49,997 nucleotides of DNA from Actinomycetota bacterium. Its GTDB lineage: Bacteria; Actinomycetota; Actinomycetes; Actinomycetales; Kineosporiaceae. The DNA is taken from positions 1-49,997 of the forward strand of contig JAUPKQ010000119.1 of NCBI GenBank assembly GCA_030837345.1, in the 5' to 3' direction. The stretch's first letter is position 1. Each line of letters starts with the position of its first letter. This document shows positions 1 to 49,997 of this stretch, piece by piece. The notes under the pieces are model-generated. The model worked only from the letters and a program-made list of their open reading frames with translations, searched no databases and had not been told where the DNA came from. Both the position numbers and the translations under genes were made by a program.

Positions 1-16
1 CCCTACGGAGGATCTT

Positions 17-2485
17 GTGCGTTGGGGATACTTCGACGACGAGCGACGCGAGTATGTGATCGATCGTCCCGATACGCCTTTGCCGTGGATCAACTACTTG
101 GGGACGGAGGGGTACTTCGGGATTATTTCGAACACGGCGGGGGGGTACTCGTTCTACCGTGATGCCCGGTTGCGGCGGATCACGCGGTATCGGTACAACG
201 AGGCTCCGTTGGATGTGGGGGGCCGGTACCTGTACCTGCGGGATGCGGTGTCGGGGGAGTTCTGGTCGCCGTCGTGGCAGCCGACGCAGCGGGATCTTGA
301 CAGTTATGAGTGTCGGCATGGTATGTCGTACACGCGGATCGCCTCGACGTATCGTGGGGTGCGGGCGGAGACGCTGTATTTCGTGCCGTTGGGGGAGTCG
401 CTGGAGGTGTGGCGGCTGCGGGTGACCAACGAGCGTGAGGAAACGGCGCGGTTGTCGTTGTTCTCCTCGGTGGAGTTCTGTCTGTGGGACGCGCAGGACG
501 ATGCGACGAACTTTCAACGCAACTACTCGACGGGTGAGGTCGAGGTCGTCGATGGGGTGATCTATCACACGACGGAGTACCGGGAGCGTCGCGACCATTT
601 CGCGTATTTCGCGTGTTCTGAGCCGTTGGTCGGGTTTGATACGCAGCGTGAGGCGTTCCTGGGCCCGTACCGGGGGTATGACCGTCCGGTCGTGGTGGAG
701 CGGGGGGAGTCGGCGGACTCGATCGCGCACGGGTGGCAGCCGCACGGGTCTCATCACGTGGCGTTGACGTTGGCGCCGGGGGAGACCCGTGAGGTCGTGT
801 TCGTGCTGGGGTATGCGGAGAACCCGCGGGCGGAGAAGTTCGACCCGCCGGGTTCTCACACGGTGAACAAGACGCGTGTCGCGCCGGTGATCGAGCGGTG
901 GCTGCGTCCGGAGACCGTGGAGACGGCGCTGGCCCAGCTGCGCCAGTACTGGGAGGGCCTGCTGGGGGTGTTGCGGGTGGACACGCCCGATACCCACGTG
1001 AACCGGATGGTCAATATCTGGAACGCCTACCAGTGCATGGTGACGTTCAACATGAGCCGGTCCACGTCTGGGTTCGAGGCGGGGATCGGGCGGGGGATGG
1101 GGTTCCGCGACTCCAACCAGGACCTGATGGGGTTCACCCACATGATCCCGGCGAAGGCCCGGGAACGGCTTCTGGACACCGCCGCCACGCAGCTGCCGAC
1201 CGGTGGGGCGTATCACCAGTACCAGCCGTTGACCAAGCGGGGGAACAACGACATCGGGTCGGGGTTCAACGACGACCCGCTGTGGCTGATCCTGGGGGTG
1301 GCGGCCTACCTGAAGGAGTCCGGGGACACCTCGATCCTGGACGAACCGGTCTGCTACGACAGTGAACCGGGCACCGAGACGCCCCTGTACGAGCACCTGC
1401 AACGGTCTCTGCGCTACACCCTGGACCGGCTCGGCCCCCACGGCCTGCCGTTGATCGGACGCGCGGACTGGAACGACTGCCTGAACCTGAACATCTTCTC
1501 GGAGAACCCCGGGGAGGGTTTCCAGTCCGCCGGGATCGGCGGCCGCGAGGGCGGCGTCGCCGAATCGGTGTTCATCGGCGGGCAGTTCGCCCTGGCCGCC
1601 GAGCAACTGGCCTGCATCGCCGAACGACGGGGCCTGACCGACGAGGCCGCCTCCTACCGGGAATCCGCCCAGGCGATGTCCGCGACAGTCACCGAACACG
1701 GCTGGGACGGGGCCTGGTTCCGCCGCGCCTACGACTTCCACGGCACCCCCGTCGGCTCCGCCCAGAACGACGAAGGCCGCATCTACATCGAACCCCAGGG
1801 CATGTGCGTCCTGGGCGGCATCGGCCTGGACGACGGAAAGGCCCTCCAAGCCCTGGACAGCGTCCGCGAACACCTGGCCACCGACCACGGCATCTGCCTG
1901 CTGGACCCCCCCTACACCCGCTACCGGCTCGAACTCGGCGAGATCTCCTCCTACCCCCCCAGCTACAAGGAGAACGGGTCGGTGTTCTGCCACACCAACC
2001 CCTGGATCATGATCGCCGAAGCGATCGTGGGACGAGGCGACGCCGCGTTCGACTACTACCGGCGCATCAACCCCTCCGTCCGCGAAGAGATCAGCGACAT
2101 CCACCGGTGCGAGCCCTACGTCTACGCCCAGACCATCGCCGGGAAACACGCCCCCACCCACGGTGAGGCCAAGAACTCCTGGCTGTCGGGAACCGCGTCA
2201 TGGAACTACGTCGCCATCACCCAATGGCTCCTGGGCATCCGCGCCGACCACGACGGCCTGCGCATCGACCCCGTCCTACCCGCGTCCTGGACCGGCTTCA
2301 CCGCCACCCGCCACTTCCGCCACGCCACCTACCACATCACCGTCCGCAAACCCGAAGGCACCACCGGACGCGTCACCCACCTGACCATCAACGGCGAACA
2401 CGTCAACGGCACCCTCATCCCCCCCACCCCACCCGGCACCACCACCACCGTCGAAGCCATCATCGAAGCCGCTTCCCCAGCCTGA
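17..2485 (+). CDS. Cellobiose phosphorylase (GH94)
   Basis: Cytoplasmic glycoside phosphorylase, expected to split cellobiose with phosphate into glucose and alpha-glucose 1-phosphate. The 822-residue length, the N-terminal run with WINYLGTEGYFGIISN and the DWNDCLN motif (residues 484-490) are typical of GH94 cellobiose phosphorylases. The second Asp of that motif (Asp487) is the likely general acid, by analogy with the family. A GGAG ribosome site 6 nt before the GTG at 17 supports this start. The phosphoglucomutase gene converging on it would convert the product to glucose 6-phosphate, so the pair makes metabolic sense although they are not co-transcribed. The substrate could also be another beta-glucoside, since GH94 includes chitobiose and cellodextrin enzymes; cellobiose is the best fit. 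Confidence 0.93.
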   Translation: MRWGYFDDERREYVIDRPDTPLPWINYLGTEGYFGIISNTAGGYSFYRDARLRRITRYRYNEAPLDVGGRYLYLRDAVSGEFWSPSWQPTQRDLDSYECRHGMSYTRIASTYRGVRAETLYFVPLGESLEVWRLRVTNEREETARLSLFSSVEFCLWDAQDDATNFQRNYSTGEVEVVDGVIYHTTEYRERRDHFAYFACSEPLVGFDTQREAFLGPYRGYDRPVVVERGESADSIAHGWQPHGSHHVALTLAPGETREVVFVLGYAENPRAEKFDPPGSHTVNKTRVAPVIERWLRPETVETALAQLRQYWEGLLGVLRVDTPDTHVNRMVNIWNAYQCMVTFNMSRSTSGFEAGIGRGMGFRDSNQDLMGFTHMIPAKARERLLDTAATQLPTGGAYHQYQPLTKRGNNDIGSGFNDDPLWLILGVAAYLKESGDTSILDEPVCYDSEPGTETPLYEHLQRSLRYTLDRLGPHGLPLIGRADWNDCLNLNIFSENPGEGFQSAGIGGREGGVAESVFIGGQFALAAEQLACIAERRGLTDEAASYRESAQAMSATVTEHGWDGAWFRRAYDFHGTPVGSAQNDEGRIYIEPQGMCVLGGIGLDDGKALQALDSVREHLATDHGICLLDPPYTRYRLELGEISSYPPSYKENGSVFCHTNPWIMIAEAIVGRGDAAFDYYRRINPSVREEISDIHRCEPYVYAQTIAGKHAPTHGEAKNSWLSGTASWNYVAITQWLLGIRADHDGLRIDPVLPASWTGFTATRHFRHATYHITVRKPEGTTGRVTHLTINGEHVNGTLIPPTPPGTTTTVEAIIEAASPA

Positions 2486-2493
2486 TTCGCTGT

Positions 2494-2562
2494 GATCGCG
2501 AACCGGGGTGACGGAACTGCTGAATCCAATCCTTGTCAGATTCGTCACCCCGGTTCGGGATC
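2494..2562. terminator. Palindromic bidirectional terminator / repeat copy A
   Basis: A perfect 15-bp inverted repeat (2499-2513 with 2543-2557) sits between two convergent genes. One mismatch further out, GATC at 2494-2497 pairs with GATC at 2559-2562, giving a stem of about 20 bp around a 29-nt loop. The position suits a bidirectional terminator, but there is no T tract. The same layout and much of the sequence recur at 39388-39451, so it may instead be a member of a dispersed palindromic repeat family. Confidence 0.7.
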
Positions 2563-2573
2563 AGCGGACGGGC

Positions 2574-4235
2574 TCACCCCTCGACGGCGCCGGCCAGGAC
2601 CTGGTCAACGAGGTCCTTCGCCGCACCCTGGACCTGGCGCAGGTGGTCCGCCCCCTCGAAGCTCTCCGCATAGATCTTGTAGACGTCCTCGGTGCCGGAG
2701 GGACGGGCCGCGAACCACGCGTTCGCGGTGGTCACCTTGAGACCGCCGATCGGGGCACCGTTGCCCGGTGCCTCCGTCAGGACGGCGGTGATCGGCTCCC
2801 CGGCGAGGTCCTTCGCCGTCACCTGGTCGGCGGAGAGGCGCCCTAGCACCGCCTTCTGCTCACGCGTCGCGACGGCGTCGATCCTCGCGTAGGCGGGAGC
2901 ACCGTACCGGGCCGTCAACTCCCGGTAGCGCTCCGACGGCGAGAGCCCGGTGACGGCGAGGATCTCGGACGCGAGCAGGGCGAGCAGGATGCCGTCCTTG
3001 TCCGTCGTCCAGACCGAACCGTCGTGGCGCAGGAAGGATGCCCCGGCGGACTCCTCGCCCCCGAATCCGACCGATCCGTCGAGAAGCCCGGGCACGAACC
3101 ACTTGAACCCGACGGGGACCTCCAGCGTCCTGCGGCCCAGGCCAGCCGCGACCCGATCGATCATGGATGACGACACCAGCGTCTTCCCGACCACGGCGTC
3201 GGCCCCCCACCCGGGCCGGTGGGTGAACAGGTAGTCGATCGCGACGGCGAGGAAGTGGTTGGGATTCATCAGACCGCCGTCCGGTGTGACGATGCCGTGC
3301 CGGTCGGAGTCCGCGTCGTTGCCGGTCGAGATCTGGTAGGCCTCGCGGTTCGCGATCAGTGACGCCATCGCGGACGGCGAGGAGCAGTCCATCCGGATCT
3401 TCCCGTCCCAGTCCAGCGTCATGAACCGCCACGTCGGGTCGACGAGGGGATTGACGACGGTGAGATCGAGGCGGTGAGCCTCCGCGATCGCACCCCAGTA
3501 GTCGACGCTGGCGCCTCCGAGGGGATCGGCCCCGATCCGCACCCCGGCGTCACGGACGGCGTCCAGGTCGAGCACCGAGGCCAGATCGGCGACATAGGTG
3601 GCGAGGTAGTCATACCGGGACGTCGTGTCGGCGGCGAGAGCCCGGGCCAGCGGCGTCCGTCTCACGTCGCGGAGGCCCCCGGCGATCAGTTCGTTCGCGC
3701 GGTTCTCGATCCACCTCGTGGCGTCGGTTCCGGCGGGGCCGCCGTGCGGAGGGTTGTACTTGAATCCTCCGTCGTGGGGCGGGTTGTGGGACGGCGTGAC
3801 GACGATGCCGTCGGCCCGCCCCGGCGCGGCGTCCGCCCGGTCCCGGTTGTGCCGGAGGATGGCGTGCGACACGGCGGGGGTCGGGGTGAAGCGATCGCGC
3901 GCATCGACGAGCGTCGTCACCCCGTTCGCCGCCAGGACCTCCACGGCCGAGGCCCACGCGGGTTCGGACAGCGCATGGGTGTCCCGCCCGAGGAAGAGCG
4001 GGCCGTTCGTGCCCTGGCTGGAGCGGTACTCGACGATCGCCTGGGTGGTCGCCAGGATGTGGGACTTCGTGAACGCGCCGGTCAGGCTGCTGCCACGGTG
4101 TCCGGAGGTGCCGAACGCCACCCGTTGCGCCGGGTCGTCGAGATCCGGGGTCTGGGTGTAGTAGGCCGTCACGAGGTGGGCGACGTCCACGAGATCGATG
4201 TCCTGCGCGGGCTGACCCGCGCGCTGGCTGCTCAC
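2574..4235 (-). CDS. pgm: Phosphoglucomutase, alpha-D-glucose specific
   Basis: Interconverts glucose 1-phosphate and glucose 6-phosphate. The 553-residue protein has the active-site phosphoserine loop [11 protein letters not shown] (Ser149), the metal loop DADSDRHG, the sugar loop GEESAG and the phosphate-binding loop [12 protein letters not shown], so all four catalytic loops are intact. The GTG at 4235 is chosen because GGAGGT lies 5 nt upstream and the product then begins [11 protein letters not shown], matching the start of E. coli Pgm; the frame stays open for 24 more codons upstream but these look non-coding. It converges on the cellobiose phosphorylase gene, supplying the next step for its product and a link to glycogen precursors. 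Confidence 0.95.
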
Positions 4236-4842
4236 GACATACCTCCGGTTGTCACGGTTCGTTCCCGGGCCGCCGACGATCGCACCCCACCGGCCACCGC
4301 ACGCCACCGGTTCTCGGCGGTCGCAGACTGCGGTGCTCTCCGAACGGCACGGTGCTGCCCTCGGACGGAAACCTAGTTGATCGATTCCTTGGGGTCGCGC
4401 TGCGGCGTGGCGTGGCGTGGCCCAGACACGCTGAAGCCGTTCAAGAAGGGTCTCGGAACCGCGTGGACGACGAGGATCGGGTACCTGACCCGGTAGGCAG
4501 GCCAGTGGGAATCAGTGTGTGCAAACACTGATTCCTTCCTGCCGGGATGGCGGGTCGTTCACACGGTAACAGCATGCCAAGCGCGGTCCTGGTGGGTGAT
4601 CAAGGGGCGCGGTCCCTTGATGATCACTTCACTGTTACCGGAGGACGCCCATCCTCCTCTTCCCCCAATAAACGCTCTAGGCAATATTTGCCTTCAGACA
4701 TTCGAAATGGTCCAATCCAATATTTTGCGACCAGCAGCCAGCCGGCCTTCATCGATGCAAAGCTGATCATCCGATCGAGGAACGTCGTACTCCACTGACA
4801 CGGCGTTTCCCGATCGCGACATCGACCGACCAGGGAGATCGC
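4236..4842. other. Gene-free stretch with a hairpin cluster
   Basis: No convincing gene. Between 4496 and 4640 there are three inverted repeats. GGAATCAGTGT (4508-4518) pairs perfectly with 4525-4535 and is flanked by GGCAGG/CCTGCC (4496-4501, 4538-4543). CGGTAACAG (4564-4572) pairs with 4632-4640 and encloses a GTGATCAAGGG / CCCTTGATGATCAC hairpin (4596-4606, 4614-4627) with a 3-nt bulge. A GGCGT repeat lies near 4413-4430. From 4640 to 4800 the base composition is noticeably less GC-rich. The promoters of pgm (left) and of the membrane protein gene (right) should lie here, but no clear -35/-10 pair was found. Confidence 0.6.
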
Positions 4843-5664
4843 ATGGCGGAACAGATCTACACGGACCCGACCTCCGGCCGGCACTATGCCATCGACCAGT
4901 CCACGGGGGAGGCACACTGGCTCGACGCCGCCCCGGCCGGCCATAAGCCGAAGACCGTTTCTGGCATCGTCGGCCTGATCGTCGCTGTCGTCGGACTCAG
5001 CCTGAGCTGGGTTCCGATCATCAATAACTTCGCGCTCATTTTCGCTCTCATCAGCGGATTTCTCGGTGTCATCGCCATCATTGCCACGCGCGCCACAGGG
5101 AAGCGGTCAGCACGGTGGACGGCCGTGGCAACTCTCGTCGTCACGACCCTGACGATCGTGGTCGTACTCGCCTCGCAGGCTCTCTACAGCAAGGCCATCA
5201 ATGATGTGTCCAAGGCCATCAAAACAACCGGACCGATCGATCCCACAGGTGTCGCAGGCTCCTCCGGCAAAGGCAGATCGTCGGACGCGCAAGGGGTTAC
5301 GAAGTTCGGCAGCATGGTGACGTTCAAGGATCGGTCGACCCTGACGTGCTCCAGGCCGGTCACGTTCAAACGGGCCGAGTACGCCGCAGGAGGAGAAGAG
5401 GCGAACGTGTTCTTGAAGTCCCGGTGCACGTTCACCAACCGGTCCGGGCAGACATTCAAACCCGCTCTGAGCAGCGGCAGCATGAGCGCAGGCGGGGTCG
5501 AGGGTGAGCCTGTGTTCCAAAAAGGCCTCGACGCCCCCGACAATCCGGTCCTCAACGGCCGGTCGGTCACCTGGTGGATGGGTTACGGAGTGGCCTCCAC
5601 CGCGGACGTGCAGCTCACCGTTCGGATGGGATTCCTCGACTACGCCGAGACCACGTTCACCTGA
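4843..5664 (+). CDS. Membrane protein with extracytoplasmic C-terminal domain, unknown function
   Basis: No family recognised with confidence. The 273-residue protein starts with a short hydrophilic part containing YTDPTSGRHY, then three hydrophobic segments (about residues 42-60, 62-83 and 91-112), then a Ser/Gly-rich linker and a C-terminal domain of about 120 residues with two Cys (CSRPVTF and SRCTFTN) and many beta-type residues. The C-terminal part resembles the DUF4352/telokin-like domains of Gram-positive surface proteins in general character only. The ATG at 4843 has GGGAGA just upstream. The gene stands alone, with repeat-rich DNA before it. Confidence 0.7.
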   Translation: MAEQIYTDPTSGRHYAIDQSTGEAHWLDAAPAGHKPKTVSGIVGLIVAVVGLSLSWVPIINNFALIFALISGFLGVIAIIATRATGKRSARWTAVATLVVTTLTIVVVLASQALYSKAINDVSKAIKTTGPIDPTGVAGSSGKGRSSDAQGVTKFGSMVTFKDRSTLTCSRPVTFKRAEYAAGGEEANVFLKSRCTFTNRSGQTFKPALSSGSMSAGGVEGEPVFQKGLDAPDNPVLNGRSVTWWMGYGVASTADVQLTVRMGFLDYAETTFT

Positions 5665-5735
5665 CCGGCAGACCCGGGGACGGCGTGCCGCGGACCGGTC
5701 TCTCCAGCGCCGCGAAGACGGCTAGGGTTCACGGC

Positions 5736-6071
5736 GTGTTGCGGTCGGTGCGCGGGACCAGGTACGTCACCCCTTTGAGGGAGGGCGGTTCGCTGCCGGG
5801 GATCGTCGAGGCGGACGACGACGGCACCTATGTCGTCAAGTTCCGGGGCGCGGGGCAAGGCAGTGCGGCCCTGGACGCCGAACTCGCGTCCCTGCTGTCC
5901 ACCGGCGTCCTCGGGACGGTCCTCGACCTCGTCCCCGGTTCCTGGCTTCTCGGCATGAACGCGGCACGGGACTACGCCGGCGACGCCGACGCCTGGCGCG
6001 CCCGCTACCTCGACTACCTCGTCCTGCGCCTCGCCGGGCCCCGGACGTGGTGGTCCGAGGCCATCGCATGA
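5736..6071 (+). CDS. HipA-like kinase remnant with an internal in-frame deletion
   Basis: The first ~45 residues (LRSVRGTRYVTPLREGGS through YVVKFRGAGQG) match the start of the actinobacterial HipA-like kinase family, where they form the nucleotide-binding N-lobe. The rest (LDAELASLLSTGVLGTVL through RYLDYLVLRLAGPR) resembles the C-terminal end of the same family. The family is usually about 250-280 residues; this product is 111, so roughly 150 central residues, including the catalytic core, are absent while the frame stays open. The GTG at 5736 is used because the family's first residues follow it at once. The stop overlaps the next start (ATGA). Activity as a kinase is very unlikely. The assignment rests on remembered family sequence. 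Confidence 0.65.
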   Translation: MLRSVRGTRYVTPLREGGSLPGIVEADDDGTYVVKFRGAGQGSAALDAELASLLSTGVLGTVLDLVPGSWLLGMNAARDYAGDADAWRARYLDYLVLRLAGPRTWWSEAIA

Positions 6072-6751
6072 GCGGCGTCCCCGGCGAAGCCGCCGCCGAA
6101 CCGGCGCCGTTCGAGTACTCCGTCCTGCGCGCCGTTCCCCGCGTCGAACGCCCGGCCCCGGTCTGGGTGGTCGCCGGAGCCCCCGGATCGGGGAAGTCCA
6201 CGGTCGCGGACGCGCTGCTGGAGCGGTTCGACCCGGTGCCCGCGCTGCTCGACAAGGACGTCCTCTTCCCGGGGTTCGTGTCCGAGGTGCTCTCGGCCCA
6301 CGGACGGGACCACGGCGAGAGGGAGGGGACCTGGTACGACGAGCATGTCAAGGCCCACGAGTACGGCGGCATGACCGACGCCGCGCGGCAGATCCGCGGG
6401 TACGGCTGTCCCGTGATGCTTGTCGCGCCCTTCACCGGGCAGATCCGTCACCCCGGGCAGTGGCGGGCCTGGGTGGCCGCGCTCGGCGGCGAACCGGTCC
6501 GGCTGATCTGGGTCCGCAGCGACACGGAACTCCTGCGGCAGCGCATCGTCCGGCGAGGTGTCGCCCAGGACAGCGGGAAACTCGCCGCGTTCGACGCCTT
6601 CGCCGCCCGTATGCTGCCGGGCACGCCCCCTCCCGTCCCGCACCTCGACGTGGACAACACCGGGGACCGGGCTCAGCTGGCCGCCCGGATCGCCGCCCTC
6701 GACCTGGGCGCTTCCGCCCGGCCACCGACGCCACGGGCGGGGACGCCGTGA
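6068..6751 (+). CDS. P-loop NTPase/kinase, zeta-toxin or gluconate-kinase-like
   Basis: A 227-residue protein with a clear Walker A motif (GAPGSGKST, near residue 40), followed by a LLDKD stretch that may hold a substrate- or metal-binding Asp. A VRLIWVRSD strand and an Arg-rich lid (LLRQRIVRRG) are typical of small-molecule P-loop kinases such as shikimate, gluconate or zeta-type kinases. The substrate cannot be told. The ATG at 6068 overlaps the stop of the HipA-like remnant (ATGA), and its own stop overlaps the next GTG (GTGA), so the three genes look translationally coupled. An upstream GTG at 6047 is possible but less likely. Confidence 0.75.
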   Translation: MSGVPGEAAAEPAPFEYSVLRAVPRVERPAPVWVVAGAPGSGKSTVADALLERFDPVPALLDKDVLFPGFVSEVLSAHGRDHGEREGTWYDEHVKAHEYGGMTDAARQIRGYGCPVMLVAPFTGQIRHPGQWRAWVAALGGEPVRLIWVRSDTELLRQRIVRRGVAQDSGKLAAFDAFAARMLPGTPPPVPHLDVDNTGDRAQLAARIAALDLGASARPPTPRAGTP

Positions 6752-9186
6752 GCGCGGGAGCGATGGACCGTCCGGCGGCGTTCCGGGCTGCGATGAAGGC
6801 CCTGCCGTCCCCGGGACGAGGCCCCCGTCCCCGGATCTTCCGGGGCGCGGGGTCCGACGCCCCGCAACCGGCACCGCAGACCGGTCCCGGGTCCGGGGAC
6901 TCCCCCGCGGTCACACGGATCGATCTCGTCGGGCCGGGACCGGGAGCCGAGCTGATCGCACACCTCGACGCCGTCCTCGACGGCCTGACCGATCCTCCGG
7001 GGCCCCTCGGTCCCGAACCGCTTCGTCCCTTCGACGCCGAGCGGCTGTTACGCCTGTTCGACGCGATGGCGGGCAGCCGCTGGCTCGACGTCGCGGCCCG
7101 GCGCATGCGCGCCCTCGGCGTCGGCCACTACGCCGTCGGTTCGGCGGGACACGAGATGAACGCCGCCGTCGCGCTCGCGCTGCGGCACACGGACCCGGCC
7201 CTGGTGCACTACCGGTCAGGCGCCTTCTACCTCGCCCGCAGCGCGCAGCAACGACGCACGAACACGCTCTCCAGCGGCGTCGGGCGCGGCATTCTCGACA
7301 TCGCGCTCGGTCTGGTCGCGAGTTCGAGCGAGCCGATCGCGGGAGGACGCCACAAGGTGTTCGGCCACCCCGGTCTCGCGGTGGTCCCGCAGACGTCGGC
7401 CCACGCGGGTCACCTGCCCCGCGCGGTGGGGATCGCGTGGTCCCTGGGGCGGCAGGAACGTCTGCCGGAACGCCTCCGCGTCGATCTGACCTGGCCGGAC
7501 GACGCCCTGACGGTCGTCAGTTTCGGCGACGGCGCGGCCAACCACTCGACCGCGGCGGGAGCCGTCAACGCCGTCTGCTGGACGGCGTACCGCAAGGTGC
7601 CGTTGCCTCTGCTGATGGTGTGCGAGGACGACGCGACCGGGCCCTCGACGCGGACGCCGCCCGGCTGGGTCGCCGCCCAGTTCTCGAAGCGGCCGGGGCT
7701 TCACTACGTCCACGACGACGGAACCGATCCTCTCGTGTCGCTCCGCGTCGCCGACGAAGCCGCCCGGCACGCCCGTGAGAACCAGGTCCCGGTGCTGCTC
7801 CACCTCGGGTGCGTACGCCTCGACGGCCCGACGGCCCCGACGGTCCCCACCTCGCCCGCGACGCCCACCGTCCGCGTGACCCCCGCGGATCTCGGCCGTG
7901 ACCCGCTCGCCGCGACCATGCGCGCCCTGGTGACGGCCGGTGTCCTCGACGCGGGGGCGGTCCGGCAGCGGTGGGTCTCGATCCGTGACGAGGTGTCGGC
8001 CTGTGTGGAGGAGGCGTTGCGGGCGCCGTTGCTGGAGGACGCCTCCCAGGTGGTCGCACCGCTGGCCCCGCGCCGTCCGGACGACGTGGGACGGCGGGCC
8101 TTCGGGGCGCCGTCCGACGCCGAGCGCACGCGCGTGTTCGGCCGTCAGCTACCCGAGACCGAGGGCGGGCTCACTCTGGCGCAGTCGCTCAACCGCACGC
8201 TGCTGGACGCCGGTGCCCTGCGCCCGGCGCTCCTCGTGCTCGGCGAGGACGTCGCCCGCAGCGGCGGCGCGCACGGTGTCACCCGGGGTCTCCAGCGCCG
8301 TCTGGGCACCTCGCGGGTCGTCGACACCCTGCCCGACGAGCAGACCGTCCTCGGGATGGCGCTGGGGGCGGGCGTGTCGGGGCTGCTCCCGGTGCCCGAG
8401 ATCCAGCACCTCGCCTTCCTCTCCACCACCGGGGACCAGTTGCGGGGGGAGGCGGCCTCGCTCCAGTTCTTCTCGCAGGGGGCGTACCGCAATCCGCTGG
8501 TCCTCCGGGTGCCGGGCCTCGCCTACCACGTCGGGCCCGAGGGCCACCTTCGGGACGACAACGCGATCGGTGTCCTGCGTGACGTGCCGGGGCTGGTGAT
8601 CGCCTGCCCCGCCCATCCGTCCGACGCGCCGGCCCTGGTGCGCACCTGCCTGGCGGCGGCCGAGACCGACGGCACCGTGAGCGTGCTCCTCGAACCCGTC
8701 GCGCTCTACCACGAGCAGGACATGATCGTGCCCGGCGACGGGGCCTGGCTCGCCCCGTACGCGCCACCGCCCCTGTGGGAACTCCAGCACATCCCGATCG
8801 GGCGGGCCGCGACCTGGGGGAACGGCAAGGACCTCACGATCGCGACGTTCGGCAACGGGCTGCGCCTGTCGCTCCGGGTCGCGGCGCGGCTCGTCCGGGA
8901 CGGCATCGGTGTCCGGGTGGTCGATCTGCGCTGGCTCTCCCCTCTGCCGGTCACCGACGTCGTCCGCGAGGCGAAGGCGACCGGCCGTGTCCTGGTCGTC
9001 GACGAGACGCGCCGGTCCGGCAGCATCTCGGAGGCCCTGGTGACGGGGCTCTTGGAGAGCGGGTTCACCGGACGCCTCGCCCGGCTCGCCGCGGACGACA
9101 CCTATCTGCCGCTCGGCGCCGCCGTCGCGCACGTCCTGGTGAGCGAGGAGGACATCGAGGAGGCCGCGCGGGCCCTGACCTCCTGA
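6748..9186 (+). CDS. Thiamine-diphosphate 2-oxoacid dehydrogenase E1, alpha and beta fused
   Basis: The 812-residue product joins an E1-alpha domain (about residues 90-430, with the TPP-binding GDGAANHS near residue 260) to a transketolase-type E1-beta domain (about 470-812, with VLGEDVARSGG, the HVGPEGHLRDDNA region and a C-terminal VVDETRRSGSISEALV segment). Such enzymes decarboxylate pyruvate or branched-chain 2-oxoacids and pass the acyl group to an E2 lipoyl protein. No E2 or E3 gene is nearby, so partner and substrate are unknown. The first ~90 residues are Pro/Gly-rich and probably disordered. The GTG start overlaps the previous stop (GTGA). The stop codon lies inside a CTGACCTC tandem repeat. 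Confidence 0.85.
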   Translation: MSAGAMDRPAAFRAAMKALPSPGRGPRPRIFRGAGSDAPQPAPQTGPGSGDSPAVTRIDLVGPGPGAELIAHLDAVLDGLTDPPGPLGPEPLRPFDAERLLRLFDAMAGSRWLDVAARRMRALGVGHYAVGSAGHEMNAAVALALRHTDPALVHYRSGAFYLARSAQQRRTNTLSSGVGRGILDIALGLVASSSEPIAGGRHKVFGHPGLAVVPQTSAHAGHLPRAVGIAWSLGRQERLPERLRVDLTWPDDALTVVSFGDGAANHSTAAGAVNAVCWTAYRKVPLPLLMVCEDDATGPSTRTPPGWVAAQFSKRPGLHYVHDDGTDPLVSLRVADEAARHARENQVPVLLHLGCVRLDGPTAPTVPTSPATPTVRVTPADLGRDPLAATMRALVTAGVLDAGAVRQRWVSIRDEVSACVEEALRAPLLEDASQVVAPLAPRRPDDVGRRAFGAPSDAERTRVFGRQLPETEGGLTLAQSLNRTLLDAGALRPALLVLGEDVARSGGAHGVTRGLQRRLGTSRVVDTLPDEQTVLGMALGAGVSGLLPVPEIQHLAFLSTTGDQLRGEAASLQFFSQGAYRNPLVLRVPGLAYHVGPEGHLRDDNAIGVLRDVPGLVIACPAHPSDAPALVRTCLAAAETDGTVSVLLEPVALYHEQDMIVPGDGAWLAPYAPPPLWELQHIPIGRAATWGNGKDLTIATFGNGLRLSLRVAARLVRDGIGVRVVDLRWLSPLPVTDVVREAKATGRVLVVDETRRSGSISEALVTGLLESGFTGRLARLAADDTYLPLGAAVAHVLVSEEDIEEAARALTS

Positions 9187-9206
9187 CCTCCTGACCTCCT
9201 GACCTC
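9175..9206. repeat. Four tandem copies of CTGACCTC
   Basis: Four perfect head-to-tail 8-bp units run across the stop codon of the E1 enzyme gene; the TGA at 9184-9186 is part of the second unit. Each further unit offers another TGA in a different frame, so slippage here would change the C-terminus little. Confidence 0.9.
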
Positions 9207-9279
9207 AGCGGTCGTTTCGCGGGCGGTCGTTCCGTCGCCGCCGTGGAGGTTCCGCCGTCACCGATGGCAGAGTGGGGCC

Positions 9280-10500
9280 GTGCCAGTCCTTCAGCCGTTC
9301 CGCGCCCTTCGACCCGTCGCCGACCGCGCGAGCGCCGTCGCGGCCCCGCCGTACGACGTCGTCGACGTCCCCGAGGCCCGTGCCCTCGCCGCCGGCAACA
9401 CCGACTCCTTCCTCCACGTCAGCCGTCCCGAGATCGACCTGCCGGAGGGCTCCTCGACGGAGGCGGTCCACACCCAGGGACGTGCCTTCCTCGACGCCCT
9501 GGTCGAGCGTGGTGTCCTGGTCAAGGACGCCGTGCCGACGCTCACCGTCTACCGTCAGCGCCGTCCGGACGGCACGGGTGAGCAGACCGGCGTCGTCGGC
9601 CTGGCGCAGGTGACCGACTACCGCCTCGGGCTGATCGCCGTCCACGAGCACACGAGGCCGGACAAAGAGGACGACCGCACCGACCACATGGTCGCCCTCG
9701 ACGCGCACGACGAGCCCGTGATCTTGATGTACCCGGCCCGGCCGGAGATCGACGCCCTCGTCGAGGGGATCACCCGGCGGGCTCCCGACCTCGACGTCGT
9801 CGGTCCCGACGGCGTCCTGAACACCCTGTGGACCGTGTCCGACCCGGGCGAGGTGTCCGCCCTCGGCCGTGCCTTCGAGGCCGTTCCCCGCCTGTACGTC
9901 GCCGACGGGCACCACCGTTCGGCCGCCGCGGCCCGCCTGCACGAGAAGGCCCTCGCCGACGCGGGCGAGACCGACGGCTTCCCCGTCGTGGCGTTCCCCG
10001 CCGAGCAGCTGACGGTGCTGCCGTACCAGCGGGTCGTCGCCGGGCCGCTGCCGGACGGCGTGGAGGGGCTCCTCGCGTCGCTCGCGGAGCGTTTCGAGAT
10101 CACCGGCAGCCCGGCGGCGCCCGATCCCGCCCGGCACGAGTTCGGCCTGTACGCGGGCGGTCGCTGGCGGCTGCTGACGGCCCGGCCGGACACGATCGAC
10201 GACGCGGACCCCATCGCCCGGCTCGACGTCGCGGTCCTTCAGGACCGGGTCCTCCGGCCGCTGCTGGGGATCGACGATCCCCGCACCGATCCCCGGATCG
10301 CCTTCATCGGGGGCAGCCGCGGCACCGGGGAGCTCGAGAGGCTGGTGGACGACGGCACGTTCGCCGTCGCGTTCGCCCTCCACCCGACGTCCCCGGCGGA
10401 GGTGATGGCCGTCGCCGACGGCGGTCTGGTGATGCCGCCCAAATCGACCTGGTTCGACCCGAAGCTCGTGAGCGGCCTGTTCGTCCACCGCCTGAGGTGA
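9280..10500 (+). CDS. DUF1015 family protein
   Basis: A 406-residue soluble protein of the DUF1015 family, recognised by the N-terminal PFRALRP and APPYDVV motifs, the central EHTRPDKEDDRTDHM segment and the highly conserved ADGHHR motif (about residues 207-212). The biochemical role is not established; the His/Asp-rich motifs suggest a hydrolase or a metal- or phosphate-binding protein. The GTG at 9280 places the product's start where the family usually begins, but no strong ribosome site precedes it. It lies 93 nt after the E1 gene on the same strand and is followed by paired hairpins before the EAL-HDOD gene. Confidence 0.88.
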   Translation: MPVLQPFRALRPVADRASAVAAPPYDVVDVPEARALAAGNTDSFLHVSRPEIDLPEGSSTEAVHTQGRAFLDALVERGVLVKDAVPTLTVYRQRRPDGTGEQTGVVGLAQVTDYRLGLIAVHEHTRPDKEDDRTDHMVALDAHDEPVILMYPARPEIDALVEGITRRAPDLDVVGPDGVLNTLWTVSDPGEVSALGRAFEAVPRLYVADGHHRSAAAARLHEKALADAGETDGFPVVAFPAEQLTVLPYQRVVAGPLPDGVEGLLASLAERFEITGSPAAPDPARHEFGLYAGGRWRLLTARPDTIDDADPIARLDVAVLQDRVLRPLLGIDDPRTDPRIAFIGGSRGTGELERLVDDGTFAVAFALHPTSPAEVMAVADGGLVMPPKSTWFDPKLVSGLFVHRLR

Positions 10501-10518
10501 CTTACGGCCGTCACCCCG

Positions 10519-10568
10519 GGAGCGGCTCAACCAGGCGAGCCGCTCCGCCGATGACTGGGCGGAGCGGC
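10519..10568 (+). promoter_or_regulatory. Two overlapping, mutually exclusive hairpins (attenuator-like)
   Basis: The first hairpin is a perfect 10-bp stem (10519-10528 with 10537-10546, 8-nt loop). The second is a perfect 11-bp stem (10539-10549 with 10558-10568, 8-nt loop). They share 10539-10546, so only one can form at a time. They lie between the DUF1015 stop (10500) and the EAL-HDOD start (10606). The arrangement resembles a terminator/antiterminator pair but lacks a T tract. It could also be a plain Rho-assisted terminator. Confidence 0.6.
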
Positions 10569-10605
10569 GGTCGCCGGGGACCGGTCGAGGCATGAAGGAG
10601 CGGCA

Positions 10606-11865
10606 ATGAGCGGGAGCATGCGATTGGACGTCCCCGGTGCTGCTCTGGTCCACGTCGGACGGCAGCCGATCCTCGACGCCATGGGCCGGCTGTACGGCTA
10701 TGAGCTCCTTTTCCGTGGCACCGCGGCTGCGACGTCGGCGAACACCGCCGAGACCGGTGAGGAGGCCGACGCGGCGACGACCGCCACGATCTTGTCCGCT
10801 TTCTCCGAGTTCGGCAGTCAGCTCCTCGCCGGGCGGCTCGGCTTCGTCAACCTGACCAGGGCGTTCCTCGTCGGAGAGCTGCCGGTGCCCTTCCCGCCGA
10901 GCACGGGGGTGCTGGAGGTCCTGGAGACGATCGAGATCGACGACGAGGTCGTCGCCGGGGCGGCCAAACGGGTCGCGGAGGGTCACCGGCTGGCCCTGGA
11001 CGACTTCGTCTGGCACGAGCGGTTCGAGCCCTTGCTGTCACTCGCCGACATCGTCAAGGTCGACGTCCTGGCGATGACGTGGCCCGAGGTGATCGAGACC
11101 GTCGAGCGGTGCAAGGGGTTCGGTGTCCGGTTCCTCGCCGAGCGCGTCGAGGACGCGGCGATGCTCGAACGCTGCCGTCAGATGGGTTTCCAGTTCTTCC
11201 AGGGCTACCACCTCGGGCGGCCGCAGACCCTGTCGATGGAGCGGATCGGGCCCGGTCAGGCCGTCGCCCTCCAACTGCTGAGCCGGTTGGGGGACCCGCA
11301 GGTCACAGCCTCGGACGTCGAGCAGGTGCTCCGCACCGACCCCGCCCTCAGCGTCCGCCTGCTGAAGATCGCGAACTCCGCCCACAACGGCCAGCGCCGC
11401 CTGTCGTCGATCAAGGACGCCGTCGTGCTCGTCGGGCTCGCCCGGCTGCGGGCGTGGATGGTCCTCATCGCGACCGAGGGCTCCGCCGGCACACGTGAGG
11501 AGGTGAACGCGGCCCTGATCCGGGCACGGACCTGCGAGCTCGCCGCCCCCGCCGTCGGCGGTGGTGTGCGGCCGGACAGCGCGTTCACCCTCGGTCTGCT
11601 CCACGGCGTCGCGGACGCCCTCGGCCTGCCGATGCAGGAGTTCGTCGGCGGGCTGTCCGCGCTCTCGGAGGATCTGCGGGCTGCCCTGCTCGGGGAGCCG
11701 GGGCCGCTGCGGGCCGTCCTGGACGCCGTCCTCTACTACGAGCGCGGTGACCTGACGGCCCCCCAGAACATCGCCGTCCCGGCGGGAGGGCTCGCCGGGG
11801 CCTACCTGGAGGCTCTCGCCTGGACGACCCACACGCTGGCGTCGCTCACGGGCGATCGTTCCTGA
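10606..11865 (+). CDS. EAL-HDOD signalling protein
   Basis: A 419-residue protein with a degenerate EAL domain (about residues 10-200; VGRQPILDAMGRLYGYELL opens it, with YELL in place of a catalytic EAL signature) and an HDOD domain (about 210-400; DPALSVRLLKIANSAHNG is characteristic). Proteins of this layout are usually not active c-di-GMP phosphodiesterases and act as regulatory or protein-binding modules. GGAG about 9 nt before the ATG supports the start. The coding end overlaps the 3' end of the convergent feoC gene by 20 nt. Two competing hairpins precede the gene. A PAS-GGDEF cyclase is encoded elsewhere in the window, so c-di-GMP signalling is present in the cell. Confidence 0.9.
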   Translation: MSGSMRLDVPGAALVHVGRQPILDAMGRLYGYELLFRGTAAATSANTAETGEEADAATTATILSAFSEFGSQLLAGRLGFVNLTRAFLVGELPVPFPPSTGVLEVLETIEIDDEVVAGAAKRVAEGHRLALDDFVWHERFEPLLSLADIVKVDVLAMTWPEVIETVERCKGFGVRFLAERVEDAAMLERCRQMGFQFFQGYHLGRPQTLSMERIGPGQAVALQLLSRLGDPQVTASDVEQVLRTDPALSVRLLKIANSAHNGQRRLSSIKDAVVLVGLARLRAWMVLIATEGSAGTREEVNAALIRARTCELAAPAVGGGVRPDSAFTLGLLHGVADALGLPMQEFVGGLSALSEDLRAALLGEPGPLRAVLDAVLYYERGDLTAPQNIAVPAGGLAGAYLEALAWTTHTLASLTGDRS

Positions 11866-12133
11866 CCGACAGGGCGACGAGCACGGGACGGCGTCCGGGG
11901 GAGGCCGGGGCGCCACGGGCACCGCAGGCGCTGACCGGGCAGCCGCCGCACGCCGAGTCCGGGCAGGCCGTGGAGAGCTCCGAGGAGTCCACCCTGCCCA
12001 GGCGCACCAGGTGCGCGACCGCGGCCTCGACGAGGTCACGGTCGAGGCCGGTCCTCCGGGCGACCTCGTCGAGGGTGGGCGCGCCCGCCGTCAGCTCGGC
12101 GAGGACGGCGGAAAGGGGCGCGGGCCGCGTCAT
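11846..12133 (-). CDS. feoC: FeoC-like winged-helix protein
   Basis: A 95-residue protein at the end of the feo operon. Residues 1-50 (LSAVLAELTAGAPTLDEVAR then a second helix pair) fit a winged helix, and a Cys cluster follows (CPDSACGGCPVSAC, about residues 58-71), the pattern of FeoC proteins that carry an Fe-S cluster or sense iron or oxygen and control FeoB. The ATG at 12133 overlaps the feoB stop (ATGA). Its 3' end overlaps the convergent EAL-HDOD gene by 20 nt. Assignment is from position and motif; sequence conservation in this family is low. Confidence 0.75.
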   Translation of the reverse strand: MTRPAPLSAVLAELTAGAPTLDEVARRTGLDRDLVEAAVAHLVRLGRVDSSELSTACPDSACGGCPVSACGARGAPASPGRRPVLVALSVRNDRP

Positions 12134-14205
12134 GTGATCAACCGTCCGATCTGGAAGACGGCGACGGCGAGGGTCCAGGCCAGCACGAACTGAAGGCCGA
12201 TCCCGACGAGGGTCCACCGGGTCCCGATCTCGCGCCGCTGCGCCGCCAGGGTCGCGACGCACGGGGTGTACCCGAGCAGGAACACGAGGAAGGCGAGGAC
12301 GGCGGGGACGACGTGCCCTCCGGAGGAGCGCTCGAAGTCCGCCCGGAGACTGTCGCCGAGACCGCCGGGCCGGCGCAGGTCGGCCGGCTCGCTCGTCGCG
12401 TACGTCTGGGCCCAGGACGCGACGACGGCCTCCTTCGCCACGAACCCGACCATCAGCGCGCCGGTCGCGTGCCAGTCGCCGAACCCGGCGGGGGCGAACA
12501 GGGGCGAGGCCGCCGCGGCGATCGTGCCGTAGGCGCTGTTCCGCACCGGCTCGGACCGGTCGCCGCCGACCTGGACGGTCGACAGGGCCCAGATGACGAC
12601 GACGCTCGCGACGATGATCCCGCCCGCGGTGCGGAGGAAGGCCGAGAGGCGTGTCCACGTCACCGCGACCAGCAGCCGGGGCAGAGGGAGCTGGTAGCGG
12701 GGCAGGTCGAGGACGAGGTCCTCGGTGCCGAGCCGCCGCAGCAGCGTCGAGCGCAGGAGCAGGCCGGTCAGGATGACCATCACGATCGACAGGACGTACA
12801 TGCCGAAAACGACGTCGCCCGCGTGACGGCCGAAGAACGTCGACGCCACGAGCACGTACACGGTCAGCCGGGCGCTGCACGACGTGAACGGGACGAGCAG
12901 GACGGTGAGGAGGCGCTGCCGGGCGTCCGGCAGGACCCGGGTCGCGCTGACGGCCGGGACATTGCACCCGAACCCGACGATCAACGGCAGGAACGCCTTG
13001 CCGGGCAGCCCGACAGCCCGCATCAGACGGTCGGTGACGACGGCGGCACGCGCCAGGTACCCCGAGTCCTCCAGCACGGCGAGCAGGCTGAACATGATTG
13101 TCATCAGGGGCACGAAGGTGAGGACCATCCCGACCCCGGCGACCAGCCCGTCGACCACCAGGCCCTCGACCGCGCCGCCCCCGAGCCCGAGAGCCCCGAA
13201 CACCCAGCGGGCCCCCGACGACACCGGTCCCGAGACGAGGCCGTCGAGAAACCCCTGGACGGGGGCCGCGACCCGGGTCGTCAGCTGGAACACCACCCAC
13301 ATCACGGCGAGGAACACCACCGGGCCCGCCACCGGATGCGTCGCCACCTGGTCGACCCGGTCCGACCAGCCCGTCCGTGATCCGCCGCTCCGGTGCGTCG
13401 CGGCCCCGACGGCCGCCGCGATCCGGGTGAACCTCCGGTCCGCGGCGGCCAGGTCGGCGTCCCCGCAGGGAGCCTCCGGCGAAGGCCCGGGGACGGGGGC
13501 GGGACGGGGTGGCTGCCCGGCGTCCAGCACCTGGAGGACGACGGACGCGAGCTCTCCGGTCCGGCCGCGACGGGGGTCGACCGGGACGACCGGGACCCCG
13601 AGCTCCTCCGAGAGCGCCTCGGCGTCCAGGTGGATCCCCCGACGGGTGGCGACGTCACCCATCGTCACGGCGAGGACGACGGGCAGCGGGTGTTCGAGGA
13701 CCTGGACGGCGAGGTAGAGGGTGCGGGCGAGGTCGGCCGCGCTGACGACGACCACGACGAGGTCGAGGTGCCCCGCGCCGGTGCCTGTGCGCGCGCCTGT
13801 GCCCGCGCCTGCGCTGGCTTCAGCCTCGGTGTCGCGAACGAGCAGGTCGCGGGTCAGCCGCTCGTCAGGGGAGAGCGGGTCGAGGCTGTAGGCCCCGGGA
13901 AGGTCGACGACGGCGAGCTCACGGTCACCTGTCCGCCACGACCCGGTGCCGACCTCGACGCTGGTGCCGGCCCAGTTGCCGACGGTGCGGCGGGCGCCGG
14001 TCACCGCGTTGAACAGGGAGGACTTGCCGACGTTCGGGCTGCCGACGAGAGCGACGACCGGGCGGCCGTCCCCCGGGACGTCTCCGGCGGCGTCCCCGTG
14101 GCATCCGCGGGCAGCGGGCCGGGCTACACGCTCGGCTACGGGCTCAGCGGCCGGCTCGGCGGCCGGCTCGGCGGCGCGCTCGGCCCCGGGCGGACGTGAT
14201 CTCAC
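12130..14205 (-). CDS. feoB: Ferrous iron transporter FeoB
   Basis: A 691-residue inner-membrane Fe(II) transporter with a cytoplasmic G domain and a Nucleoside_recognition/Gate membrane part. G1 is GSPNVGKS (55-62), G3 is DLPG (101-104) and the Gate segments include FVPLMTIMFSLLAVLEDSGY and GFGCNVPAV. G4, normally NxxD, reads TMGD (181-184), so the guanine-specifying Asn is replaced. The N-terminus carries an AAEP repeat stretch (about residues 10-30), and an Ala/Gly/Thr-rich insert lies in the G domain at about 126-146. The GTG at 14205 overlaps the feoA stop (GTGA). It forms the operon feoA-feoB-feoC. Confidence 0.93.
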   Translation of the reverse strand: MRSRPPGAERAAEPAAEPAAEPVAERVARPAARGCHGDAAGDVPGDGRPVVALVGSPNVGKSSLFNAVTGARRTVGNWAGTSVEVGTGSWRTGDRELAVVDLPGAYSLDPLSPDERLTRDLLVRDTEAEASAGAGTGARTGTGAGHLDLVVVVVSAADLARTLYLAVQVLEHPLPVVLAVTMGDVATRRGIHLDAEALSEELGVPVVPVDPRRGRTGELASVVLQVLDAGQPPRPAPVPGPSPEAPCGDADLAAADRRFTRIAAAVGAATHRSGGSRTGWSDRVDQVATHPVAGPVVFLAVMWVVFQLTTRVAAPVQGFLDGLVSGPVSSGARWVFGALGLGGGAVEGLVVDGLVAGVGMVLTFVPLMTIMFSLLAVLEDSGYLARAAVVTDRLMRAVGLPGKAFLPLIVGFGCNVPAVSATRVLPDARQRLLTVLLVPFTSCSARLTVYVLVASTFFGRHAGDVVFGMYVLSIVMVILTGLLLRSTLLRRLGTEDLVLDLPRYQLPLPRLLVAVTWTRLSAFLRTAGGIIVASVVVIWALSTVQVGGDRSEPVRNSAYGTIAAAASPLFAPAGFGDWHATGALMVGFVAKEAVVASWAQTYATSEPADLRRPGGLGDSLRADFERSSGGHVVPAVLAFLVFLLGYTPCVATLAAQRREIGTRWTLVGIGLQFVLAWTLAVAVFQIGRLIT

Positions 14206-14426
14206 TGGACCGGGGTGGCGGGGACGGCGGTCAGGACGCCCTGGCCGATGGCGACCCGGGCGTCGCCGATCCCGACGATCCGCCCGCCCCCCGCCGTCCG
14301 CCGCAGCACGGTCACCGTGGCGCCGGGGCGAAGGCCCAGCTCGGCCAGGCGCAGTCGCCGTGGCGCGGGCAGGGCGGCCCGGCCGAGGATCAAGGGAACG
14401 TTGCACGGGGCGGAGGCGAGCGTCAC
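14202..14426 (-). CDS. feoA: FeoA, ferrous iron transport accessory protein
   Basis: A 74-residue SH3-like protein with the FeoA pattern (RLAELGLRPGATVTVL, then a C-terminal IGDARVAIGQGVL). It helps FeoB import Fe(II). The GTG at 14426 has GGGG just upstream, and an iron-regulator-like palindrome lies 11 bp before it (14437-14455), so repression by an IdeR/DtxR protein in iron-rich cells is expected. First gene of the feoA-feoB-feoC operon. Confidence 0.9.
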   Translation of the reverse strand: MTLASAPCNVPLILGRAALPAPRRLRLAELGLRPGATVTVLRRTAGGGRIVGIGDARVAIGQGVLTAVPATPVQ

Positions 14427-14436
14427 ACCCCTAGTG

Positions 14437-14455
14437 TGAGGTAAGGCTGACCTAA
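14437..14455 (-). promoter_or_regulatory. IdeR/DtxR-type iron box upstream of feoA
   Basis: On the minus strand the 19 bp read TTAGGTCAGCCTTACCTCA, matching the classic box TTAGGTTAGGCTAACCTAA at 15 of 19 positions, with both outer half-sites well kept. It lies 11 bp before the feoA start codon, where bound repressor would block transcription. The iron-transport genes downstream make the call likely; binding has not been shown. Confidence 0.65.
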
Positions 14456-14957
14456 CTTCTCGGTGACTTTCGTCCCACCTGCCGGGGCAGCCTCTCCCGG
14501 GCAGGTTTCCCCGAGCACCCCTCGATCAACCGCACCCTGGCCAGTGGGGGCAAAGCGCTCTTGCTCCCCCCAACGCGTGCCCTCGCTGTCACGGTCGTGG
14601 TCGCTCGGAGTTGTCACAGGGTCGAGGTGGGGTCAGTGGTGCGGCTCGGTACCGATGGTTGAAGGCCGACAGATCGGACGACGCGGGTCATGTCCATCAT
14701 CTCAGGTCCCGGTCGCCTCGCACGCGCACCCCATGTGACCCGGGGACCGGGTACGGGACCCGTCTCTCTGGTGGAGCTGGCACAACGTGCGCAATGACCG
14801 TCGCGATCGCGACAGTGAATGCGCACATTGAGGGCTTTCGGGTGGAGTGGCGAGTGGCGGGTCTCATACCCGATACCCGGGTCAACCAAGACGACCAGAT
14901 CGGCCAAGGACGACCACGAAGGAGAACCGAGACCCGAAACGACGGATCTGACCAGAA
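14456..14957. other. Gene-free stretch with a nested palindrome
   Basis: No convincing gene on either strand; open frames here have poor codon composition. The clearest structure is a 14-bp perfect palindrome (14800-14813, centred on GATC) enclosed by GTGCGCA (14787-14793) and its complement (14820-14826). Several GGGTACCC-type short repeats lie at 14735-14880. The left end holds the feoA promoter. The function of the palindrome is unknown. Confidence 0.6.
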
Positions 14958-16145
14958 TCACGCGACCCACAGGTGCATCGAGAAGGTGATCGAAAAGGTG
15001 ACGAGCAGCGCGGGACCGAGGGCGAGCGCCACCGGGACCACCCACCGGCCGTTCGGGCGGACCGAGAACCTGGCGGCCAGGACATACGCCGGAAACCACA
15101 TCAAGGCGTAACGCGGCGTCGAGACGAGCATCGTCGAGCAGACGAGGACGGAGAGGTTGAGCCCGATCAGCACCGCCTCGTCGAACCGGCGGCGGATGAG
15201 GAGAAACCCGACAAGCGCGATCCCGGCCAGCGCGGTGAGGAGATCGGCGGCCCGGGTGAGGACCAGATCGTTCGACGGTGCCGTCATCAGGGATTCCCAC
15301 CCCGCGGCCAGGCCGTGCCAGGGCCAGTCCGTCGCGCGGTGCCACGCGATCACCTGGGCCTCCTGCCAGTTCGTCCAGGATCCGGTCCGCGCGTGGAGAA
15401 ACCCGAAGTACGCGGCGACCACGCCTCCCGGCAGGATCAGGGCCGCCGCGTCGCGCCGCGGAAGACGTCGTCCGTCGGCCCGCAGTTGCCCGAGGTACAT
15501 CACCGCGAGCGCCGCGGCGAGGAAGAGCCCGTTGACGCGCACTCCCGCGGCGAGCGCCGCCAGGGAGCCCGCGAGCCACCACCGGCGGTTGGTCCCGGCC
15601 AGCCAGGCACCGAGCGACAGCGCCAAGAAGAGGGCCTCGCTGTAGACGGAGGAGAGAAAGATCCCGAACGGTGTCACCGTCAGCAGCAGGACGGCGTTCC
15701 GCCCCACCCGCTCGTCGCCGCCGGCCGACCTCACGGCGAGGCGCCACAGCAGGACGACGGCCACAGACGCCGAGAGCTGGGTGACGAGAAGACCGGCGAG
15801 GACGGCGTCGCCCCCGGTCAGCGGGCGCACCAACCACGTGACGAACGGATACCCGGGGAAGAACGCCTGGTCGCAGCAGGGAAGCTCGGGGGGCAGGTAA
15901 CCGCGCTCGACGATGCGCAGGTAGTGGAAGGCGTCCCACCACACGAAACGTTCGAGCAGCCATGAGGCGGGGCCGTGGATCCGTCCGCCCGGCGGCAGGG
16001 CCATCACGAACGACACGGCGACGACGGCGACGAACAGGCCCGCACGTCCGGCCCACCAGATGAGCAGCGGATCCCGGATCCGCGAAGGACGGCGGACGCC
16101 CGGCCGGAGGTCGCCCGTCACGGACACCGGGCGATCACCAGCCAT
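14958..16145 (-). CDS. PIG-V-like mannosyltransferase family membrane protein
   Basis: A 395-residue polytopic membrane protein with about ten hydrophobic segments. The first periplasmic loop contains WWDAFHYLRIVERGYLP, equivalent to the WDxxxYLxIAxxGY signature of actinobacterial PIG-V/GPI-mannosyltransferase-2-like proteins, which are thought to use polyprenyl-phosphate sugars to glycosylate proteins or envelope polymers outside the membrane. FFPGYPFVTWLVRPL is also a family feature. The ATG at 16145 gives a short cytoplasmic N-terminus before the first membrane segment. The gene is monocistronic. The acceptor is unknown. Confidence 0.82.
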   Translation of the reverse strand: MAGDRPVSVTGDLRPGVRRPSRIRDPLLIWWAGRAGLFVAVVAVSFVMALPPGGRIHGPASWLLERFVWWDAFHYLRIVERGYLPPELPCCDQAFFPGYPFVTWLVRPLTGGDAVLAGLLVTQLSASVAVVLLWRLAVRSAGGDERVGRNAVLLLTVTPFGIFLSSVYSEALFLALSLGAWLAGTNRRWWLAGSLAALAAGVRVNGLFLAAALAVMYLGQLRADGRRLPRRDAAALILPGGVVAAYFGFLHARTGSWTNWQEAQVIAWHRATDWPWHGLAAGWESLMTAPSNDLVLTRAADLLTALAGIALVGFLLIRRRFDEAVLIGLNLSVLVCSTMLVSTPRYALMWFPAYVLAARFSVRPNGRWVVPVALALGPALLVTFSITFSMHLWVA

Positions 16146-16450
16146 GGACGCCGACCCTAACGCAACGGGACCGGCCCACGGGCCGGGTCGGCGGCCGCAC
16201 CCCTCCTGCAGCCGCCGACCCCGTCGACGTTCCCGGTGCACGCGGCGGCCCCCCGCACGACCGCGAGCCCGTGGTCCCCGTGGATCCCGTGGAGGGCACC
16301 GCCGCCAGCCGGCGCGGCGGTACCCCACGGTGGCGGAGGTCAGCAGGGAGCACCCTGATACACCGGATCCCGACCTTCCCCGTCCGCGGGCCGACGGCCG
16401 ACGGCGAATCTCACCTCGACGACCCAGGCCTGCTCCGGATCGCCGTGAGG
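16146..16450. other. Gene-free stretch upstream of the mannosyltransferase gene
   Basis: About 300 bp of very GC-rich DNA between two minus-strand genes. The only structure seen is a short CCGGCCC/GGGCCGG hairpin at 16171-16186. The promoter of the mannosyltransferase gene should be here, but no recognisable motif was found. Confidence 0.5.
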
Positions 16451-16828
16451 TCACGCCGCGTTCGGACGGGCGGGCCGGTTTCCCGCTCCGCCCGGGCTGG
16501 GCCTGCGAAATGGCGTCCCCGGATCGATCTCGGGCCCGGTGCGCAGCCAGAGCAAGACGTCGAGAAGGTCGTCGACACCGAGCGGTGGCCGCTCGCCGGG
16601 CCGCTCCCTTTCGAGGACCTCGGCGGGGACCGTCCACGACCTGACCTCGACGCTCGTCAGGGCGGCTGCCACGCTCGTCGGAGCGGGCTTGACGACGCGA
16701 TGGACGCAGGTCAGGCAGTCGAAGAGGTACCAGGCCGTACCCTCGTACGGGCTCAGGACCAAGGTGATGTCGTCAATCTCCAGTTCGATACGACCGCATC
16801 GGGGACACCCGGTGGTGATGCGTGTCAT
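16451..16828 (-). CDS. Small zinc-ribbon protein, unknown function
   Basis: A 125-residue protein with two Cys pairs, TGCPRCG near the start and CLTC near residue 42, spaced like a zinc ribbon, then an acidic helical C-terminal half (VDDLLDVLLWLRTG) and a Pro/Arg-rich tail. Many actinobacteria encode similar proteins of unknown role. The ATG at 16828 is preferred because GGGGG lies 5 nt upstream; a TTG 12 nt earlier is possible. It appears monocistronic. Confidence 0.75.
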   Translation of the reverse strand: MTRITTGCPRCGRIELEIDDITLVLSPYEGTAWYLFDCLTCVHRVVKPAPTSVAAALTSVEVRSWTVPAEVLERERPGERPPLGVDDLLDVLLWLRTGPEIDPGTPFRRPSPGGAGNRPARPNAA

Positions 16829-17195
16829 GTCTGCCCCCAACCTCGCCTGCGCAGTGTCCAGGGATCGCCACTGCGTGCTGTGTCCTTAGTGTGACGTTTC
16901 AGGGGCCTGGGAAGTTCGTCCCGAACGTCCTACGCGTTGTCCGTCCGGAGCCCCTCCGGAGGTCGTCCAGCCCCTGCTCGGAGCCCATCCGGCCCCTCGA
17001 CACACCGAGAACCTCCCTGCGTGTCGCTCTGATCACGTTTCGTGTATCTTGCCCGGACAACGTCCAGGGCGTATCCCTCTTCCCACGGGCATCGACCCGC
17101 TGGCAGTCTGAGCGCGTGACACAGCTGGCAGCCCGCCCACGGTTGATCGGCGCGCCCGAGGTCGGAATCCACCGGCGATCAAAGGAGATGCTGAG
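16829..17195. other. Divergent intergenic stretch
   Basis: About 370 bp between the divergent zinc-ribbon and maltokinase-like genes. It contains two weak hairpins: CGCAGTG/CACTGCG (16850-16856, 16869-16875) and GCCCGGAC/GTCCAGGGC (17051-17070). Promoters for both genes should be here. No convincing -35/-10 pair or operator was recognised. Confidence 0.5.
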
Positions 17196-18458
17196 GTGGG
17201 CATGAACGCGGAGGTTCGCGCGGTCGGCGAAGGGGAGCTCGCCGTGCAGCGCGTCGTCCAGCGGTACCCGCTCGAACCGGGCTCGTGGGTCACCCTCACG
17301 CCCGGGACGGAAGGGTGGCGATGTGCCGTCGACCACACCCCTCCGGCGGGGGACACCCCCGCCTTCGGGGCCGACGCACTCGCCCACCTGCTCCGTTACC
17401 AGCAGGTGCCACCCGTGGAACGTTTCGATCTCGTGCGGCACGTCCCCACCCCCGAGGCGTCGGGGGAACGTCCGCTCGACGACGACGGCCGGGTGGTCGT
17501 CGTCGGGGAGCGGGTCGTCGTCGCCTGGAGCGACCTGATCCGGGACATTCCCTACACGGCCCCGATCACGTTGGCCCAGCTGTCGGCCGTCAACTTCCTC
17601 GGGGTCCCCGACACCCACGGGCTCCTCGTCTGGACGACGCCCACGGGCCACGAGGCACCCGTCGCCATCGTGACGCGATACCTCCCCCGGGCCGTCGACG
17701 GACGGCAGGCCCTCCTCGCCCTGCTCCGGCAGGGAGTCGGGGTCGAACCCTCCGAGACGCCGAGTCTCACCGGGCGGATGGGCCGCATCGCCGCGGCCCT
17801 CCACGTCGCGCTCGCGACGCGGTCGACCGTTCTCGCCGAACCGGTCCGGCCCGCGGAGGCGAGCGACCTGTTCGGCTGGCACCGGCGGGTACGGGACACC
17901 GTCGACCGGGCCGCGCTCGCGGCCGCCGAGATCGAGGGATCGAGGGCGGACGACCTGCCCGGCCCCGGCGGCCCACCGGACCAGCAGGGGACAGACATCT
18001 TCCGTCGCTTCCTCGCCTCCCTCACGACGTACCGGGCGGACGCCGATCTACTCGCCCGCGCGGCGGAGTCCGGGATGCCGGTGATGCTTCAACGGGTCCA
18101 CGGGGATCTGCACGTGCGGCGCATCCTGCGGTGGGCCGGAGGTCTCACGATCACCGGGTTCGGCGGTGAACCGAGGTACGACGCACCGACCCTCGGTCCC
18201 CAGCCGGCAGCCCGTGACCTCGCCCGGCTCCTGCAGAGCCTGGCGTCGATCGCCCGGGACATCGACGCGGGTGCCGGGAGCACTCGCTGCACCGCGGAGT
18301 GGCTGCCCGAGGCCCGGCGCCGGATGCTCGCCGCGTACCGGACCGAGATGACCGTGGCGAACCGGCCCGAACTCCTCGACGAACGCCTTGTCGCCGCCTT
18401 CGAGGCCGAGCACGCCGCCCGGGAGGTCATCCAGGAGGCACGGACCCTCGGGACCTGA
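17196..18458 (+). CDS. Maltokinase-like protein with lost catalytic residues
   Basis: A 420-residue protein with the overall plan of actinobacterial maltokinases (ATP:maltose 1-phosphotransferases of the GlgE alpha-glucan pathway). The catalytic loop HGDLH is kept (His302-Gly303-Asp304), but the following residues read VRR where LGQ is usual. The metal-binding motif that in maltokinase reads DFEGEP reads GFGGEP here, with Gly321 in place of the Mg-binding Asp. It may be a pseudokinase or have changed function. No other GlgE-pathway gene is adjacent. The GTG at 17196 is chosen because GGAG ends 8 nt upstream; an ATG 6 nt later is possible. Confidence 0.7.
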   Translation: MGMNAEVRAVGEGELAVQRVVQRYPLEPGSWVTLTPGTEGWRCAVDHTPPAGDTPAFGADALAHLLRYQQVPPVERFDLVRHVPTPEASGERPLDDDGRVVVVGERVVVAWSDLIRDIPYTAPITLAQLSAVNFLGVPDTHGLLVWTTPTGHEAPVAIVTRYLPRAVDGRQALLALLRQGVGVEPSETPSLTGRMGRIAAALHVALATRSTVLAEPVRPAEASDLFGWHRRVRDTVDRAALAAAEIEGSRADDLPGPGGPPDQQGTDIFRRFLASLTTYRADADLLARAAESGMPVMLQRVHGDLHVRRILRWAGGLTITGFGGEPRYDAPTLGPQPAARDLARLLQSLASIARDIDAGAGSTRCTAEWLPEARRRMLAAYRTEMTVANRPELLDERLVAAFEAEHAAREVIQEARTLGT

Positions 18459-18459
18459 C

Positions 18460-18675
18460 TCAGCCGATCGCCATCTGGAAGGCCGTCGCCACGACGATCC
18501 AGACGACAGCGGCTGCGAGAAGGACGCCCATCATGATCAGGACCTGGGCGACCCGCGACACGTTCGTACGGACGACGGCGAAGTTCGCCAGGACGGCGCA
18601 GGCTCCGGTCACCCCGCCGATCAGGCCACCGAGAGGGACGAGGACGAGGGGCAGCAGGGCGAGCACCATGAGCAT
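18460..18675 (-). CDS. Small two-helix membrane protein
   Basis: A 71-residue hydrophobic protein with two likely membrane segments (about residues 2-28 and 43-66) joined by a short loop containing VRTNVSR. No family is recognised. The ATG at 18675 is preferred, since the frame's upstream GTG (18720) abuts the hairpin after tRNA-Leu. It converges on the maltokinase-like gene with almost no gap. Part of the N-terminal assignment is uncertain. Confidence 0.55.
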   Translation of the reverse strand: MLMVLALLPLVLVPLGGLIGGVTGACAVLANFAVVRTNVSRVAQVLIMMGVLLAAAVVWIVVATAFQMAIG

Positions 18676-18721
18676 CGCCGGAACCTTCGGACCGAGGTGC
18701 CCCGATCTCCGATGTGCCACA

Positions 18722-18748
18722 ACCCCGGGGGCCGTAGCCCTCCGGGGT
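18722..18748 (-). terminator. Hairpin downstream of tRNA-Leu
   Basis: ACCCCGG (18722-18728) pairs with 18742-18748 and GGGC (18729-18732) with 18737-18740, with one bulged base. It lies about 30 nt beyond the encoded CCA end of tRNA-Leu and is a good candidate for its transcription terminator. Confidence 0.55.
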
Positions 18749-18777
18749 CGTTTGCCCTAGTCAGGGCGCCTGTCTGA

Positions 18778-18864
18778 TGGTGCGCGAGGGGGGAGTTGAA
18801 CCCCCATGTCCTTTCGGACACACGGACCTGAACCGTGCGCGTCTGCCTATTCCGCCACTCGCGC
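18778..18864 (-). tRNA. tRNA-Leu (CAG)
   Basis: A complete cloverleaf with a long variable arm can be drawn on the minus strand: acceptor GCGCGAG/CTCGCGC, anticodon stem CACGG/CCGTG with loop TTCAGGT (anticodon CAG), variable stem TGTCC/GGACA and T arm GGGGG-TTCAACT-CCCCC. The 3' CCA is encoded (18778-18780). A leucine tRNA beside fhaA is conserved in actinobacteria such as Mycobacterium. Confidence 0.97.
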
Positions 18865-19184
18865 GAGCGGAATGAAGGCTAGCACGGGACCGGGGGGTGT
18901 CCCGACCGCGAAGGACCGCACCCCTGACGATCGGTCCGCCTTCCCGGTCCGGAAGTGCCCGTGGACGCTCCCGGCGAGCGGTTCCCGGGACCGTGCGAGG
19001 AGGATGGGGACACCCGGTTTACAGCCGTGACACCGAGCCACGGTTACGCTGACACCAGGACAGTCGTCACCCGGGGACGGTCAGCTCCCGTTCCGGGCGG
19101 CACCGGACGGCCGGAACCGACGGAACAACCCATCCGTCGGCACAGGCACCGGGACCGAACTTTCGAGGCGGAAGGAGGACCGGC
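18865..19184. other. Intergenic stretch between tRNA-Leu and fhaA
   Basis: About 320 bp without a gene, between the divergently transcribed tRNA-Leu and fhaA. On the minus strand TAGCCT (18876-18881), 12 bp before the tRNA, fits a tRNA-gene -10 element, with no recognisable -35. The promoter of the growth operon probably lies within the last 150 bp; no strong consensus was found. Confidence 0.5.
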
Positions 19185-19952
19185 ATGGGATTGATCGGTC
19201 GCTTCGAGAAGGGCCTCGACCGTGCGGTGAACGGGGTGTTCGCCAAGGCCTTCCGCAGCGAGGTTCAGCCGGTCGAGATCGCCAGTGCGCTCCGGCGCGA
19301 GTGTGACGACCAGGCGTCCATCGTCGCCAGGGACCGCACCGTCGCGCCGAACAGCTTCGTCGTCGAACTCGGCACGGCCGACTACGAGCGGTTGGACGAC
19401 TGGGAACAAGCTCTCAGCCAGGAGCTCGGCGCGGCGGTCATCGACCACGCCCGGCAACAGCGGTACGCCTTCGTCGGTCCGGTCAGCGTCGCCTTCGAGC
19501 AGGCCGACGACCTCGACACCGGGGTGTTCCGTGTCCGGAGCGCGACGGCGGGCGGCCCGGTCGACACCGTCGCCTCCGGGCGCGACCGGGGCTATCCCCC
19601 GCCGCCGCCGGGCCAGGGCGTCCCCGCGGACCGGGGGAACGGCGGGCCGTGGCTGTCGCCGCCGGCCCAGGGCGCACCGTCCCTCGACGTCGACGGGCGC
19701 ATCCACCGGCTGGCCTCCTCGATCACCGTGATCGGTCGCAGCACCGAGGCCGACGTCGTCCTCGATGACGCGGGGGTCTCTCGTCGACACGCTGAGGTAC
19801 ATCTCATTGACGGACGGGCACGAGTTATCGATCTGGGATCCACGAACGGTACCTATGTCGACGGAGAACGGGTCCACGCCGGTAACCTCACCGAGGGCAG
19901 CACCATCACGGTCGGCAGAACCCGGATCGTGTATCACAGCGGACAGTGGTGA
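19185..19952 (+). CDS. fhaA: FhaA, FHA-domain protein
   Basis: A 255-residue protein with the actinobacterial N-terminal DUF3662 domain (about 1-115; GRFEKGLDRAVNGVFAKAFR) and a C-terminal FHA domain (about 165-250; VIGRSTEADVVLDD, SRRHAEVHL and LGSTNGTYVDG). FHA domains bind phosphothreonine. In Mycobacterium FhaA binds the phosphorylated pseudokinase domain of MviN (MurJ) and other PknB targets, linking kinase signals to peptidoglycan synthesis. A Pro/Gly-rich linker joins the domains. GGAGGA precedes the ATG. First gene of the growth-control operon. Confidence 0.95.
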   Translation: MGLIGRFEKGLDRAVNGVFAKAFRSEVQPVEIASALRRECDDQASIVARDRTVAPNSFVVELGTADYERLDDWEQALSQELGAAVIDHARQQRYAFVGPVSVAFEQADDLDTGVFRVRSATAGGPVDTVASGRDRGYPPPPPGQGVPADRGNGGPWLSPPAQGAPSLDVDGRIHRLASSITVIGRSTEADVVLDDAGVSRRHAEVHLIDGRARVIDLGSTNGTYVDGERVHAGNLTEGSTITVGRTRIVYHSGQW

Positions 19953-19997
19953 GGGCCGCCGGTGACTGAGTGCTGAGCGAACGGTGACCGTCGCACG

Positions 19998-20477
19998 ATG
20001 AGCGAGCTGACGCTGACCCTGCTGCGCCTGGGATTCCTCGCGCTGTTGTGGATCCTCGTGCTGTCCGTGGTGGCTGTGCTGCGCCGCGATCTTTTCGGCA
20101 CCCAGGTGACCCGACGCAAGACACCCGAGGCCTCCGTCCTCCGGCCCGCCCGCCGCCGGCCTCCGGCCAGCGCACCTCCCGGCAACGCGGCGCGTACGCT
20201 CGTCGTGACCGAGGGGTCGCTCCGCGGAACCACGATCAGTCTCGGGCAGGCGCCGATCCTGATCGGGCGGGCGCCGGAATGCACCCTCGTCCTCGACGAC
20301 GACTACGCATCCGGCCGTCATGCTCGATTCTCCCTGCAAGCAGGGGTCTGGATGCTGGAGGATCTCGGCTCGACGAACGGTACATTTCTCGGCCGCACCC
20401 GGGTCGAGAACCCGACAGCGATCGAACCGGGGACTCCTGTCCGGATCGGCCGCACCGTCCTTGAGCTGCGGAGGTAG
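19998..20477 (+). CDS. fhaB: FhaB (FipA-like), membrane-anchored FHA protein
   Basis: A 159-residue protein with one N-terminal membrane segment (about residues 8-28), a basic linker and a FHA domain (IGRAPECTLVLDD, SGRHARFSL and LGSTNGTFLG). The homologue in Mycobacterium is a target of the adjacent kinases and supports septation. It lies 45 nt after fhaA and 6 nt before pstP, so it is surely co-transcribed. No strong ribosome site is seen before the ATG. Confidence 0.93.
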   Translation: MSELTLTLLRLGFLALLWILVLSVVAVLRRDLFGTQVTRRKTPEASVLRPARRRPPASAPPGNAARTLVVTEGSLRGTTISLGQAPILIGRAPECTLVLDDDYASGRHARFSLQAGVWMLEDLGSTNGTFLGRTRVENPTAIEPGTPVRIGRTVLELRR

Positions 20478-20483
20478 CCGGAA

Positions 20484-21965
20484 GTGGCGATCGCCCTGCG
20501 CTACTCGGCCCGCTCGCACGTCGGCCTGGTGCGTCAGAACAACCAGGACTCCGCCTACGCGGGCCCTCACCTGCTCGTCGTCGCCGACGGAATGGGCGGC
20601 CACGCGGCGGGTGATGTCGCGTCGTCCCTGGCGATCGGCGAGCTCGCCCCCCTGGACGACGAGTCCCACGGACCGAACGCCCTCCAGCACCTCCGGCAGG
20701 CCGTCACCGCCGCCCACCGCGAACTGCTGAGCCGTGTCGCGGAGGAACCCAAGCTGGCGGGCATGGGGACGACCATCACGGCCCTCCTGCGGTCCGGGGG
20801 CAAGCTGGCGCTCGCCCACATCGGCGACTCGCGGGCCTACCTGCTGCGCGACGGCGTCATGGTGCAGATCACCCGCGACCACACCTTCGTCCAGACCCTC
20901 GTCGACGAGGGACGCCTCACCCCGGAGGAAGCCGAACAGCACCCCCAGCGCTCGGTGCTGATGCGGGTGCTCAGCGACGTCGTCGAGGACGTCGAGCCGG
21001 ACCTCTCCATGCGGGAGGCCAGGGTCGGCGACCGGTACCTGCTCTGCTCGGACGGGCTGTCCGGTGTGGTGAGCTTCGAAACGCTCCAGGACACGATGGC
21101 GGCGAACGACGACCCGGCGACGACGACGGACGCCCTGGTGAAGCTCGCGCTGCGCGGCGGTGCCCCGGACAACGTCACGTGCATCGTCGCCGACGTCATC
21201 GAGGCGACAGCGCTCGGCGACGACTCCCCGGCCGTCGTCGGCGCGGCCTCCTTGCAGAAACCGGGGTCCGCGCCTCCCACCTCGCTCAACGGCTCGGCCG
21301 CGGAACGTGCGGCCGCCCTGACCGCGCCGCCCGCCCCCGCGCCGGAGGAGCCCGCCTCACCCCGCCCCCGGCGGAAACTGGCGGTGGTGAGGCGCGTCGT
21401 CGGGGGCATCGCGGTGATCGCCGTCCTCGTCTCCGGTGGCTTCGCGGCCTGGCAGTGGGTGCAGCACCAGTACTTCGTCGGGACGCGCGGTGACTCGGTC
21501 GCCGTCTACCGCGGCCTGCCGGAGTCCGTCGGACCGATCCACCTGCGCTGGGTGCACGAGGTGGCCAAGGACGTTCCGGTGAGCGACCTCCCGGTGTTCG
21601 CCCAGGACAAGGTCCGCCGGGGGATCGCGGCGGACTCACGCAGCGAGGCGCAGAAGATCGTCCGGAACCTCCGCCAGCAGGCCACGGACTGCCGCGCCGC
21701 CACCGGTTCGCCGGCCGCGTCGCCCGCCCCCACAGCGACCTCCCCGGGAACGGCCGGTCCCTCCAGCCCGGCGTCCACGGCGTCCACGGGGTCCGCGACC
21801 GCCCGGCCCGGCACCACCGCCGCGACGGCGACGGGCGCCGCCTCTCCCTCGAGCACCCTCGGCGGACCCGCCGTGGCGGTCAACCCGCAGGCGACGGGGG
21901 CGGACCTGACGTCCGCGGCGACACCGTCCCCGGCCGGAGCCGGGTGCGGAGGGCTGACGCCATGA
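20484..21965 (+). CDS. pstP: PstP, PP2C-type Ser/Thr phosphatase
   Basis: Dephosphorylates PknA/PknB and their targets. The 493-residue protein has a cytoplasmic PP2C domain (about 1-235) with the metal-binding motifs DGMGGH, GDSRAY, SDGLSG and APDNVT, a linker, one membrane helix (about 308-328) and an extracytoplasmic tail rich in Ala, Thr, Pro and Ser, longer than in Mycobacterium. GGAGG about 9 nt before the GTG supports the start. The stop overlaps the ATG of a 12-codon open frame that runs up to the rodA start. Confidence 0.95.
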   Translation: MAIALRYSARSHVGLVRQNNQDSAYAGPHLLVVADGMGGHAAGDVASSLAIGELAPLDDESHGPNALQHLRQAVTAAHRELLSRVAEEPKLAGMGTTITALLRSGGKLALAHIGDSRAYLLRDGVMVQITRDHTFVQTLVDEGRLTPEEAEQHPQRSVLMRVLSDVVEDVEPDLSMREARVGDRYLLCSDGLSGVVSFETLQDTMAANDDPATTTDALVKLALRGGAPDNVTCIVADVIEATALGDDSPAVVGAASLQKPGSAPPTSLNGSAAERAAALTAPPAPAPEEPASPRPRRKLAVVRRVVGGIAVIAVLVSGGFAAWQWVQHQYFVGTRGDSVAVYRGLPESVGPIHLRWVHEVAKDVPVSDLPVFAQDKVRRGIAADSRSEAQKIVRNLRQQATDCRAATGSPAASPAPTATSPGTAGPSSPASTASTGSATARPGTTAATATGAASPSSTLGGPAVAVNPQATGADLTSAATPSPAGAGCGGLTP

Positions 21966-22000
21966 CGACGAGGACGGCGACCGTGGACGGGGGGTGGTGA
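21962..22000 (+). other. 12-codon leader frame between pstP and rodA
   Basis: The pstP stop overlaps an ATG (ATGA). From it a 12-codon frame (MTTRTATVDGGW) ends in a TGA directly abutting the rodA GTG at 22001, in the same frame. It may serve only to carry ribosomes from pstP to rodA, or it may be chance. Confidence 0.25.
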
Positions 22001-23434
22001 GTGGCACTCGTCACGCCCTCCCCGATCCGGACACGGCGCAACGTCGAGCTGATCCTCCTCGTCCTCGCCGTGGGCATCGCCGTCTCCGCCTACGGGTACC
22101 TCGGACTCGCGACGGAGGGGCGCCTGCCCGGCGACATGGTGACGTACGGCGGGCTGCTCGCCGTCTTCGCCCTCGTCGCCCACGCCGTCCTCCGGCTGAG
22201 AGCGAGGTACGCGGACCCCGTGATCCTGCCCATCGCCACGGCGATCAACGGCCTGGGCCTCGTCGTGATCCACCGGCTGGATCTCGCCGAGAAACGCCCG
22301 ATCATGGAATCGTTCGCGATGCGCCAGATGATCTGGACAGGGCTCGGCATCGGCGCGTGCGTCGCCGTCATCTGGTTCGTCCGTGACCACCGAGGGCTCG
22401 CGCGGTACACGTACACGGCGATGGCCGTCGGCCTCGCGCTGCTCCTGCTCCCCCTCGTGCCGTTCCTCGGCCGGCAGATCTACGGGGCCCGGATCTGGAT
22501 CGGGATCGGTCCGCTGTCGTTCCAGCCCGGGGAGCTGGCGAAGATCGTCCTCGCCGTCTTCTTCGCCGGGTACCTCGTGACGGCCCGCGACTCCCTGTCC
22601 CTCGTCGGCCGCAAGATCCTCTTCCTCCAGCTCCCCCGGGCCCGCGACCTCGGCCCCCTGCTGGTGTCGTGGGTGATCAGCCTCCTGGTCCTGGTCTTCG
22701 AACGCGACCTCGGGTCCTCGCTGCTCTTCTTCGGCCTGTTCATCGCGTTGCTCTACGTCGCGACCGAGCGCACGAGCTGGATCGTCATCGGGCTCCTGCT
22801 GTTCAGCGGGGGTGCCTTCACCGCCTGGACCCTCTTCTCACATGTGCAGCTGCGGGTGGCGATCTGGCTGCACCCGTTCGACCCCGCGAACTCCGACAAC
22901 GCCTACCAGCTGATCCAGGGCCTGTACGGGATGGCGAGCGGCGGTCTCCTCGGCACGGGCCTCGGGCAGGGCCGCCCCGACATCGTGCCCTTCGCCGAGA
23001 GCGACTTCATCGCCGCCGCCATCGGCGAGGAGCTCGGGCTGACCGGGTTCTTCGCGTTGCTCCTGCTCTACGCGTTGCTCGTCGAGCGCGGCCTGCGGAC
23101 GGCGATCGGCGTCCGGGACGGGTTCGGCAAACTGTTCGCGGCCGGTCTGGCGTTCTCGATGGCCCTCCAGATCTTCGTCGTCGTCGGCGGGGTGACCCGG
23201 GTGATTCCCCTCACCGGCCTGACCATGCCTTTCCTCGCCTCCGGCGGCTCGTCGCTCCTGTCGAACTGGATCATCGTCGGCCTGCTGCTGCGCATCTCCG
23301 ACGCGGCCCGCCGCCCGGCCCCGGACACGTCGGCGCTCAACCTGCCGATCGCGCCGTCCGCGCCACCGTCGTCGAGCGGGTCCTCCGGCAGGGTGACTCC
23401 CAGCGGCGGCACCCCCACCGAGGTGACGCCGTGA
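22001..23434 (+). CDS. rodA: RodA/FtsW-family peptidoglycan glycosyltransferase (SEDS)
   Basis: A 477-residue SEDS protein with about ten membrane helices that polymerises lipid II outside the membrane with a class B PBP partner. Family motifs are GARIWIGIGPLSFQPGELAK, LVFERDLGSSLLFFG and the GLGQGRPDIVPFAESDFI loop, which includes the conserved Asp region, then GGVTRVIPLTGLTMPFLASG near the end. The adjacent pbpA is its expected partner. The GTG at 22001 follows GGGGTGG; its stop overlaps the pbpA start (GTGA). The C-terminal ~40 residues are Ser/Pro-rich. Confidence 0.95.
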   Translation: MALVTPSPIRTRRNVELILLVLAVGIAVSAYGYLGLATEGRLPGDMVTYGGLLAVFALVAHAVLRLRARYADPVILPIATAINGLGLVVIHRLDLAEKRPIMESFAMRQMIWTGLGIGACVAVIWFVRDHRGLARYTYTAMAVGLALLLLPLVPFLGRQIYGARIWIGIGPLSFQPGELAKIVLAVFFAGYLVTARDSLSLVGRKILFLQLPRARDLGPLLVSWVISLLVLVFERDLGSSLLFFGLFIALLYVATERTSWIVIGLLLFSGGAFTAWTLFSHVQLRVAIWLHPFDPANSDNAYQLIQGLYGMASGGLLGTGLGQGRPDIVPFAESDFIAAAIGEELGLTGFFALLLLYALLVERGLRTAIGVRDGFGKLFAAGLAFSMALQIFVVVGGVTRVIPLTGLTMPFLASGGSSLLSNWIIVGLLLRISDAARRPAPDTSALNLPIAPSAPPSSSGSSGRVTPSGGTPTEVTP

Positions 23435-24882
23435 ACGCCCCCCTGCGGCGCCTGTCGGCCGTCGTCGTCATGCTCTTCGCCGCCCTGTTCGCCAGCTCGA
23501 CGTTCATCCAGTTCCTCGGCGCCGACTCCCTGAACAAGCGCCCCACCAACTCCCGGACGCTCTACAAGGAGTACAGCCGGCAGCGCGGCCCCATCGTCGT
23601 CGCCGGCCAGGAGATCGCCCGGTCGGTCACCAGCAAGGACGACTACAAGTACCAGCGCACGTATCCGGGCGGGGCGGTCTACGCCCCCGTCACCGGGTTC
23701 TACTCGGTGATCTACGGCGAGACCGGGATGGAGTCCGCCGCCGGAGACCTGCTCGCCGGAACCGCCGACCAGCTGTTCTACCGCCGGATCTCCGACCTCT
23801 TCACCGGCCGGCAGCCCCAGGGCGCGACGGTCGAGCTGACGATCGACCCCAAGCTCCAACGCGCGGCATGGGACGCCCTCGGCAACCAGCGGGGAGCCGT
23901 CGTCGCGCTCGACCCCAAGACCGGCAACATCCTCGCGATGGTCAGCAAACCCTCCTACGACCCGGCGCCGCTCGCGAGCCACTCGGAGAAGGCCGCCAAG
24001 GCCGCCCGGCAGAAGCTCCTCGACGACACCGCCCGCCCCCTGGAGAACCGGGCGATCGCCGGACGCCTCTACCCACCCGGGTCGACCTTCAAGCTGATCA
24101 CGGCGGCCGCCGCCCTGGACAGCGGGCGGTACTCGGTCGACAGCGTCCTCGACGGACCGGCCTCGCTGGCCCTTCCCCAGACGACCGTCAAACTGCCCAA
24201 CGACGACCATCAGTCGTGCGGGCCCGACGACAAGGTCTCACTCCTCGACGCGCTTCGCATATCCTGCAACACCGCCTTCGCGAGCCTGGGCATGCAGCTC
24301 GGCGAGGACGCTCTGCGCAAGAAGGCGGAGGAATTCGGGTTCGGGCAGTCACTGCGGGTGCCACTGCCGGTCACCGCGAGTACCTTCCCGACCGGACTGA
24401 ACCCGCCGCAGACCGCCCAGTCTGCGATCGGGCAGTTCGACGTCCGGGTGACTCCGCTCCAGATGGCCATGGTGAGTGCCGCGATCGCTAACGGGGGAAC
24501 ATTGATGAGACCGAATCTGATCGCCAGGGTTCGGTCCGCGGACCTCGAGGTCATCTCGACGGCCCAGCCGACCGAGCTGTCGAGACCGCTCAGCCGTTCG
24601 GCGGCCGACCAGTTGCGCACGATGATGCTCGCCGTGGTCCAGAACGGGACCGGTACGCGGGCCCAGATCGACGGCGTGGACGTCGCGGGCAAGACGGGCA
24701 CCGCGCAGTCCGCGCCGGGCAGCCCGCCTCACGCGTGGTTCACTTCCTTCGCGTCGGGCCGCGGAGGCGACGTCGCGGTGGCCGTGGTGGTGGAAGACGG
24801 TGGGAAGGCCGGGGACGCGGCGTCCGGGGGCAGGGTCGCGGCTCCCATCGCCCGGCGTGTGATGGAGGCGATCGTCCGATGA
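23431..24882 (+). CDS. pbpA: PbpA, class B penicillin-binding protein (transpeptidase)
   Basis: Cross-links peptidoglycan made by RodA. The 483-residue protein has an N-terminal membrane anchor (about residues 8-28), a dimerisation/pedestal region and a transpeptidase domain with all three motifs: STFK with nucleophile Ser218, SCN (SxN) and KTGTAQ. The GTG overlaps the rodA stop, and its own stop overlaps the pknA ATG, so translation of the three is coupled. In Mycobacterium PbpA is phosphorylated by PknB and is needed for division. Confidence 0.95.
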   Translation: MNAPLRRLSAVVVMLFAALFASSTFIQFLGADSLNKRPTNSRTLYKEYSRQRGPIVVAGQEIARSVTSKDDYKYQRTYPGGAVYAPVTGFYSVIYGETGMESAAGDLLAGTADQLFYRRISDLFTGRQPQGATVELTIDPKLQRAAWDALGNQRGAVVALDPKTGNILAMVSKPSYDPAPLASHSEKAAKAARQKLLDDTARPLENRAIAGRLYPPGSTFKLITAAAALDSGRYSVDSVLDGPASLALPQTTVKLPNDDHQSCGPDDKVSLLDALRISCNTAFASLGMQLGEDALRKKAEEFGFGQSLRVPLPVTASTFPTGLNPPQTAQSAIGQFDVRVTPLQMAMVSAAIANGGTLMRPNLIARVRSADLEVISTAQPTELSRPLSRSAADQLRTMMLAVVQNGTGTRAQIDGVDVAGKTGTAQSAPGSPPHAWFTSFASGRGGDVAVAVVVEDGGKAGDAASGGRVAAPIARRVMEAIVR

Positions 24883-26633
24883 GTGTTCGTCCTGGGACCC
24901 GGCTTGACGGTCGTTACCGGTTGTCCGACCGGCTGGCCTTCGGCGGGATGGGCGAGGTCTGGCGCGCGATGGACGAGGTCCTGAGCCGCGAGGTCGCCGT
25001 CAAGATCCTGCGGCCCGAACTGGCCGAGGACGAGGCGTTCGTCCGGCGCTTCCGGGCCGAGGCGCGCACGACGTCCGGCCTGCCCCACAACGGCATCGCC
25101 GCCGTCTACGACTACGGCGAGACGAGGGTCGGGGCGGACGGGCAGTCCCCCGCCCCGTACGACGACGCGGAGGCCGACCCCGTCGCCTATCTCGTGATGG
25201 AACTCGTGCCCGGTGAGGCCCTGTCGGCGACCCTGTCACGGGACGGCGCGCTCAGCAGCGACCTCACCTTGGACCTCGTCTCCCAGGCCGGCCGCGCCCT
25301 CCACGCCGCCCACCAGCGGGGAGTGATCCACCGCGACATCAAGCCCGCCAACCTGATGGTCACGCCCGACGGACGGGTCAAGGTCACGGACTTCGGCATC
25401 GCCCGGCCGCTCGACCACGAACCGCTCACCGCGACGGGCCAGGTGATGGGCACCGCCCACTACCTCGCACCGGAACTCGCCAAGGGCCACGACGCCAGCG
25501 CGCTCTCCGACGTCTACGCCCTCGGCGTCGTCGCCTACGAGTGCCTCGCCGGGCACCGTCCCTTCGAGGGCGACAACCAGGTCGCTGTCGCGCTCGCCCA
25601 CCTCAACGAGATCCCCCCGCCGCTGCCGGCGTCGATCCCCGAGCAGGTGCGGGCCGTCGTCGCCGCCGCGATGGAGAAGGAGCCCTCGCGGCGCATGCCG
25701 AGCGCGGAGGCGTTCGCCGCGGCCCTGGAGACCCTGCGCTTCCAGCAGACCGGCGACGAGCACCTCACCCCCGGCACGGGCATCCTTCCCGGGAGCGCGG
25801 CCGAGGCGGGGCTGACCTCCGCCGGGTTAATCCCCCCTGGCAGCCAGGGCTGGAGCCCCGGGCTGTCGGGGCCGATGGACGGCCTGGGGACCGCCGTCGT
25901 CCCGGCGCCGAGCCCTCATCCCTCGTCGGGAACCCACCTGCTCGGCCCCGCGGTCGGTCCCCGCACCGGCGGGATGACCGGCGGCTACGGGGTGGGCGGA
26001 CCCGGCGGCAGGGGCATGCCCGGACCCGGTGGCTACGGCCGCCCCGGGGACCCCTTCCGGACCCCGACCGCTCCCGGCGGCCTCTCGATCACTCCCGGCG
26101 GCCGGGGGCGGGAGCGCCGCACCTCGTCGTCCGGCGGGCAGGTCCTGGCGTTCGCAGGCGTGGCGGTCACCGTCGTCATCGTGCTCCTCCTGCTGTGGAT
26201 CAACGGGAGCCTCAGCGGCGGCGCCGGGGCGAACATCCCGACGACGCCGACGACATCCTCGACCGAGCCGGTCGCGCCGTCGTCCCCGGCGGTCGTCGAA
26301 CCTCCCGTGACGACGACGAGGTCCAGCTCGCAGACCCGGACACGCAGGTCGTCGTCGAGCACCTCCAAGACCTCACCGACCGCGACATCCCCGACGACGG
26401 CACCGACCAGCGTCCAGATCACGCCCACCGCCCCGACCACCTCGACGTCGTCGACCAAGACGACGGAGAAGACCAGCACGACCGAGGACCAGGGCGAGGA
26501 CCCGACGAAGACCACGAAGTCCAAGCCCTCAACCGATCCCCCGGCGGAGTCCGCCTCCACGACGGAGTCGACGAAGACCGAAGGAGCCTCCACCCCCACC
26601 GCCGATCCGGCCAACCAGAACAACGCCCCCTGA
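24879..26633 (+). CDS. pknA: PknA-like membrane Ser/Thr protein kinase
   Basis: A 584-residue kinase with a complete Hanks-type domain (about 10-275): ATP-binding Lys in VAVKIL, catalytic HRDIKPAN and metal-binding DFGIA. Then come a Gly/Pro-rich linker, one membrane helix (about 430-450) and a ~130-residue extracytoplasmic tail made almost wholly of Thr, Ser, Pro and Lys, without a recognisable sensor domain. It acts with PknB on cell-wall and division proteins. The ATG overlaps the pbpA stop (ATGA). Thr/Ser-rich tails are typical wall-spanning or O-mannosylated segments. Confidence 0.94.
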   Translation: MSVRPGTRLDGRYRLSDRLAFGGMGEVWRAMDEVLSREVAVKILRPELAEDEAFVRRFRAEARTTSGLPHNGIAAVYDYGETRVGADGQSPAPYDDAEADPVAYLVMELVPGEALSATLSRDGALSSDLTLDLVSQAGRALHAAHQRGVIHRDIKPANLMVTPDGRVKVTDFGIARPLDHEPLTATGQVMGTAHYLAPELAKGHDASALSDVYALGVVAYECLAGHRPFEGDNQVAVALAHLNEIPPPLPASIPEQVRAVVAAAMEKEPSRRMPSAEAFAAALETLRFQQTGDEHLTPGTGILPGSAAEAGLTSAGLIPPGSQGWSPGLSGPMDGLGTAVVPAPSPHPSSGTHLLGPAVGPRTGGMTGGYGVGGPGGRGMPGPGGYGRPGDPFRTPTAPGGLSITPGGRGRERRTSSSGGQVLAFAGVAVTVVIVLLLLWINGSLSGGAGANIPTTPTTSSTEPVAPSSPAVVEPPVTTTRSSSQTRTRRSSSSTSKTSPTATSPTTAPTSVQITPTAPTTSTSSTKTTEKTSTTEDQGEDPTKTTKSKPSTDPPAESASTTESTKTEGASTPTADPANQNNAP

Positions 26634-26745
26634 CGACGCGTATCCCACCGGGTGGGGAAGACGAATCCCCGCTCCCGGGAGCAGACTGAACAACCACGCG
26701 GTCTCCGCACACGAGCACCGACGAAGCGATCAAGGGATGGAACCG

Positions 26746-28734
26746 GTGAACGAGAGCCCCCAGAGCCCCCGTGTCCTGGGCAACCGCTACGAGGTGGGGG
26801 ACCTCCTGGGGCGCGGCGGCATGGCCGAGGTGCACCTGGGCAGGGACACCCGCCTGGGCCGGGTCGTCGCCATCAAGCTGCTGCGGACCGACCTCGCCCG
26901 CGACCCGATGTTCCAGGCCCGCTTCCGGCGGGAGGCCCAGTCCGCCGCCGGTCTCAACCACCCCGCGATCGTGGCGGTGTACGACACGGGCGAGGAGACG
27001 GTCGTCGAGTCCGGGGGCAGCACCGTCTCGCTGCCGTACATCGTCATGGAGTACGTCGAGGGCCGCACTCTTCGCGACGTCCTCCGCGAAGGCCGGCCGA
27101 TGGAGGTCCAGCAGGCCCTGGAGGTCACCGGCGGCGTTCTGTCGGCGCTGGACTACAGCCACCGCATGGGCATCGTCCACCGCGACATCAAACCCGCGAA
27201 CGTCATGCTGAACGCCAACGGCGACATCAAGGTGATGGACTTCGGTATCGCCCGGGCGCTCGCCGACGTCTCGGCGACGATGACGCAGACCCAGGCCGTG
27301 ATCGGAACCGCGCAGTACCTGTCACCCGAGCAGGCACGGGGTGAGACCGTCGACGCCCGGAGCGACCTGTACTCCGGGGGCTGTCTCCTCTTCGAGCTGA
27401 TGACCGGGCGTCCGCCGTTCATCGCCGACTCGCCCGTCGCGGTCGCCTACCAGCACGTACGCGAGATCCCCCAGCCACCGAGCACCTTCAGCCCCGGCAT
27501 CCCGGACGTCGTCGACCGCATCGTCCTGCACGCCCTGGCGAAGGACCGCGAGGCCCGCTACCAGACCGCCGCCGAGTTCCGGGGAGACGTCGAGGCGGCC
27601 CTCGCCGGACGCGCGGTCAGCACGTCCGCGGCGACCTCGGTGATGCCCGCCGCGAACCAGGGCGGGGGAATGTCCTCCGGGAACACCTCCACCGAGTACC
27701 TCGGCCAGGCCGGGGATCCGAACTACCCCATGACCCGGACGATGCAGCAGGGCGCCGTGGGTCCCGGCATCCCACCGTCCGGACAACCCGACGGTGAGGC
27801 GTACTCGCGCCGGGCCGAACGCCGGGGGCCGGGCCCCGACGGGTACGCCGACCCGGGTGGCGCGGGCAGGAAGGCCGGGTTCGCCGTCCTGGCCGTCATG
27901 GTGGTGGTGCTGTTCGCGGGCGCGGCCTACGGCGTGTCGTCACTGGTCGGACGCAACTCCGTCGCCAACGCTTCGGTGTCCGTGCCGACCGTCCAAGGGC
28001 TGGCGCAGAAGCTGGCGGAGACCCAGATGACAGGGTCGGGATTCTCCGCCGAGATCCACACCGAGACGAGCGACAAGGTGAAGCAGGGTGTGGTGATCCG
28101 CACCGACCCCCCGGGAGGCTCGACCGCGCGGATGGGATCGGTGGTGAAGATCTACGTCTCGGCGGGAGCCGCGATGACCAAGGTTCCCGACGTCAAGGGC
28201 AAGACGCCGGCGGAGGCCCAGACGCTCCTGGAGAAAGCCGGGTTCAAGGTGTCCCCGGCGACGGACGCCGTCCCGGGCAACGGGGTCGAGGAAGGGCTCG
28301 TCGTCGAGACCCAGCCCGCGATCGGCAAGGACGCCCCCCAGGGCACCGAGGTGACGTTGAAGGTCTCCAGCGGGAAGGTCAACGTTCCCGACGTCGTCGG
28401 GAAGACCAAGGACCAGGCGATCGAGACGCTCCTCGCCGCCGGCATCAAGGCGGAACTGATCACTGTGATCGAGATGCCGAGCACCGAGTCCAAGGGCAAG
28501 GTGATCGACCAGGACCCGAAGAAGGGCTCCGTCGCCGGGCTCAAGGCGGTGTCGATCACCGTCGCGATGCCGATCGATCAGACGACCGGCGGGAACGGCT
28601 CGGGTGACGGCTCGGGGTCCGGCGGGGACCAGAACCCCGGCGGGGACCAGAGCACCGGCGACCAGAACTCGAACGGCGACGGGAACGACCAGAACTCCAA
28701 CTCGGTCCCGGGGATGTCGGCCCCGACGTCCTGA
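26746..28734 (+). CDS. pknB: PknB, PASTA-domain Ser/Thr protein kinase
   Basis: A 662-residue kinase with a Hanks domain at about 10-275 (RGGMAEVHLG, HRDIKPAN, DFGIARAL, GTAQYLSPEQA), a juxtamembrane linker, one membrane helix (about 380-400) and three PASTA repeats (about 405-605; VPTVQGLAQKL, VPDVKGKTPAEAQ and VPDVVGKTKDQA open them). PASTA domains bind muropeptides or lipid II. Mycobacterial PknB has four repeats. A Gly/Asp/Asn/Gln-rich tail of ~45 residues follows. The GTG at 26746 is chosen because AAGGG lies 9 nt upstream; an in-frame ATG 9 nt earlier has no spacing for a ribosome site. Confidence 0.95.
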   Translation: MNESPQSPRVLGNRYEVGDLLGRGGMAEVHLGRDTRLGRVVAIKLLRTDLARDPMFQARFRREAQSAAGLNHPAIVAVYDTGEETVVESGGSTVSLPYIVMEYVEGRTLRDVLREGRPMEVQQALEVTGGVLSALDYSHRMGIVHRDIKPANVMLNANGDIKVMDFGIARALADVSATMTQTQAVIGTAQYLSPEQARGETVDARSDLYSGGCLLFELMTGRPPFIADSPVAVAYQHVREIPQPPSTFSPGIPDVVDRIVLHALAKDREARYQTAAEFRGDVEAALAGRAVSTSAATSVMPAANQGGGMSSGNTSTEYLGQAGDPNYPMTRTMQQGAVGPGIPPSGQPDGEAYSRRAERRGPGPDGYADPGGAGRKAGFAVLAVMVVVLFAGAAYGVSSLVGRNSVANASVSVPTVQGLAQKLAETQMTGSGFSAEIHTETSDKVKQGVVIRTDPPGGSTARMGSVVKIYVSAGAAMTKVPDVKGKTPAEAQTLLEKAGFKVSPATDAVPGNGVEEGLVVETQPAIGKDAPQGTEVTLKVSSGKVNVPDVVGKTKDQAIETLLAAGIKAELITVIEMPSTESKGKVIDQDPKKGSVAGLKAVSITVAMPIDQTTGGNGSGDGSGSGGDQNPGGDQSTGDQNSNGDGNDQNSNSVPGMSAPTS

Positions 28735-28787
28735 CGGCCCGGCCGCTGTACCGGCCCGGGCGCCGCCGGCCCGGGCACCGGCACCTG

Positions 28788-29414
28788 TCAGCGGTGGACG
28801 AGGGGCGCCAGGCCGGCCGACCTCTCGATCGCGTCGGCCGCGCCGCAGCGCACCAGCCAGTTCGCGAACAGACGGTGGCCGCCCGCCGTGAGGACCGACT
28901 CCGGGTGGAACTGGACGCCGTGAAGCGGCAGCGTCCGGTGCCCGAGCGCCATGACGACCCCCGTGTCCGTCCAGGCGGTCACCTCCAGCTCGGCGGGCAC
29001 CGTCTCGGGCACCACGGCCAAGGAGTGGTAGCGCGTCGCGGTGAAGGGGGAGGCCAGACCGTCGAGGACGCCGCTGCCGGCGTGGTGCACCAGGCTGGTC
29101 TTGCCGTGCATCAGTTCCGGCGCGTGGGTGACCGTCGCCCCGAACGCCTCACCCAGCGCCTGGTGCCCAAGGCACACCCCCAGCAGGGGCTGCGCCGTCT
29201 CCGCGCATCGGCGCACCATCGCCGGGCAGACACCGGCCTCGGACGGCGTGCCCGGGCCCGGTGAGAGAAGCACCCCGTCATACCCCGCGGAGTCCTCGGC
29301 CGTCACGGCGTCATTGCGGCGGACGTCGCACTCGGCGCCCAGTTGGAGCAGATAGCCGACGATCGTGTAGACGAAACTGTCGTAGTTGTCGACGACCAGG
29401 ATCCGCGCGCCCAT
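28788..29414 (-). CDS. Class I glutamine amidotransferase, TrpG/PabA type
   Basis: A 208-residue glutaminase subunit that feeds ammonia to a chorismate-using synthase (anthranilate or aminodeoxychorismate synthase). It has the nucleophile loop GVCLGHQALGE, the SPGPGTPSEAG loop and the HPESV triad His. The gene at this place next to pknB is called trpG in mycobacteria, but PabA function is as likely; no synthase component I is in the window. The ATG at 29414 has AGGGG just upstream. It converges on pknB across a stretch with two direct CCGGCCCGGGC repeats. Confidence 0.92.
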   Translation of the reverse strand: MGARILVVDNYDSFVYTIVGYLLQLGAECDVRRNDAVTAEDSAGYDGVLLSPGPGTPSEAGVCPAMVRRCAETAQPLLGVCLGHQALGEAFGATVTHAPELMHGKTSLVHHAGSGVLDGLASPFTATRYHSLAVVPETVPAELEVTAWTDTGVVMALGHRTLPLHGVQFHPESVLTAGGHRLFANWLVRCGAADAIERSAGLAPLVHR

Positions 29415-29486
29415 GTCCCCTGAGCCCTTCCCGCCGGGACCCCCCAGCAACCCGTGAAGCGGCTCACCCGCGTCACCGCCATGGTG

Positions 29487-30311
29487 TCACGGCCGCCGCT
29501 CTCCCGGCTCCGAAGTGCTCGTCCCCCGCGACGACTCTGACGGCGAGGGACGTCCGACGGGCTCGTCCTCGGGGACACGCGCGTGGTGGAGCTGGAGAGA
29601 ACCGCTGAAGGCGGGCATCACGAGGTCCCGCTCCTCGACGTTCCAGCCGAGGCCGTAGCTCTTGACGTACTCCAGGTAGATCGGGATCGTCGGCGAGGCC
29701 TCCATCGCCTTCCGCAGCCTGTCCGGATCACCGATGGCGGAGATCGAGAAGGGGGGTGAGTACACGCGGCCCTGGAGGATGAGAGTGTTTCCGACGCACC
29801 GGACCGCGCTTGTCGAGATCACTCGCTGGTCCATCAGCTTCATCGCCTCGGCGCCACCGGCCCACAGGGCGTTCACCACGCCCTGGACGTCCTGCTGGTG
29901 GACGACGAGGTAGTCGGCCGCCGTACCGGGTGGTTGCTGACGGTCCCGCGGAGCATCGGTCATCGTCACGGTGAGTCCTCTGCCCCGGACGGGGGCGAGA
30001 CCGGCGCCCGGAGCAATCGCCGCGGCCCGGGCGCGGAGAGCGGCGACCTCGGAGTTCACAACGGCCTCCGCCGCCTCCTGGGCGTCGATCCTCGCCCGCA
30101 GATCGGCGAGCCGCCGCGTGGCGTCGTTGTGCTCGGCGTTCTCGGCACGGATCACCGAGGCGAGATCTGTCCGGTCCGTCCGCAGTTGGGTACCCCGCGC
30201 GATCTCCGCGCTGGTCGCGAACAGCAGCCCCGCGACGGCGAAGACGGCGGCGACACCGCCCATCGCCAGGCGACGGCGGACCACGCCCTCTGCCCTCTCA
30301 TCACCTCTCAT
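29487..30311 (-). CDS. DUF881 family membrane-anchored protein
   Basis: A 274-residue protein with one N-terminal membrane helix (about residues 18-38), a coiled-coil region (about 55-95; VIRAENAEHNDATRRLADLR) and a DUF881 domain (LTVTMTDAP, YLVVHQQDVQGVVNALWAGG, and LILQGRVYSPPFSISAIGDP). DUF881 proteins lie beside crgA and pknB throughout actinobacteria; they resemble FtsB-like or YlxW-type division proteins, but the role is unknown. The ATG at 30311 has GGAGGGG upstream. It is divergent from crgA. Confidence 0.92.
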   Translation of the reverse strand: MRGDERAEGVVRRRLAMGGVAAVFAVAGLLFATSAEIARGTQLRTDRTDLASVIRAENAEHNDATRRLADLRARIDAQEAAEAVVNSEVAALRARAAAIAPGAGLAPVRGRGLTVTMTDAPRDRQQPPGTAADYLVVHQQDVQGVVNALWAGGAEAMKLMDQRVISTSAVRCVGNTLILQGRVYSPPFSISAIGDPDRLRKAMEASPTIPIYLEYVKSYGLGWNVEERDLVMPAFSGSLQLHHARVPEDEPVGRPSPSESSRGTSTSEPGERRP

Positions 30312-30422
30312 GTCCCCTCCCGGCCCCACCCGGACTACGCTAGTGGACGACCCGACGCCAATTGTGGACTCCTGCGATGAGTGCAGGCTGCCCGGTGACG
30401 GAACCGATCACAGGAGTGCGTG

Positions 30423-30671
30423 ATGCCCGAGTCGAGGGTGCGCCGCAAGAGCGCTTTCACCCCGCCGCCCCCGAAGGCGGCCCCGCCCAAGCCCAACGCG
30501 CGATGGTTCCTGCCGCTCATGTTGGGGTTCTTGATCCTCGGTCTGCTGTGGATCGTTGTGTACTACCTCAGCCAGCAGGCCTACCCGATCCCCAAGATCG
30601 ACGCCTGGAACCTTGGCATCGGCTTCGGGATCATGATGATCGGCTTCGGAATGACCACCCGCTGGAGGTAG
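30423..30671 (+). CDS. crgA: CrgA, cell-division membrane protein
   Basis: An 82-residue protein with a basic N-terminus (PESRVRRKSAFTPPP) and two membrane helices, ending GIGFGIMMIGFGMTTRWR, a near-exact CrgA pattern. CrgA recruits FtsI and other septal proteins in Mycobacterium and tunes septation in Streptomyces. AGGAG 6 nt before the ATG supports this start over a GTG 3 nt earlier. It is followed by a strong composite hairpin. Confidence 0.97.
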   Translation: MPESRVRRKSAFTPPPPKAAPPKPNARWFLPLMLGFLILGLLWIVVYYLSQQAYPIPKIDAWNLGIGFGIMMIGFGMTTRWR

Positions 30672-30694
30672 GTCCCCACCGGGCTCGCTCGAAT

Positions 30695-30764
30695 CGGCCC
30701 TGTTCCCTCGCCCCGACATTCGCCCGCATCGGCGACATGTCGTCGATGCGGGGGAACAGGGCCG
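30695..30764. terminator. Composite hairpin after crgA
   Basis: CGGCCCTGTTCC (30695-30706) pairs perfectly with 30753-30764. Nested inside, CCCGCATCG (30723-30731) pairs perfectly with 30744-30752 around a loop containing CGACATGTCG. The right arms abut while the left arms are separated by 16 nt. It lies 23 nt after the crgA stop and probably ends that transcript. Confidence 0.65.
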
Positions 30765-30784
30765 ACGTCCGGCTTCAGGACATT

Positions 30785-30857
30785 CCATCCACAGGGTTTC
30801 TCACACCTGTGGAATTACATCGCTGTCATCCACATGTTCCATCCCCAGTGTGGAGAA
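30785..30857. promoter_or_regulatory. Cluster of DnaA-box-like 9-mers
   Basis: Relative to TTATCCACA: TCATCCACA at 30826-30834 and TTCTCCACA (minus strand, 30849-30857) each match 8 of 9; CCATCCACA (30785-30793) matches 7 of 9; a weaker one on the minus strand lies at 30808-30816. The spot is in the oriC-proximal gene block. Their closeness is suggestive but they may not bind DnaA. Confidence 0.3.
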
Positions 30858-30884
30858 CCATCGGCAGGCCGAGGCTCCTCAATG

Positions 30885-31775
30885 TCACCCCAACAGGGGA
30901 TCAGGTACGAATGCGGCTTTCAGCATGACCACGGCGACAAGAAGGACGACCAGACCAGCCATCGCCGCCAGCTGGGCCCGGTCTCGACGCGCCAGGGCCG
31001 GTACGGCGAGGATCGAGGCCGCGGCGGCCCCCACGACCAGGCCGCCGAGGTGGGCCTGCCAGGCGATGTTGAACTGAGGGATGAAACCGATCACCGCGTT
31101 GACGACGATCAGCCCGGTGATCCCCGAGGTGTCACGCCCGAGCCTGCGGTCGACGACGAACTGGGCGGCGAACAATCCGAAGATGGCGCCTGAAGCGCCC
31201 ACGGCGCCCACGATCCAGTGCCCGGCGTCATCCGTCGGGGAGACAATGACGAAGTAGCCGACGGAACCGCCCAGTGCCGAGACCAGGTACAGCGCGGCGA
31301 ACCGCGCATGCCCGAAAAGTTGTTCCAGACGAGGCCCCAGAAGCCACAGGATGTAGAGATTCATGATGATGTGGGGCACGAACTGGGTCGAGTGGAGGAA
31401 GGCCGACGTCAGGAACCGGTAGGGCTGCGCGAACGCCAGGACCGGCATGAAGGACAGCCTCACCGTCACCACGTCACCGCTCGCCATCTGCCCGAGGAAC
31501 ACGGCGACACAGACAACGATGATCGACTGGGTGACCAGCGGACGGGTGGAGCTCGCCCGCCCGCCGAAGACCGTGCGCGTCGTCCGGACGGTCTTCGCCT
31601 GCGCCCGCACGCAGTCGACGCACTGGACGCCGACCGCGGCGGAACGCTGGCACTCCGGGCAGACGGGACGATCGCACCGCTGGCACCGGACGTAGGACTC
31701 CCGCCGAGGATGACGGGGGCAGACGGGGGCTGCTCCTGGCTCCGCCCCCGTCCCCCCGTCCGGGGAGGTGGTCAT
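30885..31775 (-). CDS. Rhomboid-family intramembrane serine protease with zinc-finger N-terminus
   Basis: A 296-residue protein. Residues 15-60 carry several Cys/His pairs (CPRHPRRESYVRCQRC, CPEC, CVDC) in a B-box-like zinc-finger arrangement seen in actinobacterial rhomboids. Six membrane helices follow, with the catalytic Ser in GASGAIFG, the catalytic His in QAHLGG and the HIIMNLYILW segment of TM2. It should cleave membrane proteins within the bilayer; the substrate is unknown. The ATG overlaps the ppiA stop (ATGA), so the two are co-translated. This pair next to crgA is conserved in actinobacteria. Confidence 0.94.
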   Translation of the reverse strand: MTTSPDGGTGAEPGAAPVCPRHPRRESYVRCQRCDRPVCPECQRSAAVGVQCVDCVRAQAKTVRTTRTVFGGRASSTRPLVTQSIIVVCVAVFLGQMASGDVVTVRLSFMPVLAFAQPYRFLTSAFLHSTQFVPHIIMNLYILWLLGPRLEQLFGHARFAALYLVSALGGSVGYFVIVSPTDDAGHWIVGAVGASGAIFGLFAAQFVVDRRLGRDTSGITGLIVVNAVIGFIPQFNIAWQAHLGGLVVGAAAASILAVPALARRDRAQLAAMAGLVVLLVAVVMLKAAFVPDPLLG

Positions 31776-32320
31776 CCCCGCTCGACGGTCACGCGCTCAA
31801 GGACGACCGCTTCCAGCGGACGGTCGCCCGGGGCCGTGGGGGTCTGGGCGATCGCGTCCACGACCTGGCGGCCGGCGCCGTCCGCGACCTCCCCGAAGAT
31901 CGTGTGCTTGCCCTGGAGCCACGTCGTGGCGTCCACGGTGATGAAGAACTGCGACCCGTTGGTGCCCTTGCCGCCCCGCTTGCCGGCGTTGGCCATCGCC
32001 AGGAGGTAAGGCCGGTTGAAGGCGAGCTCGGGGTGGATCTCGTCGTCGAAGGTGTAGCCGGGGCCGCCGGTCCCCGTTCCGAGGGGGCACCCACCCTGGA
32101 TCATGAAGTTCGGGATGACCCGGTGGAACGTCAGCCCGTCGAAGAACGGGTCCCGGCGGGTCTGGCCGGTCTTGGGGTCCTGCCAGTCCCGGGTGCCCTC
32201 CGCGAGCTCGACGAAGTTACTCACCGTCTTCGGAGCGTGGTTGGGGAAGAGCTCCACGCGGACGACCCCGCGGTTGGTGTGGAGCGTCGCGTACAGGGGA
32301 CTGGTCAACGGCTCGGACAC
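31772..32320 (-). CDS. ppiA: Cyclophilin-type peptidyl-prolyl isomerase
   Basis: A 182-residue cytoplasmic cyclophilin without signal peptide. It has the active-site FHRVIPNFMIQGG and the GSQFFITVDATTWLQGKHT segment, with the catalytic Arg in the first and the Trp of the cyclosporin site in the second. It speeds proline isomerisation in protein folding. The GTG at 32320 has AGGA 8 nt upstream. It is first in an operon with the rhomboid gene. PpiA at this place is conserved in Mycobacterium and Streptomyces. Confidence 0.95.
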   Translation of the reverse strand: MSEPLTSPLYATLHTNRGVVRVELFPNHAPKTVSNFVELAEGTRDWQDPKTGQTRRDPFFDGLTFHRVIPNFMIQGGCPLGTGTGGPGYTFDDEIHPELAFNRPYLLAMANAGKRGGKGTNGSQFFITVDATTWLQGKHTIFGEVADGAGRQVVDAIAQTPTAPGDRPLEAVVLERVTVERG

Positions 32321-32675
32321 GAGGACTACTTCCTGTCTGATCGTGGACCGGGCGCGGCGGGAATCCCCGCCGCTCGCCCGGCGTCATGGTCAATGGCCGA
32401 GAGCCGCCAAAGGTTCCGCGGCCCTGGCCGGCCGGGACGCTCGCCCCGCCGTGCGCCAGTCTGTCATGCCTTGCTCCGTCCCTCTTGATGGCGATCAGAA
32501 CCTGTGGACGGCCGAGGGCCGGCAGCGCGCGACGGGAAGAACCCGCCAACGATCACGCGCGGCACGCTGTGGCTGCGGTGGCGCGGGCGCCGGATCGCGA
32601 GAGGATGGAACGACGTGATCAGCTAACGTCAACAACGATCAGCCGTGTCTGGGCAAGCGGCAGGAAGGAGACGAC
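32321..32675. other. Divergent intergenic stretch before the DUF5324-like gene
   Basis: About 355 bp between ppiA and the DUF5324-like gene, which point away from each other, so both promoters should be here. GATCAGC occurs twice close together (about 32618-32645). No recognisable -35/-10, operator or RNA was found. Confidence 0.5.
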
Positions 32676-33431
32676 ATGAGGTCGGGCACCATCAAGGACG
32701 CCGCGCGCGAGGCCGCTCGGAGCGTAGCCGAACGGGCCACCGAGCAGCCTCAGGTCGACCAGTTGCGAGAACGCCTCACCCCCGTGGTGGAACAAGCGAT
32801 CGGATGCGCCCGGCAACAGGCGGGTCACGCCGCCGTCGCCGCGGGCCACGCCCGGGAATGGGCGACGCCGAGGGTCGAGGCGGCGGTCGAGAAGGGCAGG
32901 CAGGCCACCGGTCCACGGGTCGAGGCCGCCGCCGAGTGGATGACCCCCGCGATGGACGCCGCACGCGACCGCATCGTCGAGGACCTGATGCCACGGTTGC
33001 TCGACGCGGTCCAGCACGCGGTCGTGGTGGGCGTCGCAGCCAGGGCCGCCGCGACCGACACCGTCAGCCGCACCGTCGAGGACGCCGCGCTCTCGCTGGC
33101 CGCCGCGACCCCCAGCGCGAAGGCCCGGGTCCGCAAGCGCCGCCGGGCCCGGTCGTTCTGGGCCGCACTCGCGGCCTTCCTCGTCTCGGTGGGCATCATG
33201 GCGGCGATCCGCCGTGCCAGGGCTGAGCAGGCGTCGTGGGAGTTCGCCCCGACCGAGCCACCCACACGACCGGCGGAGGCCGCCCCCACGACACCGGAGG
33301 ACACCCCCTCGGAGCCGGAGGACACCCCCTCGGACGCCGAAACGGACGCCCCTTCCGGACCGGAGACGATCGGCATCGACACCCGGACCGGGGGCAACAC
33401 CCCGAAGCGTCCCCGCGGTGAGCAGGCCTGA
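32676..33431 (+). CDS. DUF5324-like membrane-associated protein
   Basis: A 251-residue protein. Residues 1-145 are rich in Ala, Arg, Glu and Val and should form long amphipathic helices, including repeated AAxEWxTPxxxAA-type segments. A basic patch (RVRKRRRARSF) precedes one membrane helix (about 158-178), and the C-terminal 65 residues are Pro/Glu/Thr/Asp-rich with the repeat PSEPEDTPSDAE. Streptomyces encodes a similar protein (DUF5324) beside ppiA, which supports the assignment. Function is unknown. GGAAGGAG precedes the ATG. Confidence 0.7.
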   Translation: MRSGTIKDAAREAARSVAERATEQPQVDQLRERLTPVVEQAIGCARQQAGHAAVAAGHAREWATPRVEAAVEKGRQATGPRVEAAAEWMTPAMDAARDRIVEDLMPRLLDAVQHAVVVGVAARAAATDTVSRTVEDAALSLAAATPSAKARVRKRRRARSFWAALAAFLVSVGIMAAIRRARAEQASWEFAPTEPPTRPAEAAPTTPEDTPSEPEDTPSDAETDAPSGPETIGIDTRTGGNTPKRPRGEQA

Positions 33432-33988
33432 CCGCTCTCGGCACCAGGAGCGATCAAGAACCCGCGCAACGGTTTGTGACTGTGCGTGCCAGTTGAGGCA
33501 GATTGTGAGATGCCTGTAGTCACAAGCCGTTGCGCGGAAAGGTCCGACGAGATCGATACCCCCCAAATCTTCAGGACTCAAATTATCCCCATCGGGTGAA
33601 GACCCCTCACCTGAAGTCCTGTCATCACGGGACGTCCACGATTTGGGTCCACGGTCGGAATACCCGTTCAGCGAATAATCTTGGGGATCTCGACGATCAA
33701 GGAGCGGAGTTCGAGTCTCCAGCGAGATCAACCCGGCACCATCCCCCATTGATCTTCGAACACAGGTTCGACAGTCCCGCGCCGGAGACCCAGAATCTCC
33801 GCGAATTTCCGCGATTCACTGTGCTTTGCCCCGCAGACAGCGACTGATCCCTCCGGGTACCATGAGCCGCTTCGTGCACCGGATGTCCAGGTTAGGTTCA
33901 CGGGTTGGTGCAGTAAGCGGAGACAGCGGCGCCGAATGGTGTTCGGCTGCGTGCCCGACCGCAATCGGGAAGTCGAGGAGCAAATTCG
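33432..33988. other. Palindrome-rich gene-free stretch before the globin-like gene
   Basis: No gene is supported. It holds a 20-bp inverted repeat (33462-33537) and a nested set at about 33558-33655 (CCCAAATC near the left end with GATTTGGG near the right end; inside, CAGGACT with AGTCCTG). A GATCTCG/CGAGATC hairpin (33686-33692, 33723-33729) has a tRNA T-arm-like inner hairpin. Nearest the globin-like gene are three serial small hairpins (33875-33912, 33931-33947, 33954-33969). The last three lie in the probable mRNA leader. The composition is less GC-rich than the flanking genes. Confidence 0.65.
33462..33537. terminator. Long hairpin after the DUF5324-like gene
   Basis: A 20-bp inverted repeat (33462-33481 with 33518-33537) with a single G-U-type mismatch, and an inner AGGCA/TGCCT stem (33496-33500, 33511-33515). 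It begins 30 nt after the stop of the DUF5324-like gene. It may terminate transcription, but the length of the arms and absence of a T tract also fit a miniature palindromic element. Confidence 0.55.
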
Positions 33989-35326
33989 ATGGCTGAGGGA
34001 TCCGGTTCAGTCCGGAATGAGCCTCTACTCGTCGATCGGCCCACGGGAACCGTGTGGCACACGATCCGGACCGCCTGCCGACGGCTTTACTCCGTCGAGG
34101 ACGACTTCGTCGGCAGCTTTCGTTCGTCGCTCGTCCAGCTGGTACCCGAACTGCAGCACTCGACCGCGGACGGGGGGCTGTCGATCGGTGAGGGCCTGGC
34201 GCGCGCCGTCCTGTGGGCCGCTCTGACCGACGACCCCCCTGAGACCGTCGAAGCGACGTTCTCGAACCTCGGGGCCGAGTACGGCCACCGGGGGTTCCCG
34301 GAAGACGGGTACCACGGTGCCGGTCATGCGCTCCTGCGTGCGGCCCGCGACAACCAGATCTCGGACTGGACCTCCGAGCTCAGCTCCGGGTGGGTCGCCT
34401 TCTACGGCTGGCTCGCCGCTCATCTCGTCGAAGGAGCGAAGTACGCCCGTCTCGCGGACACCGTCCGCACGGTCCCCACCAGCCGTCTGGAACTGCCCCG
34501 CCATGTGGAGCGGCCCGTGGAGCGGTCCGGATCCGCCGCGAGCCCCCGATCCCCCGCCGGCCCGAGATCCGCCGCCGAGCCCAGATCGGCTGCGAGCCCC
34601 GGATTCGCGGAGCTCACGGGACGTCCGGACCCACCCAGAGACGGCCCGCCACGGCATGTCGAGCTCCCGCACCGCGGCGGACCGGACGCCTCCACGGCCC
34701 CCGGCACCGGGCCGATCGACCTCGATCCACCGTTCGCCACCGGTCCGTTTTCTCCCGGGTCACCCGTGCGAGAAGGGGAGCGGGCCGCACGAGGCGGCCC
34801 GCCGGCCGGGTCCGGAGCGATCGTGCTCCGCCCGGTGCCAGTGACCCGCACCGCGTCCCCGCCCAGCGGCATCCGCACGGCGGGGATCCTGGAACCGGCG
34901 CCCTTCCCCCCCTCTGCCCCCATCCCGGTCCCGCAGCCCAGCCCGGTCCGGCCGCCCACGCCGCCGTCCGGAACTCCCACGTCAAGGCCTCCCGGAACCC
35001 TCGACGAGGTCCTGGACTTCCTGCGCGCCCGGTACTTCGGGGACGACGACAGGGCCCTGACCGCTGTCCTCACCCGTGTCGCGCTGAGAACCGGCGCCGA
35101 TCTCCGGGCTCCCCGTCCAGATCAACGAGCCAACCCCGCCGTCATCGCGAACGTGCTCGCCGTCCTCCAGGTGATGGGGTACGTCGTCCAGACGACGGCG
35201 GGCCCGGACTCACTACCGGTGATCGTCCCGGCCGCGGCCCAGCCCTCCCACCCTTCCCGGTGGTGGAACCGACGCCGGTCGGGGCGAGGATGGAGACGGT
35301 CGCCCGCGCCGGACGCCTACCAGTGA
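33989..35326 (+). CDS. Globin-fold protein with Pro-rich linker and unknown C-terminal domain
   Basis: A 445-residue protein. Residues ~25-150 resemble bacterial sensor globins: an A/B-helix start (VWHTIRTACRRLYSVEDDF), then helices E-F (TVEATFSNLGAEYGHRGFPE), then a G-H region (WTSELSSGWVAFYGWLAAHL). In a gapless comparison with globins of this type the F8 proximal His position is Tyr98, with His100 two residues on, so heme binding is uncertain. Residues ~165-345 are Pro/Ser/Arg-rich. About 345-415 form a second small predicted helical domain (LDEVLDFLRARYFGDDDRAL), not recognised. GGAG 9 nt before the ATG supports the start. A FIST-domain gene follows on the same strand. Confidence 0.65.
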   Translation: MAEGSGSVRNEPLLVDRPTGTVWHTIRTACRRLYSVEDDFVGSFRSSLVQLVPELQHSTADGGLSIGEGLARAVLWAALTDDPPETVEATFSNLGAEYGHRGFPEDGYHGAGHALLRAARDNQISDWTSELSSGWVAFYGWLAAHLVEGAKYARLADTVRTVPTSRLELPRHVERPVERSGSAASPRSPAGPRSAAEPRSAASPGFAELTGRPDPPRDGPPRHVELPHRGGPDASTAPGTGPIDLDPPFATGPFSPGSPVREGERAARGGPPAGSGAIVLRPVPVTRTASPPSGIRTAGILEPAPFPPSAPIPVPQPSPVRPPTPPSGTPTSRPPGTLDEVLDFLRARYFGDDDRALTAVLTRVALRTGADLRAPRPDQRANPAVIANVLAVLQVMGYVVQTTAGPDSLPVIVPAAAQPSHPSRWWNRRRSGRGWRRSPAPDAYQ

Positions 35327-35392
35327 TCCGCCGGTCCGCGACCGGACGCGGCGATTCCCACAACTGAGGCGATGACCAGAAAGGCACAACAG

Positions 35393-36547
35393 GTGAGCAG
35401 AGGCACCGGGACGGCCGTGACGCCCGCGCGAGCCCACTCCTCGGGTCCGGTACGTCAAGCGGTCGGTTCGGTGATCGACAGGCTGGGCCGAGGCCTCGGC
35501 GGCCGGCAGCCCGTCGCCGTCTTGTACTTCGCGTCGAGCGCGTACGACCCCGAGGACATCGTCACGCCCATGGCTGACGCCTTCCCCGACGCGGCGGTGA
35601 TCGGGTGCTCGACGGCGGGCGAGTTCACCGACGCCGTGACCGGGACGGGCGGGATCAGCGCCGTCGCTCTGCCGTCCGGGATTCTCACCGGCGCCCTCGC
35701 CGCCCTCGGCGACCTCGACGGCGATGTCGCCGACGGCACGTGGGCCGCTGTCAGCGAACTGGAGTCGTGTCTTCGGGTATCCCTTCGCGATCTCGATCCC
35801 GCCTGTCACCTGGGCTTCGTCCTGATCGACGGCCTGAGCCGCGCCGAGGAGGAGGTCAACGAGATCCTCGGGAACGCCGCGCCGGTCCTCGACATCGTCG
35901 GCGGTTCGGCCGGTGACGACCTGGCGTTCGACCGCACCTGGGTCGCCGTCGGGCACCAGATCAGCTATCGCGGCATGGCTCTCCTGCTGTGCCAGACGGC
36001 GGTCCCGTTCCACGTGGTGAAAACCTGCTCGTTCGTGCCGACGGGCCGTGTCCTCCGCATCACCGACGCGGACGTCGCGACCCGGACCGTCCGTTCGTTC
36101 GACGGCAGGCCGGCGGCCGACGTCTACGCCGAGGCGGTCGGAGTCACCCGTGACCGGCTGGACGACTCCGTCTGGATGAGCCACCCACTGGGCTTGATGA
36201 TCAACGGTGAGCCGTGGATCCGCAGCCCCCAGACGGTGACGCCCGAGGGCCACATCGTCTTCTACGCCCAGATCTTGCCGGACATGCAGGTTGAGGTGAT
36301 GCGGGCTACCGACATGGTCGCGGACACCCGTGCCGCCGTCCACGACGCCAGGGCAGCCCTCGGCGAGCAGGCGAGCGGCGCTGTCCTGTTCAACTGCATT
36401 CTGCGGCGCCTGGAGATGGACGCCAAACAGATCGGGCGGCCGTTCCTCGAATCCTTCGACAGCCTGCCGCTCGCCGGTTTCCACACCTATGGCGAGAGCT
36501 GGCTCGGCCACGTCAACCAGACCCTGACCGGTGTCGTCTTCGGCTGA
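35393..36547 (+). CDS. FIST-domain sensor protein
   Basis: A 384-residue stand-alone FIST protein: FIST_N (about 35-225; VLYFASSAYDPEDIV, VIGCSTAGEFTD) followed by FIST_C (about 235-375; EAVGVTRD, SHPLGLMINGEPWIRSPQ, FNCILRRL, GFHTYGESWLG). FIST domains are thought to bind small ligands such as amino acids and often sit with signalling proteins. There is no output domain, so it likely passes its signal to a partner. The GTG at 35393 has AAAGG 8 nt upstream; an ATG at 35372 has a ribosome site placed too close. It follows the globin-like gene by 66 nt and may share its transcript. Confidence 0.85.
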   Translation: MSRGTGTAVTPARAHSSGPVRQAVGSVIDRLGRGLGGRQPVAVLYFASSAYDPEDIVTPMADAFPDAAVIGCSTAGEFTDAVTGTGGISAVALPSGILTGALAALGDLDGDVADGTWAAVSELESCLRVSLRDLDPACHLGFVLIDGLSRAEEEVNEILGNAAPVLDIVGGSAGDDLAFDRTWVAVGHQISYRGMALLLCQTAVPFHVVKTCSFVPTGRVLRITDADVATRTVRSFDGRPAADVYAEAVGVTRDRLDDSVWMSHPLGLMINGEPWIRSPQTVTPEGHIVFYAQILPDMQVEVMRATDMVADTRAAVHDARAALGEQASGAVLFNCILRRLEMDAKQIGRPFLESFDSLPLAGFHTYGESWLGHVNQTLTGVVFG

Positions 36548-36559
36548 CGACGGCCGGCG

Positions 36560-37201
36560 TCAGGACAGGCCCGCAGCCTGGGCCGACGAGAGTTCGGTGA
36601 ACGGCGTCGCGTAGCGGAAGACGCCTTTGATCGGGCGGAAGGCGGCGAGCGGACGGATCTGGAAGGCCTGCCCCCAGGAGGGATCGGGAGGCTCGATACC
36701 CAATTCGACAGCCGGGCGGAATCCGAAACGACGGTAATAGGAAGGGTCGCCCAGCAACCCGACGAACGGTTCACCGAGGCCGTCGGCCATCCCGAGGACA
36801 GCGTGCATCAGCGCCTGTCCGACGCCTTGCCTCTGGCGGTCCGGCCGCACGGCCAGCGGGCCGAGAGCGAGGCCCGGCTCACCGTCGAGATGCGCCCGTG
36901 AACACGTGACGAAACCGACGACCATGTCGTCGTCCCGGCTCCCCCGCAGGGGGGAAACAGGAGCGGGAAGGACCTCCCCCACCGGGTTCTCGTCATCGAA
37001 CCCGAAGTCGTCACCGAAGTCGTCACCGGGGTCGATCGCCACCAAGGACAGTTGCGGTAGCCAGCCGGGGTCGGCCCGGAGCTCCTCCAGCAACGTGACC
37101 TCCACCGGGAGCCCATCGGCCGATCCTCGCCCCGCGAAGGCCGCGGTCACCACCGCCCTGATCCGTACGGCGTCCTGCTCGCGTTCCCTCCGGATGAGCA
37201 C
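36560..37201 (-). CDS. GNAT-family N-acetyltransferase
   Basis: A 213-residue acetyl-CoA-dependent transferase. The acetyl-CoA-binding motif A is seen as LALGPLAVRPDRQRQGVGQAL and the later FVGLLGDPSYYRRFGFRPA is typical of the YhbS-like subgroup. An acidic, repeat-like insert (DPGDDFGDDFGFDDENPVG) sits between the first strands, unlike most homologues. The GTG at 37201 is chosen because AAGGA lies 8-9 nt upstream and the fold starts there (LIRREREQDAVRI); the frame is open for 34 more codons. It converges on the FIST gene and lies downstream of the GGDEF gene. Confidence 0.85.
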   Translation of the reverse strand: MLIRREREQDAVRIRAVVTAAFAGRGSADGLPVEVTLLEELRADPGWLPQLSLVAIDPGDDFGDDFGFDDENPVGEVLPAPVSPLRGSRDDDMVVGFVTCSRAHLDGEPGLALGPLAVRPDRQRQGVGQALMHAVLGMADGLGEPFVGLLGDPSYYRRFGFRPAVELGIEPPDPSWGQAFQIRPLAAFRPIKGVFRYATPFTELSSAQAAGLS

Positions 37202-37315
37202 GGTGCCGATCCTTGACTCAATGAAGTCGGATAGCAACCCCTTGCACCGTTTTCGTCCGATGAACCCAAGAATTTCGAAGGGTGGGTGGATTGTCGGGTT
37301 CAAGTGGCCCTGGCG

Positions 37316-38260
37316 TCAGACGAGCACAGTCGCCGAATCTCCGGTCACGGACCGGCGACCGACAGTGACCTGGTTCCGCCCCTGCTCCTTGCTGAGGTAC
37401 AGCTGGGCATCCGCGCGGGTGCAGAGCCACTCCGCGGTGTCACCAGCTTCGACGAGCGCCCCTCCGACCGAGATGGCGAGCGTGACGGCCTCGTCCTCGG
37501 CGACGTCCACCCCGGAACTGCTCACCAGGAACCGGGCACGTTCCCCGACCCGGCGCAGCTCGTCGTCCGTCTCGGCCCGGACCAGGGCGACGAACTCGTC
37601 ACCGCCGAAGCGCCCGACGACGTCCGAACCCCGCATGCTGGACTGCAAGCTTGAGGCGACCACGCGCAGGGCCGCGTCCCCCCGCTCATGCCCGACACTA
37701 TCGTTGATCTTCTTGAAATGATCCAGATCGATCATCAGCAGCCCGAAACGGTGTCCGTAGCGGCCCCACTCCGACAGCCAGTTCGCGAGAGTGCTGTCGA
37801 AGTGCCGCCGATTGCCCACCCCGGTCAGGGGATCAGTCAGGGCCAATCGTTCCAGTTCAACGAGCTTGAGGTGGGCGGCAATCCACTCGTCGTCCCTCCG
37901 GAAGATCTCGGTGGCCCCGACGATGTTCCCCTCGTCGTCCCTCAACGCGCTCGACTGGACGACGACCGGTAGGCGATGCCCCTCCCTGTGGTGGAGGTAG
38001 AAGTGGTAGCTGCGCCCTTCGCCGTCCGCGAGCGTCTCCTTGAGCGGGCAGTTCACCCCGCACATGCGGACGCCCGTCTCGTCGATGTGGCGCAGGCGGT
38101 TGTCGAAGCAGTGGTGACCGACCATCTCCTCGGGCGAGTACCCGGAGATCTCCTGTGCGCCCGCGTTCCAGAAGGTGACCCGCCGATCGGGGTCGACGAA
38201 GTACACCCCGTCACTGATGCAGTCCAACATCTCGCGGTAGTGATCCACTTTGTCGGGCAT
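37316..38260 (-). CDS. PAS-GGDEF diguanylate cyclase
   Basis: A 314-residue c-di-GMP synthase with an intact active site: GGDEF at 219-223 and the inhibitory RxxD (Arg210-Asp213) five residues before it. The N-terminal PAS domain (about 8-125) has a Cys cluster (Cys51, Cys67, Cys71; MCGVNCPL), a pattern seen in other PAS-GGDEF proteins and perhaps binding metal or reporting redox state. There is no membrane segment, so it senses a cytoplasmic cue. GGAGG 9 nt before the ATG supports the start. The EAL-HDOD protein in this window looks inactive as a phosphodiesterase. Confidence 0.93.
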   Translation of the reverse strand: MPDKVDHYREMLDCISDGVYFVDPDRRVTFWNAGAQEISGYSPEEMVGHHCFDNRLRHIDETGVRMCGVNCPLKETLADGEGRSYHFYLHHREGHRLPVVVQSSALRDDEGNIVGATEIFRRDDEWIAAHLKLVELERLALTDPLTGVGNRRHFDSTLANWLSEWGRYGHRFGLLMIDLDHFKKINDSVGHERGDAALRVVASSLQSSMRGSDVVGRFGGDEFVALVRAETDDELRRVGERARFLVSSSGVDVAEDEAVTLAISVGGALVEAGDTAEWLCTRADAQLYLSKEQGRNQVTVGRRSVTGDSATVLV

Positions 38261-38654
38261 GACGCCAGACCTCCAGGCTCGGACGCTGAGCCAAGGTGCT
38301 CAAGTCATCATCGGCTCCGGAGCCTGCGACCTGAACCCCGAACACCCAGCTCCTTCCACTCGGCTACGCGACAGTTCACGGGGTTCGACCCTGACTTGCC
38401 ACAGGCCGTCAAGGATTTCGCACAACCCTCCTTGACTCGATCTTCGATCGGAGCCAATCTAAATCCTGTCTCCAGGTGATCGGCACCTGCCTCGTAATCG
38501 TTGGGTCATGGTGGTGACAACTGTTGCCCGGTCGCTGACGAGAACGTATGGGCGAGTGGCTGATGGAGTTCTCGGCCGTTCAGGGGGACGGCACGCGATC
38601 TGTGTCCGTTCGCCTGCATCCCTCTGCGCGGAATCTCTGACAAGGAGTTCAACC
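38261..38654. other. Divergent intergenic stretch
   Basis: About 390 bp between the divergent GGDEF gene and the secreted-protein gene. It contains small palindromes (CGATCTTCGATCG at 38438-38450) and a TTGACT near 38432 that could be a -35 element, though no good -10 follows at 16-19 nt. Frames that cross this stretch into the secreted-protein gene lack a ribosome site at their upstream starts. Confidence 0.45.
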
Positions 38655-39161
38655 ATGCGTTCTGTTCTTTGGCTTCGCGTCGGCCGGGCCGTCGCTTTCC
38701 TCAGCGCTTGTGCTGCCGTGTTCATGGGCACGACACCCGCCAGCGCTGTCGCTCTCCCCTACCACTATCAGGGTCCCCCGGTGAGGTTGTCCATGAGCGG
38801 TGGAAATATTCCACAAATGAACGCATGCCTTGCTGCGGTCGCCGCTGGTGGGAGCGCCTCGACGGTGGAGGAATGCGACGAGTTCGCGACATCCGGTAAC
38901 CAGCCAGCCGGTAGCACAGTTGTTCTGAGACCAGACGCTGTTACTATCAGCAGGCTTCCGGCAGGTCTGCTATGGACTTACTCCGGCCCACCGGTGAACG
39001 TCGCATTCAATGGAACGCTGGCAACTTGCATCAAGAAATACCTGTCCAATTCTGGGATTGTCTACATCACACCTTTTCTACCGAGCACGCCCAGCTGCAC
39101 ACAAGCATTCTCGGGGAACACGGCCAGTTCGATTTCCACGAACGTGACTGTTTGGTCCTGA
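38655..39161 (+). CDS. Secreted protein with an internal duplication, unknown function
   Basis: A 168-residue exported protein. Residues 1-35 form a signal peptide (basic start, hydrophobic VAFLSACAAVFMG, likely cleavage after TPASA). The mature part holds two related halves, each opening with a YxGPPVxxxxxG motif (YQGPPVRLSMSGG and YSGPPVNVAFNG) and each with two Cys (NACLAAV...VEECDEF and ATCIKKY...PSCTQAF), so two internal disulphides are likely. It is rich in Ser, Thr, Asn and Gly and uses more AT-ending codons than its neighbours. AAGGAG before the ATG at 38655 supports this start over upstream ones. No family is recognised. Confidence 0.75.
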   Translation: MRSVLWLRVGRAVAFLSACAAVFMGTTPASAVALPYHYQGPPVRLSMSGGNIPQMNACLAAVAAGGSASTVEECDEFATSGNQPAGSTVVLRPDAVTISRLPAGLLWTYSGPPVNVAFNGTLATCIKKYLSNSGIVYITPFLPSTPSCTQAFSGNTASSISTNVTVWS

Positions 39162-39172
39162 CCCGAACCCGA

Positions 39173-39199
39173 TCACTCATTGAGCCATTCCGAGCAACG
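39173..39199. repeat. Direct repeat, copy 1 (27 bp)
   Basis: Identical to 39750-39776 at 24 of 27 positions; the three differences are adjacent. It contains TCACTCATTGAG and TTCCGAGCAACG and lies 12 nt after the stop of the secreted-protein gene. The second copy abuts the transposase remnant, so both may be insertion-element ends. Confidence 0.75.
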
Positions 39200-39387
39200 A
39201 GTTGTGACTGAGGGTGAGGGAATGGCCTGATCCTGCAGTTGGGGAGCCGGGACGAGGCGGTCATCGACGGGCCGAACCCCTTGCCCCTCACCGGGGACAC
39301 CTCACCGTTGTCCGCAAATCGGGTCCATGACCCGTTTCTCGCTTCTCGCTCACCCGGCATGGCGATCGCGGGGAACGTCCGCCGCGT

Positions 39388-39451
39388 GATCTAGAACCTG
39401 GGTGACGGATCCAGCAAAGGTTCATCAGATACGTCACCTCAGTTGTCGATC
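39388..39451. repeat. Palindromic repeat, copy B
   Basis: Shares the plan of 2494-2562: GATC at both ends, GAACC and GGGTGACGGA in the left arm, TCAGAT and CGTCACC in the right arm. Identity is 19 of the first 22 and 21 of the last 28 positions; the middle differs and is shorter. Self-pairing is weaker than in copy A, as in a decayed copy. Confidence 0.7.
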
Positions 39452-39560
39452 ACTCGGCGCTGCGACCGTTGCCCGGAGAAACTCAGGGAGCGGTTGATGG
39501 GCGACGGCCGAGGAGTGGCGGCCATACCCGTCCGGGGATGCGCGCGGAAGCCCGCACCAT

Positions 39561-39656
39561 GATCGCCCGGAACGATGTGATTGATCAACAATGGACTTTT
39601 TCCCGGATTTCCGGTGATTTCGTTCCGGTCGATCAACCACTTCGTTCCGGGCGATC
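39561..39656. repeat. 26-bp inverted repeat bounded by GATC
   Basis: 39561-39586 and 39631-39656 are complementary at 24 of 26 positions; both arms begin and end with GATC. The 44-bp centre contains a further partial copy of one arm (GTTCCGGTCGATC, 39622-39634). No gene is inside. It resembles a miniature palindromic or REP/BIME-like element. Confidence 0.75.
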
Positions 39657-39749
39657 AAGCCCTCTCGTCACCCGCGTACCCCGCCCCGGCGGGCCCCAGC
39701 GTGCGCGCCGGGCTCCGCGTGGCAGACCTCGCGGAGCGCACGATCAGAT

Positions 39750-39776
39750 TCACTCATTGAGGTTTTCCGAGCAACG
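39750..39776. repeat. Direct repeat, copy 2 (27 bp)
   Basis: Second copy of the 39173-39199 repeat, in the same orientation, 38 bp before the transposase stop codon. It is a candidate terminal sequence of the broken insertion element. Confidence 0.75.
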
Positions 39777-39814
39777 TCCCATAGCATTGTGTGATCATTA
39801 ACTGTGTGTGGCGC

Positions 39815-40234
39815 TCATGCTGCTCGGTGGTGTTCGACGTGAAGGATGATCAGGACTGCGGCGGCGAGTTGGGTGATCGTGCGGGGACCGCCACGCCAGT
39901 GCTGCAGGAGGCGGAAGGCGCACTTCAGAAGGGCGTTGACGCGTTCGCCGAGGCAGCGGGTGGCCGCGTGCAGGGCGTTGACGGCGATCTGGGCGTCGGT
40001 GAGCGTGCCGCCCTGGGGCTTCTTGAACGGGGCACACAGCGTGCCCGCGAACGCCTCGTAGCCCAGGTCGACCAGGATCTTCCGGTCGGTGCCGCACCAG
40101 GCGGTCAGCGTGGCGAGCAGGGTGGTGTGCTGGCGGACCGCCGTCGTGTCGTGGTGGCGGCTGGCGACCACCGGGGACACCCGCAGCGGCCACCCGTCCG
40201 AGGATCCCAGGCCGCACGCGAGATTCTCCGCCAC
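39815..40234 (-). pseudogene. Transposase remnant, IS5-type DDE (DDE_Tnp_4-like), C-terminal part
   Basis: About 139 codons matching the C-terminal part of IS5-family/HARBI1-like transposases: HHDTTAVRQHTTLLATLTAW, then DLGYEAF with the second catalytic Asp, ALHAATRCLGERVNALLK with the catalytic Glu, and a RRxIITxxHxEH-like ending (LIILHVEHHRAA). The N-terminal half with the first catalytic Asp and the DNA-binding region is missing, so it is inactive. It marks past insertion between the secreted-protein gene and the STAND gene. Confidence 0.82.
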
Positions 40235-40334
40235 TCAAAGAATGGCGAAAGCCGAGACACTAGGTCGATGACATGATCTAGGGGACAGGGCGAGTAGGTC
40301 GCGTGCGGGTGTGGGGGCCTGGGGGGGAGTGCTA

Positions 40335-42464
40335 GTGCAGGGTTCGACGGGTGCTCAGGTGGGCCGGGACGTGCGCGTCAAGTCCTTGGTGTCTCGTGGT
40401 GAGGGGCAGCTCGTCGTCGGGGGCATTCCTGGTCAGGCTGCTGGCTTCATCGATCGGGATCAGGTCGAGGAGGTGGAACGGGCGCTCATCGACGCCGGGA
40501 CGGTTTTGGTGTGCGCGGTGGCCGGATGTCGTGGGGTGGGCAAGACACAGGTTGCCGCTGCGGTGGCTCGCTCGGCGGTGGCGCGGGGGTGGGGGTTGGT
40601 GGCGTGGGTGTCCGGCGAGACCCGGGACGCTCTCCTGGCCGGGTTGGCGCTCGTCACGGAGGGACTCGGGGTGGCCGATCCCGAGCGTGACGCGGTGTGG
40701 TCGGCTACTCGGCTGCGTGCGGAGCTGCAGTCGCGTCAGGCGGAGGGTCTGCTGGTCGTCGACAATGCCATCGATCCGGAGGCCTTGACGGAGTGGTTGC
40801 CGGCCACGGGCGGGACCCGGGTCGTGGTGACCTCCACGGACCGGAACATCATCAGCCGGGGGAGCCGTGTCGATGTCGGCGTCTTCACCCGGCCCGAGTC
40901 GATCCGGTATCTGCAGGGCCAGGCCGGGCGTGACGACCCCGCCGGTGTCGAACTGGTGGCCCGGGCTGTCGAGGATTCTCCTCTGGGGTTGAGTCAGGCG
41001 GCTGCCGTGTTGCGGACCAGGCCGGGCCTGACCTGCGCGGAGCTGGCCCGCCGGATCGATGAGGAACCCCTGGCCCGCAGCCTGCCTCGGGAGAAGGGCT
41101 GCGACTATCCGAAGGGCGTGGCGGAGGCCATCCTGCAGGCTGTCGATCTGGTGATCGGTCCGGACGCGACTCCCGAGACCGACCCCACGTTCCTGGAACG
41201 GGTTCTGTTGACCGTCGCGGTCCTGTCTCCTACCGGCGTTTCGCTCGACCTGCTCGTGCACATCCTTGCCCCCGGTGAAGAGGACCTGGACTCGGAACGC
41301 CGCCGAGTGGAGGACGCGCTGGCCGTGCCGGTCGGTGCCTCGCTGCTGGAGCGGAGCGAGGACGGGACCGCCGTTCTGATGCACCGCCTGATTGCCCACG
41401 CCCTCAGAGACCGATCGGGACCATATCTTGGTGAGCTACTGGTTGAGATTGGTGAACGGCTCGGCGACCTCATCCCCGGCGAACCTCACGCATGGCAACA
41501 GCAGACCGGCGTCGCCCCCAGCGCTGAGCACATCGTCCACCTCTGGACCGTCGCGGTGAACGCCCCGAGCCTGATGGATCGCGAAGGCATTGTCGAACGC
41601 CTGGTTCCCGTTCAGCGGCGAGCCATCCAGCACCTCATCGATACGGCGGGCCTGCGACGCGCCACCGCCATCTCAGCCCGAACGCTCTCCGACATCGAGC
41701 GGGTGTTGGGTGCCGATCACCCCGATACCTTTGCCTCGAGGGACGACCTCGCCGACGCCTACGAGGCGGCGGACGACGTGGAGCGGGCGATCTCGCTGTA
41801 CGAGGCCATCCTGGCTGATCGGCAGCGAGTGCTAGGTGCCGATCATCCCGACACCTTCACCTCGCGGGACAACCTCGCCCACGTCTACATGAGGGTGGGG
41901 GATCCGGGACGGGCGATCCCGATGCACGAGGCCACCCTCGCTGATCGGCAGCGAGTGCTAGGTGCCGATCATCCCGACACCTTCACCTCACGGGACAACC
42001 TCGCCGGCGCCTACAGTTTGGCGGGGGATCTGGGGCAGGCGATCCCGCTGTACGAGGCCATCATCGTTGATCGTCAGCGGGTGTTGGGTGCCGATCACCA
42101 CGACACCTTCGCCTCGCGGAGAGACCTCGTCGACGCCTGCGAGGACGCGGGGGATCTGGAGCGGGTGATCCTGCTGTGCGAGGCCGCTCTCACCGATACC
42201 GAGCGGGTGCTGGGCGTGAACCATCTCGACGCCTACGGCTGGAGGTACATCCTCATCGAAGCCTACGAGTCGTCGGGGGTCCCGGGGCGGGCGATCCCGC
42301 TGCGCGAGGCCAATCTCGCGTTCCTGCAGCGGGTGCTGGGTGCCGATCATCCCGACACCTTCACCTCGCGGGACAACCTCGCCGGCGCCTACGAGGCGGC
42401 GGAGCAAGCTCATGAGCGCCCGCTCGCAAGTAGCGAAGAAATCCGAGGTCAGGAGTTGCACTAG
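40335..42464 (+). CDS. STAND NTPase (NB-ARC-like) with C-terminal TPR repeats
   Basis: A 709-residue protein. An N-terminal ~45-residue stretch is followed by a STAND NTPase module: Walker A GCRGVGKT (Lys70), Walker B GLLVVDNA (Asp143) and a sensor strand RVVVTSTDRN. A helical winged region follows, then five and a half TPR repeats of exactly 42 residues (from about 456; RVLGADHPDTFTSRDNLA is the unit opening). Such proteins act as ligand-triggered switches; in bacteria some defend against phage, others regulate. No effector domain is seen at the N-terminus. The last repeat stops short, as if truncated. The GTG at 40335 has GGAG 5 nt upstream; a GTG at 40311 is an alternative. Confidence 0.85.
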   Translation: MQGSTGAQVGRDVRVKSLVSRGEGQLVVGGIPGQAAGFIDRDQVEEVERALIDAGTVLVCAVAGCRGVGKTQVAAAVARSAVARGWGLVAWVSGETRDALLAGLALVTEGLGVADPERDAVWSATRLRAELQSRQAEGLLVVDNAIDPEALTEWLPATGGTRVVVTSTDRNIISRGSRVDVGVFTRPESIRYLQGQAGRDDPAGVELVARAVEDSPLGLSQAAAVLRTRPGLTCAELARRIDEEPLARSLPREKGCDYPKGVAEAILQAVDLVIGPDATPETDPTFLERVLLTVAVLSPTGVSLDLLVHILAPGEEDLDSERRRVEDALAVPVGASLLERSEDGTAVLMHRLIAHALRDRSGPYLGELLVEIGERLGDLIPGEPHAWQQQTGVAPSAEHIVHLWTVAVNAPSLMDREGIVERLVPVQRRAIQHLIDTAGLRRATAISARTLSDIERVLGADHPDTFASRDDLADAYEAADDVERAISLYEAILADRQRVLGADHPDTFTSRDNLAHVYMRVGDPGRAIPMHEATLADRQRVLGADHPDTFTSRDNLAGAYSLAGDLGQAIPLYEAIIVDRQRVLGADHHDTFASRRDLVDACEDAGDLERVILLCEAALTDTERVLGVNHLDAYGWRYILIEAYESSGVPGRAIPLREANLAFLQRVLGADHPDTFTSRDNLAGAYEAAEQAHERPLASSEEIRGQELH
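41700..42390 (+). repeat. 126-bp tandem TPR-coding repeats
   Basis: Five full units and one partial, each 126 bp (42 codons). 41817-41880 and 41943-42006 differ at one of 64 positions, and the last partial unit is again close to these two although units 4 and 5 have diverged. This pattern points to recent unequal crossover or gene conversion within the gene. Confidence 0.85.
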
Positions 42465-42493
42465 GTGACGCTTCCCAAGGTGAGAGACGCCAT

Positions 42494-42526
42494 TCAGGGG
42501 CCCGAGACACTGTCTCGGGCCCCTGA
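42494..42526. terminator. 16-bp palindrome between the STAND gene and tRNA-Ala
   Basis: 42494-42509 pairs perfectly with 42511-42526 around a single central base, giving one of the strongest hairpins in the window. It lies 30 nt after the STAND stop (plus strand) and 17 nt beyond the 3' end of tRNA-Ala (minus strand), so it probably ends both transcripts. Confidence 0.75.
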
Positions 42527-42542
42527 CCTGGGCTGTTGTCGG

Positions 42543-42615
42543 TGGAGGCGACGGGACTCGAACCCGTAACCCCCTGCTTGCAAAGCAGGTGCGCTGCCAG
42601 TTGCGCCACGCCCCC
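42543..42615 (-). tRNA. tRNA-Ala (TGC)
   Basis: A complete cloverleaf on the minus strand: acceptor GGGGGCG/CGCCTCC with one G-T pair, D arm GCGC/GCGC, anticodon stem CCTGC/GCAGG with loop TTTGCAA (anticodon TGC), T arm ACGGG-TTCGAGT-CCCGT and discriminator A. CCA is not encoded. In many actinobacteria this tRNA follows gyrA and tRNA-Ile; neither is in the window. Confidence 0.96.
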
Positions 42616-42663
42616 CAGCGATCGCCGTCCGATGTCGAGGGACGGCGCCCGCAGGAAGTGGCA

Positions 42664-42669
42664 AGCATA
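42664..42669 (-). promoter_or_regulatory. Possible -10 element of tRNA-Ala
   Basis: TATGCT on the minus strand, about 50 nt before the tRNA 5' end, fits a -10 box; no -35 match is seen. The leader between it and the tRNA contains a CGCCGTCC/GGACGGCG hairpin that could aid processing. Confidence 0.35.
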
Positions 42670-42735
42670 ACCGAGCGCGAGGCTCCGGCGCCTCAGGGTT
42701 CGACGGTGGCCGTGATCGCCTCGCTACCGGTCATC

Positions 42736-43776
42736 TCAGGGCTCGATCGTCACCTTGATCGCTGTGCCGTCGGCGACGATGTCGAAGCCTTCGAGGAGCC
42801 GGTCGAGCGGCAGCCGGTGGGTGATCAGGTCGGCGACGGGCACCTCGCCCGAGGCGATGAGCCGGAGAGCGGTCCGGTTGTCCTCGGGGCTGGACCCGTT
42901 GGCTCCGACGAGAGTGAGCTCCCGGTAGTGCACGAGGTTGGAGTCGACGGTGATGGTCGGCCGGTCCTTGGGGAGGCCACCGAAGAACGAGATCCGGCCG
43001 CCACGGGCCGCGAGGCGGAGGGCCTGTTCCTGGGCTGCCCCGGAGGCGGCCGCGGTGATGACGACGTCCGCGCCCTGCCCGCCGGTGAGTGCGAGCACCT
43101 CCTCGACAACATCCTGCGACGAGGCGTCGATCACGGCGTCCGGCGCCACCCGGTCGGCGGAGAGCTTGAGCCGGGCCGGGGAGAGATCGACGAGAACGAC
43201 CGTCGCGGCCCCGGCCGCCCGGGCGACCCGTACGTGGAGGCATCCGATGGGACCGGCGCCGATCACGACGACGACGTCGCCCTCGCCGACCCCGGCGAGC
43301 CGCTGCCCGTTGATCACGCAGGCGAGCGGCTCGGCGACCGAGGCTTCGTCGAACCCGACGCCGTCCGGGATCCGGTTGAGCCCGCCGACCTTGAGCACCT
43401 CCCGGGGGACGACGAGGTACTCGGCGAATCCTCCGGCGTACTGGTAGCCGACCGACGTCTGGTTCTCGCAGATCTCCCTGCGGTCGCGCAGGCACTGGCG
43501 GCACTCACCGCAGGGGACGGCGGCGATCACCTGGACCCGGTCGCCGGGAGACCAGCCGGACACCTCGGTCCCGACCTCGACGACCTCTCCGGCGATCTCG
43601 TGGCCCATGATCGCCGGTGGGGTCATGTTCGGATGCCCGTTCCGGTAAATCTTCAGATCGGTCCCGCAGGTGGAGCAGTTACGGACCCGGATCTTCACCT
43701 CGTCCGGTCCGGGGACCGGTTCGGGAACCTCCTCCAGACGGACGTCCCCCGGAGCGTAGAACCGTGCAACCTTCAC
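42736..43776 (-). CDS. Zinc-dependent medium-chain dehydrogenase (polyol dehydrogenase type)
   Basis: A 346-residue NAD(P)-dependent alcohol dehydrogenase of the MDR superfamily. Catalytic zinc ligands are Cys37 (NCSTCGTD), His59 and Glu60 (GHE); the structural zinc site is Cys89, 92, 95 and 103 (PCGECRQCLRDRREIC). The nucleotide fold shows GAGPIG. It belongs with sorbitol/galactitol-phosphate dehydrogenases. As last gene of a PTS operon it should oxidise the hexitol phosphate made by the PTS to a ketose phosphate. The GTG overlaps the IIA stop (GTGA). Confidence 0.9.
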   Translation of the reverse strand: MKVARFYAPGDVRLEEVPEPVPGPDEVKIRVRNCSTCGTDLKIYRNGHPNMTPPAIMGHEIAGEVVEVGTEVSGWSPGDRVQVIAAVPCGECRQCLRDRREICENQTSVGYQYAGGFAEYLVVPREVLKVGGLNRIPDGVGFDEASVAEPLACVINGQRLAGVGEGDVVVVIGAGPIGCLHVRVARAAGAATVVLVDLSPARLKLSADRVAPDAVIDASSQDVVEEVLALTGGQGADVVITAAASGAAQEQALRLAARGGRISFFGGLPKDRPTITVDSNLVHYRELTLVGANGSSPEDNRTALRLIASGEVPVADLITHRLPLDRLLEGFDIVADGTAIKVTIEP

Positions 43777-44213
43777 GACATTTCCTCCTCGACGGCCGAA
43801 GCCAGGATTGAGAACACGCGGTCCGGATCCGCGGCGTTGCGTAGCGCCTCCGCCTTCTCCGGATCGATCAGCACCCTGGCCAGCGCGGACAGAAGTGCGA
43901 GATGCTCACCGCCACGGGCGGCGATGGGGAGGCAGATCCGGACGACATTGCCGTCGCCCCAGTCGACGCCCTCCGGGAACTGGAGGAAGCCGAGCGTCGT
44001 CCGCCTGACCAGGCGCCTTGAGGCGTCGGTGCCGTGCGGGATCGCGACGCCCTCACCCATGTAGGTGCTGATGGACGCCTCCCGCTCGAACATCGCCTCG
44101 GCGTATCCGGGCTCGACCGCCCCGATCTCGGTCAGGACGGCGCCCGCCTGGCGGAGCGCGTCGGGCTTGCCGTCCGCCCGGCAGCCCAGCCAGATCGCCT
44201 CCCGGGGGAGCAC
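43773..44213 (-). CDS. PTS EIIA component, mannitol/fructose type
   Basis: A 146-residue EIIA of the PTS_EIIA_2 family. It takes phosphate from HPr on His60 (GEGVAIPHGTD) and passes it to IIB. The surrounding EREASISTYMGEG and LGFLQFPEGVDWGDGN segments are typical of mannitol-type IIA. The GTG at 44213 gives the usual family length and N-terminus (LPREAIWLG); a TTG at 44237 overlapping the IIB gene is possible. Its stop overlaps the dehydrogenase start. Confidence 0.88.
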   Translation of the reverse strand: MLPREAIWLGCRADGKPDALRQAGAVLTEIGAVEPGYAEAMFEREASISTYMGEGVAIPHGTDASRRLVRRTTLGFLQFPEGVDWGDGNVVRICLPIAARGGEHLALLSALARVLIDPEKAEALRNAADPDRVFSILASAVEEEMS

Positions 44214-44226
44214 GCCGCCGTCCGGT

Positions 44227-44535
44227 TCAGCCGGCAATCGTCCCACCGTCCTTGATCGCCTTTTCGAGGGCCGCGAAGGCCGGGTCGCCCATGAACAGGC
44301 GGAACGGGACGACGACGGCGTGCGGAGCGACACTGCGAGCGCGTTCGGCGAGGCCTTCGTGGCAGAGCACGACCTGGGCGTCCGCGGGGATCGAGGCGAT
44401 GGGTGCATGGGTGACGGTCACGCCGTAACGGCCGAGCCGTCTCTTCAGCTGCGAGGTGAGCATGACGCTGCTGCCCATGCCGGCGTCGCAGGCGACCGTG
44501 AGGTTCTTGACATCCGTGCCGGAGATCTCTGGCAC
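44227..44535 (-). CDS. PTS EIIB component, mannitol type
   Basis: A 102-residue EIIB with the phosphocysteine loop VACDAGMGSS (Cys16), the signature of mannitol-type IIB, where it is usually fused to IIC. Here IIB is a separate gene starting at a GTG 6 nt after the IIC stop, with GGAG inside the IIC tail as ribosome site. It receives phosphate from IIA and phosphorylates the sugar alcohol as IIC carries it in. Confidence 0.9.
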   Translation of the reverse strand: MPEISGTDVKNLTVACDAGMGSSVMLTSQLKRRLGRYGVTVTHAPIASIPADAQVVLCHEGLAERARSVAPHAVVVPFRLFMGDPAFAALEKAIKDGGTIAG

Positions 44536-44541
44536 CGTTGA

Positions 44542-45708
44542 TCACGCTCCTGGTGTCGTGGGTCGTCGTGAGGCGGAGCCGGCGGAGACCGGACCGCTCG
44601 CCGGACCGGTCGCCGGACCGCTCGCCGCGCTGTCGGCGTCGGGGTCGTCGACGAGATCGTTCGAACCGTGGCCGAACCCGAGCAGGACGGAGGAGACGGC
44701 GAACGAGACAAGGGTCGCCACGAGGACGGCGGCGAGGACTCCGAGGTGACCGCCCCGGGGGGTGACGGCGAGGTAGGCGACGATGCTGCCGGGGGCCGGG
44801 GTGGCGACGAGCCCGGCGCCGACGGCGATCGCGGTGAGCAGCCCCGATGCTCCTCCGGCGATCGCGCCGACGATCAGCTTCGGCTTCATGAGGATGTAGG
44901 GGAAGTAGATCTCGTGAATGCCGCCGAGGAAGTGGATGACCACGGCGCCGGGGACGCTGGGACGCATCGACCTCGGGCCGAAGAGCATGAAGGCGATGAG
45001 GACGCCGAGGCCCGGTCCGGGGTTCGTCTCAACCATGAAGAGGATCGACTTCCCGGCTTCGGAGACCTCCGTCGTCGCCAGCGGGGTGATGACGCCGTGA
45101 TTGATCGCGTTGTTGAGGAACAGCACCTTCCCCGGTTCGACGAACAGCGACACGAGCGGGAGCAGGCTGCGGTCGACGAGGAAGTCGACGCCGTGACCTG
45201 CGGCGGTGGACGCGGCGCTGACGACCGGCCCGACCCCTCGGTAGCCGGCGATCGCCAGCACGGCCCCGAGGATGCCGAGGCTGAAGTTGTCGATCAGCAT
45301 CTCGAAACCGGGCCGTTTGAGGTGCTCGGTCAGCTCGTCGAGCTTCTTCTGCCCGTAGGCCGCCAACGGGCCCATCACCATCGCGCCGAGGATCATGGGG
45401 ATGTCGGCTCCGACGATCACGCCGATGGTCGCGGCGGCTCCCACGACGGCGCCGCGCTGGCCGTGGACCATCCGGCCACCCGTGTACGCGACGAGCAGCG
45501 GGATCAGGTACTTCAGCATCGGGTCGACCATGACGGCGAGGTCCTTGTCGGGCCACCATCCGGTCGGGATGAACAGGGCGGTCAGCAGGCCCCACGCGAT
45601 GATCGCACCGATGTTCGGCATGATCATCCCGGCGAGGTGGCTTCCGACCGTCTGCACGGTCTGGCGCCACCCGCTCCCTTGTCGTTGCCCCATTTCCGTC
45701 ATACTCAT
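44542..45708 (-). CDS. PTS EIIC permease, mannitol type
   Basis: A 388-residue membrane permease closely matching the IIC domain of mannitol MtlA: MPNIGAIIAWGLLTALFIP, GGRMVHGQRGAVVGA, MVMGPLAAY, the LFLNNAINHGVITPL loop, and the GGIHEIYFPYILMKP motif that contains the substrate-binding Glu. The C-terminus is Ala/Gly/Pro/Ser-rich, and the usual fused IIB is a separate gene downstream. The ATG at 45708 has AAGGAG 8 nt upstream; a GTG 3 nt earlier is possible. The substrate is probably mannitol or a related hexitol or pentitol. Confidence 0.92.
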   Translation of the reverse strand: MSMTEMGQRQGSGWRQTVQTVGSHLAGMIMPNIGAIIAWGLLTALFIPTGWWPDKDLAVMVDPMLKYLIPLLVAYTGGRMVHGQRGAVVGAAATIGVIVGADIPMILGAMVMGPLAAYGQKKLDELTEHLKRPGFEMLIDNFSLGILGAVLAIAGYRGVGPVVSAASTAAGHGVDFLVDRSLLPLVSLFVEPGKVLFLNNAINHGVITPLATTEVSEAGKSILFMVETNPGPGLGVLIAFMLFGPRSMRPSVPGAVVIHFLGGIHEIYFPYILMKPKLIVGAIAGGASGLLTAIAVGAGLVATPAPGSIVAYLAVTPRGGHLGVLAAVLVATLVSFAVSSVLLGFGHGSNDLVDDPDADSAASGPATGPASGPVSAGSASRRPTTPGA

Positions 45709-45836
45709 CACGGTTACTCCTTCGCTCGGGGACGTCGTCGTCCACGCGCTGTGGGTGGTGCATCCGGGTTGTGGGCTTGCGAGGATGTTCTTCGGCCACC
45801 GGTGGCGGTCGCCGCCGGGTGATCGGTCAGGTGGTG

Positions 45837-46778
45837 TCAGGCCTGGGTGAGGGGAAGGTCGGACGGGATCGTCGGGGCGAGGAGGACGTCGTCCGGCTGG
45901 ATGTCGGCGGGCCCCGGCATCCGGCTCCCCGGCAGGGTGACGGCGGCGGTGCCCCAGGCCACCGCCTGGATGAGAGCGTCGGTCCCCTCCCCGCCCGCGG
46001 CGAGGAACCCGGCGAGCAGGGCGTCCCCCGCCCCCACCGAGCTGACCGGGACGGTGTCCGGCGCGTACGCGAGTCGCGCGTCAGCGCCGTCCACCAGAAC
46101 CGCGCCGACCGGCCCGAGGCTGGCCAGCACCGCACCCGCCCCTCGCTCGCGCAGCGCGTGGCAGGCTTCGACCACGTCGCCGAGCGTCAGCAGATGCCTG
46201 CCGGCGCAGGCGGCGAGTTCGTCGTGGTTGGGTTTCACCAGGGATGGCCGCGCGGGCAGCGACGCCGCGAGCGCCGTCCCGCTGGTGTCGATCGCCACAC
46301 GGGTCCCGGTTCCGGCGAGGCGCTCGACGAGGTCGGCGTAGACGGACGGCGCGGTGCCGGGCGGGAGGCTCCCGCTCGCCACCAGCCAGTCCGCCCCCGC
46401 GGAGGCCGCGACGGCGGCGTCGACGATGCGGCGGAGCTCACCGGCGGTGAGGACGGCGCCGGGCTCGTTGAGCTTCGTCGTCGTGCCGTCGGGTTCGACG
46501 ACGGTGATGTTCGACCGGATCGCCTTCTCGATCCGGACCGGGGTGACGTCGATGCCGGCCCGGTCGAGCAGGGCCGCGAGATGGTCGCCCTCCGCGCCGC
46601 CGAGGGCGACCACCGCCTTGGTCTCGATCCCGTGACGGGCGAGGGCGCGGGCGACGTTTATGCCTTTGCCCCCGGGGTCGACCCGGGACGACGAGGCGCG
46701 CAGAACCTCGCCCCGGCGCAGCTCGTCGACCTCGACGGTGCGGTCGACGCTGGGGTTGAGGGTGACGGTGACGATCAC
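45837..46778 (-). CDS. 1-phosphofructokinase-like PfkB-family kinase
   Basis: A 313-residue sugar-phosphate kinase. The N-terminal VTVTLNPSVDRTVEV, the PGGKGINVARAL motif and the C-terminal PfkB signature with catalytic Asp (SVGAGDALLAGFLA) mark the FruK/tagatose-6-phosphate kinase group. FruK turns fructose 1-phosphate into fructose 1,6-bisphosphate; a tagatose- or ribulose-type phosphate is possible. The GTG at 46778 overlaps the deoR-type regulator stop (GTGA). A fruK-deoR pair usually accompanies a fructose PTS, but here the permease is mannitol type. Confidence 0.88.
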   Translation of the reverse strand: MIVTVTLNPSVDRTVEVDELRRGEVLRASSSRVDPGGKGINVARALARHGIETKAVVALGGAEGDHLAALLDRAGIDVTPVRIEKAIRSNITVVEPDGTTTKLNEPGAVLTAGELRRIVDAAVAASAGADWLVASGSLPPGTAPSVYADLVERLAGTGTRVAIDTSGTALAASLPARPSLVKPNHDELAACAGRHLLTLGDVVEACHALRERGAGAVLASLGPVGAVLVDGADARLAYAPDTVPVSSVGAGDALLAGFLAAGGEGTDALIQAVAWGTAAVTLPGSRMPGPADIQPDDVLLAPTIPSDLPLTQA

Positions 46779-47536
46779 GCGACCACCACCCGGGGCCCGC
46801 CGGAGGCGAGTCTCTCGACGTCGTCCGCCTCGATACCGGAGTCGGTGACGAGGACGTCGACGTCCTCCAGTCCGGCGAAGCGGGCGAGGTGGTTGCTGCC
46901 GACCTTGGTGTGGTCGGCGAGCAGGACGACGCGTCGGGCCGCGCCGACCATCGCCCTCTTGACGGCGGCCTCGGTCGTGTCGGGGGTGGTCAGGCCTCGT
47001 TCGCACGACACCCCGTTGGTGCCGAGGAAGGCGACGTCGACGTACGTGTCCGCGAGGACCCGTTGGGCCCAGGCGTCGACGGCGGCGAGCGTGCGGCCCC
47101 GGACCCGCCCGCCGAGGAGCAGGACGGTGAGGTTGGGCCGGCTGGCCAGGGACATGGCGATCGGCAGGCCGTTGGTCAGGACGACGAGTTCGCGGTCGCG
47201 CGGCAGGACGTCCGCGAACCTGGCGGTCGTGGTTCCGGCGTCGAGGAGGATCGAGCCCTCGGCGGGCAGTTCGGCGAGCGCCGCGACGGCGATCCGCTCC
47301 TTCTCAGTGGTGAGGACGGCGTCCCGCGTCGCCAGGCCGGGTTCGAAGCCGAGACGCTCCACGGGGATCGCGCCACCGTGCACCCGCCGGAGCAGCCCGT
47401 GCCGTTCGAGCACCTTGAGATCACGCCGGACGGTCTCGGTGGTGACGTCGAGCTCCTCCGCCACCGCGGACACCTCAAGCCTCCCGGTGGACCGGGCCCT
47501 GTCGACGATCCACTGCTGACGTTCCTCGGGATACAC
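46775..47536 (-). CDS. DeoR-family transcriptional regulator
   Basis: A 253-residue repressor: an N-terminal DeoR winged helix (residues 1-57; YPEERQQWIVDRA, then VTTETVRRDLKVLERHGLL and RRVHGGA) and a DeoRC sensor domain (SILLDAGTTTARFADVL, VLTNGLPIA, ADHTKVG) that binds a sugar phosphate. It is first in the operon with the kinase, PTS and dehydrogenase and presumably represses it until the effector appears. The GTG at 47536 has GGAGG 5 nt upstream. Confidence 0.92.
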   Translation of the reverse strand: MYPEERQQWIVDRARSTGRLEVSAVAEELDVTTETVRRDLKVLERHGLLRRVHGGAIPVERLGFEPGLATRDAVLTTEKERIAVAALAELPAEGSILLDAGTTTARFADVLPRDRELVVLTNGLPIAMSLASRPNLTVLLLGGRVRGRTLAAVDAWAQRVLADTYVDVAFLGTNGVSCERGLTTPDTTEAAVKRAMVGAARRVVLLADHTKVGSNHLARFAGLEDVDVLVTDSGIEADDVERLASGGPRVVVA

Positions 47537-47568
47537 CGAGACCTCCCCCTTCGGAGTGAGCTGCCTCC

Positions 47569-47598
47569 TGTGTACCCCTGAAAGTAAGGTCATGTCAA
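47569..47598 (-). promoter_or_regulatory. Putative promoter of the deoR-PTS operon
   Basis: On the minus strand a perfect -35 TTGACA (47593-47598) is followed after 18 nt by TACACA (47569-47574), a fair -10. The expected start of transcription is about 25 nt before the GTG. The stretch is AT-rich for this genome. TTGTTCTTT just upstream (about 47598-47608) could be part of a regulator site. Confidence 0.45.
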
Positions 47599-47696
47599 TA
47601 AAGAACAACACAATCGGGCACGATGACCACATGAAACCACAGCGTCGAGTCCCGTTGACCCCGCGTCAGGTGTTCCCCCCATCGGCCCCCCCAAAA

Positions 47697-47735
47697 CTCC
47701 TGATCCCGCCACCGTGAGGGTGACGGGATCAGGAG
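47697..47735 (-). terminator. Intrinsic terminator of the DLW-39 gene
   Basis: A perfect 12-bp stem (47697-47708 with 47724-47735), extended inside by CACC/GGTG. On the minus strand a TTTT run follows the stem directly, so this is a good factor-independent terminator. A second perfect 9-bp hairpin (47766-47774 with 47779-47787) lies between it and the gene. Confidence 0.75.
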
Positions 47736-47803
47736 ATGAACACCGGGCTCGGGCCGCGAAAGGCCCCGTTCGGGCACCCCCGAACGGACGACGAGCAGAG
47801 GTC

Positions 47804-47923
47804 TTACCGGACCGGGTCGGTGACCTCGGCCCACAGCGCCTGTTCGGCCTTGTCGGCCTCAACCTTGCGCCAGAGCGCGAATCCGATGGCCCCGATGATC
47901 ATAAGACTGAGCAGCTTCTTCAC
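47804..47923 (-). CDS. DLW-39 family small protein
   Basis: A 39-residue protein (starting MKKLLSLMIIGAIGFALWRK and ending QALWAEVTDPVR) that matches the conserved actinobacterial DLW-39 family in length and pattern: one short membrane helix and an acidic C-terminus. The name-giving DLW is ALW here. The GTG has GGGGAG upstream. The family is usually encoded near gyrA and the tRNA-Ile/tRNA-Ala genes; here tRNA-Ala lies 5.2 kb away beyond the PTS operon. Function is unknown. Confidence 0.85.
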   Translation of the reverse strand: MKKLLSLMIIGAIGFALWRKVEADKAEQALWAEVTDPVR

Positions 47924-47942
47924 GCCGGTCTCCCCTCGGGCG

Positions 47943-48476
47943 TCACCCGGCGCGTGTCACCGGGCCCATCGGTGAGCATAGCCCAGGGCCGGTACGCGGA
48001 CGGGACGGGACGAATCCGGCAGGGTCCGCCGGCGGGTCGAAGATCTTCCGGAAGCAGAACGCCGCTGGTGACGGTCCTCTCCGCTGGAGGAGGGCACGCC
48101 GTTCGAAGGCCTCGTCGAGATCCGGGACATGCCCCTTCGGAACCCACCACAGCACGGCATGCTCCTCACGCTGGGACACGAACCACTCGCGGCTGCGGCA
48201 AATCATCTCCGCGTGCTCCGGACCGTAGACGAAGTCGGCGAGCGCGTGGACGGACTCCCAGACGGACAGATTCACGACGATCCGCCCGTCCCCGCACCCC
48301 GGGACCCGGACCGGGCCGCCGTCCGGGAGGGGAAGCTGCCACACGAAGCCCGGGGCGTCGTCCGCGAGGGCACGGACAGGAACGAGCAACGTGAAGAAAC
48401 CGGTGAGTTCGGGTGCTGGTCCGTCGACGGCCCGCATCGGACGTGCGACGTTCAACTGGGCGAGGTGCCAGGTCAT
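47943..48476 (-). CDS. DUF3291 family protein
   Basis: A 177-residue protein of the DUF3291 family, seen from the start WHLAQLNVARPMRAVDGPA, the central IVVNLSVWESVHALADFVYG and the WWVPKGHVPDLDEA segment. The fold is a dimeric alpha/beta barrel of the type found in small monooxygenases and heme-degrading enzymes; no activity is established. The ATG at 48476 has GGAGGGGGG upstream. The gene lies just upstream of the DLW-39 gene on the same strand, with a 19-nt gap. Confidence 0.88.
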   Translation of the reverse strand: MTWHLAQLNVARPMRAVDGPAPELTGFFTLLVPVRALADDAPGFVWQLPLPDGGPVRVPGCGDGRIVVNLSVWESVHALADFVYGPEHAEMICRSREWFVSQREEHAVLWWVPKGHVPDLDEAFERRALLQRRGPSPAAFCFRKIFDPPADPAGFVPSRPRTGPGLCSPMGPVTRAG

Positions 48477-48561
48477 TGCGCCCCCCTCCGAGGGATCCAC
48501 GCCGCCGGACGGCGACACGCCGCAAGCGTGCATCTCAGCACGCCGGAACACCAAGGACTTA

Positions 48562-49389
48562 TTAGCCCATCCAGTTGAAGCTCGCCGGATCCGGACCGAT
48601 CCGCCGGCCCGAGTCGAGGGTGGCGATCGCGGCCAGGTCCTCGTCGTCCAGGGAGAAGTCGAAGATCTTGATGTTCTCGGCGATGCGCGACGGCGTGACC
48701 GACTTGGGGATGACGACGTTGCCGATCTGCACATGCCAGCGCAGCACGATCTGGGCCGGGGTCCGCCCGTGCTTCGCCCCGAGACGGGCGAGCAGCGGGT
48801 GGTCCAGCAGCCCCTTGCCGGAGCCGAGCGGGCTCCACGCCTCGGTCGCGATGCCGTGCTCGGTGTGGAAGGCACGCAGTTCGCTCTGGGCGAGCTCCGG
48901 GCTGAGTTCGATCTGGTTGACGGCGGGGACGACGCCCGTTTCGTCGAACAGGCGTCGCAGCGTCTCGACGGTGAAGTTCGAGACCCCGATCGCTCGCACC
49001 CGGCCGTCGGAATAGAGCTTCTCCAGGGCACGCCAGGCCTCGACATACCGGTCCTGGGCGGGACACGGCCAGTGAATCAGGTAGAGATCGAGGACGTCGA
49101 GCCCGAGCCTCGCCAGGCTGGCGTCGAACGCGCGCAGGGCCGTCTCGTAGTCGTGCTCGTCGTTCCACAGCTTGGTCGTGACGAAAACCTGGTCGCGCGG
49201 GATCCCCGACGCCCGCAGGGCCCGCCCGACCCCCTCTTCGTTGAAGTAGAGCTTGGCGGTGTCGATGCTGCGGTAGCCGGCCTCCAGGGCGGTCGACACC
49301 GCCTGTTGGGCCTCGTCGTCAGGGACCTGCCACACTCCGAAACCGAGCTGAGGCATCTGGACGCCGTTGTTCAGCGTGAGGATCTGCAT
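48562..49389 (-). CDS. Aldo/keto reductase
   Basis: A 275-residue NADPH-dependent reductase of the 2,5-diketo-D-gluconate reductase group. The catalytic tetrad is complete: Asp43, Tyr48 (DTAKLYFNEEGVG), Lys73 (TTKLWN) and His106 (LIHWP). The NADPH-binding segment VVIPKSVTPSRIAEN is present near the end. It reduces aldehydes and ketones; the natural substrate is unknown. The ATG at 49389 follows AGGA about 8 nt upstream. It may share a transcript with the DUF3291 gene 85 nt downstream. Confidence 0.93.
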   Translation of the reverse strand: MQILTLNNGVQMPQLGFGVWQVPDDEAQQAVSTALEAGYRSIDTAKLYFNEEGVGRALRASGIPRDQVFVTTKLWNDEHDYETALRAFDASLARLGLDVLDLYLIHWPCPAQDRYVEAWRALEKLYSDGRVRAIGVSNFTVETLRRLFDETGVVPAVNQIELSPELAQSELRAFHTEHGIATEAWSPLGSGKGLLDHPLLARLGAKHGRTPAQIVLRWHVQIGNVVIPKSVTPSRIAENIKIFDFSLDDEDLAAIATLDSGRRIGPDPASFNWMG

Positions 49390-49580
49390 ACCTTCATCCT
49401 GTCGCAGACACGGCCGGCGTCCAGCCGTCCCGCCGGGTGTTTCGTCTCTCCCCGATCCTCGCCCCAGATCCTCGCCCCCGATCTCTCGGACGGGCGGGAG
49501 GTGGGCTCGCGGTCCATGGCAGGGTTGGTGCGGCGGTACCGGACCGCCGCACCAGCTGACGTGATCCCTGGAGGGCTCCG

Positions 49581-49997
49581 ATGCGGGGCATCGACTTCGC
49601 CAGTCCCACCCGTCCGTCCCGCCTCGCCCGGCGATCGGCGGTCGCGCTCACGGCACTGGCCGTCGGTGCGGGTGGCATCGGCGGTCTGGGCGGATGTGGA
49701 TCGAGCGCACCTTCGACCGCGGCCGCCACGAGCGAGCCCGACCTCGGCGTGGTCGAGGAGGGAGTCCGCAACCAGCAGGACGTCGCGTTCGTCCGCGAGA
49801 TGATCCTTCATCACCGGACGTCGGTCGCTCTGGCGCGCCTGGCGGAGGGCCGGACGGAGAACGCCCGGGTCCGTGCTCTCGCGCAGCGCGTCGAGACGGC
49901 GGCCACCCCGGAGACCGAGCAACTCACCCGCTGGGCGACCGCCTGGGGACAACCGGTTCCGGCGGTCACCGCCGCCGGCCGGCCGGTCACGGGGACC
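49581..49997 (+). CDS. DUF305 lipoprotein, partial (runs off the window)
   Basis: 139 codons are visible and the frame is still open at the window edge. A basic start and hydrophobic stretch lead to a lipobox (IGGLGGC, lipidated Cys about residue 41), so it is anchored on the outer face of the membrane. The following part (QDVAFVREMILHHRTSVAL) has the F-x-x-x-M-I-x-H-H pattern of DUF305 proteins, ferritin-like helical bundles often linked to copper or other metals. GGAG precedes the ATG. It is divergent from the aldo/keto reductase gene. Confidence 0.82.
   Translation, partial: MRGIDFASPTRPSRLARRSAVALTALAVGAGGIGGLGGCGSSAPSTAAATSEPDLGVVEEGVRNQQDVAFVREMILHHRTSVALARLAEGRTENARVRALAQRVETAATPETEQLTRWATAWGQPVPAVTAAGRPVTGT

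What the first reader, a model, noticed from the sequence alone, without database searches (positions are those of the whole stretch)
33989..38260. Globin-like + FIST + PAS-GGDEF neighbourhood: candidate sensory module
A globin-fold protein with a separate C-terminal domain and a stand-alone FIST sensor (same strand, 66 nt apart) sit beside a PAS-GGDEF cyclase with an intact active and inhibitory site. FIST and globin proteins lack output domains here, while the cyclase has output but only a PAS input. A joint ligand or redox sensing system feeding c-di-GMP is plausible and, to my knowledge, not described in this form.
Basis: inference. Interest (0 to 1): 0.55.

Follow-up and report, generated by a model that had tools for sequence, protein, structure and literature searches.

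The report
Globin-fused partner of NosP-like sensor
Two neighbouring genes probably make a two-part bacterial sensor, a NosP-like FIST protein plus a small helper domain that is here welded to a globin which seems to have lost its heme ligand, while the neighbouring c-di-GMP enzyme looks like a chance neighbour.

Summary
A GNAT gene (36560-37303, minus) lies between FIST and the cyclase, which is on the opposite strand. The globin fold is confirmed by model (VHb Z 17.1), but its proximal-His position is Tyr98. The separate C-terminal domain is the key part: three helices, about 65 residues, no Pfam, NCBIfam or PHROGs family. I found 10 copies in 6 genomes, some as stand-alone 70-89 aa genes; in 8 of 8 with a visible 3' neighbour the next gene is a NosP-like FIST. 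In a Streptomyces the fusion gene overlaps FIST (ATGA). In two Bacillaceae plasmids a 65-68 aa gene sits before the sister FISTs. A GGDEF gene lies near 1 of 8 such FISTs (this window) against 14 of 16 FISTs of another clade, so the cyclase link is unsupported here. Best reading: a split NosP-type sensor (FIST plus dedicated partner domain) with a degenerate globin added. A faint likeness of the partner domain to the H-NOX N-terminal subdomain is the boldest lead.

The parts
33989..35326 (+). globin-linker-partner-domain fusion gene (445 aa)
   Evidence: ORF; fold; alignment with Streptomyces and Kineosporia fusions
34046..34471 (+). globin-fold domain, residues 20-161; F8 position Tyr98, E7 position Ile66, B10 position Arg45
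34472..34978 (+). proline-rich, low-confidence (probably disordered) linker
   Evidence: block-mean pLDDT mostly 36-58
34991..35185 (+). three-helix FIST-partner domain (motif TRVALRTG..LR.PRPDQ)
   Evidence: profile match 2.0e-30
35372..36547 (+). NosP-like FIST/FIST_C protein (391 aa)
36560..37303 (-). GNAT acetyltransferase gene between FIST and the cyclase; not part of the unit
   Evidence: Acetyltransf_7 2.3e-09
37316..38260 (-). PAS-GGDEF diguanylate cyclase; probably an incidental neighbour

Best explanation
The unit is a two-gene operon for a split sensor. The FIST protein belongs to a clade related to, but separate from, the nitric-oxide sensor NosP and is the ligand-binding part (ligand inferred: heme/NO or a similar small molecule). 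The roughly 65-residue three-helix domain is its dedicated partner, either made alone or fused, as here, through a disordered linker to a globin-fold domain. Binding of ligand by FIST would change its grip on the partner domain and so pass the signal to an output protein encoded elsewhere; the globin, without its usual heme ligands here, would act as scaffold or second input. Shown: gene order, conservation, predicted folds and lost globin ligands. Inferred: co-transcription, physical interaction, ligand and signal path. Output unknown; the cyclase next door is not the default candidate.
For: Partner domain: 10 copies in 6 genomes (9 in the own family, counting the frameshifted G007:C14 copy once; 1 in Streptomyces sp. 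NBC_01669). Of these, 8 have a visible 3' neighbour and in 8 of 8 it is a same-strand FIST with a gap of -4 to 86 nt; in Streptomyces stop and start overlap as ATGA. The fusion is conserved: globin 42%, partner domain 65% and FIST 61% identity between window and Streptomyces. The FIST tree groups all 8 module FISTs (100/100), sister to two Bacillaceae FISTs (97/96) that carry a 65-68 aa gene 12-20 nt upstream in the same place. NosP model match 5e-68 over most of the protein.
Against: The NosP equivalog cutoff is not met (229.8 of 450 bits). No heme ligand in FIST could be tested. Homology of the Bacillaceae small proteins to the partner domain is weak by sequence (hmmsearch E 0.011 against two targets; hhalign P 0.018-0.05). 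The module is rare: own genome only among 394 class genomes and, leaving out one weak 27-column match, among 396 phylum genomes. No interaction data exist.
Confidence: 0.55

Rival explanations
1. One reading: globin and FIST act on the adjacent PAS-GGDEF cyclase as one c-di-GMP sensory module.
For: All three genes lie within 4.3 kb. The other 3 FIST genes of this genome each stand directly next to a co-directional GGDEF gene. NosP systems elsewhere feed c-di-GMP (passages). Treponema has GGDEF, FIST and MCP genes together.
Against: Opposite strand with a GNAT gene between. GGDEF near only 1 of 8 FISTs of this clade, against 14 of 16 in the other clade (Fisher 0.0007, or 0.035 after collapsing close relatives). 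Expected by chance 0.048 times. In the Streptomyces genome the nearest listed GGDEF is about 240 kb away.
Confidence: 0.12
2. The pair does control c-di-GMP, but through another of the cyclases or a kinase encoded elsewhere in the genome.
For: 45 GGDEF domains in the genome; FIST to c-di-GMP coupling is common in the family and in NosP systems.
Against: No GGDEF gene keeps company with this FIST clade in the other fetched loci, and no kinase was recognised beside it, though not every neighbour was scanned. In two related Bacillaceae loci and in Treponema a nearby signalling gene is a chemotaxis receptor. The Streptomyces genome has only 8 GGDEF domains.
Confidence: 0.2
3. The globin is an NO- or O2-handling enzyme (NO dioxygenase type) and FIST merely reports NO.
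For: The Streptomyces copy keeps His at F8 and Tyr at B10. Related long globins in Kineosporia-type genomes are co-encoded with NO synthase.
Against: In the window F8 is Tyr98, B10 Arg45 and E7 Ile66; the Kineosporia copies have Leu at F8. There is no reductase domain.
Confidence: 0.08
4. Unrelated genes that are neighbours by chance.
For: The pair is found in few genomes.
Against: 8 of 8 partner-domain copies with a visible 3' neighbour precede FIST, across two bacterial families and in fused and unfused form.
Confidence: 0.02

Closest known systems
NosP (FIST nitric-oxide sensor; NCBIfam NF041558; NosP-NahK and NosP-NosK systems)
   Same: Same FIST/FIST_C architecture and long match to the NosP model (5e-68); solo sensor without output domain
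   Different: Half the curated cutoff score; separate clade from Azospirillum and Sphingobium NosP; no NahK-type kinase next door; has a dedicated small partner domain
Globin-coupled sensors, including HGbRL (globin fused to Roadblock/LC7, PDB 3wfw)
   Same: N-terminal globin joined to a second domain; 3wfw is among the weak phmmer matches
   Different: Partner domain is three helices with no Roadblock match; proximal His lost in the window; no output domain
FIST-GGDEF(-EAL) gene pairs of the same bacterial family
   Same: FIST protein encoded near GGDEF
   Different: Different FIST clade, directly adjacent and mostly co-directional
H-NOX N-terminal helical subdomain
   Same: Partner-domain model aligns to H-NOX residues 1-66 in several entries (Z up to 4.6); profile-profile score 18.6 beats 60 shuffles and all but the self window of 83 control windows
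   Different: No H-NOX heme domain follows; Z is below the noise limit and ABC ATPase fragments score as high; no Pfam HNOB hit

Membership tests
FIST domain proteins (PF08495/PF10442) | FIST N and FIST C domains over the gathering score | tested here: met
   114.8 and 78.5 bits against cutoffs 23.2 and 28.5
NosP (NF041558) | Curated equivalog score of 450 bits | tested here: not met
   229.8 bits; Azospirillum NosP 499.9
NosP (NF041558) | Encoded with a NahK/NosK-type histidine kinase | tested here: not met
   No kinase next to the window FIST; NahK/ErcS follows FIST in L118 and L121
NosP (NF041558) | Binds heme and NO | not testable with these tools
   No relative in the PDB sequence search; heme ligand not established here
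Globin fold | 3-over-3 helical globin fold | tested here: met
   Predicted model: Z 17.1, rmsd 2.3 over 141 residues to 3tm3
Heme-binding globin | Proximal His at F8 | tested here: not met
   Tyr98 aligns with His85 of 1cqx without gaps; Leu in Kineosporia, His in Streptomyces
Globin-coupled sensor | Globin fused to an output domain (GGDEF, kinase, MCP) | tested here: not met
   No Pfam or NCBIfam domain over cutoff in the C-terminal part
Flavohemoglobin / NO dioxygenase | C-terminal FAD/NAD reductase domain | tested here: not met
H-NOX (partner domain as N-terminal subdomain) | Three-helix N-terminal subdomain fold and sequence | tested here: inconclusive
Diguanylate cyclase | GGDEF motif and RxxD inhibitory site | tested here: met
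   RGSDVVGRFGGDEF; GGDEF 2.4e-41

The most novel reading that the evidence does not exclude
The partner domain is a detached relative of the N-terminal helical subdomain of H-NOX, which works together with a NosP-type FIST protein: two nitric-oxide sensor families that are thought to be unrelated would share a signalling part, and a globin has been added as a third NO/O2-type fold.
Probability: 0.22. Interest if true: 0.78.

Novelty: new variant of a known kind. Interest (0 to 1): 0.48.

Why it matters
How FIST/NosP sensors pass their signal on is poorly known: the review read here says that little is known about substrate binding and signal propagation (PMC8846402, passages). A small dedicated partner that is conserved beside FIST, from stand-alone gene to globin fusion, would give a handle on that step and a minimal two-protein system to purify. 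The lost heme ligand in a globin retained next to a presumed heme sensor is also a neat case for asking what a heme-free globin does in signalling.

Tried and rejected
Tried without result: PDB sequence searches with FIST and with the partner domain and with the Bacillaceae small proteins (one gave only a designed repeat protein), with both, gave six short matches, mostly designed proteins. Pfam, NCBIfam and PHROGs for the partner domain and the Bacillaceae small proteins. FIST in viral contigs (none) and phages (one weak partial hit). Wider searches for the domain: the Streptomyces genus search hit 217 of 295 genomes, but of the matches listed only the query genome over full length, the others covering the globin part; class 1 of 394 and phylum 2 of 396, the second a 27-column match inside an unrelated ORF. 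In the own family the profile also gave a weak hit in G003 (E 0.00122), dropped because it lies in a 350-aa frame and G003 has no FIST_C match. Bacillota genomes could not be reached with the genome search, so the Bacillaceae evidence rests on two plasmids.

Rejected: the triad as an operon (strand, GNAT gene, non-conservation); flavohemoglobin (no reductase); Roadblock/LC7 as C-terminal domain (no match). Fold matches of the partner domain to ABC ATPase fragments and a dehydratase are within noise. In the H-NOX comparison the actinobacterial profile alone was reached by 1 of 60 shuffles.

Literature: (search listings) showed no paper on a FIST partner domain or a FIST-globin pair in this library; passages were read in PMC12570481 and PMC8846402. 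Two NosP papers were not held. Recalled only: the helix names B10, E7, F8 for globin positions and what residues they usually carry, and the view that NosP and H-NOX are unrelated families.

Full report
The window is contig C203 of a 4.35 Mb genome in 269 contigs. Its GGDEF motif and RxxD site are intact.

Globin. Pfam does not see it, but phmmer finds flavohemoproteins weakly (1cqx, E 0.022), and the AlphaFold2 model has a confident globin at residues 20-161 that superposes on Vitreoscilla hemoglobin with Z 17.1, rmsd 2.3 over 141 residues, 16% identity. The ungapped alignment with 1cqx puts Tyr98 at the proximal-His position. A comparison of nine globins puts Arg45 at B10 and Ile66 at E7. 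The Kineosporia copies have Leu at F8 but Tyr at B10; the Streptomyces copy has both His F8 and Tyr B10. The window globin therefore probably binds no heme in the usual way, whereas the Streptomyces one may. That is inference.

C-terminal domain. Residues 338-395 form three helices after a long low-confidence linker; a stand-alone relative modelled by itself reaches pLDDT 87.5. Matches to the globin-C and FIST regions in relatives showed this domain, not the globin, to be the steady companion of FIST. It occurs alone as 70-89 aa genes and fused to globin in the window, in Kineosporia sp. R_H_3 and in Streptomyces sp. NBC_01669. I count 10 copies in 6 genomes: 9 in 5 of 13 genomes of the own family (with the frameshifted G007:C14 copy as one and the weak G003 hit left out) and 1 in Streptomyces. 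Two copies end at contig ends (G007:C59 and G009:C493:8846). In the other 8 the next gene on the same strand is a FIST, with gaps of 45, 15, 35, 36, 45, 45, 86 and -4 nt. The -4 is an ATGA overlap in Streptomyces.

FIST. The window FIST matches the NosP model over 356 of its 368 positions (5e-68) but with 229.8 bits against a cutoff of 450. In a tree of 36 FIST proteins the eight FISTs that have the partner domain form one group (100/100). Its sister is a pair of Bacillaceae plasmid FISTs (97/96). Proteobacterial NosP and NosP-like proteins form another group, and 16 further FISTs of the own bacterial family form a distant clade (100/100). In both Bacillaceae plasmids a small 'hypothetical' gene of 65 and 68 aa lies 20 and 12 nt upstream of FIST and lines up with the partner domain (T(R/K)..L.. 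G(V/I) ... DP.V ... L..LG). The sequence evidence for that homology alone is weak; place, size and the FIST tree make it likely.

c-di-GMP. Of the 16 FISTs of the other clade, 14 have a GGDEF gene beside them, 13 of the 14 on the same strand. Of the 8 FISTs with partner domain only the window has one in the fetched flanks. Fisher gives 0.0007, or 0.035 after collapsing close relatives by hand. Some flanks are short because of contig ends. The genome has 45 GGDEF domains, so one at this distance is expected 0.048 times: mildly unusual, not compelling. Chemotaxis receptors lie near three related or more distant FIST loci (Rossellomorea, Pontibacillus, Treponema) and a few kb from the G006 locus, so chemotaxis is as good an output guess as c-di-GMP.

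H-NOX lead. No solved fold matches the partner domain convincingly (best Foldseek E 0.88). Several H-NOX and soluble guanylate cyclase entries recur, always with their residues 1-66 (Z up to 4.6, rmsd 3.4 over 55), but a dehydratase (Z 5.3) and ABC ATPases (up to 4.7) score the same. As a separate test I built a profile of seven H-NOX N-termini, of the eight actinobacterial H-NOX matches found (one was partial and left out), and compared it with the partner domain plus Bacillaceae proteins: global score 18.6 against 3.0 +/- 2.2 for 60 column shuffles, maximum 9.2. Of 83 control windows from other protein families only the partner domain's own window scored higher; the next was 15.7 (an earlier run had 80 windows). 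The actinobacterial rows alone gave 9.7, reached by 1 of 60 shuffles. This is suggestive only.

NO context. Kineosporia-type genomes encode a longer relative of this globin, with His at F8 and Tyr at B10, just before, and overlapping, an NO synthase oxygenase gene. The window genome and the other module genomes outside that genus that I tested (G005, G007, G009, G483) have no NO synthase hit. Together with the NosP kinship this makes NO a reasonable ligand guess, but nothing here tests it.

Verdict. It is a rare split sensor built on a NosP-like FIST and an undescribed partner domain that has captured a globin; the cyclase is probably a neighbour by chance.

Noticed in passing
L025 4789-8552 (minus); also L026, L027, L030; L028 9248-11718 probable: Long globin-N proteins in Kineosporia-type genomes are followed by, and mostly overlap by 4 nt, an NO synthase oxygenase gene (PF02898): a globin-NOS operon. 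In L028 the contig ends inside or soon after the second gene.
   Followed up: partly
L032, L033, L034, L062-L064, L066-L073: Recurrent FIST-GGDEF or FIST-GGDEF-EAL gene pairs in this bacterial family, a different FIST clade from the window's.
   Followed up: partly
L022 11391-12143 and L023 1-405 (Kineosporia sp. R_H_3); L020 and L021 (A_224): Contig ends break inside the globin fusion in both strains; two different partner domains suggest a globin with two partner domains in a row. The R_H_3 copy at L023 is frameshifted.
   Followed up: no
L125, L126, L127, L122 (Rhodobacterales and Shinella plasmids): FIST with a response regulator and a PAS-domain protein beside a PQQ-dependent methanol/ethanol dehydrogenase.
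   Followed up: no
window 37316-38260: The PAS domain of the cyclase has a cysteine cluster (HHC..., CGVNC) that might bind a metal or sense redox.
   Followed up: no
window 40311-42464: TPR-repeat protein with a sub-threshold NB-ARC/AAA match.
   Followed up: no
window 10606-11865: HDOD protein with a partial, sub-threshold EAL match, another possible c-di-GMP-related protein in the window.
   Followed up: no
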